From an uncultured Bacteroidota bacterium (GTDB taxonomy: Bacteria > Bacteroidota > Bacteroidia > Bacteroidales > P3): DNA of 64,000 bases. The notes under the pieces are model-generated. The model saw nothing but the letters and a program-made list of their open reading frames with translations. It had not been told where the DNA came from and searched no databases. The stretch spans positions 1 to 64,000 of the forward strand of contig CACYPU010000012.1 of NCBI GenBank assembly GCA_902776365.1. The letters are read 5' to 3'. The translations under genes and the position numbers were made by a program. Below, one piece after another: positions 1 to 64,000 of this stretch (position 1 is the first letter of the stretch; each line of letters begins with the position of its first letter).

Positions 1-821
1 AGGAGCACCGAGGTGTCGGTGGTTTCCACGACGAAGGTGCTGTCAGGCCCCTCGACGGTCACGCGGTAGCTGTCGCCCGCGCCGCCGTTCCAGGCGAGGA
101 CGGCCCAGGTGTCGCCCCGGTCGGTGAGGTGCAGCCCCGTGGGCTTGTGGCACCGCGTCCTGTTGGGCTCCAGTATCGGGAATTCATGGCCCCAACAGTG
201 GAAGCCTTGAAGAGTTGGATCACCTGTCGTTGGGGGATATGGGGGAAAAACAGGAAAAATCATGTCGTCTGCTTGATATGCGTATCTTTGCTGCCATATA
301 GAATCACGATCAGTGCTTACGTACAATAATCCGTATGGAAGGGAGATAATCTCTTGATAGCGGATAACGACATAGAAGGTGTCCGGTACAGACCAAGGAC
401 GGTGGAAATAGACCTCGTTGCATTTCTCTTCAAAATCAAACAAATGGGCGGAATCAACATGTAACTTTGCGCGGAATCTGAGCTGCCGATATACAACAGA
501 GGAGTCGAGATAAACGGTGTCGTAGTAATGATATTGCGAGTCCTGATCCCTCCAAGCCAGCGAAACCTTAATTGTCGAGTCCAAAGGCAATTCACCCCTA
601 AGGGATATTCCGTAAACCAAGGTTCCCGGAGTGGCTAGATTTTGCCAAATCATACTGCCGAATGAACCATGATTACCTATAAGCACCGAATCTTGAAGAA
701 ATAAAGGATTCGAATGCGGCCAGAACATATAGCATGTATCGCTGCTCTCCGTGATGGTGTCCTGGGCGGAAGCGGGGGCAAGCATGAATGCGCTTATGAA
801 CAGTAAAAAAAACTTTTTCAT
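1..821 (-). CDS. Secreted protein with C-terminal FnIII-like domain (3' end outside window)
   Basis: Reads leftward from an ATG at 821 and runs off the window edge after 273 residues. The first 20 residues (MKKFFLLFISAFMLAPASAQ) form a clear Sec signal peptide ending in a signal-peptidase I site. The middle is not recognised. From about residue 226 (PTGLHLTDRGDTWAVLAWNG) the sequence has the PTGL..., W..., Y.V.V pattern of a fibronectin type III domain, common in large surface or T9SS proteins of Bacteroidales. The FnIII part is GC-rich while the part before it is AT-richer. A promoter lies about 20 bases upstream. Function unknown; a surface or adhesin-like role is inference. Confidence 0.75.
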   Translation of the reverse strand, partial: MKKFFLLFISAFMLAPASAQDTITESSDTCYMFWPHSNPLFLQDSVLIGNHGSFGSMIWQNLATPGTLVYGISLRGELPLDSTIKVSLAWRDQDSQYHYYDTVYLDSSVVYRQLRFRAKLHVDSAHLFDFEEKCNEVYFHRPWSVPDTFYVVIRYQEIISLPYGLLYVSTDRDSIWQQRYAYQADDMIFPVFPPYPPTTGDPTLQGFHCWGHEFPILEPNRTRCHKPTGLHLTDRGDTWAVLAWNGGAGDSYRVTVEGPDSTFVVETTDTSVL

Positions 822-840
822 AATATTATTTTTGATGTTG

Positions 841-848
841 CAAAGATA
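841..848 (-). promoter_or_regulatory. Bacteroidetes-type -7 promoter element
   Basis: On the minus strand the bases read TATCTTTG followed by CA, a match to the TAnnTTTG -7 element of Bacteroidetes sigma-70. It lies 20 bases before the ATG of the secreted FnIII-like protein. A second match (TACTTTTG) sits at 912-919. Confidence 0.6.
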
Positions 849-1252
849 CGATTTATATTTGAATTGCTGAAAAAAATTTGGCCTTACACATAATATACGC
901 ATCTGGGGGGGCAAAAGTATATTTAGGGTTGTTATTTTTAAGAAATTTTAACATTTATTTTGTTTAGTGCAAGGATGCAATAACTGTTTTCGTTGGAAAA
1001 TCTTTATATATATAATAGGGGTATTTTGGGTAAAACATTTCATAGGGCGGTGCATTTTTAAGAATTTTTATGATTTCGGCGGTGGAATGGTTTTTTGTGG
1101 GCATATATATACACATATATATAGCCACTTTTGGGGCCAAAAAGGACATTTGGGCTGTTTTTTTAACATTTCGGGTGTTTTTAGGTTCAACCAAAACTAA
1201 AAAAGCAAAAAAAATTTTTTCTTGTGATTGTGGTTATGTCGGAAAAAAATCG
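849..1252. other. AT-rich divergent intergenic region, no gene seen
   Basis: About 400 bases separate the divergent secreted protein and the DRTGG gene. It is A/T rich with runs such as TATATATACACATATATATA near 1102-1121. Short open frames here have no recognisable protein and no codon-use signal. Apart from promoter-like elements at both ends nothing is supported. Confidence 0.5.
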
Positions 1253-1260
1253 TACATTTG
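1253..1260 (+). promoter_or_regulatory. Bacteroidetes-type -7 promoter element
   Basis: TACATTTG followed by CA matches TAnnTTTG. A TTG at 1228-1230 could serve as the -33 element with about 22 bases of spacing. It would start the DRTGG-PHP-DUF4476 transcript. Confidence 0.55.
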
Positions 1261-1292
1261 CAATCTGTTTGAACAATAAAAATATTGATGAT

Positions 1293-1628
1293 ATGAAAGT
1301 AAAAGAACTAGTTGAGAAATTGAATCTCAAGGTGTTGTGTGGTGAGAGCGGATTGGACCGCGACATTGACGGCTGCTATGTGAGCGACCTGCTGAGCGAT
1401 GTGATGGGCAATGCGGAGATGGGCAATGTGTGGGTGACGCTGCAGACGCATAAGAATGTGATGGCCATCGCCTCGCTGAAGGAATTGGCGTGTGTGATTC
1501 TCGTCAAGGGCCTGACGGCCAGCGAGGACACCGTGGAGCAGAGCAATGAGGAGGGTATCCCGTTCCTGAGCACGGAGATGCAGACCTACGAGACCGTCGG
1601 CAAAATCTACCAACTATTGAATGCGTAA
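1293..1628 (+). CDS. DRTGG domain protein
   Basis: A 111-residue soluble protein that is essentially one DRTGG domain, the small domain also found in HPr kinase and phosphotransacetylase proteins. Typical features are the GLDRDIDGCYVSDLLSDVM stretch near the N-terminus and the VWVTLQTHKNVMAIASLKEL core. The ATG at 1293 gives the usual domain start; an upstream in-frame start at 1224 would lie before the promoter. Stand-alone DRTGG proteins are often encoded with PHP phosphoesterases and NADH-linked [FeFe]-hydrogenase genes, and a PHP gene follows directly here. The exact role is not known; a ligand-sensing or regulatory role is usually assumed. Confidence 0.8.
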   Translation: MKVKELVEKLNLKVLCGESGLDRDIDGCYVSDLLSDVMGNAEMGNVWVTLQTHKNVMAIASLKELACVILVKGLTASEDTVEQSNEEGIPFLSTEMQTYETVGKIYQLLNA

Positions 1629-1706
1629 ATGCGTAAATGCGTGAATGCGTAAGTGGCTGACGCAATCAATACTAACACATTAGCGCATTAACACATTAAC
1701 ACATTA
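1621..1706. repeat. Palindromic octamer-repeat element with core AGTGGCTGACGCA
   Basis: Left arm: four copies of ATGCGTAA-like octamers (1621-1652). Core: AGTGGCTGACGCA (1652-1664). Right arm: octamers of ACACATTA/GCGCATTA (1675-1706). The arms are imperfect reverse complements and could form a long hairpin. The left arm overlaps the end of the DRTGG gene, and the right arm ends four bases before the PHP start codon. Confidence 0.85.
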
Positions 1707-1709
1707 TCT

Positions 1710-2468
1710 ATGTTGACGGGGTTCAAAGCGGACTTGCATATCCACACGGTGCTGTCGCCGTGCGGCGACCTGGAGATGTCGCCGACGGCCATCGTGGACC
1801 GTGCCTTGGAGCGTGGGCTCGACATGATTGCCATCAGCGACCACAACACCACGCGCCAGGTGAAGGTAACGCAGAAGGTGGGCCGCAAGAAGGGGCTCTT
1901 CGTGCTGGGCGGCGTGGAGGTGACCTCGCAGGAAGAGGCACACTGCCTATGCTTCTTCGAGACCGACGGGCAGCTCGACGAGATGCAGGCGTTCCTCGAC
2001 GAGCACCTGCCTAAGATTCCCAACGACGAGGATCGCTTCGGCTACCAGCTCATCGTCGACGAGAACGAGGAGATTGTGGGCGAGGAGGAGTACCACCTGC
2101 TCAACGCCATTGACGTGGACATCGACGGCATCTACGACGAGGTGCACCGCATCGGCGGTCTCTTTGTGCCGGCGCACGTCAACAAGGGCACCACGAGCCT
2201 GATGAGCCAGCTGGGTTTCATCCCGCCGGACCTGAAGGCCGACGGGCTGGAGATTAACAAGTTCACCACTAGGGACGAGTTTGTGAAGAAGTTCGCCTAC
2301 CTGAAGAAGTTCGGCTTCATCACCGACAGCGACGCCCATTTCATCAACAACGTGGGCGACGTGTACAATGTCATCTACATGGAGCACCGCTCGTTCAAGG
2401 AGTTCGCCATGGCGCTGAAGGGAGAAGAGGGAAGGTGGATAGACACAATGGCGTTTAGAGAAAAATGA
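1710..2468 (+). CDS. PHP domain metal-dependent phosphoesterase
   Basis: A 252-residue PHP-family protein (polymerase and histidinol phosphatase fold). The metal-binding motifs are DLHIHT at residues 8-13, SDHNT at 43-47 and TDSDAH near 205. Family members hydrolyse phosphoesters, and related small PHP proteins act on nucleoside 3',5'-bisphosphates or oligoribonucleotides; the substrate here is unknown. It sits directly after the DRTGG gene, a pairing seen beside [FeFe]-hydrogenase operons in anaerobes. In this genome the hydrogenase operon is about 51 kb away. Its stop overlaps the next gene's first ATG by four bases (ATGA), indicating translational coupling. Confidence 0.88.
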   Translation: MLTGFKADLHIHTVLSPCGDLEMSPTAIVDRALERGLDMIAISDHNTTRQVKVTQKVGRKKGLFVLGGVEVTSQEEAHCLCFFETDGQLDEMQAFLDEHLPKIPNDEDRFGYQLIVDENEEIVGEEEYHLLNAIDVDIDGIYDEVHRIGGLFVPAHVNKGTTSLMSQLGFIPPDLKADGLEINKFTTRDEFVKKFAYLKKFGFITDSDAHFINNVGDVYNVIYMEHRSFKEFAMALKGEEGRWIDTMAFREK

Positions 2469-3283
2469 AAATTGAAGAATATATTAAAATGAAAGTGGTT
2501 GGTTTGCAGTGGCCAGTGGATTGTGGTTTGCGCAGGTTTGTTTGCGTCAGCCTGGTTTTCATTTTTCATTTTTCATTTATCATTTCCGCATCGGCGCAGG
2601 CGGGGCTGCCGGTGCAGCGGCACACGGTGAATTTCGAGTCGCGGAACGGCGAGTCGTTCACGGTGTTTATGGACGGCAATGCGGTGAACCGCATGCCGCA
2701 GGGATACGTGATGGTGAACGACGTGAGCAGCCAGACGCACGAGGTGATTGTGGCGCTGAAATATCCGGAGCAGAAGGCCGCGGTGCTGCAATTGCTGCCC
2801 GGCGAGCCCGTGGTGACGGTGTATGTGGACTATGACTCCCGTCTGGACCGGTTGTCGCTGTATACGCCGTCGTACAATCTGGCACAGACTGTTCGGGGAG
2901 TTCAAGGAGTTCAAGGTGTGCGGGGAGCGCAGGGAGTACAGGGGAGTGCTGGGGCAAATGAAGAGCTGACGGTGACGGACACTCTCCGAGGCGTCCGTCC
3001 AGCGACGGAGGAGGACCTGGCGGCGATGATGCTGAGGATGAAGAACCAGACTTTCGACAGCGACCGGCTGGCGTTGGGGAAAGTCATCGTGGCTTCGTCG
3101 CGTCTGACGGCGGAGCAGATAGGGAGGTTGGCGTCGATGCTCGACTATTCCGCCTCGCAGGTGGAGCTGTTGAAGTATGCTTACAGCTATTGTGCCGACC
3201 CGCAGAACTACTACAAGGCCATCGACATCCTCACCTTCAACAGCGACAAGAGGAAGGTGATGGATTATATTGCTACGCAATAA
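2465..3283 (+). CDS. Secreted DUF4476 protein with collagen-like tract
   Basis: A 272-residue exported protein. Residues 25-45 form a signal peptide (VSLVFIFHFSFIISASAQ) whose hydrophobic core is encoded by a TCATTTT-type repeat. Residues around 145-160 are a short Gly-X-X collagen-like run (GVQGVQGVRGAQGVQG). From about residue 170 to the end is a DUF4476 domain (EEDLAAMMLRMKNQTFDSDR... and SYCADPQNYYKAIDILTF), a helical domain found in Bacteroidetes exported proteins of unknown function. The start is uncertain: the ATG at 2465 overlaps the PHP stop, but an ATG at 2489 would also leave a good signal peptide. Role unknown; likely periplasmic or surface. Confidence 0.8.
   Translation: MKIEEYIKMKVVGLQWPVDCGLRRFVCVSLVFIFHFSFIISASAQAGLPVQRHTVNFESRNGESFTVFMDGNAVNRMPQGYVMVNDVSSQTHEVIVALKYPEQKAAVLQLLPGEPVVTVYVDYDSRLDRLSLYTPSYNLAQTVRGVQGVQGVRGAQGVQGSAGANEELTVTDTLRGVRPATEEDLAAMMLRMKNQTFDSDRLALGKVIVASSRLTAEQIGRLASMLDYSASQVELLKYAYSYCADPQNYYKAIDILTFNSDKRKVMDYIATQ
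2556..2585 (+). repeat. TCATTTT heptamer array in signal peptide
   Basis: Four copies of a TCATTTT-like 7-mer encode VFIFHFSFII, the hydrophobic core of the DUF4476 protein signal peptide. The bases just before (TGCGTCAGCC, 2543-2552) are the reverse complement of the core GGCTGACGCA found at 1655-1664. Confidence 0.75.
2897..2944 (+). repeat. 9-base array encoding Gly-X-X triplets
   Basis: About five copies of a GGAGTTCAA-like 9-mer encode GVQ/GVR/GAQ triplets inside the DUF4476 protein. The unit length of nine keeps frame. Confidence 0.7.
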
Positions 3284-3284
3284 T

Positions 3285-3363
3285 GGTTAACGGTTAACGG
3301 TTAATGTTTAACGGATTGACCGCGTCAGCCCGTTAACCTTTAATCATTAACCTTTAACCGTTA
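3285..3363. terminator. Palindromic GGTTAAC heptamer element between convergent genes
   Basis: Left arm 3285-3314 repeats GGTTAAC; right arm 3330-3363 repeats its complement (CGTTAAC, CTTTAAC). The centre holds CGCGTCAGCC (3321-3330), again the reverse complement of the shared core. The hairpin lies between the DUF4476 gene and convergent btuG, so it may stop transcription both ways, but it lacks a classical U tract. Confidence 0.6.
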
Positions 3364-4425
3364 CAAGAAAACTGCTTTCTTAGGTAACATGCCGGCTTCG
3401 AGCATGAAGCGGAGGTCGCCGGAGTGGGTGAAGCAGAAGACGGTGCCGTTGGCGGTGTAGTTGCCATCGGAGAAGAGGTAGATGTCGCCATTGGCGGGAT
3501 TGAGGGTGATGCCGTAGGGTTTGCCGGAGATGCTGAGGGAGAAGGGGAGGTCGGCCACGGTGCCGTTGGCGCTGACAGTCTTGTAGTCGACGGTCGGGTT
3601 CCCATACGTGGAGACATAGCCATAGGCGACGCCATTGTAGACGCTCATGCGGTTCAGCGCCAAGCCAGTCTGGGTGACGGCGAGGGTGTTGACGTCGACG
3701 ATGGCGGTGCCGGCGGGCAGGGAGGCATAGTCGCCCCAGTAGTTGACGATGATTTTGTCGTCGGCAAGGGGCAAGACATCCTGCGGGTTGCAGCCCACGG
3801 TGACGGTGGTGGGAGAGGCGAAGGTGGCGAGGTCGATGACATAGAGCTTGTCGTCGAAGGAGTATGTCCCGGCGGCGTCGCTGATGTTCGAGCTGGCTAC
3901 GAAGGCTTTGCCGGCGGCGACGGCGATGCCCTCGGGCTGGAAAGTGCCGAGGGGGCAGGTGGCCTCGATGGCGAGGGTTGCGGTGTCGACACGGATGACG
4001 GAGCAGGGACTGTAGCAGGTGATGTAGAGCTTGCCGTCGGTGGCAGCGATATAGCGCGGACGACGGTTGCCGAGGTCGACGCGGGTGGCGGCGCCGCTGT
4101 GGACGTCGATGACTTCGAGGCTGTTGGAGAAGGTGACGGTGGCGTAGATTTTGGAACCATAGACAAGGATGTCCTGTGCCACGTCGCCGAGGCCGCGGTT
4201 GTTCTTGCTGCTGAACCAGTCGGCGTCCACCACAGTGCCTTCCTCGACGTCGATGGCGGTGAGGACAGCGTTGTTGGCGCCCCAGGAGCCTTCGTTGAGC
4301 ACCAAAGCGCTCACCGTTCCTTCGGGATTGGAAGGGGCGCTGCTCTCAGGGTCTTTCTCGCAAGAGGCGAACAGCAGGACTGCTGCCAAAGTGAAAGGTA
4401 AAAGGTGAAAGGTGAAAGGTTTCAT
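3361..4425 (-). CDS. btuG: BtuG-like B12-binding surface lipoprotein (beta-propeller)
   Basis: A 354-residue lipoprotein. The signal peptide ends in the lipobox LFASC with Cys22 as the lipidated residue. The rest is a YncE/YVTN-like beta-propeller: repeated blades such as SKIYATVTFSNSLEVIDVHSG, DGKLYITCYSPCSVIRVDT and GKAFVASSNISDAAG. Bacteroides BtuG proteins are surface beta-propeller lipoproteins that bind cobalamin very tightly and cap the BtuB channel. Here it follows btuB in the same direction, behind a cobalamin riboswitch, which makes BtuG function the best reading. The propeller family is broad, so the name rests partly on context. Residues 2-12 of the signal peptide are encoded by a GTGAAAG repeat. 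Confidence 0.8.
   Translation of the reverse strand: MKPFTFHLLPFTLAAVLLFASCEKDPESSAPSNPEGTVSALVLNEGSWGANNAVLTAIDVEEGTVVDADWFSSKNNRGLGDVAQDILVYGSKIYATVTFSNSLEVIDVHSGAATRVDLGNRRPRYIAATDGKLYITCYSPCSVIRVDTATLAIEATCPLGTFQPEGIAVAAGKAFVASSNISDAAGTYSFDDKLYVIDLATFASPTTVTVGCNPQDVLPLADDKIIVNYWGDYASLPAGTAIVDVNTLAVTQTGLALNRMSVYNGVAYGYVSTYGNPTVDYKTVSANGTVADLPFSLSISGKPYGITLNPANGDIYLFSDGNYTANGTVFCFTHSGDLRFMLEAGMLPKKAVFL
4391..4420 (-). repeat. GTGAAAG heptamer array in btuG signal peptide
   Basis: Four copies of GTGAAAG/GTAAAAG. On the coding strand they give most of residues 2-12 of BtuG (TFHLLPFT). Confidence 0.75.
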
Positions 4426-4430
4426 GATAT

Positions 4431-4472
4431 TAAACTATTAATTGTTAACTATTAACTATTATCTATTTAACT
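4431..4472. repeat. ATTAACT heptamer array between btuB and btuG
   Basis: Five or six copies of ATTAACT-like units fill the btuB-btuG spacer. No hairpin partner is evident. Confidence 0.75.
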
Positions 4473-6585
4473 AGAATTCGTATACTAGTGCGAGTCGCCA
4501 GTTGCGGCCCATCATGGGGTAGGAGCGTACGACCTCGTATTGGACGTCGAAGAGGTTGAGGAGCGAGGCGCGGAGGGTGAGGGTGCCGAGGCGGAGGTCG
4601 AAGGTGCGGTCGGCGCTGAGGCCGATGTCGCAGTAGGCGGGGAGGCGGGTGGCGTCGCTGTTCTGTGCACCGCTGTAGCGCTCGCCGACGACCATGGCGG
4701 TGGCGCCGAGGTTGACCCAGGGGTTCTCCCAGCGGAGACTGGCACCGCCGGAATGGCGTGGGGTGTATATAATCTGGTGGCCATAGACCTTGTTGCCGGG
4801 CTGGCTGTGGTCGACGGCATGCTGGTAGGAATAGTTGAGGTGAATGTCGAATGTCGAATGTTGAATGTCGAATGAGAAGTCGGCGGTGGCATCGATGCCG
4901 AGGATGTCGACGATGCCGAGGTTTTCCATGGACCAATAGTACATGTTGTGTCCTGGGCGGGCGACAATTTTGTCGGTGACTCGGTTGTAGTAGGCGTCGA
5001 GGGTGGCTGAATGGTGAATGGTGAATGATGAATGGTGAATGTCTTGGGCGTGGGTGATGCCGAGGTTGAGCTGATGGGCGCATTCGGGGCGTAGGTTGCG
5101 TGGCAGGGACTGGAAGAAGTAGAGCTCGCCGAAGCTGGGGGTGCGGAAGGTCTCTTTGTAGAAGAGGCGCAGTGTGGTGCCTTCGCCGAGGGTGACCATG
5201 GCCGAGAGGAAGGGGGAGAGGCGCTGGAAGTGGGGCGTGGTGTCGAGGTCGGCGACGCGGTCGAGGATGTTGTTGTAGACAAGATTCAATTGAAAATTGA
5301 AAATTGAGAATTGAAAATTAGTGGCGGCAGCCATGATGAGTTTCTGGCGAGTGACGTCGTTGCGCTGGGCGAGGTTGCTCTCCAGGTGGCTAAGGTCGCC
5401 GTCGGCGGCGAAGTCGAAGGAGAGTTGGTAGCCGGTGGTGGGTAGTTGATAGTGGGTGGCGGCGCTGAGGTAGCCTTCGCGCTGGCGGTACTCGTTGAAG
5501 AGGTAGCCGGTGACGGAGGACGAGGAGGAGTCTTCGTAGAAGTCGTAGGTGGTCTGCAGCTTGCCGAGCACCTGCGCCTTCCACCGGTTTCTTTCCACTT
5601 TCCACTTGGCTTGAACGAAGCCTGCCTCCTCGCGGGTGTTTTCGTTGGAGGGCGCCTGGCTGTAGAAGTGGACGGGTCCCGGCAGCTGGTGTTCGCCGCG
5701 CATGTAGTGGGTCTTGACCATGAGGGAGTTGCCGGAGTCTATGGTGTAGAACAGGTTGCCATCGGCAGAGAGCATCCAGACGGCGGAGTGGCGGCGGCGC
5801 TCGACGGAGGAGCTGTCATCGTGCGAGGCGGTGTAGTAGAGCGTGAAGGGGTAGTCGCCGTCGCTGCGGAGGTAGTTGATATAGAGGCTGCTGCGTAGCT
5901 TGTGGTTCCACTGCTGCTCCCAGAGGAGGGTGGGAGAGAGGAGTCCGAAGGAGCCACCTTCGATGCCGGCCTTGAGTTTGATGTGTTCGCCGGGCCAGAA
6001 GGAGGGTATGGAGGTCTCGAGGTTGAGGGTGCTGCCGGCGGCGTAGGCACGGGCGGAGAGCAGGGATGACTGTTCCTGGCCATGGCTGAGGCTCACATAG
6101 GCGGCGTTGCCGAGGGTGTAGCGGCCGAGGTCGACCTGGCCGTTCTGTGAGTCGTCGACGGGGATGCCGTCGATGGTGATGGTGGAGAACTGGCTGCCGA
6201 GGCCGCGGGCGGAGACGGTCTTGATGCCGCCCACGCCGCCGTAGTCCTTGAGGGTGACGCCGGCCATCTGCTTGATGGCGTCGCTGAGCTGGAGGACGCC
6301 GGCATGTTCGAGTTGTTCGGCGTCGAGGACCTGGGTGGGCGCAACGGTACGCATCTCGGAGGGGGTGCGCTGGACGCTGATTTCTATTTCCTCTAGGCGC
6401 TCTTTGCGCAGCGTGTCGGGAACTTGTGCGTTAAGGGCAAGGGGAGAGAGAAGAAAAGAGCAGAGGAGGAGCAGAGGTAGAGGGCGAAAAAAGGCCCCCG
6501 AGGTGAGAAGGGTTCTGAGCAGAATGCCGCCGTCCTTGTAACGGTGGGCAATAAACGATACTATGTTTTCAACAACAATGCTCAT
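4471..6585 (-). CDS. btuB: TonB-dependent vitamin B12 receptor BtuB
   Basis: A 22-stranded outer-membrane receptor type protein of about 704 residues. A signal peptide (RPLPLLLLCSFLLSPLALNA) is followed by a plug domain with the EEIEISV start and typical GVTLKDYGGVGGIKTVSARGLGSQ motif, then a long barrel ending LALVYEF with the usual terminal Phe. The ATG at 6585 is the first ATG; a TTG lies two codons upstream. A cobalamin riboswitch sits directly upstream and btuG follows, so B12 uptake energised by TonB is well supported. Three heptamer arrays (residues about 422-433, 515-526, 571-581) are carried in frame in barrel loops. Confidence 0.92.
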   Translation of the reverse strand: MSIVVENIVSFIAHRYKDGGILLRTLLTSGAFFRPLPLLLLCSFLLSPLALNAQVPDTLRKERLEEIEISVQRTPSEMRTVAPTQVLDAEQLEHAGVLQLSDAIKQMAGVTLKDYGGVGGIKTVSARGLGSQFSTITIDGIPVDDSQNGQVDLGRYTLGNAAYVSLSHGQEQSSLLSARAYAAGSTLNLETSIPSFWPGEHIKLKAGIEGGSFGLLSPTLLWEQQWNHKLRSSLYINYLRSDGDYPFTLYYTASHDDSSSVERRRHSAVWMLSADGNLFYTIDSGNSLMVKTHYMRGEHQLPGPVHFYSQAPSNENTREEAGFVQAKWKVERNRWKAQVLGKLQTTYDFYEDSSSSSVTGYLFNEYRQREGYLSAATHYQLPTTGYQLSFDFAADGDLSHLESNLAQRNDVTRQKLIMAAATNFQFSIFNFQLNLVYNNILDRVADLDTTPHFQRLSPFLSAMVTLGEGTTLRLFYKETFRTPSFGELYFFQSLPRNLRPECAHQLNLGITHAQDIHHSSFTIHHSATLDAYYNRVTDKIVARPGHNMYYWSMENLGIVDILGIDATADFSFDIQHSTFDIHLNYSYQHAVDHSQPGNKVYGHQIIYTPRHSGGASLRWENPWVNLGATAMVVGERYSGAQNSDATRLPAYCDIGLSADRTFDLRLGTLTLRASLLNLFDVQYEVVRSYPMMGRNWRLALVYEF
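4842..4875 (-). repeat. AATGTCG heptamer array inside btuB
   Basis: Four to five AATGTCG-like units encode FDIQHSTFDI in the BtuB barrel region. Confidence 0.8.
5009..5043 (-). repeat. GAATGGT heptamer array inside btuB
   Basis: Five GAATGGT/GAATGAT units encode DIHHSSFTIHHSA. GTGGCTGA at 5003-5010, directly next to the array, matches part of the shared core. Confidence 0.8.
5287..5320 (-). repeat. AATTGAA heptamer array inside btuB
   Basis: Five AATTGAA/AATTGAG units encode FQFSIFNFQL. The same unit and peptide recur in rimO and in the metal permease. Confidence 0.85.
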
Positions 6586-6624
6586 AATCAAAACGTCCTA
6601 TCCTCGAGGGCTGTTAATGATTGA

Positions 6625-6828
6625 TTGTGGTTTGGCAGGTCTTCTGACTTGTTCCTACGCCCAATAGGACTCTTTGCCCCTTCTCGCAGCCTTCCCATGG
6701 CGTGTTCAGACCACAGTGGCACACTATAGGCGAGTGGGTGTATCTCTCTGGAACTCACAGCAGCGGGACTGTTCAGGATTCTCACCTGATTCCCTCTTGG
6801 CCCCCTGGCGGGGGAACCGAAACCGGCT
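6625..6828 (-). ncRNA. Cobalamin riboswitch
   Basis: On the minus strand the leader contains the family hallmarks in order: GCCGGTTTCGGTTCCCCC (6811-6827), then the conserved GGGAATCAGGTGAGAATCC segment, the CAGTCCCGCTGCTGTGAG core (6755-6796 region) and the B12 box AGTCAGAAGACCTGCC (6634-6649). It ends about 40 bases before the btuB start, so cobalamin binding should repress the uptake operon, probably by closing the translation start region. No strong intrinsic terminator is visible between it and btuB. Confidence 0.95.
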
Positions 6829-6829
6829 G

Positions 6830-6837
6830 CAAAAGTA
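6830..6837 (-). promoter_or_regulatory. Promoter of riboswitch-btuB-btuG transcript
   Basis: Minus strand TACTTTTG followed by CA matches the Bacteroidetes -7 element. It lies just before the first conserved riboswitch bases, so the transcript would begin almost exactly at the aptamer. Confidence 0.7.
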
Positions 6838-6900
6838 CAAATAAAAAATGAATTATTTGTTACCTTTATGTTTTTTTAGGAAAAAAGTTTTCGGCGCTGG

Positions 6901-8307
6901 TCAGGAAACTATCTCGCCGAAGAGGTCGTGGGGTTCGGCGGAGGTGATGCGGACCTCGACAAATTGAGAATTGAGAATTGAGAATTGAGAAGTGGCTGCC
7001 GCAGGAATTGGTATGAGGACTTCGTCGTCGACTTCGGGACTGTCGTACTGGGTGCGGCCGACGAGGTATTCGCCTTCCTGCCTGTCGATGAGGACGGTGT
7101 AGGTGTTGCCGACACGGGCGAGGTTCTTCTCGAGGGAGATTTGCTCCTGGAGGTCCATGAGTTCGGCGACGCGGCGCTCTTTCTCTTCCTGCGGCACGTC
7201 GTCGGGGAGGCTGTAGGCAGCGGTACCCTCCTCGGGCGAGTAGGCAAAGCAGCCCATGCGGTCGAAGCGTGCGGTGCGCACGAATTCCTTGAGTTCTTCG
7301 AACTCCTCGCGAGTCTCGCCGGGGTAGCCGACGATGAGGGTGGTGCGGATGGCGACATCGGGCAGTTCGCGGCGGAAATGCTCCAGTAATTTCAGGGTTC
7401 CCTCGCGGTCGATGCCGCGCTGCATGGAGTTGAGAATGCGGGTGTTGATATGTTGGAGGGGGATGTCGATGTAGTTGCAGATGTTGGGGTGGCGGCGGAT
7501 GACGTCGATGGCGTCGATGGGGAAGGAGGAGGGGTAGGTGTAGTGGAGGCGGATCCAAGGGAGTGATGAGTGATGAGTGAGGAATGATGGATTGGCTGTT
7601 GCTGGAGGGAGGGGGACTTCTGTGGCGAGACGGTCGAGGAGTTCGGCGAGCATGCGTTTCCCGTAGAGGTCGAGTCCGTAATAGGTGGTGTCTTGCGCGA
7701 TGACAATGATTTCCTTCACGCCGTCGGCAACCATATGTTGGGCTTCGCCCAGGATGTCTTCAATGGGGCGGGAAATGTGTTTTCCGCGTATCAGCGGTAT
7801 GGCGCAATAGGAACATGTGCGGTTGCAGCCTTCGCTGATTTTCAGATAGGCGTAATGTTTTGGTGTGGATTGCATGCGCTCGGCGGAGAGGTAGAAGGGG
7901 GATTGAAGGGGACAAATGGTGGCTGTCAGTTCTTTGACGAGTTGGGGCCATTGGTGCACTCCGTAGAAGGCGTCGATTTCCGGCAACTCTTTCCGCAACT
8001 CCTTCTCATAGCGCTGGATAAGGCATCCGACAGCTATCAAATGACATTTTTTGTGGCTGCGCTTCTTGATGGCAATCTGCTCAAGGAGAACGTTGATGGA
8101 CTCCTCTTTGGCATCGCCGATAAATCCGCAGGTGTTGACGATAACAACGTCAAAATGATTGCTTGATTGCGGGATTGTCTGATTGCTTGAGAGAGTGGGT
8201 TGGCCGTCGAAAAAGATTTCGAAGCCTGCTTTGCGCAGATGGCCAGCGATATGCTCACTGTCGACGATATTTTTGCTGCAGCCGAGAGTGATGATGTTGA
8301 TTTTCAT
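6901..8307 (-). CDS. rimO: Ribosomal protein uS12 methylthiotransferase RimO
   Basis: A 468-residue methylthiotransferase that adds a methylthio group to an Asp of ribosomal protein S12. Domains: N-terminal UPF0004 (MKINIITLGCSKNIVDSEH, first Fe-S cysteines), radical SAM domain with GCNRTCSYCAIP (CxxxCxxC) near residues 155-170, then a C-terminal TRAM domain. The family is usually about 430-440 residues; the excess is explained by three in-frame repeat insertions at about residues 39-50, 239-249 and 439-449, at domain edges. Its start overlaps the ftsY stop by four bases (ATGA), so the two are co-translated. Confidence 0.95.
   Translation of the reverse strand: MKINIITLGCSKNIVDSEHIAGHLRKAGFEIFFDGQPTLSSNQTIPQSSNHFDVVIVNTCGFIGDAKEESINVLLEQIAIKKRSHKKCHLIAVGCLIQRYEKELRKELPEIDAFYGVHQWPQLVKELTATICPLQSPFYLSAERMQSTPKHYAYLKISEGCNRTCSYCAIPLIRGKHISRPIEDILGEAQHMVADGVKEIIVIAQDTTYYGLDLYGKRMLAELLDRLATEVPLPPATANPSFLTHHSSLPWIRLHYTYPSSFPIDAIDVIRRHPNICNYIDIPLQHINTRILNSMQRGIDREGTLKLLEHFRRELPDVAIRTTLIVGYPGETREEFEELKEFVRTARFDRMGCFAYSPEEGTAAYSLPDDVPQEEKERRVAELMDLQEQISLEKNLARVGNTYTVLIDRQEGEYLVGRTQYDSPEVDDEVLIPIPAAATSQFSILNSQFVEVRITSAEPHDLFGEIVS
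6962..6991 (-). repeat. AATTGAG heptamer array with core, inside rimO
   Basis: Four perfect AATTGAG units followed directly by AGTGGCTGCCGCA (6991-7003), one base off the 13-base core at 1652-1664. On the coding strand the array gives SQFSILNSQF in the TRAM domain. Confidence 0.9.
7561..7592 (-). repeat. GAGTGAT heptamer array inside rimO
   Basis: Four GAGTGAT-like units give PSFLTHHSSL in RimO, close to ITHHSSL in LpxB and FTIHHSA in BtuB. Confidence 0.8.
8157..8193 (-). repeat. GATTGCTT octamer array inside rimO
   Basis: Four GATTGCTT-like octamers give SSNQTIPQSSNH in the N-terminal domain of RimO. A near-identical array lies in phzF at 47216-47251. Confidence 0.8.
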
Positions 8308-9263
8308 TCGAAGAGGGCGTTGACGAAGTCGGTGGGGTTGAAGAGTTGGAGGTCGGTCATTTTCTCGCCGAGGCCGATGTAGCGGACGGGGATGTGAAAC
8401 TGGTCGGAGATGCCGATGATGACGCCGCCCTTGGCGGTGCCGTCGAGTTTGGTGAGTGCGAGGGCGTTGACGTCGGTGGCCTGGGTGAACTGGCGTGCCT
8501 GTTCGACGGCGTTCTGGCCTGTGGAGGCGTCGAGGACGAGGAGCACCTCGTGGGGGGCGTCGGGGACGAGTTTCTGCATGACGCGTCGTATCTTGGAGAG
8601 CTCGTTCATGAGTCCCACCTTGTTGTGGAGGCGTCCAGCGGTGTCGATGATGACAACGTCGGAATCCTTGGCGAGAGCCGACTGGAGGGTGTCGAAGGCC
8701 ACAGAGGCGGGGTCGGCGCCCATGCCCTGCTGGACGATGGGGACGTCGACGCGCTCGGCCCAGAGCATGAGCTGCTCGACGGCGGCGGCGCGGAAGGTGT
8801 CGGCGGCACCGAGGATAACGCTTTTGCCAGCGGCTTTGTATCGATAGGCCAGTTTGGCGATGGTGGTGGTCTTGCCCACGCCGTTGACGCCTACGACGAG
8901 GATGACGTAGGGTTTCTTGGGCATGGGGGCATCGAAGTCGGCAGGGAAGTTGGCGTTGTCCTGTCGCAGGAGTTGTGCTATCTCGGCCTTGAGGACCGAG
9001 TTGAGTTCGGTGGTGGAGATATAGCGGTCGCGTTTGATGCGCTCCTGCAGGTGGTCGATGATTTTGAGCGTGGTCTCGACGCCTACGTCGGAGGTGATGA
9101 GGGTCTCCTCGAGGTTGTCGAGCACCTCGTCGTCGACGGTGGATTTGCCGAGGATGCTCTTGGTAATCTTTTGGAAGAGAGAAGTTTTGGTCTTCTCGAG
9201 GCCTTGGTCGAGGGTCTGTTTCTCTTCTTCTTTGCTTTTGCGAATGAAATCAAATAATCCCAT
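8304..9263 (-). CDS. ftsY: Signal recognition particle receptor FtsY
   Basis: A 319-residue SRP GTPase that docks SRP-ribosome complexes at the inner membrane. The NG domain is complete: P-loop GVNGVGKT at residues 125-132, GAADTFRAAAVEQL at 152-165, DTAGR at 207-211 and TKLDGTAKGG at 271-280. The N-terminal acidic A domain is short, as in many Bacteroidetes. It lies in the order ftsY-rimO with a four-base overlap, a common Bacteroidales arrangement. No oddities were seen. Confidence 0.96.
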   Translation of the reverse strand: MGLFDFIRKSKEEEKQTLDQGLEKTKTSLFQKITKSILGKSTVDDEVLDNLEETLITSDVGVETTLKIIDHLQERIKRDRYISTTELNSVLKAEIAQLLRQDNANFPADFDAPMPKKPYVILVVGVNGVGKTTTIAKLAYRYKAAGKSVILGAADTFRAAAVEQLMLWAERVDVPIVQQGMGADPASVAFDTLQSALAKDSDVVIIDTAGRLHNKVGLMNELSKIRRVMQKLVPDAPHEVLLVLDASTGQNAVEQARQFTQATDVNALALTKLDGTAKGGVIIGISDQFHIPVRYIGLGEKMTDLQLFNPTDFVNALFE

Positions 9264-9283
9264 GATATATAATGTCTAAAAGG

Positions 9284-9841
9284 TTATTTGGCGAGGGCTT
9301 TTTCCATGGTGGGACGAATCTCCTTGTTGAAGATTCTCTGGTATTGGTCGTAGGAATAGCGGTTGTAGTCGCCAGAGGCCAGGTACCAGAGCATGACGAT
9401 GAAGTCGTTGGCCGGCACATATCCTGGGATGGATTGGAACGGTTTGCCGTCGGCGGTGTAGATGATGAAGGTGGGGTATCCTTGGACTCCTTGAGCAAAC
9501 TGGTGGCTGCGGTTCCGGCCGTTGGCGGGGCCATAGGTTGTGCCGAACCAAATGAAGGTGTTAGTACCTTCGGCGTTGAATTTTACAGGGTAGTAGTATT
9601 GGTTGAGAATTTTGGCGACGGTGGGGTCGGAGAAGGTCTCGCGGTCCATCTTCTTACAGTAGCCACACCAGGAGGTGTAGAAGTCGACGAAATAGAGTTT
9701 CTCGCCTATCTTGGCTTCGGCGGCCTGCTCAATGGTATGCCATTTCACCTGCGATTGGGCGTTTGAGGTGAAGGGTGAAAGGTGAAAGGTGAGACCCACA
9801 ATCACCAAGATAATGGTTTTTATAATTTTTTTCTGTTTCAT
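9284..9841 (-). CDS. Secreted thioredoxin-like protein
   Basis: A 185-residue exported thioredoxin-fold protein. The signal peptide (residues 1-29, VGLTFHLSPFTSNAQ) is followed by the thioredoxin core FVDFYTSWCGYCKKMD with the redox pair Cys59-Cys62. The layout resembles Thioredoxin_7/DUF255-type periplasmic proteins that reduce or isomerise disulfides. The partner is unknown. Residues 16-25 of the signal peptide come from a GTGAAAG repeat. It precedes ftsY and may be cotranscribed with it (20-base gap). Confidence 0.85.
   Translation of the reverse strand: MKQKKIIKTIILVIVGLTFHLSPFTSNAQSQVKWHTIEQAAEAKIGEKLYFVDFYTSWCGYCKKMDRETFSDPTVAKILNQYYYPVKFNAEGTNTFIWFGTTYGPANGRNRSHQFAQGVQGYPTFIIYTADGKPFQSIPGYVPANDFIVMLWYLASGDYNRYSYDQYQRIFNKEIRPTMEKALAK
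9767..9795 (-). repeat. GTGAAAG heptamer array in thioredoxin-like signal peptide
   Basis: Four GTGAAAG-like units encode GLTFHLSPFT, much like the BtuG signal peptide stretch TFHLLPFT. Confidence 0.75.
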
Positions 9842-9880
9842 AATAGTGATATTCTTTTCTTTGTTTTTCCCTTATTTTTT

Positions 9881-9907
9881 CACCTCTCACCTTTCACCTC
9901 TCACCTT
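9881..9907. repeat. CACCTCT/CACCTTT heptamer array
   Basis: Four units in the spacer between the SpoIID-like gene and the thioredoxin-like gene. They are complementary to the GTGAAAG array about 100 bases away, so the two could pair across the thioredoxin gene start. Confidence 0.7.
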
Positions 9908-9911
9908 AAAT

Positions 9912-11249
9912 TTACCATTCATATTCCCAGTCTTTATCGCTGTCTTGTTCCTCTTCGATGTAAATTTCCTCGCGCTCCTCACGGTCGCGGAGTCGGAAGA
10001 GACGGCCTAGCCAGTCGTCTTTTTTAGAGTGGACCTGTGTTTTGGTGTTATTGTCTTCTTCGATGATGTGGGAGATTTTATCGATGAGGTTGGTGACATG
10101 AGCGGGGTTGGCATAGGGGTCTTGGTGGAGCATGGCGCCGGTGTAGTAGTGGTAGAGAATGCTGTCGTAGGGGATACCGAGGGATACCATACGGATGGCG
10201 CCTTCCTGCGAGAGTCCCACGCCGTGTCCGTAGCCGTGACCGTTGAGGACGACGGAGTTGGAGGTGCTGTCGATGGTAACGGAGAAGAAGGTGGACTTGA
10301 GCTGGAAGTCGGTGCGGATACGGGTGAGGGGTATGCCGAGGAGGCGTACTTTGCGATGTTCCTGGGAGAAGGTGAGAAGGGTGTCGAGGTTGGCGGAGTC
10401 TTTGATGTCGATTTTATGGGTTCGGGAGAAGTAGTTGAGCCAGCGGTCGCGTGAGATGATTTTGGTCCAGTCGCTTTGTCGCATGTGGAAGGAGAAGGTG
10501 TCGGTGACGGCACGGAGGTAGGGTAGGGCGTTGCGCCAGACGTCCTCGGAATTGGCGGTTTCACCGCCGGAATTGGAGTGGAAGGGCGTCTCGATGAGAG
10601 CTCCTGTGGAGTCGACGAGGGTCTCGCCAGTGCTTTCGATGGCGCCGAGCATGATATCGGGTCGGATGCAGCGGTTGAGGTAGGCTTGGCAGTGGACATG
10701 GTCGCAGAAGTTGTAGCCTTCGGAAGCGTGTTTCCTCATGTTGCGGAGCGCCCAGGTACGGGAGATGATGGCTTGGACGCGGAAGATGTCTGTCTGGTTG
10801 CCGTAGATTTCGCTTTGGACGACGCCGGCGATATAGGTCTCGAAATCGACATCGTTGAGGAGGAACATGTTACCATTCTTGAGGAGCGATACTTCGAGGT
10901 TGCCTTCGTAGGTGCGTTGCTTGCAGTTCTCTGGGTTGAGGCAGAGGATGCAGGCGGTGTCGGTGGATTCGAGACGGACGGAAGTGAAAGTACCATAGTC
11001 GGTCTCGTTGACGCTGACGTGAATCTTTTTCCCTTCAGGACGAAGGATGACGGAGCGGCCTTCGCCAATCATGTCTTCGATGAGTTCGTCGGTCCCGTTG
11101 CCGGTGGAGTAGAGATTATAGTGGCCGAGGTCGACAGAGATGTTGATACTTTTGATGGTGTTGGCGGAGTAGAGGCGCACCTTCACGTTCTCACCATGGG
11201 CATATCCGGTGGCGAGTAGTAAGAGTAATATGGAGAGGAGGCGCTTCAA
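9912..11249 (-). CDS. SpoIID/LytB domain cell-wall protein
   Basis: About 446 residues. A TTG at 11249 gives a textbook signal peptide (MKRLLSILLLLLATGYAHG) two bases after the lpxB stop; a GTG at 11297 would add 16 hydrophilic residues and overlap lpxB, so the TTG start is preferred. The middle holds a SpoIID/LytB domain: VDFETYIAGVVQSEIYGNQ, then FRVQAIISRTWALRN, SGGETANSEDVW and the NGHGYGHGVGLSQEGAIRM signature. SpoIID of Bacillus is a lytic transglycosylase acting on denuded glycan; non-sporulating Bacteroidales homologues are thought to act on peptidoglycan. The C-terminal tail is acidic and charged. Confidence 0.85.
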   Translation of the reverse strand: MKRLLSILLLLLATGYAHGENVKVRLYSANTIKSINISVDLGHYNLYSTGNGTDELIEDMIGEGRSVILRPEGKKIHVSVNETDYGTFTSVRLESTDTACILCLNPENCKQRTYEGNLEVSLLKNGNMFLLNDVDFETYIAGVVQSEIYGNQTDIFRVQAIISRTWALRNMRKHASEGYNFCDHVHCQAYLNRCIRPDIMLGAIESTGETLVDSTGALIETPFHSNSGGETANSEDVWRNALPYLRAVTDTFSFHMRQSDWTKIISRDRWLNYFSRTHKIDIKDSANLDTLLTFSQEHRKVRLLGIPLTRIRTDFQLKSTFFSVTIDSTSNSVVLNGHGYGHGVGLSQEGAIRMVSLGIPYDSILYHYYTGAMLHQDPYANPAHVTNLIDKISHIIEEDNNTKTQVHSKKDDWLGRLFRLRDREEREEIYIEEEQDSDKDWEYEW

Positions 11250-11250
11250 T

Positions 11251-12408
11251 TTAGTTTTGAGTTTTAGTGATGACTTGGATGATGTTTTCTGCCACACGGC
11301 TGCTGGCGCCCGTACTGCCCAGTTTCTGTTCTACGCGGCGATAGCCCTCGAGCATGCGCTCGCGGTTGGCGGTGTCGGTGGTAATGAGCCGGAATTCCTC
11401 TTCGAGGCGCCGGTCGTTGAAGTCCTGTTGGAGGAGTTCGGTGACGACATTGCTGTCGTCGATGAGGTCGACCAATGCGATGTGGTTGATGCGGCTGCCG
11501 ACAAGGGCACGGGCGATGGCGATGGAGATGGGGTTGCCGCGATAGCAGACTACCTGAGGGACGTGGAAGAGTCCAGTCTCAAGGGTGGCGGTGCCAGAGC
11601 AGACAACGGCGGCATAGGCACTGGAGAGGATGGAGTAGGTCTGGTCGTAGACGATCTCAAGTGAAGAGTGATGAGTGATGTATGATGAATTGATTACTTT
11701 ATTGTAGAAATCGGGGCCGATGAGGCTCATACCGGCTACGACGAACTGGTATTCAGGGTGGTTGGCGGCGAGGCGCACCATGTAGGGGAGGCTGTTCTTG
11801 ATTTCCTGACGGCGGCTACCGGGAAGAAGGGCGATGATAGGCTTGTCGGTGTTTAGTGTTAAGTGTTTAGTGTTAGGTTGACTATCGTTTGACGGCGTAG
11901 CATCACTGACTACTTCCACCAACGGGTGACCGACATAGACGGCTTGCGGCAGGTTGTTCTTAGCATAGAACTGCTGTTCGAAGGGCAGGATGTAGCATAG
12001 CAGGTCGAGGTATTTCCGCATGCCTTTAAGGCGTCCTTTCTTCCATGCCCAAAGCTGGGGGGAGATATAGTGGATGGCTTTGATGCCGTGTTCGTGAGCC
12101 CATTTCTCGATTTTCAGATTGAAGCCGGGGTAGTCGATGCCGATGACGGCGTCGGGATGCCAGCCAAGGATGTCGCGTTTGCAGAAACTGATGTTGCCCA
12201 GCACGGTACGGAGATGGCGCACCACCTCGATGAATCCCATGATGGCGAGGTCGCGGATATGACGTATCGGCTGGCCGGTCTCTTTCATCATAGCGTCGCC
12301 GCCCCAAAAGCGGAATTCCGCTTGAGGGTCTTTCTCGCGCAGAGCCTTTATGAGATTGGCTCCGTAGAGATCGCCCGAGGCTTCGCCGGCTATGATGTAG
12401 TATCGCAT
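11251..12408 (-). CDS. lpxB: Lipid-A-disaccharide synthase
   Basis: A 385-residue GT19 glycosyltransferase that joins UDP-diacylglucosamine and lipid X to make the lipid A disaccharide at the inner membrane. Typical features are the start YYIIAGEASGDLYGANL, GIDYPGFNLKI, the YISPQLWAWKKGR motif and LLPGSRRQEI. Two in-frame repeat insertions at about residues 177-187 and 238-249 account for the extra length over the usual 370-380. It lies in a surE-small protein-lpxB order, also seen in other Bacteroidales. Confidence 0.95.
   Translation of the reverse strand: MRYYIIAGEASGDLYGANLIKALREKDPQAEFRFWGGDAMMKETGQPIRHIRDLAIMGFIEVVRHLRTVLGNISFCKRDILGWHPDAVIGIDYPGFNLKIEKWAHEHGIKAIHYISPQLWAWKKGRLKGMRKYLDLLCYILPFEQQFYAKNNLPQAVYVGHPLVEVVSDATPSNDSQPNTKHLTLNTDKPIIALLPGSRRQEIKNSLPYMVRLAANHPEYQFVVAGMSLIGPDFYNKVINSSYITHHSSLEIVYDQTYSILSSAYAAVVCSGTATLETGLFHVPQVVCYRGNPISIAIARALVGSRINHIALVDLIDDSNVVTELLQQDFNDRRLEEEFRLITTDTANRERMLEGYRRVEQKLGSTGASSRVAENIIQVITKTQN
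11661..11696 (-). repeat. GATGAGT heptamer array inside lpxB
   Basis: About five GATGAGT-like units encode NSSYITHHSSLE; the THHSSL string recurs in RimO. Confidence 0.8.
11849..11878 (-). repeat. GTGTTTA heptamer array inside lpxB
   Basis: Four GTGTTTA/GTGTTAA units encode PNTKHLTLNTD in front of the LLPGSRRQ motif. Confidence 0.8.
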
Positions 12409-12413
12409 TTCTG

Positions 12414-12710
12414 TTAGGAGTTAAGGGTGATTTGGTGGGTGCTGAACAGGAGGAACATGAAGGCGATGAAGGAGACGAAGAACACAACAAAAAGGGTCTT
12501 GGTGACGGTGTTGAGTTGTTGCTTCACGTAGTAGCGAGTGAGAAGAATCAGGGGGATGAAGACACAGGCATACCAGCGCAGGTGTGCGTCGATAGGTTCT
12601 CCTACGATGAGCAGTCCGACGGTTAGCAGCAAGGCTGTCATTACTGTCGTTCCTAGACCTACGATGAGCCCGACACTTATTTTGTCCTGTTGGAAGTATT
12701 TCTTATTCAT
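12414..12710 (-). CDS. Small inner-membrane protein
   Basis: A 98-residue protein with three predicted membrane helices (about residues 13-36, 44-60 and 71-92). It overlaps the surE stop by eight bases and ends five bases before lpxB, so it is part of the operon. No family name is recognised; small membrane proteins between surE and lpxB occur in related genomes. Function unknown. Confidence 0.75.
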   Translation of the reverse strand: MNKKYFQQDKISVGLIVGLGTTVMTALLLTVGLLIVGEPIDAHLRWYACVFIPLILLTRYYVKQQLNTVTKTLFVVFFVSFIAFMFLLFSTHQITLNS

Positions 12711-13464
12711 AGAGTTTCTTTAGCTTGTCGATGGTGGGATAATGGGTGAAGTCGCAATGTATGGGAACGATGGAGACATATCCGTGAGCGAGAGCCCATT
12801 CGTCGCTGTCCTCGGAGGGATCGTCGCAGACGAACTTGCCAGTGAGCCACCAGTAGGGGCGCCCTTGTGGGTCGATGCGTTTCTCGAAACTGTCGTTCCA
12901 GCAGGCGTTGGCTTCGTGGCAGATGCGGATACCTAGGATTTCTCCTTTTGGCAGGCGTGGGATGTTGACGTTGAGGGTGACGCCTGCAGGTGGACGGTTG
13001 TCGAGGGTGGTGCGGATGATTTGGCGGATGAAGGGAATGCCGGGTTCGAAATCGGCTTGGGGGCTGTGGTTGAGAAGAGAGAACCCGATGGAGGGAATGC
13101 AGAGCGCCACAGCTTCGATGGCGGCACCCATGGTGCCGCTGTAGAGCACGTTGATGGAACTGTTGCTTCCGTGGTTGATGCCGGAGAGCACCAGGTCGGG
13201 TCGGCGGGGACAGAAATGTTCGACGGCCAGTTTGACACAATCCACGGGGGTGCCGTCGCAACAGCACATTGTCAGGCCCTCCTCTTTGCTTATCTCTTGA
13301 GCGCGTATGGGGCGTGAGGAGACGATGCTGTGGCTGAGGCCCGAAGCATTCCTGTCGGGTGCCATCACTATCACATCACCGAACTCTCGGGCCACTTGGG
13401 AAAGTGTCAAGAGTCCTTTGGCGGCGATGCCGTCATCGTTGGTGATAAGGATGAGCGGTTTCAT
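12703..13464 (-). CDS. surE: 5'/3'-nucleotidase SurE
   Basis: A 253-residue SurE phosphatase, which removes phosphate from nucleoside monophosphates. The metal site is visible in ILITNDDG (residues 5-12), and SGINHGSN carries the other conserved Asn. Length is normal. It overlaps the upstream DUF4340 gene by four bases and the downstream small membrane protein by eight, so all are translationally coupled. Confidence 0.95.
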   Translation of the reverse strand: MKPLILITNDDGIAAKGLLTLSQVAREFGDVIVMAPDRNASGLSHSIVSSRPIRAQEISKEEGLTMCCCDGTPVDCVKLAVEHFCPRRPDLVLSGINHGSNSSINVLYSGTMGAAIEAVALCIPSIGFSLLNHSPQADFEPGIPFIRQIIRTTLDNRPPAGVTLNVNIPRLPKGEILGIRICHEANACWNDSFEKRIDPQGRPYWWLTGKFVCDDPSEDSDEWALAHGYVSIVPIHCDFTHYPTIDKLKKLYE

Positions 13465-14510
13465 TTTGTTGGCAGGGTGATGTTCTTCCCTTGGAAAAAG
13501 CTGGCGGGTTGGAGGATATGGTCGAAAATCCAGTTCTGGATGAGGACGGTGTCCTTGCTGTTGATGACAGCATACAGGCGGTTTACGTCGAGTACCTCGC
13601 GAGCCTTCTCATCCGGCATGGCGCTGATATCGTCGGGGTTGGAGTATTTGAGGTAGATGTTGACCTCGGTCTTGTTGCCTTGGGTGTCGGTGATGCGCAG
13701 GATGGTGCGGGGTGTGCCGCTGACACAGCTGTCGGCATTGCTGTTGGGCACAATGGAGGCGAATTCGTCGAAGTTGAGGTTTTTGAAAGTGGAGAGCATC
13801 TGTCCCACGCGTGCGGTGTCGAAGCCTTGCAGCATACGGTGACCTTCCAGAAGCTCCATGTAGAAGTCTTTGTTTTTCTGGACGATGGCGAAAGACTCTT
13901 GTGGGGCCTGCGGTATCTCGAGTTCGATGCGTGCGATGTCATACACGTCGAGGTCGACGATGTTGTGGCTGCGCCATTTGATGGCTTCGGCGGTGAAGAT
14001 GGGCGTGAGGTATCCGCGGAAACCCGGGATGTGGACTTCACAGGGAATGGAGTCGCCTTTGCGGATCATGAAGCTGGCCATGTGGTCCTGCGTCTCACGT
14101 CCGACATAATAGGTTTTTGTCAGTTGGTTGTTCTGGTAGATGTCGACCTGGACGCCGTGGGAGGCGATGTCTTTTAGTACGTTAGGGACTGCATTGCGGT
14201 TGACTTCCGAGCGGATGCGTATTTTGTTCAAGGTCTCGAGCAGACGCTCGACCTGTGGCTGGCTGGCAGGGTATTTGCCGTCGACAGACCAGGAGCTGTC
14301 TTTCAGGAGTTCCAAGGTGACGCTGTTGTCGAGTTTGTCGGTCATGACAATCTTGGTGACGGAAGCGATGTCTTCTACTTGATAGCTCGAGTCGTGGGGA
14401 CCGGAGCCCTCCACACGGTCCTTCAAGAGAATCCATACCAGCACAGTTGCAGCCAGGATGGCCACGATAACGGAGACGAGGATGATATTGCGTTTGGTTT
14501 GTTTATTCAT
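13461..14510 (-). CDS. DUF4340 membrane-anchored protein
   Basis: A 349-residue protein with one N-terminal membrane helix (IILVSVIVAILAATVLVWIL) and a large periplasmic part of DUF4340 type (SSWSVDGKYPASQPQVERLLETL, GGRETQ-like YYVGRETQDHMASF). DUF4340 genes usually follow GldG-like ABC subunits, as here, where start and stop overlap by four bases. The role is unknown; a partner of the GldFG complex is the likely reading. Confidence 0.85.
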   Translation of the reverse strand: MNKQTKRNIILVSVIVAILAATVLVWILLKDRVEGSGPHDSSYQVEDIASVTKIVMTDKLDNSVTLELLKDSSWSVDGKYPASQPQVERLLETLNKIRIRSEVNRNAVPNVLKDIASHGVQVDIYQNNQLTKTYYVGRETQDHMASFMIRKGDSIPCEVHIPGFRGYLTPIFTAEAIKWRSHNIVDLDVYDIARIELEIPQAPQESFAIVQKNKDFYMELLEGHRMLQGFDTARVGQMLSTFKNLNFDEFASIVPNSNADSCVSGTPRTILRITDTQGNKTEVNIYLKYSNPDDISAMPDEKAREVLDVNRLYAVINSKDTVLIQNWIFDHILQPASFFQGKNITLPTK

Positions 14511-17098
14511 TTCTTGTTTTTTGTTCTTTTCGACTTCTTGATTTTTTGGTTTTTAGGCTTTCTCCCATAGGCATGCTTCTCAATCAGGATGATGCAGACG
14601 CCGGCGAGGGCAAGAATCAGCAGCGGGACGACGATGTTGATGATTTGGTAGAAGGTGCGTTTTTCGTTGGCTTTGTCGGTGTCGAGTTTGCGCAGGGTGA
14701 AGTTCTTGTTGCGAACCGTCATGAGGTCTTCGTCGCCCGTCATGTAGTTCAACATGTTGAGTATGAGTTCGCGGTTGGCATAGCGGATTTTCCTGTAGAA
14801 GTCATAACCCACAGGATAGATGGTGCCTTCGTTGGGGTTGAACTGGTTCTTGATGATGTCGCCGTCGGAGACTACAATCATCTTCGTGGGTTTGCTCTTG
14901 TCGCGGAACCCCATGGATTTTTCCATCACGAATTCAGGAGCCAGCCGATTGCGCCAAGCGGAGTGGAATTCACCTTCCAGCAACACCGCCACAGGGACAA
15001 GGCTGCGGGTAAACATCCTACGGTCGGGCTGCACCAGGGCGTCGGTGACGTCAATCATGGCCGGTGCGCTCTTGGTGCGTGTGAATTCAGAGGTAGTGAG
15101 CAGCACGGTTTTCTTGGTGTTGTTTTGTATGGTATCGATGCTGCTGATGAACTCCGCCTTGATGAGGTCGAGGTTCTTCACGATGGGATGGTCGGTGCGG
15201 GGCACGAGTTCGGGGTAGTAGAACCAGGGACGGAACTCGTAGCGCGGCTTGTTGCCGACAAGTTCGACAGGCATAGGGATGAGCTGGCTCACAATATCCA
15301 TGAGGATGTCGGAATTGATGCGGACGCCGTAGGTGAAGAGCATCTCGTCGAGACGTCCCAGAGGGTAGCGTGTCGCTATGGCCTGGCCGCGGTTGGCAAG
15401 GCTGTCCATCTCGGCATTCATGGGGTCGATGAACCATATCACCTTACCTCCGTACATGATATACTGGTCGAGGATGAAGAGGTCTTGGTCTGTGAACGGC
15501 TGCGTGGGTTTGGCCACTATCAGCAAGTCGTACTTGTTGATGAAATGGTAAGTGGAGTCTTTCTTGTTCAGTGTGTGTGCCGTCAGCGCCTCTATCTGTC
15601 CGTCAATGGTGACTTCCTCGATGGTGTAGTATTCATCCATGGCCTGGGCGATGTCGTAGATGGCAGCACCCGACAGCTCCCCATGCCCTTGCAGGAAGGC
15701 CACCGAGGGTCTCTTCAGGCGCGTCAGATTACGGATGGCGTGGATGAATTCGTATTCGAGGTTTTGGATGGAGTTGTTGATGATGTCGCTGATGTCACGG
15801 ATGTATTGCTGGTTGTGGACCAGGGAGATGGCGGTGGAACGTCCCTTGTAGGTAATCTCTGCGCCGGGCAGCAGGGTCAGGGTTCTCACACTGTTGCCCT
15901 CCTTCAACTGCTCCTGCATGGGGTAGACCCCTTTCTGCATCATCTTCTGATAGATTACTTGGCGCTCCTCGTCGTTGAATTCTTTCTCGTTGTTGGGGTC
16001 GATGAATTCGAAGGTGATGTTTTTGTTGTAAGCATGGAACTGGTTGAGTATTTCGCGAGTCTCGTCATGCAGCCGCTTGTAGTCGGCCGACATCTCGCCG
16101 TCGAGGTATACCTTCACCAGAAGTGTTTCGTCGATGTTTTTCAGGTATTTTTCCGTCTCGTCCGACAGCGAATAGCGTTTTTCTGCTGTCAGGTCGAAGC
16201 GGGTGTAGAGATAGTGGCTGCCGAAGTTCAACCCCAGCACGGCAATCAGCGCTACGGTGAGTTCCAGCCAGTTGCTGAGCTTGAGATTGAAGCGTTTGGT
16301 TTTTCTCAGGTTCCACCCATTCCACAGACGGCTCTGGAGCACCATACGTGTGGCCATCACGAAAATCACTATCACGCCGGCGAAGTATACCACGTCGCGG
16401 GTGTCCACCACACCGCGGCTGATGCTGTCGTAGTGGTCTTTAAGTCCCAGACTTTTTACGAAGAGGTTGAAATTGCCGCCGAACAGCCCCATGTTGTACA
16501 GGAGTTCGAAACCCATATACATCACGAAGCTCAGCAATGCCGCCAGGATGAACGATACAATCTGGTTCTTGGTCAGCGAGCTGCAGAACAAGCCAATGGC
16601 AACAAAGGTGCCACCGAGCATCAACAGGCCGAAGTAGGAGCCGATGACGCTGCCAGTGTCGATATTTCCCGGATGAGGATATCCCAGCGAGTAGACGCTG
16701 AAGTAGTATACCAGCGTGGGCAGCAGCGAGATGAGCACCAGTGCCCATGCCGCCAAGAATTTAGCCCACACGATGGTCCAGTCGCCTAGGGGGCGGGTCA
16801 TGAGGGTCTCCAGGGTGCCGGCGCGCCGTTCTTCGGCAATCTGCCTCATGGTGATGGCGGGAATGAGGAAGAGGTAGAGCAGGGGGCCGATGAAGAACAG
16901 GCCGTCAATGCCGGCGTAACCGAAGTCGATGATATTCATCTCTCCGTTGAACACCCACAACATCAGTCCTGTGAGAATGAGAAACACCGCTATAGTGAGA
17001 TACCCCGTCAGCGATGAGAAGAAGGTTGCAAGTTCTTTCTTAAAAAGTGTGTACATTGTAGTTGTTGTCTTTACAGTTGCCTTGGCGCTCTTTTTCAT
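14507..17098 (-). CDS. GldF-GldG fusion (ABC permease plus GldG)
   Basis: An 863-residue protein. Residues about 15-260 form an ABC-2 type permease with six membrane helices (TLFKKELATFFSSLTGYLTI, then RRAGTLETLMTRPL), like GldF. After a further helix near 280-300 comes a GldG domain with YSLSDETEKYLKNIDE, VAFLQGHGELSG and YGGKVIWFIDPMNAE, and a C-terminal helix. In Flavobacterium GldA, F and G form an ABC transporter needed for gliding. In non-gliding Bacteroidales the substrate is unknown. No ATPase (gldA) gene is nearby. The ATG at 17098 overlaps the preceding stop by four bases; Met15 is an alternative start. Confidence 0.88.
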   Translation of the reverse strand: MKKSAKATVKTTTTMYTLFKKELATFFSSLTGYLTIAVFLILTGLMLWVFNGEMNIIDFGYAGIDGLFFIGPLLYLFLIPAITMRQIAEERRAGTLETLMTRPLGDWTIVWAKFLAAWALVLISLLPTLVYYFSVYSLGYPHPGNIDTGSVIGSYFGLLMLGGTFVAIGLFCSSLTKNQIVSFILAALLSFVMYMGFELLYNMGLFGGNFNLFVKSLGLKDHYDSISRGVVDTRDVVYFAGVIVIFVMATRMVLQSRLWNGWNLRKTKRFNLKLSNWLELTVALIAVLGLNFGSHYLYTRFDLTAEKRYSLSDETEKYLKNIDETLLVKVYLDGEMSADYKRLHDETREILNQFHAYNKNITFEFIDPNNEKEFNDEERQVIYQKMMQKGVYPMQEQLKEGNSVRTLTLLPGAEITYKGRSTAISLVHNQQYIRDISDIINNSIQNLEYEFIHAIRNLTRLKRPSVAFLQGHGELSGAAIYDIAQAMDEYYTIEEVTIDGQIEALTAHTLNKKDSTYHFINKYDLLIVAKPTQPFTDQDLFILDQYIMYGGKVIWFIDPMNAEMDSLANRGQAIATRYPLGRLDEMLFTYGVRINSDILMDIVSQLIPMPVELVGNKPRYEFRPWFYYPELVPRTDHPIVKNLDLIKAEFISSIDTIQNNTKKTVLLTTSEFTRTKSAPAMIDVTDALVQPDRRMFTRSLVPVAVLLEGEFHSAWRNRLAPEFVMEKSMGFRDKSKPTKMIVVSDGDIIKNQFNPNEGTIYPVGYDFYRKIRYANRELILNMLNYMTGDEDLMTVRNKNFTLRKLDTDKANEKRTFYQIINIVVPLLILALAGVCIILIEKHAYGRKPKNQKIKKSKRTKNKK

Positions 17099-18594
17099 TC
17101 TTCAAATCGCAGCGCTTTGCTCTTCATACTGCGTCCCATGTAGAATCCGTCGCAGAGTTCCCTCACGGTCTCCACGGTCACCTGAGTCGTGTTGGTCAGT
17201 ATTTTGCGGTCGATGTTCTCCCAGATGTCGCTCGACACATGGTTGTGATGCAGTCCGTTCAAGGTGGTGAACACCAGCGAGGGGATTCCGATTTGGTCGA
17301 AACCGCGGGCGTCGCCGCGGGGAGCCATCTTCTCGCCACCCTTCCAAATCAGGCTGTGGTTGGCCTCGTCGCGTTTCTGTGCAATCTCCCAAAGCGTTGG
17401 ATAGCAGGCGTCGCCCAGCACCACGATGCTGTCGCCATAGCCGATGTTCTGCACATTGACGAAAGCCTCCACGTCTCTCAGGTCCTTGAAGTTGCGTAGG
17501 AAGATGCGCGAACCCAGCCACTGCTGTTCGCTGCCGCTGAACAGCACAAAGGCGATGCTGCGGCGTGGACGGAAACGCTCCTGCGACAGCAGGCGGGCGG
17601 TCTCAAGCACGGCAGCCACACCCGAGGCGTTGATGTCGGCACCGGGGAAGAGAGCGGTCTCGCCCTGTATGCCTGCATGGTCGAGGCTGGCTCCCACTAC
17701 GATAAGTTCGTCGTTATAGCGGCGGTCGTAGCCTTTCAGTATGCCGATGACATTGCCGGTCACTGCACGCTGGCGGTAGATGGCGTTGACATCGATTTCG
17801 GCTCTCTTGCGCAGCGCAAAGGAGGCGATTTTATGCTCTTTGTTGATGGTCTGCAGGGCATCGTCGAAAGCTGTCGATTCGTCGAGGAACAGCTCACGGC
17901 CGCTGTCGAGGGTCAGGTGCAGGATAGGGAAGGTGGCCAAGTGGGGCAGCGCACCACAGTAGATGCGGCTCTGCGGTTCATATGGCAGACAACTGGGGCT
18001 CATGTTGATGGCCAGCATGCCCAGGGCGCCGTGTCTCTCGGCGGTGCGGGCTTTGTCGCGCAGCGTGGCATAGCGTTCGCCTACGCGGGCAGGAAGCCAC
18101 GACCCTTCGGGAAGGCCCGTTAGCACAATGACGATTTTGCCTTTGACATCGACATACTTGTAGTCGTTCAGCACTTCGTCGTCGATGCCATAGCCCACAA
18201 ACACCATCTGGGCGTCGACATAGCCGCGGCCAGTCATGCCCGCGCAGCAGAAGTCATTACCCAGAATGAAGGTGCGACGGTCTTTCGTGCCGGGGAGATA
18301 AACGTTGAACTTGCAGTTTTCCACCTCGTTGCACTCCACCTCGAAGAGTTGTTCGCTGACGCTTACGCCATAGCTTCTCAACACTCGTTCCACATACGCT
18401 ACCGCCTCGTTGTATCCGCGGGTGCCTGCCAAGCGCCCTTCATAGGTCTCTGACGACAGCTCGGTGATGTGCTTCATGATTGAGTCTTCCTCAACCACAG
18501 GCATTGCCAAAGGCTCGATGGTTTGGCTCTGGACGTTTATATTCCAGCCACAGGCCAGCGCCATTGTCAGTATCCAAATTCCCTTTTTTATCAT
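17095..18594 (-). CDS. M28-family peptidase-like protein, probably inactive
   Basis: A 499-residue exported protein with a signal peptide (to about residue 23), a PA-like insert around 110-200 and an M28 aminopeptidase-type domain. Key positions differ from active members. The GAHYDH motif reads GASLDH, so the first zinc His is Ser303. The GEE motif reads GSE, so the general-base Glu is Ser355, although Glu356 remains. The NxD motif near 380 reads VNVQN, so the third Asp is Gln382. Asp320 (PGADINASG) and the C-terminal His pair at 449-450 remain. It is first in the GldFG operon, so a structural or ligand-binding role there is plausible. Confidence 0.8.
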   Translation of the reverse strand: MIKKGIWILTMALACGWNINVQSQTIEPLAMPVVEEDSIMKHITELSSETYEGRLAGTRGYNEAVAYVERVLRSYGVSVSEQLFEVECNEVENCKFNVYLPGTKDRRTFILGNDFCCAGMTGRGYVDAQMVFVGYGIDDEVLNDYKYVDVKGKIVIVLTGLPEGSWLPARVGERYATLRDKARTAERHGALGMLAINMSPSCLPYEPQSRIYCGALPHLATFPILHLTLDSGRELFLDESTAFDDALQTINKEHKIASFALRKRAEIDVNAIYRQRAVTGNVIGILKGYDRRYNDELIVVGASLDHAGIQGETALFPGADINASGVAAVLETARLLSQERFRPRRSIAFVLFSGSEQQWLGSRIFLRNFKDLRDVEAFVNVQNIGYGDSIVVLGDACYPTLWEIAQKRDEANHSLIWKGGEKMAPRGDARGFDQIGIPSLVFTTLNGLHHNHVSSDIWENIDRKILTNTTQVTVETVRELCDGFYMGRSMKSKALRFEE

Positions 18595-18672
18595 GGTTTA
18601 TTATTTATTATGTTATTTCAATCGTATGATATTCAATGTACTATAGCCTTGTGTGTGTACACAAAGCGCATA

Positions 18673-18680
18673 CAAATATA
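18673..18680 (-). promoter_or_regulatory. Promoter of the M28-GldFG-surE-lpxB operon
   Basis: Minus strand TATATTTG matches TAnnTTTG and lies about 80 bases before the M28-like start. It is the only clear promoter seen for the leftward cluster down to 9.9 kb. Confidence 0.55.
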
Positions 18681-18730
18681 CGAATATTTTTTAAACTCGT
18701 AGACTTTTTGTCTTTTGGCCTTTTCGACGC

Positions 18731-19768
18731 TTACTGATTCATCTCATGCAGCAGTTTGTCGAGATTCGGCGTGAGGATAATCTCGGTGCGTCGGTTGGCG
18801 GCCTTGCCTTCGGGGGTGCTGTTCGAGGCTTTGGGTGCATATTCACCATGGCCGCAGGCTTCGATACGGGCGGGATTGATATGGGGGCCGTGCTGCAGCA
18901 GCAGCTTCACGATGGCGGTGGCACGCATCACGCTGAGGTCCCAGTTATCTTTCACTGCCGACGAGCCACGGTAGGCATCGTTGTCGGTATGGCCTTCCAC
19001 CATGATATTCAGCGTGGTGTCTTGCTCCAGCACTTTGGCCAGCTCTTTGATGGCATTGGCGCCCTCTTTGGATACCGTCCAGCTGGCGGAAGCGAACATC
19101 AGCTTGTTCTCCATCGACACATACACCTTGCCATCTTTAGTCTCGATTTTCAGTCCTTTGTCGGCAAAGCCCACCAAGGCGTTGGTTACCGAGTTTCTCA
19201 CGGCCTCCAGTTCGCGCTCCTTGGCCTCCAGCTGGGCACGGGTGGCTGCTTCCTCCCGTTCCAGTTCCTGCTGCCTGGCAATCAGCTCTTGCTGTCTGGC
19301 AATGAATTCACTGCGTTGCAATTGGAAGGCTTCCTGCTGCTCTCTCAGTTCGGTCTCTTTCTGCTCGATTTCACGCTCTTTGTTGTTCAGCTCCTTGGTG
19401 CGGGCGGAGAGGAGGTTCTGGGTGCGTGTGAGGTCCCGGTTCTTGCCAGCCACTTCCTGCGTATAGTTCTCCAAGGTGGTGTCGTAGTGGTGCTGCATCT
19501 GTTCGATACGGCGCTCGAGGCTGTCTACGGTTCCCTCGCACTGCTGCTTTTCGGCCGACAGCGCGCTGAAATCGCTGGTAAGTGCGTTGTTTGTCTTGGT
19601 GAGATTGGCGTTGCTCTCCCTCAACTCGTCGCGTTCCTGAAGGGTCAGTTTGTATTGCTTGGCAGTCTGGTCATATTTGGCCTGAAGGTTTTCGTGCTCA
19701 CTCAGCGACACGCACGAGGAGAGCGCCATAATTCCCAAAATTCCAGTGAAAAGAATTGTTTTTTTCAT
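18731..19768 (-). CDS. OmpA-family peptidoglycan-associated lipoprotein
   Basis: A 345-residue lipoprotein with lipobox MALSSC (Cys19). Residues 25-205 are a long, Gln/Glu-rich coiled coil (repeats such as RQQELIARQQELEREEA). The C-terminal OmpA domain carries the peptidoglycan-binding pattern VEGHTDNDAYRG...NWDLSVMRATAIV. The design suggests an outer-membrane anchor reaching across the periplasm to the cell wall. It is encoded alone, divergent from the ClC gene. A short three-fold KQTELREQQE-like tract suggests internal repeat expansion in the coil. Confidence 0.9.
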   Translation of the reverse strand: MKKTILFTGILGIMALSSCVSLSEHENLQAKYDQTAKQYKLTLQERDELRESNANLTKTNNALTSDFSALSAEKQQCEGTVDSLERRIEQMQHHYDTTLENYTQEVAGKNRDLTRTQNLLSARTKELNNKEREIEQKETELREQQEAFQLQRSEFIARQQELIARQQELEREEAATRAQLEAKERELEAVRNSVTNALVGFADKGLKIETKDGKVYVSMENKLMFASASWTVSKEGANAIKELAKVLEQDTTLNIMVEGHTDNDAYRGSSAVKDNWDLSVMRATAIVKLLLQHGPHINPARIEACGHGEYAPKASNSTPEGKAANRRTEIILTPNLDKLLHEMNQ

Positions 19769-19852
19769 ATTTTTCTTTTTTCTTTATTTCTATTTCAAAT
19801 CGAAAAAAATGTTATTTTTTATTAAAGTATAACGCAGTTCAATTATTTTTCG

Positions 19853-19860
19853 TATTTTTG
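19853..19860 (+). promoter_or_regulatory. Bacteroidetes-type promoter of the ClC gene
   Basis: TATTTTTG followed by CA, 22 bases before the ATG at 19883. The leader is very short, typical of this promoter class in the window. Confidence 0.65.
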
Positions 19861-19882
19861 CACCCAAATTTTTTTGAACGAG

Positions 19883-21676
19883 ATGTCTTTTTATACCACC
19901 CTCCACCGTTGGCGCCTGCGCCATGTGAGCGAGCAGAATATGCTTCTTCTGTTGGCTCTCGTGGTAGGTATTTTGTCAGGCCTGGCAGGTGTGGCGCTGA
20001 AGACGCTGGTGCATTATGCCGGTGACTTGGTAACCCGCCTCTCCACCGGCTCTTCGGTCATCACCCAACACTCCTCGTTCATCATTATCTTCTTCTTGCC
20101 GTTGATAGGAATCCTGCTGACGGTGCTTTTCGTGAAATATATTGTCAAGGGTGACATCGGTCATGGGCTGCCCGGCGTGTTGCTGGCCATCAGCCGCAAG
20201 CGGTCCAACCTGCCGCCCAAGAATATGTATACCTCGCTCATCGCTTCCACCCTCACTGTGGCCTTCGGCGGCAGCGTAGGTCTCGAGGCCCCGATAGCTT
20301 CCACGGGCTCGGCCATCGGAAGCAACATCGGACGGTGGTTCCGTCTCAATGCCAAGAGCGTGCGTCTGCTGCTTGGTTGCGGCGCCGCCGGCGCCATTGC
20401 GGGCATCTTCAAGGCCCCGCTGGCGGGCATCCTGTTCGTGCTCGAGGTGTTCCTCTTTGACCTCACGGCCACCACGGCGCTGCCCTTGCTGATCTCGGCA
20501 CTCGCCGCCTCCACGGTGGCATACTTCCTCATGGGCACAGGGGTGCAGTTCAACTTCACCATCGGCGAGCCGTTCAACCTCTCGCAGATGCCTTTCTATA
20601 TGGTGCTGGGCGTTTTTTGCGCTGTCGTCTCCGTCTATTTCCTGCGGGTCACCGACCGTGTGGAGGGTTGGTTCGCCCATCGTAGCAACCCCTGGCTGCG
20701 CTGGGTGATAGGTGGCCTGCTGCTGGGCCTGCTGGTGGTGCTTTTCCCACCTCTCTACGGCGAAGGCTATGCGTCGCTCACCGCCCTGTTGCACGGCAGC
20801 AGCGACACCCTCTTCGCTGGCGCCCCCTACCAGCTCCTTACCGACAAACTCTGGGCGCCGCTGGCATTGCTGGCGCTGCTCATCGTCCTCAAGCCTGTGG
20901 CCACCGCCATCACCATCGGCTCTGGTGGCGTGGGCGGTACCTTCGGTCCCTCGTTGGTGCTGGGAGGCCTGAGCGGCTATTTCATCGCCCTGCTGAGCAA
21001 CACGTTGGGATTTTCTCCGCAGAACACTGCCAATTTCGCCCTCGTGGGCATGGCGGCGGTGATGACGGGTGTCATGCATGCACCCTTCATGGCTACCTTC
21101 CTCATCGCCGAAATCACTGGCGGCTACGGCCTGCTGGTGCCTCTGCTCACCGCCTCGGCGGTGACCTACCTCTGCATCACACCGTTCGAGCGCCACTCCA
21201 TCTACGCCCGCAAACTCGCCGAGCGTGGCGACCTCCTCACCCACGACAAGGATGCCTCCGCCTGGCGCCTGCTTAATATGCAGTCGCTCATCGAGACCAA
21301 CTTCGTCATCGTCCGCTCCGGCGACAAGTTGCGCGACCTCGTCGACGCCATCCAGAACTCCAAACGCAACCTCTTCCCGGTGCTCAGCGAAGACGACAAG
21401 TTCCTCGGCGTCATCGTCCTTGACGATGTCCGAAAGATTATGTTCCGTCCGGAACTATACGATACCGTGATTGTCGATGAATTGATGCATCCCCTCTCCG
21501 AAGGCGACCTCGTGCGCAGCAGCGACAGTCTCAGCGATGTCGTGGAGAAATTCCGTGTCGGCAACCGCTACAACCTCGTCGTTATCGACGACACCCAGCG
21601 CTACCTTGGATTTCTCTCCCGCGCCAACACTTTCTCCGCCTACCGCCGCTTTATTTCCGCTACCAGTGACGAATAG
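19883..21676 (+). CDS. ClC-type chloride channel/antiporter with CBS pair
   Basis: A 597-residue ClC protein. The anion-path motifs are GDIGHGLPG, GGSVGLEAPIAS (its Glu corresponds to the gating glutamate of antiporters) and GGVGGTFGPSLV. About ten membrane helices precede a C-terminal pair of CBS domains (residues about 455-590) that could sense nucleotides. The ATG at 19883 is preferred over a TTG three codons upstream. A stretch near 20058-20085 (ITQHSSFII) resembles a decayed heptamer insertion between the first two helices. Substrate (Cl- or F-) cannot be told from sequence. Confidence 0.9.
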   Translation: MSFYTTLHRWRLRHVSEQNMLLLLALVVGILSGLAGVALKTLVHYAGDLVTRLSTGSSVITQHSSFIIIFFLPLIGILLTVLFVKYIVKGDIGHGLPGVLLAISRKRSNLPPKNMYTSLIASTLTVAFGGSVGLEAPIASTGSAIGSNIGRWFRLNAKSVRLLLGCGAAGAIAGIFKAPLAGILFVLEVFLFDLTATTALPLLISALAASTVAYFLMGTGVQFNFTIGEPFNLSQMPFYMVLGVFCAVVSVYFLRVTDRVEGWFAHRSNPWLRWVIGGLLLGLLVVLFPPLYGEGYASLTALLHGSSDTLFAGAPYQLLTDKLWAPLALLALLIVLKPVATAITIGSGGVGGTFGPSLVLGGLSGYFIALLSNTLGFSPQNTANFALVGMAAVMTGVMHAPFMATFLIAEITGGYGLLVPLLTASAVTYLCITPFERHSIYARKLAERGDLLTHDKDASAWRLLNMQSLIETNFVIVRSGDKLRDLVDAIQNSKRNLFPVLSEDDKFLGVIVLDDVRKIMFRPELYDTVIVDELMHPLSEGDLVRSSDSLSDVVEKFRVGNRYNLVVIDDTQRYLGFLSRANTFSAYRRFISATSDE

Positions 21677-21714
21677 TCTAATCTTTGAATCTGGTTTGGA
21701 TGCCGGCGTGATGA

Positions 21715-23154
21715 TTATTCGATTGATTCCTTCTTTTCGCTGTAAACATCGAGGGCGACGATGACGGCGGTGAAGGCCCAGAAGGGCACCGATAGTTTGT
21801 CGGTGTCGAGGAAGTTGTTGAAGACACCATGGATATAGTAGGTGAGGAGCGACAGCGTGAATGCCAGCGCCATACGTGCCAGATGCGGGTCTTTAGCGGT
21901 ACGGTAGACACGCACACCGGTGGCGAAGGTTGTGAGGAAGAGCAGCGCCACCAAGGCCACCCCCGGCACCCCCTGCTCGGTCATCGGACCGATGTATTCG
22001 CTATGGGCGTTGCCGAGGTCGCCGGCGTTGGTGCTGATGGTCGAGAGCTGGTAGCTGCGCTGGTAGCTGGCATAGAGGAACTGGTAGGTGCCTGGTCCGC
22101 AGCCCAGCACGGGACGCTCCTCCCACATGCGGAAGGCTGACGCCCAGCGGTTCAGACGCTCGAGGTTCGACGCGTCGGTCGAGATGTTCGAGATGCTCTT
22201 CACCTGGTCGGCCAGCGTGTAGCTCGAATCCTGATGGTTCTTGCCGAGCTTGTAGATGATGTCGTTCTGGTAGACGAAGAAAGCGCCCACGCCGAGGCCG
22301 AAGAGCAACACCATCCACTTCACCTTCATGCCCATGCGTATCAGCACGTAGACCCCGAGGACGCCCACCACACTGATCCAGGCCGCACGGCAGTAGCTGA
22401 AGAACAAGCCGACACACATGCCAGCAAAGAGTATCAGCGAGAGTACTCTTCGCCATCCTCTCATGCTGTGAGAGAAGATGAAGTAGAAGGCTGCCGGCAG
22501 CATCAGCGCGATGACGCAGCCATAGGCCGTATGGTCGTTGTAGAAGGGCTTCATCACGCGGTGCAGTGTCTGCAGGTCGCTGAAATTGCCGAGGGTCTTA
22601 GAGGTGGCGATGAGGATGACCACGCCGAGGCCGATGGCGTAGGCCCAGAAGAACTGGCCTATGCGACGCTGGTCTTTGAAAATCTGCGCCGCGGCGAAGA
22701 AGAACGGCACCACGAACCACACCCTCGCCAACAGGTATTTGAACGACACCCAAGGCAACTCCGAGGTGATGGAGGTGACGAGCATCCATATCAGCGACGC
22801 CAACAGCAGCAAGGTCACGGGGTGCCGCAGCAGCCGTGTGTCGTAGTTGTGTGCCACCAGCACGCGGAAGAAGAAAAGGGCCGTGAAGAGTATCATCATC
22901 GGCTCCACAGGCATCGACAGTTCCATGCCGGGCATCAGCGCCATGTTCACCGCGAAAGGCGTCAGCAGCGCCATGCAGAGCAAGCCTGTCTCCAGACGCG
23001 TCACGAAGAGCCACACCGCCAGCAGTGCCAGCGGCACCATCGCCACCGTAGCGTCACCCTTGTACCACAGGGCATAGGCCTCGCCAACGATGAACGCCAG
23101 CGTGACAGCCAATGCTACCAGCAGACCTCGGTTCTTCCTGAGCCAGACTTTCAT
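21715..23154 (-). CDS. O-antigen ligase-like polymerase (Wzy/WaaL superfamily)
   Basis: A 479-residue membrane protein with about ten to twelve helices and a large periplasmic loop between about residues 300 and 410 containing NRWASAFRMWEERPVLGCGPGTYQF and GNAHSEYIG. This pattern (RxxxW...PxxGxG...HN/HSxY) is the Wzy_C/O-antigen ligase signature. It probably joins or polymerises surface polysaccharide. The Wzz-like gene lies directly upstream in the same direction, which supports a polysaccharide role; no glycosyltransferases are nearby. Confidence 0.85.
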   Translation of the reverse strand: MKVWLRKNRGLLVALAVTLAFIVGEAYALWYKGDATVAMVPLALLAVWLFVTRLETGLLCMALLTPFAVNMALMPGMELSMPVEPMMILFTALFFFRVLVAHNYDTRLLRHPVTLLLLASLIWMLVTSITSELPWVSFKYLLARVWFVVPFFFAAAQIFKDQRRIGQFFWAYAIGLGVVILIATSKTLGNFSDLQTLHRVMKPFYNDHTAYGCVIALMLPAAFYFIFSHSMRGWRRVLSLILFAGMCVGLFFSYCRAAWISVVGVLGVYVLIRMGMKVKWMVLLFGLGVGAFFVYQNDIIYKLGKNHQDSSYTLADQVKSISNISTDASNLERLNRWASAFRMWEERPVLGCGPGTYQFLYASYQRSYQLSTISTNAGDLGNAHSEYIGPMTEQGVPGVALVALLFLTTFATGVRVYRTAKDPHLARMALAFTLSLLTYYIHGVFNNFLDTDKLSVPFWAFTAVIVALDVYSEKKESIE

Positions 23155-23162
23155 TGTTGTCT

Positions 23163-23202
23163 TTTCTTAGGTTTTCCTAGGATATCCTAGGCTTTCCTAT
23201 TC
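23163..23202. repeat. 10-base TTTCCTAGGA array
   Basis: About four copies of a TTTCCTAGGN-like decamer between the ligase and Wzz genes. The last unit overlaps the Wzz stop codon, so the array has contributed the gene's end. Confidence 0.7.
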
Positions 23203-24051
23203 TTCTTTCTTGGCGAAAATCAGCAGACAGAAGATGGCCACCACGACGGCGCCGAAGCTGCCGCCCAAGATGATGAGCAGACGTTTGGGATAAGCTTTTT
23301 TGTCGGCGGGAGTAGCCTCGTCAACACTATATTTATAGCTGACCTCGAGGTCCTTGTCGATGCGGGTTTGCGTGGCACGAGTCTGCAGGTCGGCCAATTG
23401 TGAGCATTTTTCGGCGATGAGCTTATCTCTCCATTCGGCTTTGGGTAGCTGTGCCAAAGAGTCGATTTCGCGCTCCATTGAGGCGCACACGCCGTCCATC
23501 ACTTCGGCTGCCGAGATGGCTCGGTCGTGGTGAATCTCGTGGCATAGCGTGTCGTACATCGTGGCGATATAGTTGGCGATGTCAGCGGCCCACTGCGGAT
23601 CTTGGTCCAGCACGCCAATTTCCACTCCCAGAAACTCCGTGCGCTTCACCGAGATGTTGCTCTGGTACTGCTCGTCGAGCTTGAAGAGTTTGTGATCGTT
23701 GTCAGCCGGGATGCCGTAATGCTCCATCAGATTAAAATGGTCGCACACGGCTTGTTCCATGCGCTTCGAGCTGAGAATCTGTATGGCATATTCGCAGTCG
23801 CGCTCAATTCCGTAGTCCATGAAGTCAAGGCTGTAATGGTAGTCCATAATGGCTTTGCTGAGGCGGTTCGAGTTGGTGGGGAATATCACCGCGCTCGACT
23901 TGTAGAGCGGTTTGATACACCAGGCGGCGACGGCCGAGCCGGCGGCACCCACCACAAATACTATCAGCAACACCTTCCACCAGCGGCCGAAGAAACGACG
24001 TGTGGCCTCATGGTCATAGCTATTTCCGAATCCTTTGCTATTTTCTTGCAT
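23197..24051 (-). CDS. Wzz-type chain-length determinant protein
   Basis: A 284-residue protein with two membrane helices (KVLLIVFVVGAAGSAVAAW near 24-42 and LLIILGGSFGAVVVAIFCLLIF at the end) flanking a periplasmic coiled-coil domain. The Wzz start pattern is visible (KPLYKSSAVIFPT). The ATG at 24051 (MQENSKGFG) is preferred over an in-frame start 34 codons upstream in AT-rich leader. Such proteins set the length of O-antigen or exopolysaccharide. It lies 42 bases upstream of the ligase-like gene. Confidence 0.8.
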   Translation of the reverse strand: MQENSKGFGNSYDHEATRRFFGRWWKVLLIVFVVGAAGSAVAAWCIKPLYKSSAVIFPTNSNRLSKAIMDYHYSLDFMDYGIERDCEYAIQILSSKRMEQAVCDHFNLMEHYGIPADNDHKLFKLDEQYQSNISVKRTEFLGVEIGVLDQDPQWAADIANYIATMYDTLCHEIHHDRAISAAEVMDGVCASMEREIDSLAQLPKAEWRDKLIAEKCSQLADLQTRATQTRIDKDLEVSYKYSVDEATPADKKAYPKRLLIILGGSFGAVVVAIFCLLIFAKKEE

Positions 24052-24212
24052 ACCTATATGTATTATATATATAATTGTGGATATAACGCATGTGACAATA
24101 TTATATTGTATGTACTTTAAAAATAGTTGTAAGATTTCACACCCTTTGCGCAACTATTATATAAAAAAGAAAAAAAATTGAAAAAAAATTTGGTCAGTTA
24201 AAAAAATAGTAT

Positions 24213-24220
24213 TACTTTTG
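24213..24220 (+). promoter_or_regulatory. Bacteroidetes-type promoter of the TonB-type receptor
   Basis: TACTTTTG with a TTTG -33 element at 24189-24192 and 20 bases between, an excellent match to the Bacteroidetes consensus. A small dyad, CTAGT-TT-ACTAG, lies just downstream of the expected start site (24230-24241). Confidence 0.75.
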
Positions 24221-24303
24221 CAGTGTTCTAGTTTACTAGTACACATGAGTAGAACAAGAATTACAGATTGATAATGAATAAATTAATAAAAAATATAGAA
24301 CTA

Positions 24304-26733
24304 ATGAAACAGATGAAAAAACATGCAGTTGTGCTGATGCTGATGCTTTTTGCCATGTCGGGAGCCGCGATGGCGCAGAGCTTCAAGGTGAAGGGCACCG
24401 TGCTCGATTCCAAGACTGGCGAGGCGTTGCCGTTCGTCAATGTGGGTCTGATGCGTCCGACGGACACCGTCTTCGTCCGCGGTGCCGCCACCGACATGCA
24501 GGGACGCTTCGTCATCGAGGACGTCAAGCTGGGCACCTACCTGATGCAGGCCTCCTGCGTGGGCTTTGAGAGCTACACCCAGGACCTCAATGTCACGAAG
24601 GACATCGCTGACATCAAGATTGAACTCCGCAGCGGCACCTTGCTCGAGACTGTGGAAATCAGCGCCGAGAAGCCTCTCTACGTGATGGACGGCGAGAAGA
24701 ATATGTACAACGCCAGCGAGGATGTCTCCATCCAGACGGGTACCGCCAGCGACGCCCTGCAGAACGCCCCGGGCGTGGAAGTCGACGCCGAGGGCAACAT
24801 CACCCTGCGTGGCGTCTCCAGCGTCGAGATATGGATCAACGACCAGCCCTCGCATATGAACGAGGAGGCCCTGAAGCAGTACATCAAGCAGCTGCCCGCC
24901 AACGCCATCGACCGCATCGAGGTCATCACCAACCCCTCGGCACGCTACAGCACCTCCGGCGGCGTCATCAACATCGTCACCAACCAGACGGTGAAGCGCA
25001 ACGAGCTGCTCTGCGTGGGTCTGCGCGCCACCACCACGCCGGCCATCGCCCCCTGGATTTCCTATGTATGGGCCAACGAGAAGGTGGACTTCAACATCTA
25101 CCTCAGCGGAAACTTTGGTAATCACAACATGGCTTCCGACGGCACCGCCACACTCTTCGACGCCAATGGCGACACCAGCCGCTTCCAGCGTTACGATAAC
25201 GAGAACAAGATGCCCTTCCAAGGCGGCTATGCCGGTTTCAACACCAACTGGAGAATCGACGACCAGACCACCCTCTCGGCCTGGGCCGGTTTCTATCCCT
25301 ACTGGGACCAGAACTCGTTCTACAACAACTATGAATATATCGAGTACCAGCCCGTGCGTACCGACCTCGGTTACCTCGACACCACACTCAATCACGGTTT
25401 CAGTCATGGTGCCTACGCCGGCGCTTGGTTCGAGCACCGCTACGACACCACGGGACGCAAACTCAGCGTCACCTTCAACGGTAACTACTGGTCCAATAGC
25501 GGCTACAGCGACAACACGCGCGACTATCGCTCGGCTTCGCTCACCGACTTCACACGCCACATGACGGGCGAAATGTTCAGCGGAAGCGGCCAGCTTGGAG
25601 TCAACTACACCCTGCCGCTCAAGCACGACATCACCATCGAGGCCGGCGGTGAATTGGGCTTCGCACACAACACCAACGACGAGGACCTCGACAGCCTGCT
25701 CCCCTCGGGCGCTTGGAGTGACATGCTCTACCGTTCGTACAAGTCGTATGGCACCGGCATCGAGCCCAATATCTATGTGACGGCACAGAAACGCTGGGGT
25801 GGCTTCACCGCCAAGTTGGGCCTGCGCTACAACAACACGTTCGAGGGCGGATGGGTGGAGCATCCTTCGATGGGCGACCGCGTCACCCTCGACACCTTCT
25901 TCTCCGGCTTCGTGCCCAGCATCCACTTCAGCTATCAGACCAAGAATTTCGAGAGCTATAGCCTCAGCTATACGCGCCGTTTCTCGCACGAGGGCGACCT
26001 GAGCAAATACATGCTCTTCCGCATGTACGACGACTATAGCTACAGCACCGGCAACCCCAACCTGCTGATGTGCTACACCCACAACCTTGAGGCCGCCTTC
26101 AACAAGTACATCATGGGCTTCGGCAACATCGGCCTCAACGCCTACTTCCGCGCCAACACCGACGAGATTGGCACTATGACCGCTGCTGGCTACGACCCCG
26201 TCATCGGACCCTTCATGGTCAACTACTCCTATCCTGTCAACATCGGCTCCTCCCACACCGAAGGCCTCGAAGCCAACATCACCTACCGTCCCACGGGCTT
26301 CTTCAACGTCCGCTTCAACGCCTCCGTCTTCAACTACGGCTACGACTACGACGGCTTCAAGGACAACAAGTGGAGCTGGAGCGCACGCCTCAATCTCTGG
26401 GCCAAAGTGGCCGGATGGCTCGAGCTCTTCGCCAACGCTCACTACACCTCGCCGCGACTGGGTCTCTACAGCCTCTCCAATGCCAACAAAGGCATCGACT
26501 TCGGTGCCAGTGCCGACTTCTTCGAGCGCCAGCTGAGCGTGAACCTCACGGTCAACGACATCTTGGGTATGGCTGAATTTGGCAGCAACACCACGGCTCC
26601 AGCCTTCCAGACCACCGGAAGCCACCGCTTCGACTCGCGCTTCGTCAGCCTCGGCATCACCTGGCGTATAGGCAAGATGGAGTTGGAGAGCAAAGCCCGC
26701 CAGGGTGCCACGGACAACAATCCGCAGATGTAA
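24304..26733 (+). CDS. TonB-type outer-membrane receptor (CarboxypepD_reg plus OMP_b-brl_2)
   Basis: About 809 residues. A signal peptide (MKKHAVVLMLMLFAMSGAAMAQ) is followed by a CarboxypepD_reg-like domain (FKVKGTVLDSKTGEALPFVNV), a plug-like domain (ALQNAPGVEVDAEGNITLRG) and a long beta-barrel. Several ATG codons precede the signal peptide (24274, 24304, 24313); 24304 is a compromise. This family of outer-membrane beta-barrel proteins is common in Bacteroidetes, and the ligand is usually unknown. There is no SusD-like partner here, so it is not a standard SusCD pair. A strong promoter lies upstream. Confidence 0.85.
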   Translation: MKQMKKHAVVLMLMLFAMSGAAMAQSFKVKGTVLDSKTGEALPFVNVGLMRPTDTVFVRGAATDMQGRFVIEDVKLGTYLMQASCVGFESYTQDLNVTKDIADIKIELRSGTLLETVEISAEKPLYVMDGEKNMYNASEDVSIQTGTASDALQNAPGVEVDAEGNITLRGVSSVEIWINDQPSHMNEEALKQYIKQLPANAIDRIEVITNPSARYSTSGGVINIVTNQTVKRNELLCVGLRATTTPAIAPWISYVWANEKVDFNIYLSGNFGNHNMASDGTATLFDANGDTSRFQRYDNENKMPFQGGYAGFNTNWRIDDQTTLSAWAGFYPYWDQNSFYNNYEYIEYQPVRTDLGYLDTTLNHGFSHGAYAGAWFEHRYDTTGRKLSVTFNGNYWSNSGYSDNTRDYRSASLTDFTRHMTGEMFSGSGQLGVNYTLPLKHDITIEAGGELGFAHNTNDEDLDSLLPSGAWSDMLYRSYKSYGTGIEPNIYVTAQKRWGGFTAKLGLRYNNTFEGGWVEHPSMGDRVTLDTFFSGFVPSIHFSYQTKNFESYSLSYTRRFSHEGDLSKYMLFRMYDDYSYSTGNPNLLMCYTHNLEAAFNKYIMGFGNIGLNAYFRANTDEIGTMTAAGYDPVIGPFMVNYSYPVNIGSSHTEGLEANITYRPTGFFNVRFNASVFNYGYDYDGFKDNKWSWSARLNLWAKVAGWLELFANAHYTSPRLGLYSLSNANKGIDFGASADFFERQLSVNLTVNDILGMAEFGSNTTAPAFQTTGSHRFDSRFVSLGITWRIGKMELESKARQGATDNNPQM

Positions 26734-26807
26734 GGGGCAAGCATACATAGACAGTAGTATAGTTAATAGTATAATTTAATCAATAATAATCAAAAAACAA
26801 TATAATC

Positions 26808-27119
26808 ATGAAACTTGTAACAGTAGAGACACTTCAAGGAATGAATTATGATGAATTGGGTATTGTCACTGGCAGTACTATCCAGAGCAAGAATATGTTT
26901 GCTGATTTCGGTCAGGGATTGAAGAGTATTGTTGGCGGCGAATTGAAAAGCTACACTGGCATGATGGACAAAGCCCGCGAGATGGCTACACAGCGGATGA
27001 TTGCTCAGGCTGAGCAGTTGGGTGCCGACGCCATTATTGGTGTGCGTTTCACCACCAACAGCATCATGGCCCAGGCTGCCGAGGTGCTTGTCTTCGGAAC
27101 GGCAGTGAAATACAAATAA
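26808..27119 (+). CDS. YbjQ/UPF0145 family protein
   Basis: A 103-residue protein of the UPF0145 (YbjQ) family, which forms ring-shaped pentamers of unknown function. The conserved stretch EMATQRMIAQAEQLGADAIIGVRF is present. Length is normal. It is cytoplasmic and lies 74 bases after the receptor gene and before an ABC operon, with no clear own promoter. Confidence 0.88.
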   Translation: MKLVTVETLQGMNYDELGIVTGSTIQSKNMFADFGQGLKSIVGGELKSYTGMMDKAREMATQRMIAQAEQLGADAIIGVRFTTNSIMAQAAEVLVFGTAVKYK

Positions 27120-27165
27120 TTTATATAGTACTAATTACTATAGATTCTTGTAAAATAATATTGTT

Positions 27166-27996
27166 ATGATTGAAATCAAAAATCTAGACTTCAGTTATAA
27201 GCGGACTCAGGTCTTCAGCGATATCAGCCTCACCTTCGAGGAAGGCAATATCTACGGCCTTCTGGGCGAGAACGGCGTGGGCAAGACCACCCTCCTTAAG
27301 CTCATCTGCGGCCTCCAGCGCCCCACCAGCGGCTCCTGCACCGTCGACGGCGTCACCAGCCATCTCCGCCTCCCCTCCATGCTCCAGCGCATCACCTTCC
27401 TCCCCGACGAGATGTCGCTGCCCGCAGGCACCACCCCGCAGCGCTATGTCGACGAGCTCCGCCCCTTCTACCCCAACTTTGCACAGGCCACCTTCCTCCA
27501 CCTCATGCAGGAATTCGAGGTGGAACACGACCGCAAGTTCAAGGAGATGAGCTTCGGCCAGCAGAAGAAGAGCCTCATCGCCGCCGCACTCTCCCTGGGC
27601 ACCGACTATGTGCTCCTCGACGAGCCCACCAACGGTCTCGACATCCCCGGCAAGGCCCAGTTCCGCAGCATCCTCAGCAAGCGCGTCGACGAGCGCTCCA
27701 CCATCATCATCTCCACCCACCAGGTCAAGGATGTCGAGAACCTCATCGACCCCATCGTCATCCTCTCCAACAATGCTGTCCTCCTCGATGCCACGGTGCA
27801 GCGTATCACTGAGAAGCTCTACTTCGAATACGGCGGCGAGAAGCGCGACGACGCCCTATATAGCGAGCTCATGCCCGGCGGCTACCTCAACGTTGCCCCA
27901 AATACTACCGGCGAAGAGAGCCAGATCAACATTGAAGGCCTCTTCAACGCCGTCCTACGCAACAAAAACTTGGTAAAGGAATTATTTAATAAGTAG
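27166..27996 (+). CDS. ABC transporter ATP-binding protein (YtrB-like)
   Basis: A 276-residue ATPase. Walker A is GLLGENGVGKTT (about residues 32-43), the signature motif is degenerate as MSFGQQKKS and Walker B reads YVLLDEPTNGLD. It drives the permease encoded next. Together with a small GntR/YtrA regulator at the end, the set resembles Ytr-type export operons that respond to cell-wall antibiotics. The substrate is not known. Confidence 0.92.
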   Translation: MIEIKNLDFSYKRTQVFSDISLTFEEGNIYGLLGENGVGKTTLLKLICGLQRPTSGSCTVDGVTSHLRLPSMLQRITFLPDEMSLPAGTTPQRYVDELRPFYPNFAQATFLHLMQEFEVEHDRKFKEMSFGQQKKSLIAAALSLGTDYVLLDEPTNGLDIPGKAQFRSILSKRVDERSTIIISTHQVKDVENLIDPIVILSNNAVLLDATVQRITEKLYFEYGGEKRDDALYSELMPGGYLNVAPNTTGEESQINIEGLFNAVLRNKNLVKELFNK

Positions 27997-28030
27997 TCAC
28001 TATCCACTATTCACTACCCACTACCCACTA
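27997..28030. repeat. CCACTAC heptamer array
   Basis: Five CCACTAC/TCACTAT units between the ATPase and permease genes, starting right after the ATPase stop. The same unit occurs inside the alkyltransferase gene at 42016-42040. Confidence 0.8.
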
Positions 28031-28042
28031 AAAAAAAGACCC

Positions 28043-28813
28043 ATGAACAACACTTTCGACTGGAACCGTTTCTGCGAAGTCGTCAAGAAAGACTTCCGCA
28101 ACCTGTGGCCCCTCTATGGCCGCACCATGCTCATCCTCGCCCTGCTGCCCGTGACGATATGGCTGCTCAGGATGGTTTTCCCCGTAGGTCTCCCCATCCC
28201 TCCGGAAATCCGCGTGATTATGATAATGCTGGTATCTGTTTTGGCGGGTTGCACCACAGCCTCGCGCCTCTACCGCACCTGGAACCTCCCCGGCGACGGC
28301 ATCTACTTCGCCATGCTGCCAGCCTCGAAACTGGAAAAATTCCTCAGCGCCTCGTTCTACTCTGTGGTCGTCTGCCCCCTGCTGGTGCTCCTCTGCAGTG
28401 TGCTGGTCGATATCCTTTTCACCCTGTTGCCCTTCGGCGGCTATCATGCTTGGCTGTGGAATGCCGACGGAATCATCGCAGAGAATGACTATACCATAAC
28501 GATAAACCTTATCTTCTTCTTCAATCTCTTGGCCTTGATTCCGCTGTATATGTACCTCTCCTCTTGGTTCAAAAAGCATAAGGCGTTGCGTACCACGCTT
28601 TGGCTGTTTTTGTTCTATATGGTTTCTATCTTGTTTCGTCTTCGGCTATTCAACTCCTCTTCGGTGGTGTCGTGGCTGGAGGACACGGTCGACAATGTCG
28701 GACAGGAATGTGTTGTCAATATCCTGTTGGATATCCAGCTGGCACTGCCCGTGATAGGCTTCTTCCTCTTCGGCTGGCTCACCTGGCGCCGCCTCGACAG
28801 AATGGGCTATTGA
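28043..28813 (+). CDS. ABC transporter permease-like membrane protein
   Basis: A 256-residue membrane protein with about six helices (for example TMLILALLPVTIWLLRMVF, IRVIMIMLVSVLAGC and LIFFFNLLALIPLYMYL). The RTWNLPGDGIYFAMLPASKLEKFL segment is typical of Bacteroidetes ABC-2-like permeases. It sits between the ATPase and the GntR regulator and is most likely the membrane half of that transporter. Confidence 0.8.
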   Translation: MNNTFDWNRFCEVVKKDFRNLWPLYGRTMLILALLPVTIWLLRMVFPVGLPIPPEIRVIMIMLVSVLAGCTTASRLYRTWNLPGDGIYFAMLPASKLEKFLSASFYSVVVCPLLVLLCSVLVDILFTLLPFGGYHAWLWNADGIIAENDYTITINLIFFFNLLALIPLYMYLSSWFKKHKALRTTLWLFLFYMVSILFRLRLFNSSSVVSWLEDTVDNVGQECVVNILLDIQLALPVIGFFLFGWLTWRRLDRMGY

Positions 28814-28814
28814 T

Positions 28815-28902
28815 TGAATGTGCGAACGTGTAAATGTGTGAATGTGTAAATCAAGCTTGCGCAAGCCACTGACACGTTAACGAATTAACGCATTAACACA
28901 TT
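28815..28902. repeat. Palindromic octamer element with GGCTTGCGCA core
   Basis: Left arm of GAATGTGT-like octamers (28815-28849), centre GCTTGCGCAAGC and TGCGCAAGCCACT (28858-28870, complement AGTGGCTTGCGCA), right arm of ACGCATTA/ACACATTA octamers to 28902. It matches the element at 1621-1706 in unit, core and layout. It lies between the permease and the GntR gene, seven bases before the latter. Confidence 0.85.
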
Positions 28903-28908
28903 ATTATT

Positions 28909-29247
28909 ATGGAATTCAGAAAACAGAAACCGATATACCTGCAGATTGCCGACCGGCTGATGGAGCGCGTCCTCGCCGGCGAGCTCAAGGAGGAAGACCG
29001 CGTGCCCTCCGTCCGCGACGTCGCCGAGGCCATGGGCGTCAACCCAAACACGGTGATGCGTACCTTCGAGTTCCTGCAGAGCAATGAGATTATCAACAAC
29101 CGCCGAGGCGTGGGCTACTTCGTCAGCCCCGACGCCAAACAGAAAATCCTCGCCGAACAGCGCCGCGAATTCCTCGAGAACGACCTCCCCCTCATCAAAC
29201 AAAAGATGAAAATCCTGGGCATCGACCCCATGGAACTTATGTCCTAA
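28909..29247 (+). CDS. GntR-family regulator (YtrA type)
   Basis: A 112-residue regulator: winged-helix GntR DNA-binding domain at residues 10-75 (IADRLMERVLAGELKEEDRVPSVRDVAEAMGVNPNTVMRTFEFL) and a short helical tail, as in the YtrA subfamily. These usually repress the ABC operon they are encoded with. Here it is last rather than first, behind a palindromic repeat element, so its expression may be separated from that of the transporter. Confidence 0.92.
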   Translation: MEFRKQKPIYLQIADRLMERVLAGELKEEDRVPSVRDVAEAMGVNPNTVMRTFEFLQSNEIINNRRGVGYFVSPDAKQKILAEQRREFLENDLPLIKQKMKILGIDPMELMS

Positions 29248-29258
29248 CTTCCATTGTT

Positions 29259-29329
29259 TCACCTCTGTTCTACCATTGTTCTCCCATAAAAATGAAAGAA
29301 CAATGAAAGAACAATGAAAGAACAGAGGT
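29259..29329. repeat. 11-base AATGAAAGAAC array with complementary arm
   Basis: Right part: three copies of AATGAAAGAAC ending AGAGG (29290-29329). Left part: CCTCTGTTCT and ATTGTTCT (29262-29282), the complement. The two can form a long stem after the GntR gene. Confidence 0.75.
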
Positions 29330-29358
29330 TGAAATGCCTGAGAATTAGCGAATAGCAA

Positions 29359-29390
29359 AGCCGTCCGCGGGCGAGTGCCTGCGGACGGCT
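29359..29390. terminator. Strong hairpin between convergent genes
   Basis: AGCCGTCCGC and GCGGACGGCT form a 10-base perfect stem with a 12-base loop. It lies between the GntR gene and the convergent lipocalin-like gene and probably stops transcription on either strand. Confidence 0.65.
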
Positions 29391-29415
29391 TCATGTTGTT
29401 GATTCTCAGCGATTA

Positions 29416-30606
29416 TTATCTGAGGCGAGTGAATTCGATGACTCGGGGGAGAAAACCTTCATCGGCATCGGGGCTGGTGTTGGTGATGGTGATGGTGTTG
29501 GTGGAGGGATTGTAGGTGAAGGGGAGGGTTTGAGTCTCGGGTTCACCGGTGTCGGGGTCGGTGGTGGTGGCGGTCATGGTGCCGGAGTGGGAGTTCACGT
29601 TGTAGGTGTAGGTGAAGTTGATGGTTTCGGTGTCGCTTTGGCCCATAGAGGTAATGGTCATGGTCTCTTCCAAGGTGCCAGTGGTGGAGGTGGTGAAGAC
29701 AAGGAGCATAGAGATGGTATAGTTGAATTCCATGTCCTGCTCAGTGATGGTGCCGTTGTAGGTGTAGCCCCAGGAGGTGCCGGTGAGTTCACCGGGGACG
29801 GGGTCGGGATTGGGGTCGTCGCCGCCGCCGTTGACTTTCACCATGTGGATTTCAAAGTTGCCGGTCATCGATTGGCCGTCCATATACATTGTGGTGCCGT
29901 TGAAGGAGCATTCGGTGGCGGTCATGTTGGTGATGGTGAATTCCATGTTGTGGCCGTGCTCGGTGATGGTGATGGTGTTGCCGCTGATGACCCAGGTGAA
30001 GTCATTGTTCTGGGTCTCGCCGTTGTCGCTCAGCACACCGGTGCCGTTGGCGTTGAAGGTGAAGCGGATGGTGCCAATCATCTCAGTCATGTCATTGCCG
30101 TTGAAGACAAAGTTGTCGATTTGCCAGGTGCCGGGGAGGAGCTGGCTGTAGTTGTCGGGCTGGGGGTCGGGGTTGCCGCCGGCCTTGGTAAGGGTGATGG
30201 TCACTTCGCCCGGGATCTGTCCCATGCCGGGGAAGGACATGTTGCTGCTGGTGAAGATTGCAGTGGTGGAGTTGATGCTGGTGATGGTGCAGTTGACGGT
30301 TTCGCCGTTACCGGTGTTCACGGTGAGGACGTTGTTGGCATAGCTCCAGGTGAACTGGTTGTCTCTGCCGTTGACGATGCAGTTGCCGGAGCCGTTGGCG
30401 TTCATGACAATCTGCATCTCGGGAATCATAGCGGTCATGTCATTTCCATTGATCAGGAGGCTGGTGACGTTCCAGGTGCCGACGAGCATGTCTTGGGTGC
30501 TGCCGCCACCGCCGTTGCCGTTGTCATTGTCTTTGTTGCATGAGACGGTGAGGCCCACGCAGGCCATCACGAACATGGCCATCATGATTTTTTTCAGTGT
30601 TTTCAT
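29416..30606 (-). CDS. Lipocalin-like lipoprotein with three repeats
   Basis: A 396-residue lipoprotein (lipobox LTVSC, Cys23) with an Asn/Gly linker and three lipocalin-like units starting near residues 41 (LVGTWNVTSLLINGND), 157 (LPGTWQIDNFVFNGND) and 280 (LTGTSWGYTYNG). The first two are close copies. Lipocalin-like lipoproteins are common on Bacteroidales cell surfaces; the ligand is unknown. The gene is flanked by a hairpin and by an AATTCTT array and appears to stand alone. Confidence 0.8.
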   Translation of the reverse strand: MKTLKKIMMAMFVMACVGLTVSCNKDNDNGNGGGGSTQDMLVGTWNVTSLLINGNDMTAMIPEMQIVMNANGSGNCIVNGRDNQFTWSYANNVLTVNTGNGETVNCTITSINSTTAIFTSSNMSFPGMGQIPGEVTITLTKAGGNPDPQPDNYSQLLPGTWQIDNFVFNGNDMTEMIGTIRFTFNANGTGVLSDNGETQNNDFTWVISGNTITITEHGHNMEFTITNMTATECSFNGTTMYMDGQSMTGNFEIHMVKVNGGGDDPNPDPVPGELTGTSWGYTYNGTITEQDMEFNYTISMLLVFTTSTTGTLEETMTITSMGQSDTETINFTYTYNVNSHSGTMTATTTDPDTGEPETQTLPFTYNPSTNTITITNTSPDADEGFLPRVIEFTRLR

Positions 30607-30682
30607 GGTAATAATGTTTTTAATAATACGTTATTGTTTTTGGGGATAACGATAAACTTTTAAATTTATTGTCCTCCACACT

Positions 30683-30719
30683 AATTTTAAATTCTTAATT
30701 CTTAATTTTTAATTTATTG
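30683..30719. repeat. AATTCTT heptamer array
   Basis: Four to five AATTCTT/AATTTTT units directly at the 3' end of the 30714-32024 gene; the last unit covers its stop codon. Confidence 0.75.
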
Positions 30720-32024
30720 CACTGTGTGTTCCATCGAGGGTGTGGTCTCGTGGTCGATGCCGAAGGGGTCGGGTTCCTCGGTGGCGTCGTCGGTGGTGGC
30801 GGGGGTGCTGTCTTTCTTGTACTCCAGGCCCCGCGGGGGACGACGGCAGTCGCTCATGTTCTGCTGGATTCTATCCACGTCTTCCTCCGTCAGGGACTTG
30901 TTGTTGGAGGCGAAACGTTCGAGCTGGAAGGGGAAGACGTCGGCCATTTCGCCGCTATAGTAGAAGTCGAAGCCGATGCCACCGAAGGTGTAGATGCGGC
31001 CGCCCACCTCGATGTGGCTGCCGCCGGCCTTCGGGTCGGGTTTGGGTTCTGACTGCGAGAAGCCTACGTTGAAGAGGGTGAAGAGCAGGTCGGGACGGTC
31101 GCTGATGTCGTAGCCGGCGCGGCGCCACTGGAGCATGGTCTGGTGGAGGATGCAGCCGGTGTAGATGAAGGAGTAGAGGTGGTTGCGGTAGTCGACGAGG
31201 CGGTTGTAGCGCTCGGTGGTGTGGTCCTTGGTCTCGAAGTCGAGGAGGTGCTCGTAGGCGGGGCCCATGTAGTATTCCGAGTTGGGGTCTTTGAGGTGCT
31301 CCTCGACGGCGCGAGCGGTGAAGTCCTTGATGCCGTTGACGCCGTAGGAGAACTGGCTCTGCACGCTGAGTACCTTGACGGGACCGAGGTAGCGCTTGAA
31401 CATCTCACGCTTGGAGTTGAAGAGGCGTATCTGCTCGCCCACGAGGCATCCGACGATGAGTCGAGGCTCCACGCCGGTGAGGCGTCCGGCCTCGTTGATG
31501 AGGGCGCTGTCGCGCAGGATGGCCTCCTTCAGCGCCGGCCATTCGGGGCCGTCCATCCAGGGGATGACGTTGCCGCGCTGCTGTTGCGGCACCTCGTTGA
31601 GGAGCTTGGTGATGTTGGCGGCCAGGTTGTCGAGGTCTTTGTCTTTCTCCATATAGAGTTTGGCGGCGGCAATCATGCGGTCGACGACGAGGGGGTTGTT
31701 GCTGTGCTGTGCGGCGGAGAGGATGAGGCGTGCGTTGACGGGGTAGTAGCGTGCCAATGCCGCCAGTTCGCCGTAGCGGAGGGCCCATGCCGCATCGATT
31801 TCTTCCTGCGTCATGTTGGCGTGTTTCAGGTCCTCGATTTCGGATACCGACATCAGGGAGCGGTAGTTCTCGTCAATGGCGCCGGCGTTGTTGGTAAGGC
31901 CCAGCTGGAAGATGCCCCAGGCGCCGATGATGCCCAGTCCTGCGAGGGCGAAGAGGAGTTCGACGATGTTCAGTGTTTTGCGCCACCAGGGGCGCTGTTT
32001 GAATTCAATCCAGAGTTTTTTCAT
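30714..32024 (-). CDS. Membrane-anchored protein, possible lysozyme-like fold
   Basis: A 436-residue protein of no recognised family. One membrane helix lies near residues 21-43 (VELLFALAGLGIIGAWGIFQLGL), then a large, presumably periplasmic, domain. The stretch TGVEPRLIVGCLVGEQIRLF followed by SQFSYGVNGIKDF and later SFIYTGCILHQTM...FNVGF resembles the order of motifs in lytic transglycosylases (catalytic Glu after an alpha-helix, then a G(I/L)xx motif, then a YN-like helix). This is inference only. The C-terminal tail is acidic and threonine-rich. It lies 23 bases after nhaD, in the same direction. Confidence 0.65.
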   Translation of the reverse strand: MKKLWIEFKQRPWWRKTLNIVELLFALAGLGIIGAWGIFQLGLTNNAGAIDENYRSLMSVSEIEDLKHANMTQEEIDAAWALRYGELAALARYYPVNARLILSAAQHSNNPLVVDRMIAAAKLYMEKDKDLDNLAANITKLLNEVPQQQRGNVIPWMDGPEWPALKEAILRDSALINEAGRLTGVEPRLIVGCLVGEQIRLFNSKREMFKRYLGPVKVLSVQSQFSYGVNGIKDFTARAVEEHLKDPNSEYYMGPAYEHLLDFETKDHTTERYNRLVDYRNHLYSFIYTGCILHQTMLQWRRAGYDISDRPDLLFTLFNVGFSQSEPKPDPKAGGSHIEVGGRIYTFGGIGFDFYYSGEMADVFPFQLERFASNNKSLTEEDVDRIQQNMSDCRRPPRGLEYKKDSTPATTDDATEEPDPFGIDHETTPSMEHTVQ

Positions 32025-32047
32025 TACTCAGTTAGTTAATCACTCGG

Positions 32048-33442
32048 TTATTTTAGATTATGCAGCCATTCGATAGGTTCGAAAAGTGTGACATCCATCA
32101 GCATGAATACGATGGCACCTGCAATGTAGCCGGCGAGGGCTAGCCAGGAGATTTTCTTGAGGTACCAGATGAAGTCGATTTTCTCCATGCCCATGACAGC
32201 CACACCTGCTGCGGAGCCGATGATGAGGATGCTTCCGCCGGTGCCGGCGCAGTAGGCCAGGAACTCCCAGAAGGCATGGTTTTGGATGAATGGATGGAGG
32301 TCGACAGACTGGGCGGCCAAGACTAGGTCGGGAGTGGCGTGGTCGAGCGGGTACATGCCCATTGTGGCGGCGACCAGAGGCACGTTGTCGACAATGGCCG
32401 ACAGCACACCGATGATGAGGTCGATGAAGAAAAATCCCAGGGGGTCGGTGCCGAAGACGCTGTTGAGGCCGTTGGCGAGGCCGCCCAGGATGCCGGCGAC
32501 TTTGAGGCAGGAGACAGCCATCAGGATGCCGAGGAAGAAGAGAATGGTGGGCACATCGATGTGCTCGAGGGTGGAGACGGCGGTGGGCATCTTCACGCCG
32601 TCGCGGGAATATTTATGGCTGATGATTTCGGTGAGGACCCACAAGACGCCGAGGCCGAAGAGCATGCCCATGTAGGGGGGCAGGTGGGTGATGGTCTTGA
32701 AGATGGGGACAAAGATGAGCGCACCGACGCCTACGAAGAGGATGAATTTGCGCAGGCGCGACGGCATCTCGAAGCCTGAGTCGCTTTCTTCGGGACGTTG
32801 GATTTCGCCTTTCAGCGTGGCTCCCACGATGAGCACGGGAACCACCATGCAGACGAGGCTGGGGATGAGGGTCTTGACGATGATGTTCAATGTGGTGACC
32901 TGACCTTTGATCCAAAGCATGATGGTGGTGACGTCGCCGATGGGGCTCCAGGCACCGCCGGCGTTGGCGGCGAGGATGACCATGCCGGCATAGAGCCAGC
33001 GCTCCTTTTTGTCGGCGATGAGCTTGCGCAGCAGCGCAATCATCACGATGGCGGTGGTCATGTTGTCTAACAGGGCCGAGAGGAAGAAGGTGAGGATAGA
33101 GAGAGTCCACAGCAGCTTCTTCTTGTTGGTGGTCTTGATTTTGTCGGTGATGACGCGGAATCCCTGATAGTCCTCAATCAAGGTGACGATGGTCATGGCG
33201 CCCAGCAGGAAGAACACGATTTCTGCCGTCTCGCCGAGGTTTTCGATGAGGTTGTCCGAGATGAATTTGTGCCACGTGTCGCTGTCCATATCGGGCTGCG
33301 CCACACCATTGCAGAACATGAAGATGGTCCACAACAAGGTGCCTAGCATCAGCGCCGTAGCCGTTTTGTTGATTTTGAAGGGATGCTCCATCGCAATGAA
33401 GAAGTACCCGATAATGAAAATTGCTACTAATGCAACTACCAT
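32048..33442 (-). CDS. nhaD: Na+/H+ antiporter NhaD
   Basis: A 464-residue membrane protein of the NhaD/ArsB (IT) superfamily with about eleven to twelve helices. Diagnostic stretches include FFLGAMTIVTLIEDYQGF, the ALLDNMTTAIVMIALLRKL segment with the conserved DNMT, NAGGAWSPIGDVTTIMLWI and IVDNVPLVAATMGMY. It would exchange Na+ for H+ at the inner membrane for pH and salt balance. No own promoter was found; it follows yidC by about 40 bases. Confidence 0.92.
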   Translation of the reverse strand: MVVALVAIFIIGYFFIAMEHPFKINKTATALMLGTLLWTIFMFCNGVAQPDMDSDTWHKFISDNLIENLGETAEIVFFLLGAMTIVTLIEDYQGFRVITDKIKTTNKKKLLWTLSILTFFLSALLDNMTTAIVMIALLRKLIADKKERWLYAGMVILAANAGGAWSPIGDVTTIMLWIKGQVTTLNIIVKTLIPSLVCMVVPVLIVGATLKGEIQRPEESDSGFEMPSRLRKFILFVGVGALIFVPIFKTITHLPPYMGMLFGLGVLWVLTEIISHKYSRDGVKMPTAVSTLEHIDVPTILFFLGILMAVSCLKVAGILGGLANGLNSVFGTDPLGFFFIDLIIGVLSAIVDNVPLVAATMGMYPLDHATPDLVLAAQSVDLHPFIQNHAFWEFLAYCAGTGGSILIIGSAAGVAVMGMEKIDFIWYLKKISWLALAGYIAGAIVFMLMDVTLFEPIEWLHNLK

Positions 33443-33480
33443 TTGTTTGTTTTTTAGGGTTTATTGTTGTTTGTTATCGT

Positions 33481-35424
33481 TTATCGTCTGCGTTGCTGTT
33501 GTTCCTTCTGCTTCTGCATCTGCTCGGCTTGCTTCTGGAGCTCCTCGAGGCGCTGTTGGAAGCGGCTCTTTTTCTTGGGCTTGCCGTCGGCGGCGTTCTT
33601 GGCGTAGGCCGCCATGCGGGCACGTACTTTCTTCTCGCTCGTGAACTTGCGGATGAGAATCATCGTTGTCATGGTGAAGGTCAGTGAGATGAGGTAGTAG
33701 AGGTTCAAGCCGGCGCTCTGGCTGTTGAAGATGAAGAGCATCATGAAGGGCATGAAATACATCATGAACTTCATGCCGGGCATGCTCTGGGTGCCAGCCT
33801 GCTGCTTCATGGTGTACCAGGTGTAGAAGAACTGCATGCCGAACATCAGGAGGCAGAACATCGAGAGGTGATCGTGGCCGAGGATGGAGGTGCCGAAGTC
33901 GAGCACGGAGTCATAGGTCGACAGGTCGTCGCTCCAGAGGAAGGGCTTCTGTCTCAGCTCGAAAGCTTGGGGGAAGAAGAAAAACATGGCGGTGAGGAAG
34001 GGCATCTGCATCAGCACCGGCAGGCATCCCGCCATGGGGCTGTAGCCTGCGCTCTTCTGCAGGGCCATCATAGCCTGCTGCTTCTGCATGGCCTGTTCTT
34101 TCTTCGGGAAGCGCTGGTTCAGGGCGTCCATCTCGGGCTTCAGGATGCGCATGATGGCACCGCCGCGATAGCTCTTGAACACCAAGGGCAGGAGAATGAG
34201 GCGGATGAGCAGCGTGAAGACGATGATGATGATACCGTAGTTCCAGTTGAATTTCTCCAGGAAGTTGAAGGCCGGGATGATGAGCCAGCGGCTGATGTTC
34301 TTCGAGATGAAGGTCCATCCCAGTGGCAGCATCTTGTCGAAGTCGCGGTCGAAGGCCTTGAGGTCGCGGTATTTGGTGGGTCCAAAATAGAATCCCATGT
34401 TCATGCTCTTCGACGTCCGCATGTCGAGGTCGAGAGAGGCCTGCATGTCAGTCAGGTATTCGGGAGTCTTCTCGGTGGTGTCGGTAAAGACGGAGAAGCT
34501 GGAGTTCTCGAAGGGGTGCGAGTCGGCGGTGAGGATGGCGCAGAAGAACTGCTGCTTGAAAGCCACCCAGTCGAGTTTGGTTTTCAGAGTCTTACTGTCG
34601 TTATTTCCTTCGGCGAGGTGGTCCACATCGTCCGTCGGCGGCTTGTAGTAGACGCTGGTGTAGGTGCGTTCGCTGCGAGTGCCTTCGCGGTGTTTCTCCT
34701 GGCGCAGCATGCGGTTCTTCCAGATGAGTCTTGTGTCGTTCAGCACCACCACGTCGTCGAGACCCACGAAGCGGATGTCGAAGTCCACCTCATAGCCGTC
34801 ACCATGGAAGGTGTAGGCAAACTCCAGGTAATGGGCGGCTTCCGTACTATCGATTTCGCCGCTGATGTCGGCACGCAGAGCCACAACAGCCGAGTCGCCA
34901 CCTTGCACGTTCAGGGCTTCGCCGTTCCAGGGTTTGCCGTTAACATAGGGCTTGAAGTGCAGATATTGTGACTGGATGGGGTGTTCCCTGTCGCCAAAGG
35001 AAAGGTCCAGGTTGTCGGCACTGGGGGTAATCAGCACCAGCGGCTGTTTGTCGTAGGTCTGGTAGTCCTTCAGCGTCACCTTGTTAATCATGGCGCCCAA
35101 AGTGTTGAGTTCTACGGTTATGCGGTCTGTGGCCACTGTGACAATCTCGCCCTCGGTGGAAACCAGGTTCTTGAAGACGCTTGCTTTCGTTTGTGTCAGG
35201 TCGTTATCTTCCACAATGACGGTATTCGTGCTGTCGGTGCTGTCAGCCACCGCTGCTGCCTGCATGGTGGTGTCGCCCGGCTGCTCGGTGGCGACTGCCT
35301 GCGTCTTGATGGTGTCGGTCTGTGCGTTCTTGTTTTGCTCTTGTGGCGATCGGTCAATCCACATCGTGTATCCGATGAAGATACCAAAGATGAGGACCAG
35401 TCCGATGATTGATTTTTTATCCAT
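33481..35424 (-). CDS. yidC: Membrane protein insertase YidC
   Basis: A 647-residue Oxa1/YidC insertase. An N-terminal helix (IIGLVLIFGIFIGYTMWI) is followed by the large periplasmic P1 domain (about 60-350) and the C-terminal five-helix insertase core, with NWGIIIIVFTLLIRLILLPL-like and SPMAGCLPVLMQMPFLTAMFFFFP segments. The basic, Gln-rich C-terminus (QRLEELQKQAEQMQKQKEQQ) can contact ribosomes. Length is normal for Bacteroidetes. A promoter lies about 80 bases upstream. Confidence 0.96.
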   Translation of the reverse strand: MDKKSIIGLVLIFGIFIGYTMWIDRSPQEQNKNAQTDTIKTQAVATEQPGDTTMQAAAVADSTDSTNTVIVEDNDLTQTKASVFKNLVSTEGEIVTVATDRITVELNTLGAMINKVTLKDYQTYDKQPLVLITPSADNLDLSFGDREHPIQSQYLHFKPYVNGKPWNGEALNVQGGDSAVVALRADISGEIDSTEAAHYLEFAYTFHGDGYEVDFDIRFVGLDDVVVLNDTRLIWKNRMLRQEKHREGTRSERTYTSVYYKPPTDDVDHLAEGNNDSKTLKTKLDWVAFKQQFFCAILTADSHPFENSSFSVFTDTTEKTPEYLTDMQASLDLDMRTSKSMNMGFYFGPTKYRDLKAFDRDFDKMLPLGWTFISKNISRWLIIPAFNFLEKFNWNYGIIIIVFTLLIRLILLPLVFKSYRGGAIMRILKPEMDALNQRFPKKEQAMQKQQAMMALQKSAGYSPMAGCLPVLMQMPFLTAMFFFFPQAFELRQKPFLWSDDLSTYDSVLDFGTSILGHDHLSMFCLLMFGMQFFYTWYTMKQQAGTQSMPGMKFMMYFMPFMMLFIFNSQSAGLNLYYLISLTFTMTTMILIRKFTSEKKVRARMAAYAKNAADGKPKKKSRFQQRLEELQKQAEQMQKQKEQQQRRR

Positions 35425-35502
35425 ATATAGTATTGTTTGTCTTTGTTTATTTTTCTGTTTTCTAGTTGTTTATATCTCCTCTTGCTAAAGGGAAATGAAA
35501 TG

Positions 35503-35510
35503 CAAATATA
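35503..35510 (-). promoter_or_regulatory. Promoter of yidC
   Basis: Minus strand TATATTTG followed by CA, about 80 bases before the yidC start. Confidence 0.6.
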
Positions 35511-35597
35511 CGAAATATTTTATATTTTTTATTACTTTATAAAATAAATAACTTTTTCCGCAATATTTCAGAGGAAAATGCGTTACAAAAAACAGAT

Positions 35598-36851
35598 ATG
35601 AAAAAGATAGTTTTATTGTCAGCGCTGTTGTTCCCGATGATTGCCTGTGCATTTGATTTCCAAGTGGTTGCGCCGAGCGGTCAGACACTCTATTTCGACA
35701 TTGTGTCCGGTGGGGTTTCGGTGGTGTATCCTCATGCTGGGAACTATTCCAGCGCGTGGGACGGTTTCGACAAGCCCACGGGAGCCTTGACGATTCCCGC
35801 CCAGGTCACTTGGGAGGGTGTTACCTACCCTGTGGTCTCCGTAGGCCCGGCAGCTTTCTACATGTGTACTTCGCTCACATCGGTAATCATCAGTCATGGT
35901 GTCACCACCCTCGGTAACAGCGCGTTCAATAGTTGCATCTCGGTTGACTCGGTTTCCATCCCGGCGTCGGTTACCTCCATTGGTAGCCAGACTTTCGGCG
36001 CATGTTCCTCGTTGTCAAGCGTGTGTATCCATGCCGTCACTCCACCGACCACCGCTTCCGGAGCCTTTTATAACGTCTCGCTGGCGTCGTGTGTGCTGTA
36101 TGTGCCCTGCGAGAGCGATTCGGCCTATGCGACGGCAGCGCCATGGAGTGGCTTTGGCAGTGTGGTGGCGATGCCGTGTGCTGTGACGTTGACCACTGCG
36201 GTGAACAGCATGGAGCGGGGCAGCGTGACGGGCGCCGGCACCTATCCCTTCGGCTCTCAGGTGGTGCTGGAAGCCGTTCCTGCCGACGGCTATGCTTTTA
36301 TCTGCTGGAATGATGGTGATACGCTGAATCCCAGGCCTTTGGAGGCTATAGAAGATGTCTCGCTGGTGGCCATGTTCTTTGCCCCCATCCACGACACCAT
36401 CGACCTCACACCCACCATCTACCACTTGCAGGTGCTTTCCGCCAACGCCGACCTGGGTCTCGGGGTGGGCTCCGCCATGCTTCCTGAAGGCACTGTGGCA
36501 GAGGTGTGTGCGCTGCCTCTCGTGGGGAGCCGTTTTGCGGGATGGAGCGACGGAGAGAATATCAATCCTCGTCATGTGACGGTGACGGGCGACCTCACCA
36601 TCATGGCGTATTTCGAAAGGGTAGGGGTGACCTCGCCTGAGGCTGATAGGTGGAGCGTCTCGGTAGATGGACGTATGTTGGTGGTTAAATGCCCTGAAGG
36701 ACTGATGGTTACTGTCTATGATGCCGGAGGACGCATCGTGACCTTGGCCCGCACCGGTGGGGAACAAACGAGTTTTGTCATGCCGGAGCCGGGAGTCTAC
36801 GTGGTCTCGGTGGATGGTGCAGGGGCGCGAAAAGTGGTTGTAGGGAATTAA
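35598..36851 (+). CDS. Secreted LRR_5 protein with T9SS sorting domain
   Basis: A 417-residue exported protein. A signal peptide (IVLLSALLFPMIACAF) is followed by BspA-type leucine-rich repeats (TSLTSVIISHGVTTLGNSAF, SIPASVTSIGSQTF), two beta-repeat units with WNDGDTLNPR and WSDGENINPR motifs, and a C-terminal T9SS type A sorting domain (VTVYDAGGRIVTLA ... PGVYVVSVDGAGARKVVV). It should therefore be exported by the type IX system and attached to or released from the surface. Only two to three LRRs are present, fewer than in typical BspA proteins. The stop codon lies inside a GAATTAA array. Confidence 0.88.
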   Translation: MKKIVLLSALLFPMIACAFDFQVVAPSGQTLYFDIVSGGVSVVYPHAGNYSSAWDGFDKPTGALTIPAQVTWEGVTYPVVSVGPAAFYMCTSLTSVIISHGVTTLGNSAFNSCISVDSVSIPASVTSIGSQTFGACSSLSSVCIHAVTPPTTASGAFYNVSLASCVLYVPCESDSAYATAAPWSGFGSVVAMPCAVTLTTAVNSMERGSVTGAGTYPFGSQVVLEAVPADGYAFICWNDGDTLNPRPLEAIEDVSLVAMFFAPIHDTIDLTPTIYHLQVLSANADLGLGVGSAMLPEGTVAEVCALPLVGSRFAGWSDGENINPRHVTVTGDLTIMAYFERVGVTSPEADRWSVSVDGRMLVVKCPEGLMVTVYDAGGRIVTLARTGGEQTSFVMPEPGVYVVSVDGAGARKVVVGN

Positions 36852-36881
36852 GAATTAAGAGTTAAGAATTTAGAATTAAAA
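36844..36881. repeat. GAATTAA heptamer array
   Basis: Five GAATTAA/GAGTTAA units overlapping the stop codon of the LRR/T9SS gene; the first unit supplies the stop. Confidence 0.8.
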
Positions 36882-36909
36882 ATATTTTATTTTTTCGATT
36901 TTTTTTTCG

Positions 36910-36917
36910 TATTTTTG
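36910..36917 (+). promoter_or_regulatory. Bacteroidetes-type promoter of the MBL/beta-CASP gene
   Basis: TATTTTTG followed by CA, 23 bases before the ATG at 36941. Confidence 0.65.
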
Positions 36918-36940
36918 CATCCTCAAAAAACCTCTCGATA

Positions 36941-38341
36941 ATGAAACTGCAATTTATGGGTGCCACCCGCGAGGTGACGGGTAGCAAACACATGATAACT
37001 ACCAAAAGTGGACTGAAGATTCTGCTCGACTGCGGCATGTACCAAGGCAAGGGCCTCGAGACCGACGCCATGAACCGTGACCTGGGTTTTAATCCCTCTG
37101 AGATTGACTATCTCATTTTAAGTCACGCACATATCGACCATTCGGGCCTTATTCCCTACATCTACAAGAACGGCTTCCGCGGCACGGTGCTCTGCACTCC
37201 TGCCACACGCGACCTCTGCGCCATCATGCTGGCCGATGCCGGCCGCATCCAGATGCAAGATACACAGACGTTCAACAAGAAACGCAAGGCGCAAGGCTTG
37301 GAGCCTGTGGAACCCATCTATGATGAGCAGGATGCCCAGGCCTGCATGAGCTGCTTCATCAGTGTGCCCTACCATAAGAAGTTCAACATCGAGGGCGAGG
37401 TGACGGTGGAGTTCTTCGACGCCGGCCACATCCTCGGCTCGGCGCTCGTCTATCTGGAAATCAAGGATGGACGCCGCAAGATACGCCTTGGGTTCACAGG
37501 CGATATCGGCCGCTACAACAAGCAGATACTCAAAGACCCCGAACCCTTCCCACAGGTCGATTACCTCATCATGGAAAGTACCTATGGCGACCGCCTGCAT
37601 GAGAGCCTCCAGAATGCCGAGCAGGAACTCCTCATGGCTGTGCTCGACACCTGCACCAAGAAGAAAGGCAAGCTCATCATTCCCAGTTTTGCCATCGGTC
37701 GTGCGCAGGAGATTATCTATGCCCTCGACCGCCTGGAGCATGCCAAGTTGCTGCCCGATATCGATGTCTTTGTAGACAGTCCGCTGAGCGTCAACGCCAC
37801 CAATATCATGCGTCTGCACACCGAGAGTTTCAACGACGCCATCGCCGAATACTGCAAGACCGACCCCGACCCCTTCGGTTTCGACCGCCTGCACTACATT
37901 CAGAGTGTCATGGAGAGCAAGCAACTCAATATCAGACATAAACCCTGTGTTATTATCGCCGCCAGCGGCATGATGGAGGCTGGCCGTGTGAAGCACCATT
38001 TGGCCAACCACATCGAGAACCCCTCCACCACCATCCTCTGTGTGGGCTATTGCGAGCCTTCTACCCTGGGTGCTAAGATTATGCGTGGCGACGAGGAAGT
38101 CTCCATCTTCGGCCAGCGCCACAAGGTGCGTGCCGAATTGCGCCGCATCGACTCCCTCTCCGGTCACGGTGACTACAAGGAGATGATGCGCTACATCGGC
38201 TGTCTGGACAAGAAAAAAGTCAAGGGCCTCTTCATCGTTCACGGCGAGGAGGAGACGCAGATGCACTTCGCTGACACCCTCGCCGCCGACGGATGGAAGA
38301 ATATTGTAATCCCCACTTTCCGCCAGGAAGTTGAACTATAA
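36941..38341 (+). CDS. MBL-fold beta-CASP exonuclease (RNA-processing type)
   Basis: A 466-residue metallo-beta-lactamase-fold nuclease of the YSH1/CPSF-like group. Motifs: LDCGMYQG, the metal motif SHAHIDHSGLIPY (HxHxDH at about residues 64-69), the metal His in DAGHILGSA, GDIGRY, and beta-CASP motifs with VDSPLSVNATNI and AASGMMEAGRVKHH. The final GHGDY and FIVHGEEE segments are also typical. It probably processes RNA ends; substrate unknown. The gene is followed by a NUC1 nuclease gene 12 bases on. Confidence 0.92.
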   Translation: MKLQFMGATREVTGSKHMITTKSGLKILLDCGMYQGKGLETDAMNRDLGFNPSEIDYLILSHAHIDHSGLIPYIYKNGFRGTVLCTPATRDLCAIMLADAGRIQMQDTQTFNKKRKAQGLEPVEPIYDEQDAQACMSCFISVPYHKKFNIEGEVTVEFFDAGHILGSALVYLEIKDGRRKIRLGFTGDIGRYNKQILKDPEPFPQVDYLIMESTYGDRLHESLQNAEQELLMAVLDTCTKKKGKLIIPSFAIGRAQEIIYALDRLEHAKLLPDIDVFVDSPLSVNATNIMRLHTESFNDAIAEYCKTDPDPFGFDRLHYIQSVMESKQLNIRHKPCVIIAASGMMEAGRVKHHLANHIENPSTTILCVGYCEPSTLGAKIMRGDEEVSIFGQRHKVRAELRRIDSLSGHGDYKEMMRYIGCLDKKKVKGLFIVHGEEETQMHFADTLAADGWKNIVIPTFRQEVEL

Positions 38342-38353
38342 TTGTCTTGAAAA

Positions 38354-39145
38354 ATGAAGAAAAAAGTCCTTTATCTGAGTCTCTTTGCTGCGCTGCTGGT
38401 ATCGGCGTGGTTCGTGCTGCGCTCGTCGGGTAAGGAAGAGGCTCGGGTGCCGGAGACGGTGGCTCTCCCCGAGTCAAAAGGACTGGAGTTGCCGGAATAC
38501 TCAGTCGACGAAGACATCATCGTCCATACAGGCTACACCGCCTCATACAACCACCAAACCCTAGTGCCCAACTGGGTGGCATGGGAACTCACCGCCGAGG
38601 AGGTCGAGGGCGACTGCAACGGCAGTTACTCCTTCAGCCGCGACCCCGACGTGAAGAATCCCAAGGCACAGCGCGAGGACTACAAGAACTCGGGATATGA
38701 CAAAGGCCACATGGCGCCTCGTGCCGACATGAAATGGAGCGAGAAAGCCCTCGAGGAGAGCTACTACTTCACCAATATCTGTCCGCAGAACCACCAGATG
38801 AACTCGCAGGGGTGGCGCAAAATTGAGGAACTCACGCGACGTCTGGCCAAGCACTATGGAAGCGTCTTCATCGTCTGTGGCCCCATCTTTGACGAGCATC
38901 GCTACGGTACCATAGGCAAGAACGGTCTGCAGGTGCCCGACAGGTTTTTCAAAGCGTTGGCAATCAATGTCGACGGTGATGTTAAGACGGTGGCCTTCCT
39001 TATGGACAACAACAAACAGAATAAATCGCCGAAACATTATGCTGTGAGTGTCGACAGTGTGGAGGCAGTGATTGGACGCAACCTCTTTCCGCAAGTCGGC
39101 GAGACGGCGGAACAGACATTTGACTGGACTTTTTGGACTTTTTAG
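38354..39145 (+). CDS. Secreted DNA/RNA non-specific endonuclease (NUC1)
   Basis: A 263-residue nuclease with an N-terminal hydrophobic anchor or signal (VLYLSLFAALLVSAWFVL). The beta-beta-alpha-metal site is visible as GYDKGHMAPRADM (a DKGH variant of DRGH, near residues 114-126) and the metal-binding Asn in NICPQNHQMNSQGW. Such enzymes degrade DNA and RNA outside the cytoplasm for nutrition or defence. It lies in one direction with the MBL nuclease and a small lipoprotein, with short gaps. Confidence 0.92.
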   Translation: MKKKVLYLSLFAALLVSAWFVLRSSGKEEARVPETVALPESKGLELPEYSVDEDIIVHTGYTASYNHQTLVPNWVAWELTAEEVEGDCNGSYSFSRDPDVKNPKAQREDYKNSGYDKGHMAPRADMKWSEKALEESYYFTNICPQNHQMNSQGWRKIEELTRRLAKHYGSVFIVCGPIFDEHRYGTIGKNGLQVPDRFFKALAINVDGDVKTVAFLMDNNKQNKSPKHYAVSVDSVEAVIGRNLFPQVGETAEQTFDWTFWTF

Positions 39146-39155
39146 ACCCTAAAAT

Positions 39156-39638
39156 ATGATGAAAATGAAATATTATCTGATTCTTCCTATGGCTTTCTGC
39201 CTATCGTTGATGGCCTGCAACCAGCAGGGTGAGAACGAAGACACTGTGACGGCGGCAACAACGGAGATGGAGACTCCACAGGACGAAGCCGCTCCCCTTG
39301 TCCGTTCGGAGAAAATGGAGGTGCCTCCTGTCGCGGGTGAGAAGACGCTCTCGCGCCCTGAATCTCGCCAGCAAGCCACCCCTGCGGCTGCCAAGCCCAA
39401 GCCTGCAACGGCTCCCGCCAAACCTAAAAGCCAGTCGGAGACCTTCTACGTCGAGACCTACGGAGCACAAGGCAAAGTGTGGGGGCATGTGACCATGAAC
39501 GGCGACCGCGGTACCGGCACCATCCACGACTATGACGAGAACACCCTCGCTGTCACCGTCACCCGTCATGGTGACGAACTCTTCGCCGTCGACCAGAACT
39601 CGAGACAATATGTATTCAAATTGAAAAATAAAAACTAA
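39156..39638 (+). CDS. Small lipoprotein, Ala/Pro-rich linker
   Basis: A 160-residue lipoprotein (lipobox LSLMAC, Cys21). Residues about 25-95 are Glu-, Pro-, Ala- and Lys-rich (for example TPAAAKPKPATAPAKPKS), a flexible linker. The C-terminal 65 residues (ETFYVETYGAQGKVWGHVTMNGDRGTGTIH...) may form a small beta domain. No family recognised. It lies 10 bases after the nuclease gene and 8 before the transketolase half. Confidence 0.7.
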   Translation: MMKMKYYLILPMAFCLSLMACNQQGENEDTVTAATTEMETPQDEAAPLVRSEKMEVPPVAGEKTLSRPESRQQATPAAAKPKPATAPAKPKSQSETFYVETYGAQGKVWGHVTMNGDRGTGTIHDYDENTLAVTVTRHGDELFAVDQNSRQYVFKLKNKN

Positions 39639-39646
39639 AAATTATA

Positions 39647-40495
39647 ATGAAAAGTACACAGGAACTCCAGCAGATTGCGACGCAGGTGCGCCGCGACATT
39701 CTCCGTATGACCACCAATGCCAAGAGCGGCCATCCCGGCGGCTCCCTCGGCACCGCCGACTGGTTCGTGGCCATGAATTTCAACCTCATGGACTTCGACC
39801 CCAAGAACTTCACCATGAGTGGCGAGGGCGAGGATATGCTCTTCGTCTCCCAGGGTCACATCACGCCGGTCATCTACAGCACTATGGCGCGTCGTGGTTT
39901 CTTCCCCGTCGATGAACTCAATACCTTCCGCAAGTTCGGCACCCGCCTGCAGGGACACCCCTCTACGGCCCACAACCTGCCGGGCATCCGCATGGCCAGC
40001 GGCTCCCTGGGTCAGGGCATGAGCGTCGGCGTCGGCGCGGCCCTCGGCAAGAAGATGACGGGCGACAAGCACCTCGTCTACACCATGCACGGCGACGGCG
40101 AACTCGAGGAAGGCCAGATTTGGGAAGCCGCTATGTTCGCTGGCGCCAAGAAGGTCGACAACCTCATCGCCACCATCGACTACAACAACCAGCAGATTGA
40201 TGCCACTGTCGACGAGGTGATGACCCTCGGCGACCTCAAGGCCAAGTTCGAAAGCTTCCTTTGGAAGGTCGTCGTCATCGACAATGGCAACGACATGCAG
40301 CAGGTTCTCGACGGTATGGCTAAAGCCAAAGCTATGACCGGCCAGAGCGCTCCCGTGTGCGTCATCCTCAAGACCAAAATGGGCTTCGGAGTCGACTTCA
40401 TGCAGGACACCAACAAGTATCATGGCTCTGTCCTCAGTGCCGACGACCTTCCCAAGGCCCTCGCACAGTTGCCTGAGACTCTTGGAGACTTTTGA
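39647..40495 (+). CDS. Transketolase N-terminal subunit (no C-terminal partner here)
   Basis: A 282-residue thiamine-diphosphate-binding half of transketolase. Motifs include SGHPGGSLGTADW, GRRQGHP-like TRLQGHPSTAHNLPG, ASGSLGQGMSVGVG and the TPP motif HGDGELEEGQIWEAAMFAGAKKVDNLIATIDYNN. The split form normally needs a C-terminal subunit encoded directly downstream. Here the next gene is a CDF exporter, 64 bases away, and no C-half is seen in the window. It may be encoded elsewhere, or this copy may be orphaned. Confidence 0.9.
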   Translation: MKSTQELQQIATQVRRDILRMTTNAKSGHPGGSLGTADWFVAMNFNLMDFDPKNFTMSGEGEDMLFVSQGHITPVIYSTMARRGFFPVDELNTFRKFGTRLQGHPSTAHNLPGIRMASGSLGQGMSVGVGAALGKKMTGDKHLVYTMHGDGELEEGQIWEAAMFAGAKKVDNLIATIDYNNQQIDATVDEVMTLGDLKAKFESFLWKVVVIDNGNDMQQVLDGMAKAKAMTGQSAPVCVILKTKMGFGVDFMQDTNKYHGSVLSADDLPKALAQLPETLGDF

Positions 40496-40558
40496 AAATT
40501 CCACTATTGCATTGAAGGCCGTATATAAAATGATTGAAATAACAAGCGGCTAAAAATA

Positions 40559-41443
40559 ATGAATCGCGAACGCGAGATATACAAAGTGACACTGGTGGGC
40601 AGCGCGGCAAATGTGCTGCTCACGGTGTTTAAGTTTGTGGCCGGCATTGTGGGACACAGCGCCGCCATGACGGCCGATGCCGTGCATTCGCTCTCTGACC
40701 TGCTGACCGATGCCGTGGTGCTTGTCTTCGTGCGTGTCGGTGCCAAGCCTGAGGATTGCGGGCACGACTACGGGCATGGGAAGTACGAGACGCTGGCCAC
40801 CACCATCGTGGGCTTTGCACTGGCGATAGTGGCCGTAGGCATCGGCTGGAGGGCCGTCGAGTCGTTGTTGTTCTGGTATGAGGGTGGTATCTTGGAGGCA
40901 CCGGGTATGCTGGCACTGTGGGCGGCACTGGTATCCGTAGTGCTGAAGGAAGCAGTGTATCAGTATACGGTGCGGCGTGGAAAAGATTTGTGTTCGCCTG
41001 CCGTGGAGGCCAATGCCTGGCACCATCGCAGCGATGCACTTTCCTCGTTGGGTACTCTGCTGGGTATTGGCGGCGCCATCCTGCTGGGCGACCGCTGGAC
41101 AGCGCTCGACCCGCTGGCGGGATTGGTTGTCAGCGTGTTCATCCTCCGTGTGGCTTACAGATTACTGCGTCAGGGTTTCGACGAGCTGATGGAGGCTTCG
41201 CTGCCCGACGAGGTGGAGAAGGAAATCCTCTCCGTTGTCACCTCTTTCCCCGATGTTCGAGACCCGCACCACCTGCGCACACGCCGCATCGGTAGCCGCT
41301 ACGCCATCGAGTTGCATATCCGCATGGACGGAACGCTGCCTCTCTCGGCAGCTCATGCCCGCACCTGCGAGATAGAGCAGGCTCTCAAGGCCCGCTTCGG
41401 AGAACGAACGCATATAACCCTGCATGTTGAACCCACCAAATAG
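40559..41443 (+). CDS. Cation diffusion facilitator exporter
   Basis: A 294-residue CDF transporter with about six helices. The metal site on TM2 is in MTADAVHSLSDLLTDA (Asp40, Asp47 region), the TM5 site in HHRSDALSS. The C-terminal cytoplasmic domain (LPDEVEKEILSVVTSFPDV ... HIRMDGTLPLSAAHARTCEIE) is typical. It exports Zn2+, Fe2+ or a related ion in exchange for H+; the metal cannot be decided. It lies seven bases before bcp. Confidence 0.92.
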   Translation: MNREREIYKVTLVGSAANVLLTVFKFVAGIVGHSAAMTADAVHSLSDLLTDAVVLVFVRVGAKPEDCGHDYGHGKYETLATTIVGFALAIVAVGIGWRAVESLLFWYEGGILEAPGMLALWAALVSVVLKEAVYQYTVRRGKDLCSPAVEANAWHHRSDALSSLGTLLGIGGAILLGDRWTALDPLAGLVVSVFILRVAYRLLRQGFDELMEASLPDEVEKEILSVVTSFPDVRDPHHLRTRRIGSRYAIELHIRMDGTLPLSAAHARTCEIEQALKARFGERTHITLHVEPTK

Positions 41444-41449
41444 ATTAGT

Positions 41450-41893
41450 ATGTTACAGAAAGGCACAAGAGCACCCTATTTCGAGGGTATTGATGAGAAC
41501 GGGAACACCGTGAAACTGACTGACTTCGCTGGCAAGAAGCTGGTGCTATATTTTTATCCCAAAGACAGCACTCCTGGTTGTACCGCCGAGGCCTGCGACC
41601 TGCGCGACAATTATGAACGCTTTCTCGCTTTGGGCTACAACGTGCTGGGTGTGAGCAAGGACAGCGCCGCCAGTCACCAGAAGTTTATTGCCAAGTATGA
41701 ATTGCCGTTCCACCTTATCGCCGACACCGACATGACCATTCTCAAGGCCTACGAGGCTTGGGGTGAGAAGAAGAATTACGGTAAAGTTAGCATGGGTACC
41801 CTACGCACCACCTATGTCATCGATGAAAAGGGTGTCATCGTAGATGCCATCGGCAAGGTCGATACCAAGAATCACACGGCACAGATACTCTGA
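41450..41893 (+). CDS. bcp: Thioredoxin-dependent thiol peroxidase (Bcp/PrxQ)
   Basis: A 147-residue peroxiredoxin. The peroxidatic site is YFYPKDSTPGCTAEACDLRD with the two cysteines five residues apart (PrxQ type). The C-terminal KVDTKNHTAQIL ending is typical. It reduces peroxides with electrons from thioredoxin. The downstream alkyltransferase frame overlaps its 3' end. Confidence 0.94.
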   Translation: MLQKGTRAPYFEGIDENGNTVKLTDFAGKKLVLYFYPKDSTPGCTAEACDLRDNYERFLALGYNVLGVSKDSAASHQKFIAKYELPFHLIADTDMTILKAYEAWGEKKNYGKVSMGTLRTTYVIDEKGVIVDAIGKVDTKNHTAQIL

Positions 41894-42416
41894 TACATTG
41901 GATTACGCCATCCAATACGACAGCCCTTTAGGCTCCATCACGCTGACCTTCAACGGCGAGGCTCTCACCGGTCTCCGTTTCTGTATGCCCCATGACGGAT
42001 TTGTCTGCCCACAGGCCACTACTCACTACCCACTACCCATTTGCATCCGTTGGCTCGACCTCTACTTCTCAGGCCGCCAGCCCGATTTCGTCCCTCCCAT
42101 CGCATTCCACGGCACCTCTTTCCAGCAGCGTGTCTGGCAGGTCCTCTTGGATATTCCTTATGGCAAAACAATAAGTTACGGCGAGTTGGCCTACCGCATT
42201 GGCACCCGCTCGGCACAGGCTGTGGGTCAGGCCGTGGGCAAAAACCCCATTGCCATTATTGTTCCCTGCCACCGCGTCATCGGCGGTGACGGCTCCTTGA
42301 CCGGATACGCCTATGGTTTGGAACGAAAGCGATATTTGTTGGCGTTGGAATCTAAATCACCTGCATTGCTGTCGTCACTGCCTCGCGATAACGAGGCAAC
42401 GTGGTGGCTTTCATGA
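41844..42416 (+). CDS. Methylated-DNA--[protein]-cysteine S-methyltransferase
   Basis: An Ogt/AGT-family repair protein. The active site is IIVPCHRVIGGDGSLTGYAYGLERK with the acceptor Cys at residue 142 counting from the ATG at 41844. The start is uncertain: that ATG overlaps bcp by 50 bases, while a TTG at 41898, five bases after the bcp stop, would drop 18 unconserved residues. A CCACTAC array adds ATTHYPLP at residues 58-66. The last 20 residues go beyond the family consensus and overlap the convergent dus gene by 65 bases. Confidence 0.88.
   Translation: MPSARSIPRITRHRYSDTLDYAIQYDSPLGSITLTFNGEALTGLRFCMPHDGFVCPQATTHYPLPICIRWLDLYFSGRQPDFVPPIAFHGTSFQQRVWQVLLDIPYGKTISYGELAYRIGTRSAQAVGQAVGKNPIAIIVPCHRVIGGDGSLTGYAYGLERKRYLLALESKSPALLSSLPRDNEATWWLS
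42016..42040 (+). repeat. CCACTAC heptamer array inside the alkyltransferase gene
   Basis: Three to four CCACTAC/TCACTAC units encode ATTHYPLP between the N-terminal domain and the active-site domain. Confidence 0.8.
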
Positions 42417-43266
42417 GGGCTTTCTTCTGCTTGTGGGGAATGTCGACGTACTCCCAGAAGGCTTGAAGCCGTGAGAGAATCTGGCTGTCGCCGCAGAGGG
42501 TTCCCACAGCGTGTCGGTAGACGATGTCATGCATATCACTCAGCACCTTGACGGGTTCTTTGTCGCTGAGCATCCATGGGCGCGCTAGCAAGCCCCTGCC
42601 TATCATCACCCCTTTGAACTTTGCGCCATCCCAATTTCCCTTTTTCCATTTTCCATTTTCCATTTCCTCGATGTCGCCGTTGTAGACCATCGGATGCCTG
42701 CACTCCTCCATAAACCTCGCGAACGCCTCGCGGTCAGCAACACCTTTGTATTGCTGCCGTCCCAAACGTGGATGCAATGTGACGTGCACCAGTGGCATCT
42801 CATTGATTATCGGCATCACCCTAAGCCCTTCTTCCTCGTTCTCCTGTCCCAAGCGCATCTTGACGGAAAAGGTCACCTCGGGCCTTCTCTGCATCTCTTT
42901 TAGTATCTCTTCCACCCGCTCGGGATGTTGCAGCAAACCGCACCCGCAACCAGCTTTCACCTGCATGGGGAACGGACATCCCATATTGAGGTCGATGCGC
43001 TTCCACCCTTGTCCTTGCAGCGCGTCGCAGAGTCGGGCGAACTCGTCGCCGTCCTTCGCAATCGCCTGTGGCACCGTAGGAACGCCCTCATTGGCCGCAG
43101 GGTCGGTGTCACGCAGATCTTTCCTCCTCACCTCGCCTTTTTCTATCCGCACAAAAGGCGTATAATACTCATCCACTCCGCCGACACACTCCCAGTGTGC
43201 CTGCCGGTAGACAGCGTCGGTATACCCCTGCAGCGGCGCAAAAGCGATGTATAATCTATCTATCAT
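42352..43266 (-). CDS. tRNA-dihydrouridine synthase
   Basis: A 304-residue FMN-dependent Dus enzyme that reduces uridines in tRNA D-loops. Features: the start YIAFAPLQGYTDAVYR, the catalytic Cys motif LNMGCPFPMQVKAGCGCGLL, VTFSVKMRLG, VHVTLHPR and GVMIGRGLLARPW. A heptamer array inserts MENGKWKKGNW at about residues 200-211 next to the NGDIEEM motif. Its 3' end overlaps the convergent alkyltransferase gene by 65 bases. Confidence 0.92.
   Translation of the reverse strand: MIDRLYIAFAPLQGYTDAVYRQAHWECVGGVDEYYTPFVRIEKGEVRRKDLRDTDPAANEGVPTVPQAIAKDGDEFARLCDALQGQGWKRIDLNMGCPFPMQVKAGCGCGLLQHPERVEEILKEMQRRPEVTFSVKMRLGQENEEEGLRVMPIINEMPLVHVTLHPRLGRQQYKGVADREAFARFMEECRHPMVYNGDIEEMENGKWKKGNWDGAKFKGVMIGRGLLARPWMLSDKEPVKVLSDMHDIVYRHAVGTLCGDSQILSRLQAFWEYVDIPHKQKKALMKATTLPRYREAVTTAMQVI
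42634..42668 (-). repeat. TTTCCAT heptamer array inside dus
   Basis: Four to five TTTCCAT units give MENGKWKKGNW in the Dus protein. Confidence 0.8.
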
Positions 43267-43280
43267 TTAACAGATAAAGA

Positions 43281-43317
43281 CCTGCGTCAGCAATTATTTA
43301 CAAGATTTACAAGATTT
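43281..43317. repeat. TTTACAAGA array next to a core copy
   Basis: TGCGTCAGC (43283-43291), the reverse complement of the core GCTGACGCA, is followed by two to three TTTACAAGA 9-mers (43296-43317). It fills the spacer between the rhodanese-MBL gene and dus. Confidence 0.65.
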
Positions 43318-43346
43318 CGTAAGGCCGCAGGCCGAGCAGGAGTTTT

Positions 43347-44390
43347 CTATTCGTAGTGCCGGATGCGTACGTCGATGCCCGGTAGCTGTGCGGGGATGCC
43401 GCTGACGTCGGTCTCGCCGTAGTGGTAGGGGAAGAGGACTTTCGGATGAATCGTCTTAGCGGCTTTTACCAGCTGTTCGGGCGTCATCGTGTAGGGCTGG
43501 TTGCAGGGGAGGAAGGCAATGTCGATGTCCTTTATCTCGGCCATCTCGGGGATATCCTCGGTATCGCCGGCTATGTAGATACGCAAGCCGTCGAGGGTGA
43601 GGATATAGCCGTTGTCGCGTCCCTTCGGGTGGAACTGTAGGTGCCCCTCGGTGGTGTTGTATGCCGGGACGGCCTCGAGCATGATGTCGTCGGCAAGCTG
43701 CTGGCGGTCGCCGTTGTCCATCGCGGTGCCCGCGCCGTACATCTCTACACAGCGGCGGTTCATGACCAGCTGCGTCTGCTCGGCAGTGAGCAAGCTGAGG
43801 GTCGCCGAGTCGTAGTGGTCGAAATGCTCATGGGTGACCAGCAGGATGGCGGCTTTTGGCAGGGCGGTGTAATCTACCGTGCGCTCGCGTAACTTGCTGC
43901 AGGGGTCGATCTCTATCTCGCGTCCGTCGTATTCAATGCGGATGCTGGAATGCATCAAGGCGTGGATCTTCACCAGCTTGCCGCTCTTGGTGACGAAGAT
44001 GTCGGTCTCCACAGTCGTTGTCGGCTTGCCGGCCTTCTGCCAAGCGAGGATGCCTCCGTCGAGGTTATACACCGTGCAGCCCTGGTTGACAAGCTGTTCT
44101 GCAGCCGTCAGGCTCCGCTTGCCGCTGCGGCAGTAAACGGCCACCGTGCCCCAGATGCCCTGGATGCGCTCCGCGAAGTCGTCAGCCTTCACATCGATAT
44201 TCTCCGCTCCTGCGAGGTGCCCTTCGGCATATTCCTTGGGTGTCCGCACATCGATGAGTCGCACATCCTTCTGTGCCATCATTTCGGCGAATTCCTCTGT
44301 CTTGACGGTCTTCACCGACTCGTTGTTTTTTGCATTTCCGCAGCTGCAAAACAAGGCTGCAAACATTGTCATCATAAGTATTGGTTTCAT
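43347..44390 (-). CDS. Rhodanese-MBL fusion lipoprotein
   Basis: A 347-residue protein with two domains behind a lipoprotein-type signal (FAALFCSC). Residues 28-122 are a rhodanese domain with DVRTPKEYAEGH and the active loop CRSGKR (Cys87). Residues 140-347 are a metal-dependent hydrolase of the UPF0173/L-ascorbate lactonase-like group with THEHFDHYD (His187, His189, Asp191, His192), YIAGDTEDIPEM and FPYHYGETD. The usual rhodanese-MBL fusions (persulfide dioxygenase types) have the MBL first and are cytoplasmic; this order and export are different. It may act on sulfur compounds in the periplasm, which is inference. Confidence 0.85.
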   Translation of the reverse strand: MKPILMMTMFAALFCSCGNAKNNESVKTVKTEEFAEMMAQKDVRLIDVRTPKEYAEGHLAGAENIDVKADDFAERIQGIWGTVAVYCRSGKRSLTAAEQLVNQGCTVYNLDGGILAWQKAGKPTTTVETDIFVTKSGKLVKIHALMHSSIRIEYDGREIEIDPCSKLRERTVDYTALPKAAILLVTHEHFDHYDSATLSLLTAEQTQLVMNRRCVEMYGAGTAMDNGDRQQLADDIMLEAVPAYNTTEGHLQFHPKGRDNGYILTLDGLRIYIAGDTEDIPEMAEIKDIDIAFLPCNQPYTMTPEQLVKAAKTIHPKVLFPYHYGETDVSGIPAQLPGIDVRIRHYE

Positions 44391-44400
44391 AACAATCAGT

Positions 44401-44943
44401 TTATTCTTTGATAAAATCGGCCAGCGGTTGTAGTGTTGTGAAATCCACGAAGTCCACCTGCTTGCCGTAGGTCTCGAGCATGGCCCTCGTTTCGGCGTTC
44501 TGCTGTTCCTCAGGTAGTTTGGCGACTTTCTTGATGAGCAGCGACATCATCAGGCGATACTTGAGGTTGAGCTTTGTGTAGTCGATAGCACCGCGGAGAT
44601 GGAAGAGTTTGCTTTCGTCATAGAAATGTGCTGGAATCTGGCTCTTGATGGACTGCCTGATGTGGGCGACATTGGCGGCGTCGGTGGGGTCGGCCAAGCC
44701 GACGGTGGCCACTATAAGCTCCTGCTTCGGAGTCATCCTGCCAGCGGTCTGTTTTAGTCCCGTGACGCCACCGGCGTAGAGGCTACCGAGGTAGATAATC
44801 CTATCGTAATCGCCCAGGTCTTTCCCCTCTTTGTATTCGACAGCTTCAAGGCCCGTCATCTCCGCCAGCCGCTCGGCATAGCGCTTTGCCGAACCGTATC
44901 GGCTACCGTATATGATAAGTTGCTTTTTCATTTTATCAGTCAT
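44401..44943 (-). CDS. Flavodoxin-domain protein
   Basis: About 180 residues. The FMN-binding start LIIYGSRYGSAKRYAERLAEMTG and the YDRIIYLGSLYAGGVTGL loop mark a flavodoxin (Flavodoxin_5/HemG-like). The ATG at 44943 overlaps the preceding stop by four bases (ATGA); an ATG at 44931 also fits. The C-terminal half (KYRLMMSLLIKKV...) is helical. It probably carries electrons to an unknown partner and is coupled to the serine hydrolase gene upstream. Confidence 0.85.
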   Translation of the reverse strand: MTDKMKKQLIIYGSRYGSAKRYAERLAEMTGLEAVEYKEGKDLGDYDRIIYLGSLYAGGVTGLKQTAGRMTPKQELIVATVGLADPTDAANVAHIRQSIKSQIPAHFYDESKLFHLRGAIDYTKLNLKYRLMMSLLIKKVAKLPEEQQNAETRAMLETYGKQVDFVDFTTLQPLADFIKE

Positions 44944-46112
44944 TCTTTCCATGAACCACTAAGTTGCTCAAACAGTACAGGAAGAATCGTGCATCCGTTG
45001 TTGTGCAACCCGATTCTCACCATGACAAGGTTTTTGTATGGGTTGACGTAAAGCACCTGTTCGCAGATGCCTAGAGCGTAATAGCCAGAAGATTCCGGCC
45101 TAATGAAGCCTTCGTAGTTGATATTGTACCAGTTGAAATGATAGCCAATGGTACTCTCGTCAAATGTGATGGTCTGCCGTATCCAGTCTTCGCTCACGAT
45201 GCGTTTTCCGTTCCACATCCCGTTGTTGAGATAGAGGGAGCCTATCTTGGCAAGGTCTCTGACGGTGGTCGCGATGCCGCCAAAGGCGTGCGCAACATCG
45301 TGTTTGCGACTGTCGATATTGACCAACGCCGGATGCTCCATGCCAAGGGGCTTCCATACTTTTTCACTGAGATAGTCGGCATAACGTTTGCCCGAGGCCC
45401 GCTCGATGACAACGCCGAGTATCGCAGATGTCATGCTCTCGTAGCGGCGCTGGGTACCCGGCTCACAACGGAACTTAAGCCCTTTGATTTGCCCCATGAT
45501 ATCGTGACCGTAATTCAACTTAGCCATTGCGTTTAGGTACCCCAATTCCTTCCATCTGAATTCGTAGGTGTCGTCAAAATCCAGCCCGCTCTTCATATCC
45601 AAAAGATGACGGATGGTCAGCTTCTGCCACATTGGATCTTCCTTTTTCAGTTCCGGTAGGTAGTCGGTGACGGGGTCGTCGATGCTGTGGATGTAACCGT
45701 CGTCAACTGCAATGCCACACAGGAGCGACGTGATGGACTTGGAGATAGAGAAAATGGTGGCCAGGCGGTCGGCCGAGAAATCGCCCCAGTAGTGCTCGTA
45801 GACGATGCTGTCATTGTGGAGGATAAGAATTCCCTGGGTGTTGCTCTCAGCGTCGAATGCCTCCCCGAAGGTGCTGTAACGGCAATGATGCGGTTCATTG
45901 TAGAAGTGCATGGTGTCAATCCAGTCGGCACGCCTGCCAACGGGAAACTGAAAGGTCTGCTCGCCGTTGGCAATGGTATCGACTTCGCGCTTCTCGAAGC
46001 TGAAGATATTGGGACCGTTCTTGCCATCAGTCCTCAAGCCCCTGACAATGGAGCACGACGACATTGACATTGCACAAAAAACAAGTGTGATAGTTATGAT
46101 GATTGATTTCAT
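44940..46112 (-). CDS. Serine hydrolase, beta-lactamase class C family, lipoprotein
   Basis: A 390-residue lipoprotein (lipobox MSSC, Cys20) with a class C beta-lactamase/DD-peptidase fold. The catalytic SxxK is in [13 protein letters not shown], the second motif is YES in [13 protein letters not shown] and [16 protein letters not shown] is typical. Members hydrolyse D-amino-acid esters or peptides; true antibiotic resistance cannot be inferred. It overlaps the DUF1905 gene (46109) and the flavodoxin gene by four bases each. Confidence 0.9.
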
Positions 46113-46384
46113 TTTTTTACTCGTTCATAAAAAGTTACATGTACCATATCGCCGAAAGTTTTGCCGATTTGTTTTCGGATATCCTTGCGGAGGCCTAGGA
46201 TGTGGCAGGGAGTCCCCATCTTCACTATCTGGCCGTCGTAGGGAACACCGTCGAAGGTGGCGTGCACCGCCAGACGCCCCTTGCCGAAGAGTGCCTTGAT
46301 GTCGAAAGGCACCTCCACGTAGGCGGCATCCATCTCCTCGTTCTGCAGGATGACGGCATCGAATTCGAGGGGTTGCTCCATCAT
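46109..46384 (-). CDS. DUF1905 protein
   Basis: A 91-residue cytoplasmic protein of the DUF1905 family ([54 protein letters not shown]). The fold is a small beta-barrel of unknown function, often linked to YdeI-like domains. It overlaps the serine hydrolase start by four bases. Confidence 0.88.
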
Positions 46385-46393
46385 GACGACTTT

Positions 46394-47851
46394 CTAACAG
46401 TTTGCAAATTGTTCCAAAGACGATTCGTCCAATCGCTGCACTGTCCATTCGTCCATAGGGATGGCGCCGATGCTGCGATAGACATTCAGGGCCGGTTGGT
46501 TCCAGTCGAGGCAGATCCACTCCATGCGGCCGCAGTGGCGCTCCACGGCCATTTGCGCCAGGTGCTTCAGCAGGGCTTTTCCGTAGCCCCTGCCGCGTTT
46601 CTCAGGCAGAATGAAAAGATCTTCGAGATAGAGCCCCTTGCGGCCCACGAAGGTGGAGAAGTTGTGGAAGAACAGGGCGAAACCTATCGCCACGCCATCC
46701 TCTTCCGCAAAGAGTACTTCGGCGGAACGCTCCACAAACAGCGAGTGGTGGAGGGTGGCTTCGTCGGCGATCACCTCATCGGCACACTTTTCATAGGAGG
46801 CCAGCTTTTTGATGAATTCAAGCACAAGGCCAGCCTCGTCGGGCCTTGCGGGACGGATATTGAATTGCGATTCCATAGTCATGACTCTTTTTGAACCTTG
46901 TTTTTTTTCTCCACAGGGGGAAGAACCGGGGAGTGTTGCGGCAGTATTGCCCGTATTCGGGATACTTGCCGCGAATAATTCGCCTTCGGCCACGATGGCA
47001 GCGGTACCACCGACATAGACGGTGCCGTCGGGAGCGATGCGGGTGGCCACCACCGAAGGCCTGCCCATCGTTTCTCCTTGCAGGAAGGCGAAGTCGCCCT
47101 GTGGCGGGATGATGCCGTTGACCGCCAGATAATGCGTCAGTGCAGCGTTGGCGGTGCCGGTGGCCGACTCCTCGGGGATGTCGTAGAACGGCGCAAAGTC
47201 GCGGACAAAGGCAGTGATTGCTTGATTGCTTGAATGCTTGATTGTTTGAGTGGGAAGGGCGAAGACGTGGAAGCTGCAGGCATCGTGCGCTTTGGTGATG
47301 GTGGCGACAGCCTCCATGTCGGGTTGCAAGGCGTTGAGGGTCTCTACGTCGGGGACGGGAATCATCAGGTCCTTGAGGCCGGCATAGGCGATCTGCACAG
47401 GCAAATTGAAATTTGAAGGGTTCAAGCCCAGGGCTTTGTATATCTCCTTGGTGTCGGCAACGGCCTCGACGATGCGGGGGGTGGCCATCTGCATCATTAC
47501 ACGCTCACCGGCGTCAATCATCAGGTCGCCAGCCAGCGTGTGGCACAGGCAGCGTCCCTCGGCCTGTCCGAGGCGGTGCAGCAGGGCGAAGGTGGCCACG
47601 GTGGCATGGCCGCAGAGCTCCACCTCGGCCTTTGGCGTGAAGTAGCGCACATGAGCTTTGAATGTGTTATTGTGTGAATGCGTTATTGCGTGAGTAAATC
47701 GCACGAAGGCGGTCTCGGAATAGCGCAGTTCCGCCGCCACCTGCAGCATCAGGCGCTCGTCGGGGAACGGCTCGTCCCCCAACAGCACCACTCCGGCGGT
47801 ATTTCCGCCGAATGGGCGGTCGGTGAAAGCGTCGACAATATAATATTTCAT
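46394..47851 (-). CDS. PhzF-family isomerase fused to GNAT acetyltransferase
   Basis: A 485-residue frame. Residues 1-300 are a PhzF/DapF-like isomerase (MKYYIVDAFTDRPFGGNTAG, the Glu in RYSETAFV, CGHATVATFALL, EESATGTANAALTHYL). Residues about 327-485 are a GNAT acyltransferase (FNIRPARPDEAGLVLEF, EKRGRGYGKALLKHL). The start at 47851 matches family N-termini better than an upstream in-frame ATG. The join contains an A8 run (46901-46908); with seven As the PhzF frame would end in TCATGA, overlapping the GNAT ATG by four bases. So this may be two coupled genes fused by a slipped tract or an assembly error. Two octamer arrays add residues 52-64 and 201-212. Confidence 0.8.
   Translation of the reverse strand: MKYYIVDAFTDRPFGGNTAGVVLLGDEPFPDERLMLQVAAELRYSETAFVRFTHAITHSHNNTFKAHVRYFTPKAEVELCGHATVATFALLHRLGQAEGRCLCHTLAGDLMIDAGERVMMQMATPRIVEAVADTKEIYKALGLNPSNFNLPVQIAYAGLKDLMIPVPDVETLNALQPDMEAVATITKAHDACSFHVFALPTQTIKHSSNQAITAFVRDFAPFYDIPEESATGTANAALTHYLAVNGIIPPQGDFAFLQGETMGRPSVVATRIAPDGTVYVGGTAAIVAEGELFAASIPNTGNTAATLPGSSPCGEKKQGSKRVMTMESQFNIRPARPDEAGLVLEFIKKLASYEKCADEVIADEATLHHSLFVERSAEVLFAEEDGVAIGFALFFHNFSTFVGRKGLYLEDLFILPEKRGRGYGKALLKHLAQMAVERHCGRMEWICLDWNQPALNVYRSIGAIPMDEWTVQRLDESSLEQFANC
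47216..47251 (-). repeat. GATTGCTT octamer array inside phzF part
   Basis: Four GATTGCTT/GAATGCTT units give TQTIKHSSNQAIT; the same unit occurs in rimO (8157-8193). Confidence 0.8.
47660..47697 (-). repeat. GAATGTGT/TATTGCGT octamer array inside phzF part
   Basis: Four to five octamers close to those of the palindromic intergenic elements give TRAITHSHNNTFK in the PhzF protein. Confidence 0.8.
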
Positions 47852-47865
47852 AGTCGTATGGGGTG

Positions 47866-48531
47866 TCAGGGTTTCGGTGCAAAGGGGCACTTTTTGCCGA
47901 TGCATTGTTCGTTGATCTGGCTGCGCGAGCAGGTAATCTCGGGTTTCTCCATCTCCACGCCGAGGTTCTCTTTCACGAAGTCGATGGCCGTGAGTATTGA
48001 GAGGTACGAGTCACGCTTGCAGCAGCGAGGGCCGCCGTTAAGGGCCACCTGCTCCAAGGCGCGGGCGGTCATCAAGTTGCAGAGGCGCCAGGTGTCGGTC
48101 GAGAATGGAGTGTTGCGGGTGACTATTGACAGGAAGATGCCGGTGCTGATGCTCGCGCCGCAGGCACCCATATATCCGCAGGCGCCACCGGGCACCTGCT
48201 CGCCGCGCTCCCGCATCTCGGCAAGGGCCTCTTCGAGGTCCAGCTTGGCGCTGTCGGGCAGGCAGTTATTGTAGGCTGTCAGCAGGGCCGCGCCCACCAG
48301 CACATGGTGCGTGGGCCCGTGCATGGGACACTCCGGCTGCGACATCAGCTTCTCTAAAATCTCAATTGGGTTCCGTGAGGACTCCTCCATGCACAGCGCC
48401 GCCACGGGGTCTACCGATGATTCTGTGATTGACTCAACGGCGGGTACGCTCTCTTTTGGCGTTTCTTTGCACGACGTGGCCATTAGCGCCATCACAGCCG
48501 CCACAACGATAATTGACAGTATTTTCTTCAT
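47866..48531 (-). CDS. DUF5714 domain lipoprotein
   Basis: A 221-residue protein with a lipoprotein signal (MALMATSC, Cys21) and a DUF5714 domain: ECPMHGPTHHVLVGAALLTAY, GGACGYMGACGASISTGIF and NGGPRCCKRDSYLSI, plus a Cys-rich end (CIGKKCPF). The DUF is best known as a cytoplasmic Cys-rich domain sometimes fused to methyltransferases, with conserved cysteines suggesting metal or Fe-S binding. An exported, lipid-anchored version is unusual. It has its own promoter and precedes phzF by 14 bases. Confidence 0.85.
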   Translation of the reverse strand: MKKILSIIVVAAVMALMATSCKETPKESVPAVESITESSVDPVAALCMEESSRNPIEILEKLMSQPECPMHGPTHHVLVGAALLTAYNNCLPDSAKLDLEEALAEMRERGEQVPGGACGYMGACGASISTGIFLSIVTRNTPFSTDTWRLCNLMTARALEQVALNGGPRCCKRDSYLSILTAIDFVKENLGVEMEKPEITCSRSQINEQCIGKKCPFAPKP

Positions 48532-48552
48532 TTTTCAGATGCTATTGCGATG

Positions 48553-48560
48553 CAAAGATA
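48553..48560 (-). promoter_or_regulatory. Promoter of the DUF5714 gene
   Basis: Minus strand TATCTTTG followed by CA, 21 bases before the DUF5714 start. Confidence 0.65.
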
Positions 48561-48612
48561 CGCTTTTTCTCTGGATTGAAGAAAAATATTTTGCCATATT
48601 CGTTGAATCATG

Positions 48613-48620
48613 TATCTTTG
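48613..48620 (+). promoter_or_regulatory. Promoter-like element with no intact gene
   Basis: TATCTTTG followed by CA. The only frame downstream is a short one at 48646, so the element seems to be left from a lost gene. Confidence 0.5.
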
Positions 48621-48645
48621 CATCGTCATTCTAAAGAATCAAAAG

Positions 48646-48795
48646 ATGAGAGACAGAATCCTTTTTATAACGTTTGCGGTGGGTGGGTGGGGGCACCGAG
48701 CCGCCATCGCCGATAGACCGCCGAAGGATCGTCGAAGGAACAATAAGCTTGAATGTGTGAATGCTTTAAAAATGCGTAAATGCGTTAACGTGTAA
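48646..48795 (+). pseudogene. Possible gene-start remnant
   Basis: An ATG 26 bases after a promoter opens a 49-codon frame (MRDRILFITFAVGGWGHRAA then charged residues). The start looks like a signal peptide, but the sequence then runs into GGGTGGGTGGGGG and an octamer array and stops. It looks like the 5' end of a deleted exported protein. No family recognised. Confidence 0.3.
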
Positions 48796-48820
48796 ATGCG
48801 TTAGTGGGAATGCGTTAGTT
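48750..48820. repeat. AATGCGTA octamer array
   Basis: Seven to eight imperfect AATGCGTA/AATGTGTG units, the same family as at 1621, 28815 and 56685, but with only one arm. It fills part of the gap before the S66 pseudogene; the rest of 48821-48921 shows nothing. Confidence 0.75.
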
Positions 48821-48921
48821 TTTTTTCGAAACGCTAACGAGACTTCGCTGTGGAGTGCCGTCGGCTTGGCAAATTCGACACAGTAGATGTGAAATATATT
48901 TGCGGAGAACCAATTTATTTG

Positions 48922-48929
48922 TATCTTTG
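48922..48929 (+). promoter_or_regulatory. Promoter of the S66 carboxypeptidase
   Basis: TATCTTTG with a TTTG at 48899-48902 and 19 bases between, a near-consensus Bacteroidetes promoter. Confidence 0.65.
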
Positions 48930-48953
48930 CATTATGAAAAAAACACAACTATT

Positions 48954-49785
48954 ATGAGAAAAACATTGCTATTGCTGACGATTGCGACGCTGGTCTTCGC
49001 GTCGTGCGGAAAGGAAGAGGTCCGTCCGGAACCCATTCCCGACGGTAACCTGGTGCTCAACTGCGAGAAACCGGCCTATCTGAGTGACGGCGACACGGTG
49101 GCGCTTATCTCTCCGGCCTATTACACCCCGATGGAGAACGTCGAGGCTACCGCCAACGTGCTGCGGTCGTGGGGTCTGGTGCCCGTCATCGGCCCCAATG
49201 TGGGTAAGATAGTCGACGGGAAGTATGCCGGTACCGTCGACGAGCGCGCCAGCGACATCCTCTGGGCATTCAATGACCCGAGCATCAAGGCCATTATCTG
49301 CAACCGTGGCGGCTACGGCACCATACAGCTTATCGACCACATTCCGCTTGCTGAACTGTCCGCCTCGCCCAAATGGCTCGTCGGCTTCAGCGACATCAGT
49401 ACCCTGCACGGCCTGCTGAGCCGCGCCGGAGTGATGAGCGTCCACGGCACCATGAGCTCCTATCTGGCAAATGGCGGCACCGCCGAGACCAGCACCATGA
49501 TGCGCGACCTGCTGAATGGGGCAGGTCCCTTGCTATCACCTGCCCGCCCACGCCCAGAACATCACCGGAGTGGCAAGCGGCGTGCTGGTGGGCGGCAACC
49601 TCTGCACTTTCGCTCCCAACCTGGGCTCGCAGGCCGACGCCACGATGGGGCAGGACCTGATCCTCTTTGTCGAGGAGGTCGGCGAGTCGATGCACAACAT
49701 CGACCGTCAGATGCGCATCCTGCAGATGAACGGCGTGCTTGACCGCTGCAAGGGAATCATACTGGGCGAGTTAAAAAGTTTTTGA
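48954..49785 (+). pseudogene. S66 LD-carboxypeptidase-like lipoprotein, frameshifted and truncated
   Basis: The first frame (48954 to about 49530) gives a lipoprotein signal (LVFASC, Cys18) and an S66 domain: DTVALISPAYYTP, NRGGYGTIQLID and the catalytic Ser in GFSDISTLHG. Near 49517-49535 the reading frame changes. The second frame continues to 49785 with the family segments GVLVGGNLCTFAPNLGSQ, LFVEEVGE and RCKGIILGEL, then stops. About 100 C-terminal residues that normally carry the catalytic His are missing. So the gene has a frameshift and a truncation. S66 enzymes cut the L,D-bond in recycled murein peptides; this copy should be inactive. Confidence 0.82.
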
Positions 49786-49806
49786 AATAGGTTCGGTTTT
49801 ATTTCG

Positions 49807-49814
49807 TATTTTTG
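49807..49814 (+). promoter_or_regulatory. Promoter of the QueG-like pair
   Basis: TATTTTTG followed by CA, 30 bases before the ATG at 49844; TTTG at 49781-49784 could be the -33 element (22 bases). Confidence 0.6.
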
Positions 49815-49843
49815 CAAAATCAATCAAGACGATAATCCAAACT

Positions 49844-50581
49844 ATGGATAGCAATAATTACCCCCACCCGTGGGAGCAGGACCTACCCCTCACCGACCGG
49901 CTGCTGAAACTGGTGGACGACGAGGACTGGGACCTCTTTGGCATCGCCGACGTGGGGCCGCTCAACGAGAAGGCGCGTCCCGGGCGGCGTCCCAAAGACC
50001 TCTGGCCGACGGCCAAGGCGGTGCTGATGTTCGCCGTGGGGCTGGCCGACCCCTTCACCCGCGGATGGGTGCAGAACGGCAAGAGCGGCAAGTTCTACTC
50101 TTACGCCCTGCTGGAGCTCGACCGCCGCGTGTGGACGGTGAAACGTTTCCTGCGGCAGGAGGGTTACCTCTATTTCGGGGGCGAGTCCTACGGCGGTGCT
50201 CTCTTCGACACGGGCATCCGTTTCGCTGATGCCGCCGCCGACTGCGGCATGGGCTATATCGGCAAGAGCAACGTGCTCGTTACCGAGAAATACGGGCCCC
50301 GCATCAATATGACCTACCTGATGACCGACGCGCCGCTGGTGACCACCATCAAAGAGGTGCCCAGCCGTTGCGGACGCTGCACGGCCTGCAAGAAGGTCTG
50401 CATGAGCGGTGCCATCCTCGGCGACTACTACTTCCACCAGCGCCAATGCGAGGCCATCATCAACGTGAAGCCCAACATGGACTACTACAGCGACTTCGTG
50501 AAACAGGACTGCGACCGTTGCCTGCGCGTCTGTCCGCAAGGGAAGGTGAAGTGGAAAAACGGAAAGGAGGTGCGGCCATGA
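49844..50581 (+). CDS. QueG-like 4Fe-4S double-cluster protein (first of pair)
   Basis: A 245-residue protein resembling the core of epoxyqueuosine reductase QueG: DLFGIADVGPLNEKA at the start, GYIGKSNVLVTEKYGPRINM in the middle, and two [4Fe-4S] motifs near the end (CGRCTACKKVC and CDRCLRVCPQG). True QueG has a longer N-terminal cobalamin domain and C-terminal HEAT repeats, which are missing, so tRNA modification is not assured. Related short proteins are widespread in anaerobes with unknown electron-transfer roles. It overlaps the next gene by four bases. Confidence 0.85.
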   Translation: MDSNNYPHPWEQDLPLTDRLLKLVDDEDWDLFGIADVGPLNEKARPGRRPKDLWPTAKAVLMFAVGLADPFTRGWVQNGKSGKFYSYALLELDRRVWTVKRFLRQEGYLYFGGESYGGALFDTGIRFADAAADCGMGYIGKSNVLVTEKYGPRINMTYLMTDAPLVTTIKEVPSRCGRCTACKKVCMSGAILGDYYFHQRQCEAIINVKPNMDYYSDFVKQDCDRCLRVCPQGKVKWKNGKEVRP

Positions 50582-51354
50582 AGAAGAAATGGGGTGCCCC
50601 CCGCAGTCGGCAGGATGTAGAGGCACAGATTCCTGAATCCTACCTAGCCAAAGACCCCGAGACGCAGGATCGGCGCAAGCTCTCCTTCCTTTTGCAGGAG
50701 TCGGCCTTCTCGGAGCATATCCCGATATTCTGCATCATCGACATCGACCTGCTGCCGGCGGAAGAGAAGGCCCTCTTCGACGGATATGGCATTACGCCTC
50801 ACGCCGCCATTCTCCTCGGGCAGACCATCGCCGAGCCATTCCTCTTTGCCGAACAGGCGGCTCCCGGCAACCGTGGCGACCGCATCTCGTCGTGTGCCGA
50901 ACTCATTACCTTGGGCTACCTCATGGGCTTCCGTGAGAAGATAGAGTTCCAAGGCTACCAGACCGCCCTTATACCACCCTCGCCACTGCCTGACACCAAG
51001 CTGTCGCGCATGCTGGCCGCCTCGCGCAAAGGCGTGGTGGGCCGCAGCCAGCGGTTCCTTGCGGGCGAATACGGCGCGTGGCACACCATCGGCCTGCTGC
51101 TCACCGACGCTCCACTGATGGGCGGCGACTACCGCTATCCCGACATCACCGTCGACCTCTGCGACGGCTGCCGCGCCTGCCTCGATGCCTGTCCCTGCGG
51201 CGCCATCACCGACGACGGCTACGATGAAAAACGTTGCCATGAATATCGCAACAATCCCGACAACCAGGAGCAAGCCTCCACCCACACCGTGATGAAATGT
51301 ATGCGCTGCATGACCGCCTGTGACAAGAAACGCATCAAGGAGTTGCTGAAGTAA
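50578..51354 (+). CDS. QueG-like 4Fe-4S double-cluster protein (second of pair)
   Basis: A 258-residue paralogue of its upstream neighbour with C-terminal CDGCRACLDACPCGAI and CMRCMTACDKKR cluster motifs. The ATG at 50578 is fixed by the ATGA overlap and by a strong Shine-Dalgarno AAGGAGGTG seven bases upstream, rare in this phylum, which usually lacks such sites. The pair may form one complex. Function unknown. A metal permease gene follows 12 bases on. Confidence 0.82.
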   Translation: MKKKWGAPRSRQDVEAQIPESYLAKDPETQDRRKLSFLLQESAFSEHIPIFCIIDIDLLPAEEKALFDGYGITPHAAILLGQTIAEPFLFAEQAAPGNRGDRISSCAELITLGYLMGFREKIEFQGYQTALIPPSPLPDTKLSRMLAASRKGVVGRSQRFLAGEYGAWHTIGLLLTDAPLMGGDYRYPDITVDLCDGCRACLDACPCGAITDDGYDEKRCHEYRNNPDNQEQASTHTVMKCMRCMTACDKKRIKELLK

Positions 51355-51366
51355 TCAATACGAAAT

Positions 51367-52629
51367 ATGACCATAGGAGAATTTTTCAACGCGCTGCTGG
51401 CAGTCATCAATGCGATGAGTCCCTATCTATTGCTGGGCTTCCTCATCGCGGGAGTGTTGCATGTGTTTGTTCCGAAACGATTCTACACGCGGTATCTGTC
51501 GCGCAACAACAAGCTGTCGGTGGTATGGGCCGCCCTGTTGGGTGTGCCGCTGCCGCTCTGCTCATGCGGCGTCATCCCCACCGCCGTGGGGCTGAAGAAC
51601 GAGGGGGCTTCTAAAGGGGCTGTGGCCTCGTTCCTTATCGCCACGCCTCAGACGGGCATCGACTCCATCCTAGCTACCTTCTCGCTGATGGGCCTCGGTT
51701 TCGCCATCACGCGCCCCGTAGCCGCGTTGGTGACTGGTATCTGCGGAGGCTTATTAGTAAACCGCTTGGTGAAGGAAGAAGTGAATACAGACAATTCGGC
51801 TTGCGCAGTCAATAATTCTCAATTCTCAATTTTCAATTCTCAATTCAAGCTTTGGCGCGTGTTTAAGTACGCCTACTTCGAAATGATTCAGGACATCGGC
51901 CTGCGGTTGGCCATCGGTCTGTTGGTGGCTGCCCTCATCAACGTGGCCGTGCCCGATGAGTTCTTCCTGTCTTTCGGCAAGCAGCCTTTGATACAGATGC
52001 TGGTCATCCTTGTGGTGGCGGTGCCGATGTACATCTGCTCCACCGGCAGCATCCCCGTGGCGGCGGCGCTGATGATGAAAGGCCTCTCGCCCGGAGCCGC
52101 ACTGGTGATGCTGATGGCTGGTCCTGCGGTCAACATTGCCTCCATCCTCGTGGTGCGCAAGTCGATGGGCCGCCGTTTCACCTGGATCTACCTCCTCACC
52201 ATCGTGGGATTCTCCATCCTCTTCGGGTTGCTAATTAATGCCTTCGGCATTCAAGCCGTCGGCATGACAGAAGGCTGTGGGATGCACGGGGCCTGCTGTC
52301 CTTCGGAATCCGCCTCGCCCAGCGTGTTCCAAATCATCTGTTCGTCATTATTAGTATTATTCATCATAATTGCACTTACCATGAAATTCCTCAGCAAATT
52401 CAAGAAACAAGAATCCGTTGCCGGAACGGTCGTCTATACCGTCGAGGGCATGCATTGCAACCACTGCAAAGCCGCCTGCGAGCAGTCGGTCGGCAAAGTG
52501 AAAGGTGTCGCCTCCTGCGAAGCCACTCCCGCTGCCAACACCCTCGTCGTCAGCGGCACCGCTGCCTCTGACGATGTGCGCAAAGCCGTCGAACAAGCCG
52601 GCTTCGAATTCAAAGGCGTGAAAGAATAA
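51367..52629 (+). CDS. Metal efflux permease with C-terminal HMA domain
   Basis: A 420-residue protein. Residues 1-345 are an UPF0718/ArsP-like (SO_0444-type Cu/Zn) permease with about eight helices and the motif VPLPLCSCGVIPTAVGLKNEGAS, repeated in the second half as STGSIPVAAALMMKG. A His/Cys-rich loop follows (GCGMHGACC). Residues about 352-420 are a heavy-metal-associated domain with GMHCNHC near 360-366. It probably exports soft metals such as Cu or Zn. An AATTCTC array inserts NNSQFSIFNSQFKL at about residues 150-162 between two helices. A terminator follows. Confidence 0.92.
   Translation: MTIGEFFNALLAVINAMSPYLLLGFLIAGVLHVFVPKRFYTRYLSRNNKLSVVWAALLGVPLPLCSCGVIPTAVGLKNEGASKGAVASFLIATPQTGIDSILATFSLMGLGFAITRPVAALVTGICGGLLVNRLVKEEVNTDNSACAVNNSQFSIFNSQFKLWRVFKYAYFEMIQDIGLRLAIGLLVAALINVAVPDEFFLSFGKQPLIQMLVILVVAVPMYICSTGSIPVAAALMMKGLSPGAALVMLMAGPAVNIASILVVRKSMGRRFTWIYLLTIVGFSILFGLLINAFGIQAVGMTEGCGMHGACCPSESASPSVFQIICSSLLVLFIIIALTMKFLSKFKKQESVAGTVVYTVEGMHCNHCKAACEQSVGKVKGVASCEATPAANTLVVSGTAASDDVRKAVEQAGFEFKGVKE
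51814..51846 (+). repeat. AATTCTC heptamer array with core, inside metal permease
   Basis: Four to five AATTCTC/AATTTTC units (complement GAGAATT) encode NNSQFSIFNSQF. GGCTTGCGCA at 51798-51807 is the same core as at 28858-28870. Confidence 0.88.
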
Positions 52630-52650
52630 CCATTTCCGCCATAAAACAAG

Positions 52651-52676
52651 AAAGGGCGTCCAGTAGGACGCCCTTT
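52651..52676. terminator. Rho-independent-type terminator
   Basis: AAAGGGCGTCC, loop AGTA, GGACGCCCTTT: an 11-base perfect stem between the permease and the convergent hydrogenase operon. The flanking A and T runs allow it to work in both directions. Confidence 0.85.
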
Positions 52677-52682
52677 ACTTTT

Positions 52683-52699
52683 GCAGGCGGGACGCCTGC
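52683..52699. terminator. Second hairpin after the permease
   Basis: GCAGGCG, loop GGA, CGCCTGC: a 7-base perfect stem 6 bases past the first terminator and 12 bases from the end of the hydrogenase operon. Confidence 0.55.
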
Positions 52700-52710
52700 G
52701 TACCCGGGAT

Positions 52711-53187
52711 TTATTTGTACTCGGCGAGGATGCCGGGGACGAGGTCGGGGGTGAGGCGGCCGTAGACCTTGTCACCGATCATGGCGACGGGGGCCAGACC
52801 GCAGGCACCGACGCAACGGAGGGTGTTCAGGCTGAACTTGCCGTCGGGGGTGCACTTGCCGACCTGGATGCCCAGGTTACGCTGGAAGGCATCGAGGACC
52901 TTCTCGGCGCCACGGACGTAGCAGGCGGTACCCAGGCAGATGTCGATGGGGTGCTCGCCCTTGGGCTCCATGGTGAAGAAGCTGTAGAAGGAGACGATAC
53001 CATAGACTTTGGCCACGGGCATGTTCAACTCGTGGGCGATGACTTCCTGGACCTCGGCGGGCAGGTAGCCGAACTTGCCCTGCACCTGGTGGAGGACATT
53101 GATGACCTCGCCGCTCTTATTACCAAAGCTCTTGCAGACGTCTTTGATAATGTTGATTTTCTCTTCGGAAATTTTTATATTTGCCAT
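52711..53187 (-). CDS. hndA: NuoE-like [2Fe-2S] subunit of NAD-linked hydrogenase
   Basis: A 158-residue NuoE-family protein with a thioredoxin-like fold and all four cluster cysteines: Cys84 and Cys89 in CLGTAC, Cys125 and Cys129 in CVGAC. It passes electrons between the flavin subunit and the hydrogenase in HndABCD-type complexes. Length is normal for this role. It is the last gene of the leftward operon, 18 bases after hydA. It is intact even though hydA is broken. Confidence 0.92.
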   Translation of the reverse strand: MANIKISEEKINIIKDVCKSFGNKSGEVINVLHQVQGKFGYLPAEVQEVIAHELNMPVAKVYGIVSFYSFFTMEPKGEHPIDICLGTACYVRGAEKVLDAFQRNLGIQVGKCTPDGKFSLNTLRCVGACGLAPVAMIGDKVYGRLTPDLVPGILAEYK

Positions 53188-53205
53188 TGTTGTTTCTTTT
53201 TAAGG

Positions 53206-54837
53206 TTATTTTGTGGTCTCGACTTTGTCGCTCTTGTCGAAGTAGTGGGTGTGGAGCTGCTCGTGGCTGAGGTGGCCGCAGGGTTCACCGTAGTACTCCT
53301 TGTAGATGGCGATGATGTCGGGGTTCTCGTGGCTCTTGCGGATGGGCTTGCCAGCGTCCTCGCGGTAGATGGCGTCCATTAGCCGTTGGGGTTGCCGGCG
53401 CGGACTTCTTCCATGAGCTTGCGGGCGTTGTTGAGGCCGTAGCAGATAGCGATCTTGACGGGCAGGCCGTCGAAGTCGACGGTGGCCTCGCGGATGCTCT
53501 CGCCGAAGATACCGCGGCACTCCTCGAAGTCGATCTTCGGGAGGGTCTTGCCGGTGTGGACCTCGTAGGCGGTACGGAGAGCAGCCTCCATCACGCCGCC
53601 GGTAGCACCGAAGATGACGGCGGCACCGGTGGACTGGCCGAGCGGGCTGTCGAAGTCCTCCTCAGGCATGCTGTTGAGGTCGATGTTGCTCTGCTTGAGC
53701 ATGTGGGCCAGCTCACGGGTGGTGAGGCTGAAGTTGACATCCTGGTCGGTACCATTGCCGAGTTCGGGACGAGCCACCTCGCTCTTCTTGGCCAAGCAGG
53801 GCATGATGGAGACGCAGACGACGTCTTCGCGCTTCACGCCAATCTTCGGGGCGAAGTAGTTCTTGGTGACGGCGCCGAACATGCCCTGAGGCGACTTGGC
53901 GGTCGAGGGATATTCGAGCAGGTCGTTGACGTTCTTGTCGCCAGCGAGGAGAGCTTTCACACGGTGGAGGAGCTCGGTGCCTTCCTCCATGATGGTGAGG
54001 TCGGCGCTCCAGTCGGTATCGAAGACATAGTCGAAGCCGAGGCGGCGGAGGGCAGCGGCCATCTTGCCGGTGACGATGGTGCCGGGTTCCATGCCGAACT
54101 CTTCGCCGAGGGCGACGCGGACGGCGGGAGCGGTCTGGACGACGACCTTCTTGGTCGGGTCGGCGAGGGCGCGACGCACGTCGTTGATGTTGTCGACGAG
54201 GGTGAGGGCACCCACGGGGCACACCTGGACGCACTGGCCGCAGTTGACGCAGGAGCTGTCGCCGAGTTTCTGCTCGAAGGCGGGAGCCACCACCGAGGGG
54301 AAGCCACGGTTGACGCCGCTGAGGGCGCCTACGCTCTGGAACTTGTTGCACATGGTCTCGCAGCGGCGGCAGTAGACGCACTTGTCCATGTCGCGGTAGA
54401 CGCTGAGGGTAGTGTCTTTCTCATAGTGGCTCTGCTCGCCTTTGAAGGGAATCTCGCGGATACCCATCTTGGCGGCGAGGGCCTGCAGTTCGCAGTCGCC
54501 GCTCTTCTCGCACTGGAGGCAGTCGTTCGGGTGGTCGCTGAGGATCAGCTCGAGGACGGTCTTGCGGGCGTTGAGGGCGCGGGGCGAAGCGGTGAGGACC
54601 TCCATGCCTTCCACGCAGTCGGTGGCGCAGGCGGGAGCCAGATTGCGGCGGGGCTTGCCGTTGAAGTCCTTGGTCACCTCGACCATGCAGACGCGGCATC
54701 CGCCAGGTTTGTTTCATTCCGTCGAGCTCGAAGTAGCAGAGCGTCGGGATATCGATACCGGCCATGCGGGCAGCTTTCAGAATGGTGGTGCCTTCGGGGA
54801 CCTGGATCGCTTTGTTATCTATAGTGACATTAATCAT
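53206..54837 (-). pseudogene. hydA: [FeFe]-hydrogenase catalytic subunit HydA/HndD, disrupted
   Basis: The gene is read in three frames. Frame 1 (54837 to about 54715) starts a 2Fe-2S ferredoxin domain (MINVTIDNKAIQVPEGTTIL, TLCYFELDG). Frame 2 (about 54710 to 53379) carries NKPGGCRVCMVEV, ferredoxin clusters (CVYCRRCETMC, CVNCGQCVQVCPVG) and most of the H domain, including the L2 motif MPCLAKKSEVARPEL. Frame 3 (53381 to 53206) is the C-terminus (MDAIYREDAGKPIRKSHENPDI...LHTHYFD). The L1 motif (TSCCPxW) is missing in frame: the sequence runs from AGDKNV straight to NDLLEYPSTAKSPQ. The L3 motif (CPGGCxxGGGQP) is missing at the frame 2/3 join, which leaves GNPNG then LMDAIY. Without L1 and L3 no H-cluster can bind. 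Confidence 0.9.
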
Positions 54838-54857
54838 TTCTATATTCTTTTTTAAGA

Positions 54858-56672
54858 TTATTTAATCGAGATGGCACCAAACTTACAATTCTGGTAGCAG
54901 GCACCGCACTTGACACATTTCTCTTGACCGATGACCATCGAAGCCAGCTTGTGGCCAGGGGCAATGTAGTCGGTACGGGTGATGGTTTCGGCGGGGCAGT
55001 TCTTGGCGCACTTTCCGCAACCGATGCACTTCTCGGGGTCGATGACATACTGCATGAGTTTCTTGCAGACGCCAGCGCGGCACTTCTTGTCGACGACGTG
55101 CTCCACATATTCGTCCCAGAAGTTGTCGAGGGTGGAGAGCACGGGGTTCGGCGAGGTCTGGCCGAGGCCGCAGAGGGCGCTGTCCTTGATGACGGCGGCC
55201 AGGTTGCGGAGGGCGTAGAGGTCGTCCATCGTGCCGTTGCCGTTGGTGATCTTCTCGAGGAGTTCGCAGAGGCGCTTGTTACCGATGCGGCAGGGGCTGC
55301 ACTTACCGCAGCTCTCCTCGCAGGTGAACTCCAGATAGAACTTGGCGATAGCAGGCATGCAAGAGGTTTCGTCCATGACGACCATACCGCCGGAGCCCAT
55401 CATCGAGCCGGCAGCCACGAGGCTGTCGTAGTCGATCTCGGTGTCGAGGTGCTTGGCAGTGAGGCAGCCGCCGGAAGGACCGCCGGTCTGAACGGCCTTG
55501 AATTCCTTGCCATCCTTGATACCGCCACCGATCTCGTAGATGATCTCACGCAGGGTGATGCCCATGGGAACCTCGATCAGACCCACATTGTTGATCTGGC
55601 CGGCGAGGGCGAACACCTTGGTTCCGGGCGACTTCTCGGTACCGATGGTGCGGAACCAGTCGGCGCCCTTGGTGATGATGATGGGGATGTTGGCGAAGGT
55701 CTCGACGTTGTTGACGTTCGAGGGCTTGTCCATGTAGCCGCGCACAGCGGGGAACGGGGGCTTCAGGGTGGGCTCGCCGCGCTGGCCTTCCATGGAGTGG
55801 ATCAGAGCGGTCTCCTCGCCGCAGACGAAGGCGCCGGCGCCGTAGCGGAGCTCGATATCGAAGTTGAAGCCGCTGCCGAGGATGTCCTCACCGAGGAGGC
55901 CGTACTCGCGGGCCTGGTTGATGGCGATTTTCAGACGCTCGATGGCCAGAGGGTACTCGGCACGGATGTACACGAGGCCCTTGGTGGCACCGATGGCGTA
56001 GCCGCCGATGGCCATAGCCTCGACGATGCTGTTGGGGTCACCCTCGAGGATGGAACGATCCATGAAGGCACCGGGGTCGCCCTCGTCGGCGTTGCAGATG
56101 ATGTACTTCTGGTCAGCCTGGTTCTTGGCGCAGAGACCCCATTTGACACCGGTGGGGAAGCCGGCGCCGCCACGGCCGCGGAGGCCGCTCTTGGTAATCT
56201 CGTCGATAACCTGCTGCGGGGTCATCTCGGTCAAGCACTTGGCCAGAGCCTCGTAACCGCCACGGGAGATGCTCTCCTCGATGTTCTCGGGATCCACAAA
56301 GCCGCAGTTGCGCAGGGCGATACGGATCTGTTTGCGGTAGAAGTCCATGTGCTTCGAATCGCTGACGTGCTCCTTGTTCTCGGGGTTGGTGTAGAGCAGC
56401 TCGGGCACCTTACGGCCTTTGATGATGTGCTCGTTGACGATGCGTTCGGCATCCTCGGGTTTCACCTGGGTGTAGAAGGTGTTGTCGGGCATGATCTTCA
56501 CGATGGGGCCCTTCTCGCAGAAGCCGAAGCAGCCGGTCTTGATGACCTGCACCTCGTCGGCGAGACCCTTCTCGGCGAGAATATTCTTGAAGTTCTCGAT
56601 GATCTGGAGACTGTTGCTGGATTTGCATCCGGTACCGCCGCAGATCAGAATATGCATTTTGTATTTTGCCAT
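54858..56672 (-). CDS. hndC: NuoF-like NADH-binding subunit of hydrogenase
   Basis: A 604-residue protein. N-terminal 2Fe-2S thioredoxin-like domain (HILICGGTGCKSSN, GCFGFCEKGP), then the NuoF core with GRGGAGFPTGVKWG (FMN/NADH loop), ICNADEGDPGAFMDRS, GAGAFVCGEETALI and the N3 cluster CGKCSPCRIG, then two C-terminal [4Fe-4S] motifs (CIGCGKCAKNCPA, CVKCGACYQNC). It oxidises NADH or reduces NAD(P)+ in electron-bifurcating hydrogenases. It is complete, 20 bases upstream of the broken hydA. Confidence 0.95.
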   Translation of the reverse strand: MAKYKMHILICGGTGCKSSNSLQIIENFKNILAEKGLADEVQVIKTGCFGFCEKGPIVKIMPDNTFYTQVKPEDAERIVNEHIIKGRKVPELLYTNPENKEHVSDSKHMDFYRKQIRIALRNCGFVDPENIEESISRGGYEALAKCLTEMTPQQVIDEITKSGLRGRGGAGFPTGVKWGLCAKNQADQKYIICNADEGDPGAFMDRSILEGDPNSIVEAMAIGGYAIGATKGLVYIRAEYPLAIERLKIAINQAREYGLLGEDILGSGFNFDIELRYGAGAFVCGEETALIHSMEGQRGEPTLKPPFPAVRGYMDKPSNVNNVETFANIPIIITKGADWFRTIGTEKSPGTKVFALAGQINNVGLIEVPMGITLREIIYEIGGGIKDGKEFKAVQTGGPSGGCLTAKHLDTEIDYDSLVAAGSMMGSGGMVVMDETSCMPAIAKFYLEFTCEESCGKCSPCRIGNKRLCELLEKITNGNGTMDDLYALRNLAAVIKDSALCGLGQTSPNPVLSTLDNFWDEYVEHVVDKKCRAGVCKKLMQYVIDPEKCIGCGKCAKNCPAETITRTDYIAPGHKLASMVIGQEKCVKCGACYQNCKFGAISIK

Positions 56673-56684
56673 ATCTTTTTGATT

Positions 56685-56768
56685 TCGTTAATGTGTTAAT
56701 GTGTTAATTCGTTAATCGCTGGCGCAGCCTGACTCACGCATTCACACATTTACGCATTCACACATTCA
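56685..56768. repeat. Palindromic octamer element with GGCTGCGCCA core
   Basis: Left arm TTAATGTG-like octamers (56685-56715), centre TGGCGCAGCCTGAC (56720-56733; complement GTCAGGCTGCGCCA), right arm CACGCATT/CACACATT octamers to 56768. Same layout as at 1621-1706 and 28815-28902. It lies between hndB and hndC within the operon, so it may separate their expression. Confidence 0.85.
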
Positions 56769-56771
56769 TGA

Positions 56772-57167
56772 TTATTTGTCAATGGTTTCGTAGTTCACGG
56801 GAATGATGCCCTCGACGAGTTCGCCGTTCTGGACGTACTTGGTGAGGATCTCATCGGCGCGGTTGTTGTCGACGTGGCCGAAGACGATGGGGTCCTTGCC
56901 CGGGACGCGCACCTCGAGGGTGGGCTCGGCGTGGCAGTAGCCCATGCAGCCGGTCTGTGTGAAGACGGCGGGGATGCCCAGCTCGTCGGCCTTCTGCATC
57001 ATGTGTTCCATTACTTGCTTGGCACCAGCGGCGATACCGCAAGTGGCCATTGCGACCTTGATCTGCACCAGGCTCTCGGGGTTCTCTGCCTTCTCGCGGA
57101 TGTCGAGGTTGGACTGGAGCTTCTCGCGCATGGCTTTGAGGTCAGCCAAAGATTTAACTTTTGTCAT
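56772..57167 (-). CDS. hndB: HndB-like [2Fe-2S] ferredoxin subunit
   Basis: A 131-residue thioredoxin-like ferredoxin. Visible cluster cysteines are Cys43 (ATCGIAAGAK), Cys74 and Cys78 (TGCMGYCHAEP). This is the small HndB-type subunit of NADP- or NAD-reducing [FeFe]-hydrogenases. It is first in the operon and has a promoter about 80 bases upstream. Confidence 0.88.
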   Translation of the reverse strand: MTKVKSLADLKAMREKLQSNLDIREKAENPESLVQIKVAMATCGIAAGAKQVMEHMMQKADELGIPAVFTQTGCMGYCHAEPTLEVRVPGKDPIVFGHVDNNRADEILTKYVQNGELVEGIIPVNYETIDK

Positions 57168-57250
57168 AGATGTGACTTTTTAGGATTAATATTTTTGTTT
57201 ATTACTAATAATCAATTACATACATAAGCAACGGCTCATGTATGACAAGG

Positions 57251-57258
57251 CAAATATA
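57251..57258 (-). promoter_or_regulatory. Promoter of the hydrogenase operon
   Basis: Minus strand TATATTTG matches TAnnTTTG and lies about 84 bases before hndB. Confidence 0.6.
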
Positions 57259-57367
57259 CGAAATAAAAATGATATTTAGCATATTTTTACAAAAATTTCT
57301 CACCATTTATGGTGACCTCGGCACAAAATCATCATTTTTGGGTATTGTGGGGTCGGAATAAGGTGTG

Positions 57368-57375
57368 TACTTTTG
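57368..57375 (+). promoter_or_regulatory. Promoter of the methyltransferase
   Basis: TACTTTTG followed by CA; TTG at 57345-57347 gives 20 bases of spacing. The gene starts at 57401. Confidence 0.65.
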
Positions 57376-57400
57376 CAGCAGAAAAAAAATTCAAAGCAAT

Positions 57401-58033
57401 ATGAGTAACAGACTATTTTCTAAGATTTTCAGCAATGCCCGCAAGCCTGAAGGCTTCTTTGGGCGCATGATGGTGAATGGTATGAACGGCGGTTCCCACG
57501 CCCGCATGGCACAATGGGGCCTCTCTTTCGTCAATATTAACGAGAACGTCAGCGTCCTCGACGTCGGCTGTGGCGGCGGCGCCAATGTCGCACGGCTCCT
57601 CGAGCTGGCGCCGAAGGGTAGGGTAGAGGGCATCGACTATTCTCCCGTGTCGGTGAAGAAGTCCAAGGCGGTGAACGCCAAGGCTATCGCTGCTGGCCGC
57701 TGCCGGATACAGGAAGGCTCCGCCGCCGCCCTGCCCTATGCCGACGGCGAGTTCGACCTCGTCACCGCCTTCGAGACCGTCTATTTCTGGCCCGGCATCG
57801 AGGAGTGCTTCCGCGGGGTGCGCCGCACGCTGAAGGAGGGCGGCCGCTTCCTCATCGTCAACGAAGACGACGGCCTCACCGGCAACAACGAGAAGTGGGA
57901 GAAGATGATTGACGGCATGCACACTTATACCCCCGACGAGCTCCGCAACTACCTCACCGCCGCCGGCTTCCATGATATCGACGTTCACATCAACGACCAG
58001 CACCATTGGCTCTGTGTCACGGCAATAAGATGA
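57401..58033 (+). CDS. Class I SAM-dependent methyltransferase
   Basis: A 210-residue Methyltransf_11-type enzyme. The SAM site is VLDVGCGGGANVARLLELAP with the acidic residue in VEGIDYSPVSV; motif IV is FDLVTAFETVYFWPGIE. The ATG at 57401 is preferred over an in-frame upstream start because it follows the promoter and matches family starts. The substrate is unknown. Confidence 0.9.
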   Translation: MSNRLFSKIFSNARKPEGFFGRMMVNGMNGGSHARMAQWGLSFVNINENVSVLDVGCGGGANVARLLELAPKGRVEGIDYSPVSVKKSKAVNAKAIAAGRCRIQEGSAAALPYADGEFDLVTAFETVYFWPGIEECFRGVRRTLKEGGRFLIVNEDDGLTGNNEKWEKMIDGMHTYTPDELRNYLTAAGFHDIDVHINDQHHWLCVTAIR

Positions 58034-58056
58034 CCTCCTATATCGCAGATTATTCG

Positions 58057-58064
58057 TATCTTTG
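58057..58064 (+). promoter_or_regulatory. Promoter of the DUF4491-ZIP pair
   Basis: TATCTTTG followed by CA, 46 bases before the ATG at 58110. Confidence 0.6.
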
Positions 58065-58109
58065 CAGCCGTGAATTACAATGTCTCATTAAACTCAATCA
58101 ACTGGTTAA

Positions 58110-58400
58110 ATGAATTTTACGGGAATAATCATTGGGGTTTCTTCCTTCTTCTGCATAGGCCTTTTTCACCCCATAGTCATCAAGGCGGAATACTATTTTG
58201 GCACACGTTGCTGGTGGGTGTTCCTGCTGGTGGCTCTCGGCTGCATCGCAGGGTCGCTGCTCATGGCGGCGACCATTCCATCCACCATTCTTGGCGTGGT
58301 GGCCTTCTCCAGCCTCTGGTCCATCCTTGAGCTCTTCAAGCAGCGCGAGCGGGTGGCCAAGGGATGGTTCCCGAAGAATCCCAAAAGAAATAGTCGATGA
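58110..58400 (+). CDS. DUF4491 membrane protein
   Basis: A 96-residue protein of the DUF4491 family with three helices (IIIGVSSFFCIGLFHPIVI, CWWVFLLVALGCIAGSLL, ILGVVAFSSLWSILELF). The FHPIVIKAEYYFG...C start and the C-terminal KQRERVAKGWFPKNP tail are characteristic of the family. Function unknown. It overlaps the ZIP transporter gene by four bases (ATGA), so the two are translationally coupled. Confidence 0.9.
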   Translation: MNFTGIIIGVSSFFCIGLFHPIVIKAEYYFGTRCWWVFLLVALGCIAGSLLMAATIPSTILGVVAFSSLWSILELFKQRERVAKGWFPKNPKRNSR

Positions 58401-59155
58401 GTGCTCTGGTCATAGGAATACTGCTCCCTTTGGTGGGCACAATGCTGGGGTCGGCCTTTGTCTTCTTCATGAAGAAAGATATCCCCGACCGGCTGCAGAA
58501 GACGCTGTTGGGTTTCGCCAGCGGCGTGATGGTGGCCGCCAGCGTGTGGTCGCTGCTGATACCTAGCATCGAGATGGCGCATGAGAGCGTCACCCCTGCC
58601 GCCAGCGGCTTTCTGGTGGGTATCGCCTTTCTCCTGCTGATTGACGAGCTGACGCCACACCTGCACGTCGGTGCCCAGAAGGCCGAAGGACCGAAGTCGC
58701 GTCTCTCACGGACCATGATGCTGGCCCTCGCCGTCACCATCCACAACCTCCCCGAGGGCATGGCCGTCGGTGTGGTCTTTGCCGGCGAAGCTCAGGGACT
58801 GACGCTCAGCGCCGCCCTCGCGGTCTCTATCGGCATCGCCCTGCAGAACATCCCCGAAGGCGCCATCATCTCCATGCCCATGCATGCCGAAGGCAACTCA
58901 CGTATGAAATCCTTCCTCATCGGTACCCTCAGCGGTGTGGTGGAACCCCTCGGCACGATGGCCATCCTGCTGCTGGCGGGAGCGCTCGGCGTGGCGCTGC
59001 CCTACCTGCTGTCCTTCGCCGCCGGCGCCATGATGTACGTTGTCGTCGAGGAACTTATCCCCGAGACCGCCCAAGGCCGCCACACCAACCTCTCCACCAT
59101 CGGCTTCGCCGCGGGTTTCGTCCTGATGATGGTCATGGATGTCCTGCTGGGGTAG
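58397..59155 (+). CDS. ZIP-family metal transporter
   Basis: A 252-residue ZIP transporter with about eight helices. The metal path is in HNLPEGMAVGVVFAG (TM4 HNxPEG) and NIPEGAIISMPM (TM5). A short loop (HLHVGAQKAEGPKSR) carries His residues. ZIP proteins bring Zn2+ or other divalent ions into the cytoplasm. It is coupled to DUF4491 upstream. Confidence 0.92.
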   Translation: MSALVIGILLPLVGTMLGSAFVFFMKKDIPDRLQKTLLGFASGVMVAASVWSLLIPSIEMAHESVTPAASGFLVGIAFLLLIDELTPHLHVGAQKAEGPKSRLSRTMMLALAVTIHNLPEGMAVGVVFAGEAQGLTLSAALAVSIGIALQNIPEGAIISMPMHAEGNSRMKSFLIGTLSGVVEPLGTMAILLLAGALGVALPYLLSFAAGAMMYVVVEELIPETAQGRHTNLSTIGFAAGFVLMMVMDVLLG

Positions 59156-59213
59156 TTTCTACTTAACATAACCTTAAAAACAGGTATTGAAAATCAAACC
59201 ATTAAGTGTCTAG

Positions 59214-59262
59214 GTCTTACTCAACTCTTACTCCCCTCTTACTCAGCCCTTACTTTCCTCTT
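59214..59262. repeat. 11-base TCTTACTCNNC array
   Basis: Four copies of an 11-base TCTTACTC-like unit in the gap after the ZIP gene. The rest of the gap 59156-59213 shows nothing. Confidence 0.75.
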
Positions 59263-59275
59263 GGTTTTGAAAGAG

Positions 59276-59448
59276 TTATGAGGGTTTTCTTATGGCGACA
59301 ATCTTGTGGGCGGGATGGTTTCCGGCTTTGTTCAGCACCCGTGCAGCCATCTGCGCCGCAGTGACTTTGTCTACTGGTTTGACTTGCAAGGGGGAAAGCT
59401 GGAAAAGATACCCGTCAATAGGGCTGTGATAAGTATAAATTTTCTCAT
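59276..59448 (-). pseudogene. Secreted protein remnant (possible C10 protease propeptide start)
   Basis: The minus strand from an ATG at 59448 reads a signal peptide (MRKFILITALLTGIFSSF), then shifts frame in a CCCCC run (around 59388) to PLQVKPVDKVTAAQMAARVLNKAGNHPAHK before a stop at 59276. The second part resembles the propeptide start of streptopain-like (C10) surface proteases in this phylum (PV...A..A). The rest of the gene is absent. The frameshift and loss suggest a deleted exported protein; the family match is weak. Confidence 0.4.
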
Positions 59449-59541
59449 TGTCAGATTATTACGATGTGTGTTGAGATATATTATTGTATGCATATATAAT
59501 AAAAATATTTTACCCAAAGCGGAAGAATGGGATTTTTTTCG

Positions 59542-59549
59542 TATCTTTG
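59542..59549 (+). promoter_or_regulatory. Promoter of the LOG-nuclease pair
   Basis: TATCTTTG followed by CA, 20 bases before the ATG at 59570. Confidence 0.65.
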
Positions 59550-59569
59550 CAATTTAAAAAGATAGAGAT

Positions 59570-60133
59570 ATGAAACGTAAGATAGCGGTTTTCTGTGGTT
59601 CCTCGATGCCTCGTAACGAGAAGATTGTCAATGCCGCGCGCGAGTTGGGACGTCGTATGGCAGAGAGGGGAGATGTGCTCGTCTACGGCGGGAGCAACCT
59701 TGGGTTGATGGGTGTGGTGAGTGGCGCTGCCCTCGAGGCCGGCGGTCATGTGGTGGGGGTCATTCCCACGCTTTTCAGCGAGGATATCATCCTTTCGCAG
59801 ACGGTCACCGAGCTGGTGCGCGTCCGAACGATGGCCGAGCGCAAGGAACGCATCTTGGAGATGTGCGACGCCTTCATCGCTCTGCCTGGCGGCATCGGTA
59901 CCATCGACGAGGTGTCGGAGGTGATGGTGGCCAATCAACTGCAGATAGCGGACGGAAAGCGGCTGCTGGATGGCAGCTACAGGCAGAAGCCCATGATACT
60001 ATTGAATATTGACGGCTACTATGATTCCTTCCTTGAACAGATGTGTGTCGTCAAGGAGGAGGGTTTGATGCGCTCGGACGCCGGCCTGGTGTCGGCTGCT
60101 TCGGTCGAGGAGGTGCTATGCCACATCTGCTGA
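59570..60133 (+). CDS. LOG-family (TIGR00730) Rossmann-fold protein
   Basis: A 187-residue LOG-type protein. The phosphoribohydrolase signature PGGIGTIDE is at residues 106-114, with VYGGSNLGLMG upstream. Plant LOG enzymes release active cytokinins from nucleoside 5'-monophosphates; bacterial members hydrolyse AMP and related nucleotides. It overlaps the downstream nuclease gene by 16 bases. Confidence 0.92.
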   Translation: MKRKIAVFCGSSMPRNEKIVNAARELGRRMAERGDVLVYGGSNLGLMGVVSGAALEAGGHVVGVIPTLFSEDIILSQTVTELVRVRTMAERKERILEMCDAFIALPGGIGTIDEVSEVMVANQLQIADGKRLLDGSYRQKPMILLNIDGYYDSFLEQMCVVKEEGLMRSDAGLVSAASVEEVLCHIC

Positions 60134-60786
60134 GCAAGAGTAAGTATATCCGGGGGCTGCAGTGTGAGAGGGCGCTGTGGCTGGATGTCTTCAACCCGCG
60201 CATTGCGCGTTACAGTGCCGAGCAGATGCGCCGCTTCGACCGCGGCCGCGAGTTCGAGTACGCTTTCAAGGACACTTTCCCGGGTGGCATCGACATCAGC
60301 GCGGAACTGAAACGCAATGTCGACGCCTACCCCGAGCGCACCGCGCAGCTGCTGGACGGCACCGACAAATCACCTCTCACCTTGTTTGAGGCGGGATTTC
60401 TCTACGATGATGTGCTGGTGCTGGCCGATGTGGTGCATCGCAACGCCGACGGAAGCCTGGATGTCTACGAGGTGAAGAGCGGCAATGTGCTGAGCGACAC
60501 CTATAAACGCGATGCTGCTTTGCAGCACTATGTTATCTCGCATTGCCGTGAAATCAATAAATTCTCACTCGTTTTCAACGATGGAAACGGAAGTTTCCTA
60601 AAAGAAAATCTCACGGAGGAATTAGAATCCCAGCATGACGAGATTGCCAGCAATATCGCTGCCATGAAGGAAATCCTCCGTCACGGAGAGCCTGCCACGC
60701 CGACGGGGCAGCACTGCCTCGAGCCTTACGCTTGCCCTTATCAGCACTACTGTGCCCAGGGAGTCAGGCAGATGTCTTTGTTTTAG
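60118..60786 (+). CDS. Cas4-like PD-(D/E)XK nuclease, stand-alone
   Basis: A 222-residue protein of the DUF2779/Cas4-like group: the start LLSKSKYIRGLQCERALWLD, the PD-(D/E)XK centre with Asp104 (VLADVV) and EVK at 118-120 (VYEVKSG), a QxxxY-like helix (LQHYVISH) and cysteines placed as for an Fe-S cluster (Cys16, Cys200, Cys206, Cys212). The ATG at 60118 is chosen because the family begins LLSKS; it overlaps the LOG gene. No CRISPR or cas genes are in the window, so a DNA-repair or unknown role is more likely than adaptation. Confidence 0.85.
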   Translation: MPHLLSKSKYIRGLQCERALWLDVFNPRIARYSAEQMRRFDRGREFEYAFKDTFPGGIDISAELKRNVDAYPERTAQLLDGTDKSPLTLFEAGFLYDDVLVLADVVHRNADGSLDVYEVKSGNVLSDTYKRDAALQHYVISHCREINKFSLVFNDGNGSFLKENLTEELESQHDEIASNIAAMKEILRHGEPATPTGQHCLEPYACPYQHYCAQGVRQMSLF

Positions 60787-61716
60787 TTAAAACCCCTTGG
60801 GAAGCTCCATCCAGCGGTACCAGTGGCCTTGCTGGAGGGTGTAAATCCAGGTCGCCGGGTCCTTGCGTCCCCAAGCGGGTATCTCGCCGTACTTGAAGAG
60901 ATGGTGTTTTTTCTGTAGGCGGCGGAAGAAGCGCTCGTCGTCAATGGGTTCTTGGAGGAAGAAGATGCGACCCCGGTATGCGGCAAAGCCTTGTGTGCCA
61001 TCGGAGAAAGCTTCTGGATAGTAGGTTGTGACAACCTGCACGCATGTCGTGGTGCTGTCGAACGAGAAAGATGGAGCTTTTTCTTTCAGTGGCCGTGGCA
61101 ACGTGGGATCGTCCTGGTACAGCATATAGAGGTAGTTGTAAGCGTACATCGAATCCCATGTGGTGTCGATGCTGGGCTGGGAGAAGAGGTAGAGGTTGAA
61201 GGTGGTGCCTTCGGGGCTGGCTTCGGCCTCGAAGGGTTTGTCTTCCCAGAAATAGGTGTGCTCTTCGCCTTTGATGACGCGGTCGAGCAGAGCCTTCAGT
61301 CCTGGGTCGATAACCTCGTATTCCGGCAAGGGCACGAGCAACATGCCGTCCTGACTGCCGAAATATTCATCCATTATCTCTATTTCCTCGAGGTTTGATG
61401 GCGATGGGTTCAATTGGATTTCTATCACGGTGAACCCTGTTGGTTTCACTCGAACACCCTCGCGACGATACCGGTAGTAGCCCAAGGCATTGATTTCAAT
61501 GTCATATTTACCGGCCGCTAGTGGTTTGATGGTGAAGATACCGTCCAAGTCGGTTGCGTCGCCATGTACTTGCTTGCCATCTTGGAAGACGCTGACGTTG
61601 ACGAAGAAGGGTAACGGCTCACCGGTTTTGGCATCGGTGACGGTGCCCTTTAAACAACCCTGAGCCTGCGCGCCAATGGCGGCGAGCAAGCTCAGCAGTA
61701 TAAGGATGCGTTTCAT
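60787..61716 (-). CDS. Secreted protein with CarboxypepD_reg domain
   Basis: A 309-residue exported protein: signal peptide (ILILLSLLAAIGAQA), then a CarboxypepD_reg-like domain at 20-105 (GCLKGTVTDAKTGEPLPFFVNV, DLDGIFTIKPLAAGKYDIEINALGY), then a C-terminal part of unknown fold rich in Tyr and Trp (EDKPFEAEASPEG, YAYNYLYMLY). It ends one base after the convergent nuclease gene. It lies four bases after the YD-like repeat gene and may be co-transcribed. Function unknown. Confidence 0.8.
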   Translation of the reverse strand: MKRILILLSLLAAIGAQAQGCLKGTVTDAKTGEPLPFFVNVSVFQDGKQVHGDATDLDGIFTIKPLAAGKYDIEINALGYYRYRREGVRVKPTGFTVIEIQLNPSPSNLEEIEIMDEYFGSQDGMLLVPLPEYEVIDPGLKALLDRVIKGEEHTYFWEDKPFEAEASPEGTTFNLYLFSQPSIDTTWDSMYAYNYLYMLYQDDPTLPRPLKEKAPSFSFDSTTTCVQVVTTYYPEAFSDGTQGFAAYRGRIFFLQEPIDDERFFRRLQKKHHLFKYGEIPAWGRKDPATWIYTLQQGHWYRWMELPKGF

Positions 61717-61720
61717 GGGA

Positions 61721-62551
61721 TTACTCTACAGGGAAAGCAATCTCGCGCTCGATGACCTGGTAAGGGACATTGTTGCGGTAGATGGTCTGGCGCACCCAGT
61801 TGTCGTCCTCGTCGTACTCGTAGACGTAGGAGTGCTTCCAGTTGAGGTGCTCGTCATAGTTGAACGAGCTGATTTCTATCACGTTGTCGTGGTCGTCGTA
61901 GTAGTAGGTGGTGAGAGCCGAAAGGAACTCGTCGGCGTCGTAGAAGCGCCACTCGATGCGGTTGCCGCGGGCGTCATATTTGTAGAGGTAGTGCTGCATG
62001 AGGTCGCCGTCGCGGTTGTAGAACTCCATCTCGATGCAGTTGCCTTTTTGGTCGTATTTGTACTTGCGCAACTCGGTCATCTGGCCGTCCTGGTCGAAGC
62101 TCTGCTCCTCCATCATCAGGCCACCGACGAACTTGGAGGTCTCCTTCTTGGTCATCTGGTTGCCGAGGTAGACGGTGCGCTCCACGCGGTTGCCGTCCTG
62201 GTCGTTGAGGTAGGCTGTGCGGCCGGTGAGCATCTTCTCGCGGTTGTACTCGTTCCAGCCGAGGCTGTAGCCGTTGACGTCGAAGAAATAGGAGTACCAG
62301 GTGTACTCGTTGGCCTTGGTGCGAAACTTGTCGGCGAAGTTGCCGCGCTTGTCGAAGGTGATGCTGTCGATGCAGATGAGCTGACGGCCACCGTCGCGAC
62401 CGCTGTGGAGGTTGTAGGTGTACTCAATGACATAGATGGCATTGCCGTGAATGCCCATCTCAGAACGCGAGTTCTTGCGGGTCTTGGGATTTGCTGCAAA
62501 GGACGCTCCTGCAACGAGCAGGGCCATGATGAGTGCGATATTTTTCTTCAT
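61721..62551 (-). CDS. Secreted protein with YD-like repeats
   Basis: A 276-residue exported protein. A signal peptide (IALIMALLVAGASFA) is followed by about eight Tyr/Asp-rich repeats of the type YKYDxxGNxIExxFYDxDG, like RHS/YD-type repeats in Bacteroidetes exported proteins. The ATG at 62551 is preferred; an in-frame TTG eight codons upstream lies inside the promoter. The repeats probably form beta-strands of a carbohydrate- or protein-binding domain. Function unknown. Confidence 0.8.
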   Translation of the reverse strand: MKKNIALIMALLVAGASFAANPKTRKNSRSEMGIHGNAIYVIEYTYNLHSGRDGGRQLICIDSITFDKRGNFADKFRTKANEYTWYSYFFDVNGYSLGWNEYNREKMLTGRTAYLNDQDGNRVERTVYLGNQMTKKETSKFVGGLMMEEQSFDQDGQMTELRKYKYDQKGNCIEMEFYNRDGDLMQHYLYKYDARGNRIEWRFYDADEFLSALTTYYYDDHDNVIEISSFNYDEHLNWKHSYVYEYDEDDNWVRQTIYRNNVPYQVIEREIAFPVE

Positions 62552-62572
62552 TTTTTCGATGTTTTCAAAATG

Positions 62573-62580
62573 CAAAGATA
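62573..62580 (-). promoter_or_regulatory. Promoter of the YD-like repeat gene
   Basis: Minus strand TATCTTTG followed by CA, 22 bases before the ATG at 62551. Confidence 0.65.
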
Positions 62581-62607
62581 CAACTTTTTTTTGAAACGGA
62601 AGATATT

Positions 62608-64000
62608 TTATTTTATTTTGTTCCGTTTAAATATTTTCAACCAGAAGGGGGCTATGGAACCACCCACGACGGTGATGACGCCGGCAAGGATGTAGCCCGT
62701 GCTCTGCGGTATAATGCTGCCAAAACCCTCTTTCTGAGCCACTAGGATGAAGCAGGCGCAGATGTAGGTCATAAAATTGGCGGGCAGAAGGGTCATAAAC
62801 GTAGCCTTGTAGTTGCCCTTCAGAGCCAAGAACGAAGTGATGGCCCATAGTGTGAACACTGCCAGTATCTGGTTGCTCCAGGCAAAGTAGCGCCAGATGG
62901 TCTGGAAGCCGTCGGCATCGCTGAAGGCATATATCAGCAGGCCGCCTGCCAGCGCAAAGATTGGCAGGGCCACTGCGACACGCTTGCCCATGGGTTTTTG
63001 GTCAATGTGGAACTGTTCGGCAACAATGAGGCGTGCCGAGCGCAAGGCGGTGTCACCGCTTGTGATGGCGGCGCAGATGACACCGAGTATGGAGATGACG
63101 GCCAAAGCATAGGGGAACCATTCTTTGCAGATGACACCCACCATGTCGTCGCCCCCTTTGCCCAGACAAAGTTCAGGCTTTTCGTGGAAGAAATAGGCGG
63201 CGGCAGCAGCCCAGATGAGGGCCACTATGCCCTCAGCAATCATGGCACCGTAGAAGATGGGGCGCGCCTGTTTCTCGTTGACCATACAGCGTGCCATCAA
63301 TGGACTCTGTGTGGCGTGGAAGCCACTGATGGCGCCGCAGGCTATCGAGACAAACATCATCGGGAAGATGGGATTGGTTTCCGCCTTGGGGTGACGGTTC
63401 TCCAGACCATCCCATATCTCCACGAGATGCACCTCCGGAAGGACAAAGAAAGCCACCACCAGCATCAGCGCCATAGCCAGCAGCAGGAAGCCGAAGATGG
63501 GGTATATCTTGCCGATAACCTTGTCGATAGGCAGCAGAGTGGCCACCAGGTAATAGGCGAAGATGATGGCCGGCCATATCCATAACGGCCAGCCGGGGGT
63601 GAAACTGTCGACAATCAACTGCGCCGGGGTCTTCACAAACACCGCACCCACCAGCACCATAAGGATGATGGTGAAGTAAGCCATGAAGTTTTTGACCCGA
63701 CGGCCGAGATACTTGCCGTGTATCGAAGGTAGCGAGATACCATTGTGGCGCAGGCTGATGAAACCCGACACAAAGTCGTGCACCGCACCGGCGAAGATGC
63801 AGCCGAAGACAATCCATAGGAACGAGGCAGTGCCAAACTGTGCACCCATGATAGCACCGCAGATGGGGCCCACGCCGGCGATGTTCAGGAACTGGATAAG
63901 GAAGATGCGCCACGGTTTCATCGGCACATAGTCCACTCCGTCGGGGTGCGCCACGGCGGGCGTGGTGCGTTTGGGGTCGACACCGATGATGCGCTCTATT
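62608..64000 (-). CDS. cstA: Carbon starvation protein CstA (5' end outside window)
   Basis: 464 residues of a CstA peptide/pyruvate transporter; the N-terminus lies beyond the right edge (the frame continues to 64000). Characteristic segments are DPKRTTPAVAHPDGVDYVP, IAGVGPICGAIMGAQFG, LPSIHGKYLGRRVK, ISGFHATQSPLMARCM and TSGDTALRSARLIVAEQF. About twelve helices are present in this part. The family imports peptides or pyruvate in nutrient-poor conditions. No repeat insertions were seen in this gene. Confidence 0.95.
   Translation of the reverse strand, partial: IERIIGVDPKRTTPAVAHPDGVDYVPMKPWRIFLIQFLNIAGVGPICGAIMGAQFGTASFLWIVFGCIFAGAVHDFVSGFISLRHNGISLPSIHGKYLGRRVKNFMAYFTIILMVLVGAVFVKTPAQLIVDSFTPGWPLWIWPAIIFAYYLVATLLPIDKVIGKIYPIFGFLLLAMALMLVVAFFVLPEVHLVEIWDGLENRHPKAETNPIFPMMFVSIACGAISGFHATQSPLMARCMVNEKQARPIFYGAMIAEGIVALIWAAAAAYFFHEKPELCLGKGGDDMVGVICKEWFPYALAVISILGVICAAITSGDTALRSARLIVAEQFHIDQKPMGKRVAVALPIFALAGGLLIYAFSDADGFQTIWRYFAWSNQILAVFTLWAITSFLALKGNYKATFMTLLPANFMTYICACFILVAQKEGFGSIIPQSTGYILAGVITVVGGSIAPFWLKIFKRNKIK

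Follow-up and report, generated by a model that had tools for sequence, protein, structure and literature searches.

Missing H-cluster motifs in an [FeFe] hydrogenase gene, very probably a product of local genome-assembly errors

Background

How does a hydrogenase gene come to lack the motifs of its catalytic cluster while its partner genes stay whole? The question is raised by hydA in the window, by which we mean the whole stretch of 64,000 nucleotides analysed here. Read on the minus strand, the genes hndB, hndC, hydA and hndA follow one another between 57167 and 52711, and we take them to form an HndABCD-like operon. An earlier note on this DNA described a targeted loss of the H-cluster motifs from hydA beside intact partner subunits, and offered three explanations: recent decay, conversion of the product to an NADH-linked electron carrier without hydrogen chemistry, or an assembly fault. 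The frames of all three partner subunits are open, with Pfam matches for hndA and hndC and none for hndB:

52711 to 53187, minus strand: hndA-like subunit (thioredoxin-like 2Fe-2S), intact; PF01257 full length
54858 to 56672, minus strand: hndC-like NADH-binding subunit, intact; PF01512 and PF10589
56772 to 57167, minus strand: hndB-like small subunit, open frame; named from gene order

Group A [FeFe] hydrogenases carry the motifs L1 (TSCCPxW), L2 (MPCxxKxxE) and L3 (ExMxCxxGCxxGGGQP-like). The L2 pattern is matched in the window's hydA; the L1 and L3 patterns are not.

Results

Three gaps in hydA

The window's hydA is split among three pieces that occupy two frames, and no single open frame scores above a curated NCBIfam cut-off. 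The middle piece scores 404.6 against a cut-off of 405.95 for TIGR02512, and 597.2 against a cut-off of 765 bits for NF040763. The pieces, with the retained motif, are as follows:

54716 to 54837, minus strand: N-terminal piece, with the beginning of the 2Fe-2S domain (PF13510, residues 1-36 only), ending at the 8-bp gap
53379 to 54686, minus strand: middle piece, a 435-aa frame from an internal ATG, covering most of the H domain as well as the Fe-S domains (PF02906, PF10588, Fer4)
53778 to 53804, minus strand: L2 motif, MPCLAKKSE, present
53206 to 53379, minus strand: C-terminal piece, iron hydrogenase small-subunit domain (PF02256, 82 bits), sharing its frame with the N-terminal piece

Past the 8-bp gap the N-terminal frame runs on as nonsense as far as 54421. 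The cysteine motifs of the Fe-S domains are present at 54219-54629, and PF02256 is found at the C-terminus, though separate from the middle piece.

We aligned the DNA of this hydA with 22 loci of the same genus using MAFFT, a comparison with close relatives that the earlier note had called for. The alignment confirmed all three suspected gaps (8, 60 and 94 bp, following 54715, 53926 and 53380 respectively), which total 162 bp and leave the middle piece in a different frame from the other two:

54712 to 54716, minus strand: gap 1, 8 bp absent relative to 22 of 22 relatives, frame-breaking, with a 3-bp microhomology
53925 to 53927, minus strand: gap 2, 60 bp absent from the L1 motif region, in frame, without microhomology
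53379 to 53381, minus strand: gap 3, 94 bp absent (L3 motif region), frame-breaking, no microhomology

In the relatives the 60-bp stretch is the L1 region, FTSCCPAWVTFYEKNF; its 20 codons agree with the in-frame loss of about 20 residues estimated beforehand. The 94 bp that they have at gap 3 make up the L3 region, EVMACPGGCIGGAGQP, whose 31.3 codons likewise fit the out-of-frame loss of about 30 residues. The gap of 8 bp, immediately upstream of CRVC, is the small third frameshift that the earlier note had placed there, and the L2 motif that it reported as retained is indeed present. Gap 3 creates a TAA at NPNG, at which the middle piece stops, and an ATG overlaps this TAA (TAATG).

No further indels were found in hydA of the ten closest relatives (L006-L015, 85-93% DNA identity), and L016-L027 have length differences in common (3, 6 or 18 bp) at other points of the gene. 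At the third gap L026 has 66 bases, not 94, because of its own run of N there.

Hydrogen-metabolism genes in the same assembly

A search for the maturases, proposed in the earlier note, found hydE, hydF and hydG in the window's assembly, all above their cut-offs. HydF at first seemed shortened, but the same split family match occurs in 6 of 7 relatives tested (it is continuous in 1 of 7) and the frames are all open, so that we regard the split as natural. Contig C1 also encodes a group B [FeFe] hydrogenase that is intact and scores 532.6 bits on TIGR04105, above the cut-off of 450. With the three maturases and the group B enzyme predicted, the organism still has what hydrogen metabolism requires, and we would most simply expect its HydA to be intact.

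The region G000:C1:277825-281875 (outside the window; L002, L003) holds the group B gene and, near it, another gene coding for an [FeFe]-like protein, 583 aa long, in which a putative PAS-like stretch was seen by eye.

The earlier note had also suggested looking for a second, intact hydA. When the hydA DNA of a relative was compared with the assembly, the 40 of 82 candidates scored gave the window locus and two matches of 38-39 bp only; among them there was thus neither a second copy nor a displaced piece. That the missing segments are absent elsewhere in the assembly, within those 40 candidates, counts against an assembly error.

Indels in essential genes of the same assembly

As a control, selected stretches of G000, the genome to which the window belongs, were compared with the matching ones of up to seven relatives. 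An event was defined as an indel of at least 4 bp that had equal length relative to at least three other genomes and was contradicted by none that aligned through it. Because the stretches were picked partly for conserved genes, the resulting rate is not a genome-wide one. We found seven events in 40,950 covered bases of G000, three of which are those in hydA. The other four lie in rpoC, rplL, rplE and rpsP, which are essential genes and whose identities NCBIfam confirms:

G000:C18:10867: rpoC, 23 bp absent relative to five relatives, frame-breaking; split into two frames (NCBIfam)
G000:C18:19048: rplL, 147 bp including the start codon absent relative to three relatives; the L7/L12 match begins at model position 47 (NCBIfam)
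G000:C9:126823: rplE, 42 bp absent at the 3' end relative to five relatives
G000:C12:111141: rpsP, 4 extra bp relative to five relatives, near a contig end

Among the 40 of 41 candidates scored, no copy of the 147-bp rplL segment turned up at another place in G000.

The seven other genomes combined had three events (+6 bp, +5 bp and -79 bp) in 200,800 covered bases. With the hnd operon left out, G000 has four events in 36,493 bases against three in 200,800 (one-sided binomial p 0.013), and for deletions alone the counts are three against one (p 0.013). Two of the G000 stretches, the 20-kb ones with hydF and with groEL, had no events and GroEL is intact, which counts against assembly error as the cause of the hydA gaps.

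The lesions in these four genes are best read as assembly faults, because RNA polymerase above all is unbreakable in a living cell. The same assembly thus contains, in genes that must be whole, indels as clean as those in hydA and equally unshared, and for this reason we read the hydA gaps as assembly errors too. The comparison speaks against the targeted loss that the earlier note described: judged by it, the three gaps are very probably local genome-assembly errors within what is otherwise a normal operon for an NADH-dependent [FeFe] hydrogenase. Like its closest relatives, the organism most likely has a normal, unbroken catalytic subunit HydA.

A further broken gene lies in the window at 48957-49785 on the plus strand, where an LD-carboxypeptidase gene (PF02016, PF17676) has one extra base at 49515. 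Its C-terminal part diverges past about 49775, and the open frames there in L047 and L048 are 372 and 378 aa long.

Breaks in the hydA genes of other genomes

We examined 119 other genomes of the genus with a query that started past the 8-bp site and therefore bears on gaps 2 and 3 only. Counted among the matches listed, 77 genomes have a full-length single frame, 12 a broken or partial hydA, 26 paralogue-level matches only and four no match. Nine of the 12 are cut by a contig end and two (G066 and G035) by runs of N; in the last, G130, the DNA match is continuous, with neither an N-run nor a contig end, and the protein is split. In one genome the contig end coincides with the right-hand boundary of gap 2. 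The breaks at contig ends lend weak support to assembly error. Against it counts that the breaks in other genomes are scattered along the gene and not confined to L1 and L3.

Scaffold N-runs in the hnd operons of relatives lie at 2201-2255 and 2816-2836 in L026 (the G035 locus) and at 366-424 in L037. The flanks of the L037 run repeat the same approximately 14 bases, as in an unmerged overlap.

Shared words at the gap sites

The DNA in which the gaps lie is highly conserved across related species. If the gaps are assembly errors, they probably arose where assembly graphs branch, at conserved stretches in which several species share the same short words; the flanks would then have been joined and the bridging segment dropped. 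The H-cluster motifs would seem targeted because little else in the operon is as well conserved at the DNA level. When 31-base words common to 80 other records were counted, the two highest peaks were L1 and the start of L3, and the maximum percentiles were 96.7 at L1, 95.5 at L3 and 89.9 at the 8-bp site. With 41-mers the effect is weak (77.7 and 53.7 percentile of maximum at L1 and L3), which counts against the error reading, and with 21-mers the two highest peaks fall outside the gaps. Conserved DNA coincides with the functional motif, so shared words alone do not separate error from loss.

Natural loss of hydA

Could the three deletions instead have inactivated hydA in this lineage recently, leaving the operon now decaying? 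Two of the gaps break the frame, so that no full-length product is left; gap 1 has its 3-bp microhomology; and an intact group B hydrogenase would remain to the cell. A gene dead for long enough to collect three deletions should, however, show more sequence change than the retained hydA does. Mean dN/dS of the retained part is 0.133 over nine pairs with close relatives, as against 0.126 over the 36 pairs among those nine, and in its substitution pattern we see no indication of relaxed selection. Four residues are unique to the window, the third highest number among ten sequences, and one of them (V for C) directly follows L2. These residues count against an assembly error. The nine relatives have 0 to 9 such residues each. 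With ordinary dN/dS, intact partner subunits and like lesions in essential genes, we consider natural pseudogenisation very unlikely.

Conversion to a hydrogen-free function

We looked for homologues with these gaps among named loci, taking the best 80 of at least 592 confirmed, the majority of them ruminant-gut records titled Bacteroidales or Bacteroidetes. Every one of these 80 has an open frame with at least three of the four motifs, and 75 have all four in one open frame; the other five (L064, L065, L066, L068 and L072) each have a single frame, 592-597 aa long, that fails to match one of the motif patterns, L3 in four and L2 in one. The L1 pattern, which in the window falls inside the 60-bp gap, is matched in 80 of the 80, and the L3 pattern, inside the 94-bp gap, in 76. 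A family of homologues that share the gaps yet keep an open frame, which the earlier note had named as evidence against its own reading, is not represented in these best 80 of at least 592 loci, and the listed matches of the 119 genomes include none with gaps 2 and 3 joined as in the window.

That HydA became an NADH-linked electron carrier or adaptor through loss of L1 and L3 is therefore scarcely credible: the Fe-S domains and partner subunits are retained and the L1 gap taken singly is in frame, but the gene lies in three pieces and two frames with its N-terminal 2Fe-2S domain cut by gap 1, and no homologue shares the gaps. We give hardly any more credence to a complex that would lack both H-cluster binding loops and serve, as separate Fe-S polypeptides, as a hydrogen-free module passing electrons from NADH to ferredoxin; the middle and C-terminal pieces meet in the TAATG stop-start overlap.

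Discussion

Among the three explanations in the earlier note, the evidence favours the assembly fault, with essential genes nicked in the same way and N-runs over L1 and L3 in G035; conversion finds no support, and the ordinary dN/dS speaks against decay. Short conserved active-site motifs can be sites where assemblies break, and an apparent exact loss of catalytic motifs in one assembly can arise from the assembly itself. The essential genes of the same assembly provide a cheap test of such claims.

Comparison with known systems

The best NCBIfam family, for the window's piece and for an intact relative alike, is NF040763, NADH-dependent [FeFe] hydrogenase, group A6. The window shares the gene order hndB-hndC-hydA-hndA with the HndABCD-like operons of this group, and the group A6 hydA of relatives reaches up to 98% amino-acid identity to the window over residues 1-254. 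Where it differs from the family is in lacking L1 and L3 and in lying in three pieces and two frames. On the family's own model the window's middle piece (597 bits) and a relative's scanned 500-aa part (725 bits) both fall below the cut-off of 765. Another group of [FeFe] hydrogenases, group A3, classed as bifurcating, is reported in PMC6776011 to be more widespread among rumen genera than any other hydrogenases.

The closest parallel to the damage is in G035, whose orthologous hydA is interrupted at L1 by a run of 55 N and at L3 by one of 21, so that both motifs are affected as in the window; in G035 the letter N marks these scaffold gaps, whereas in the window the flanks are directly joined. 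More broadly, uncurated local assembly errors are reported in PMC7111523 to leave incorrect protein-coding genes in databases, and the errors in metagenome-assembled genomes described there resemble those that we propose, being faults at joins that corrupt protein-coding genes. In that paper errors are detected by missing read support, whereas those in the window were recognised by comparison with relatives.
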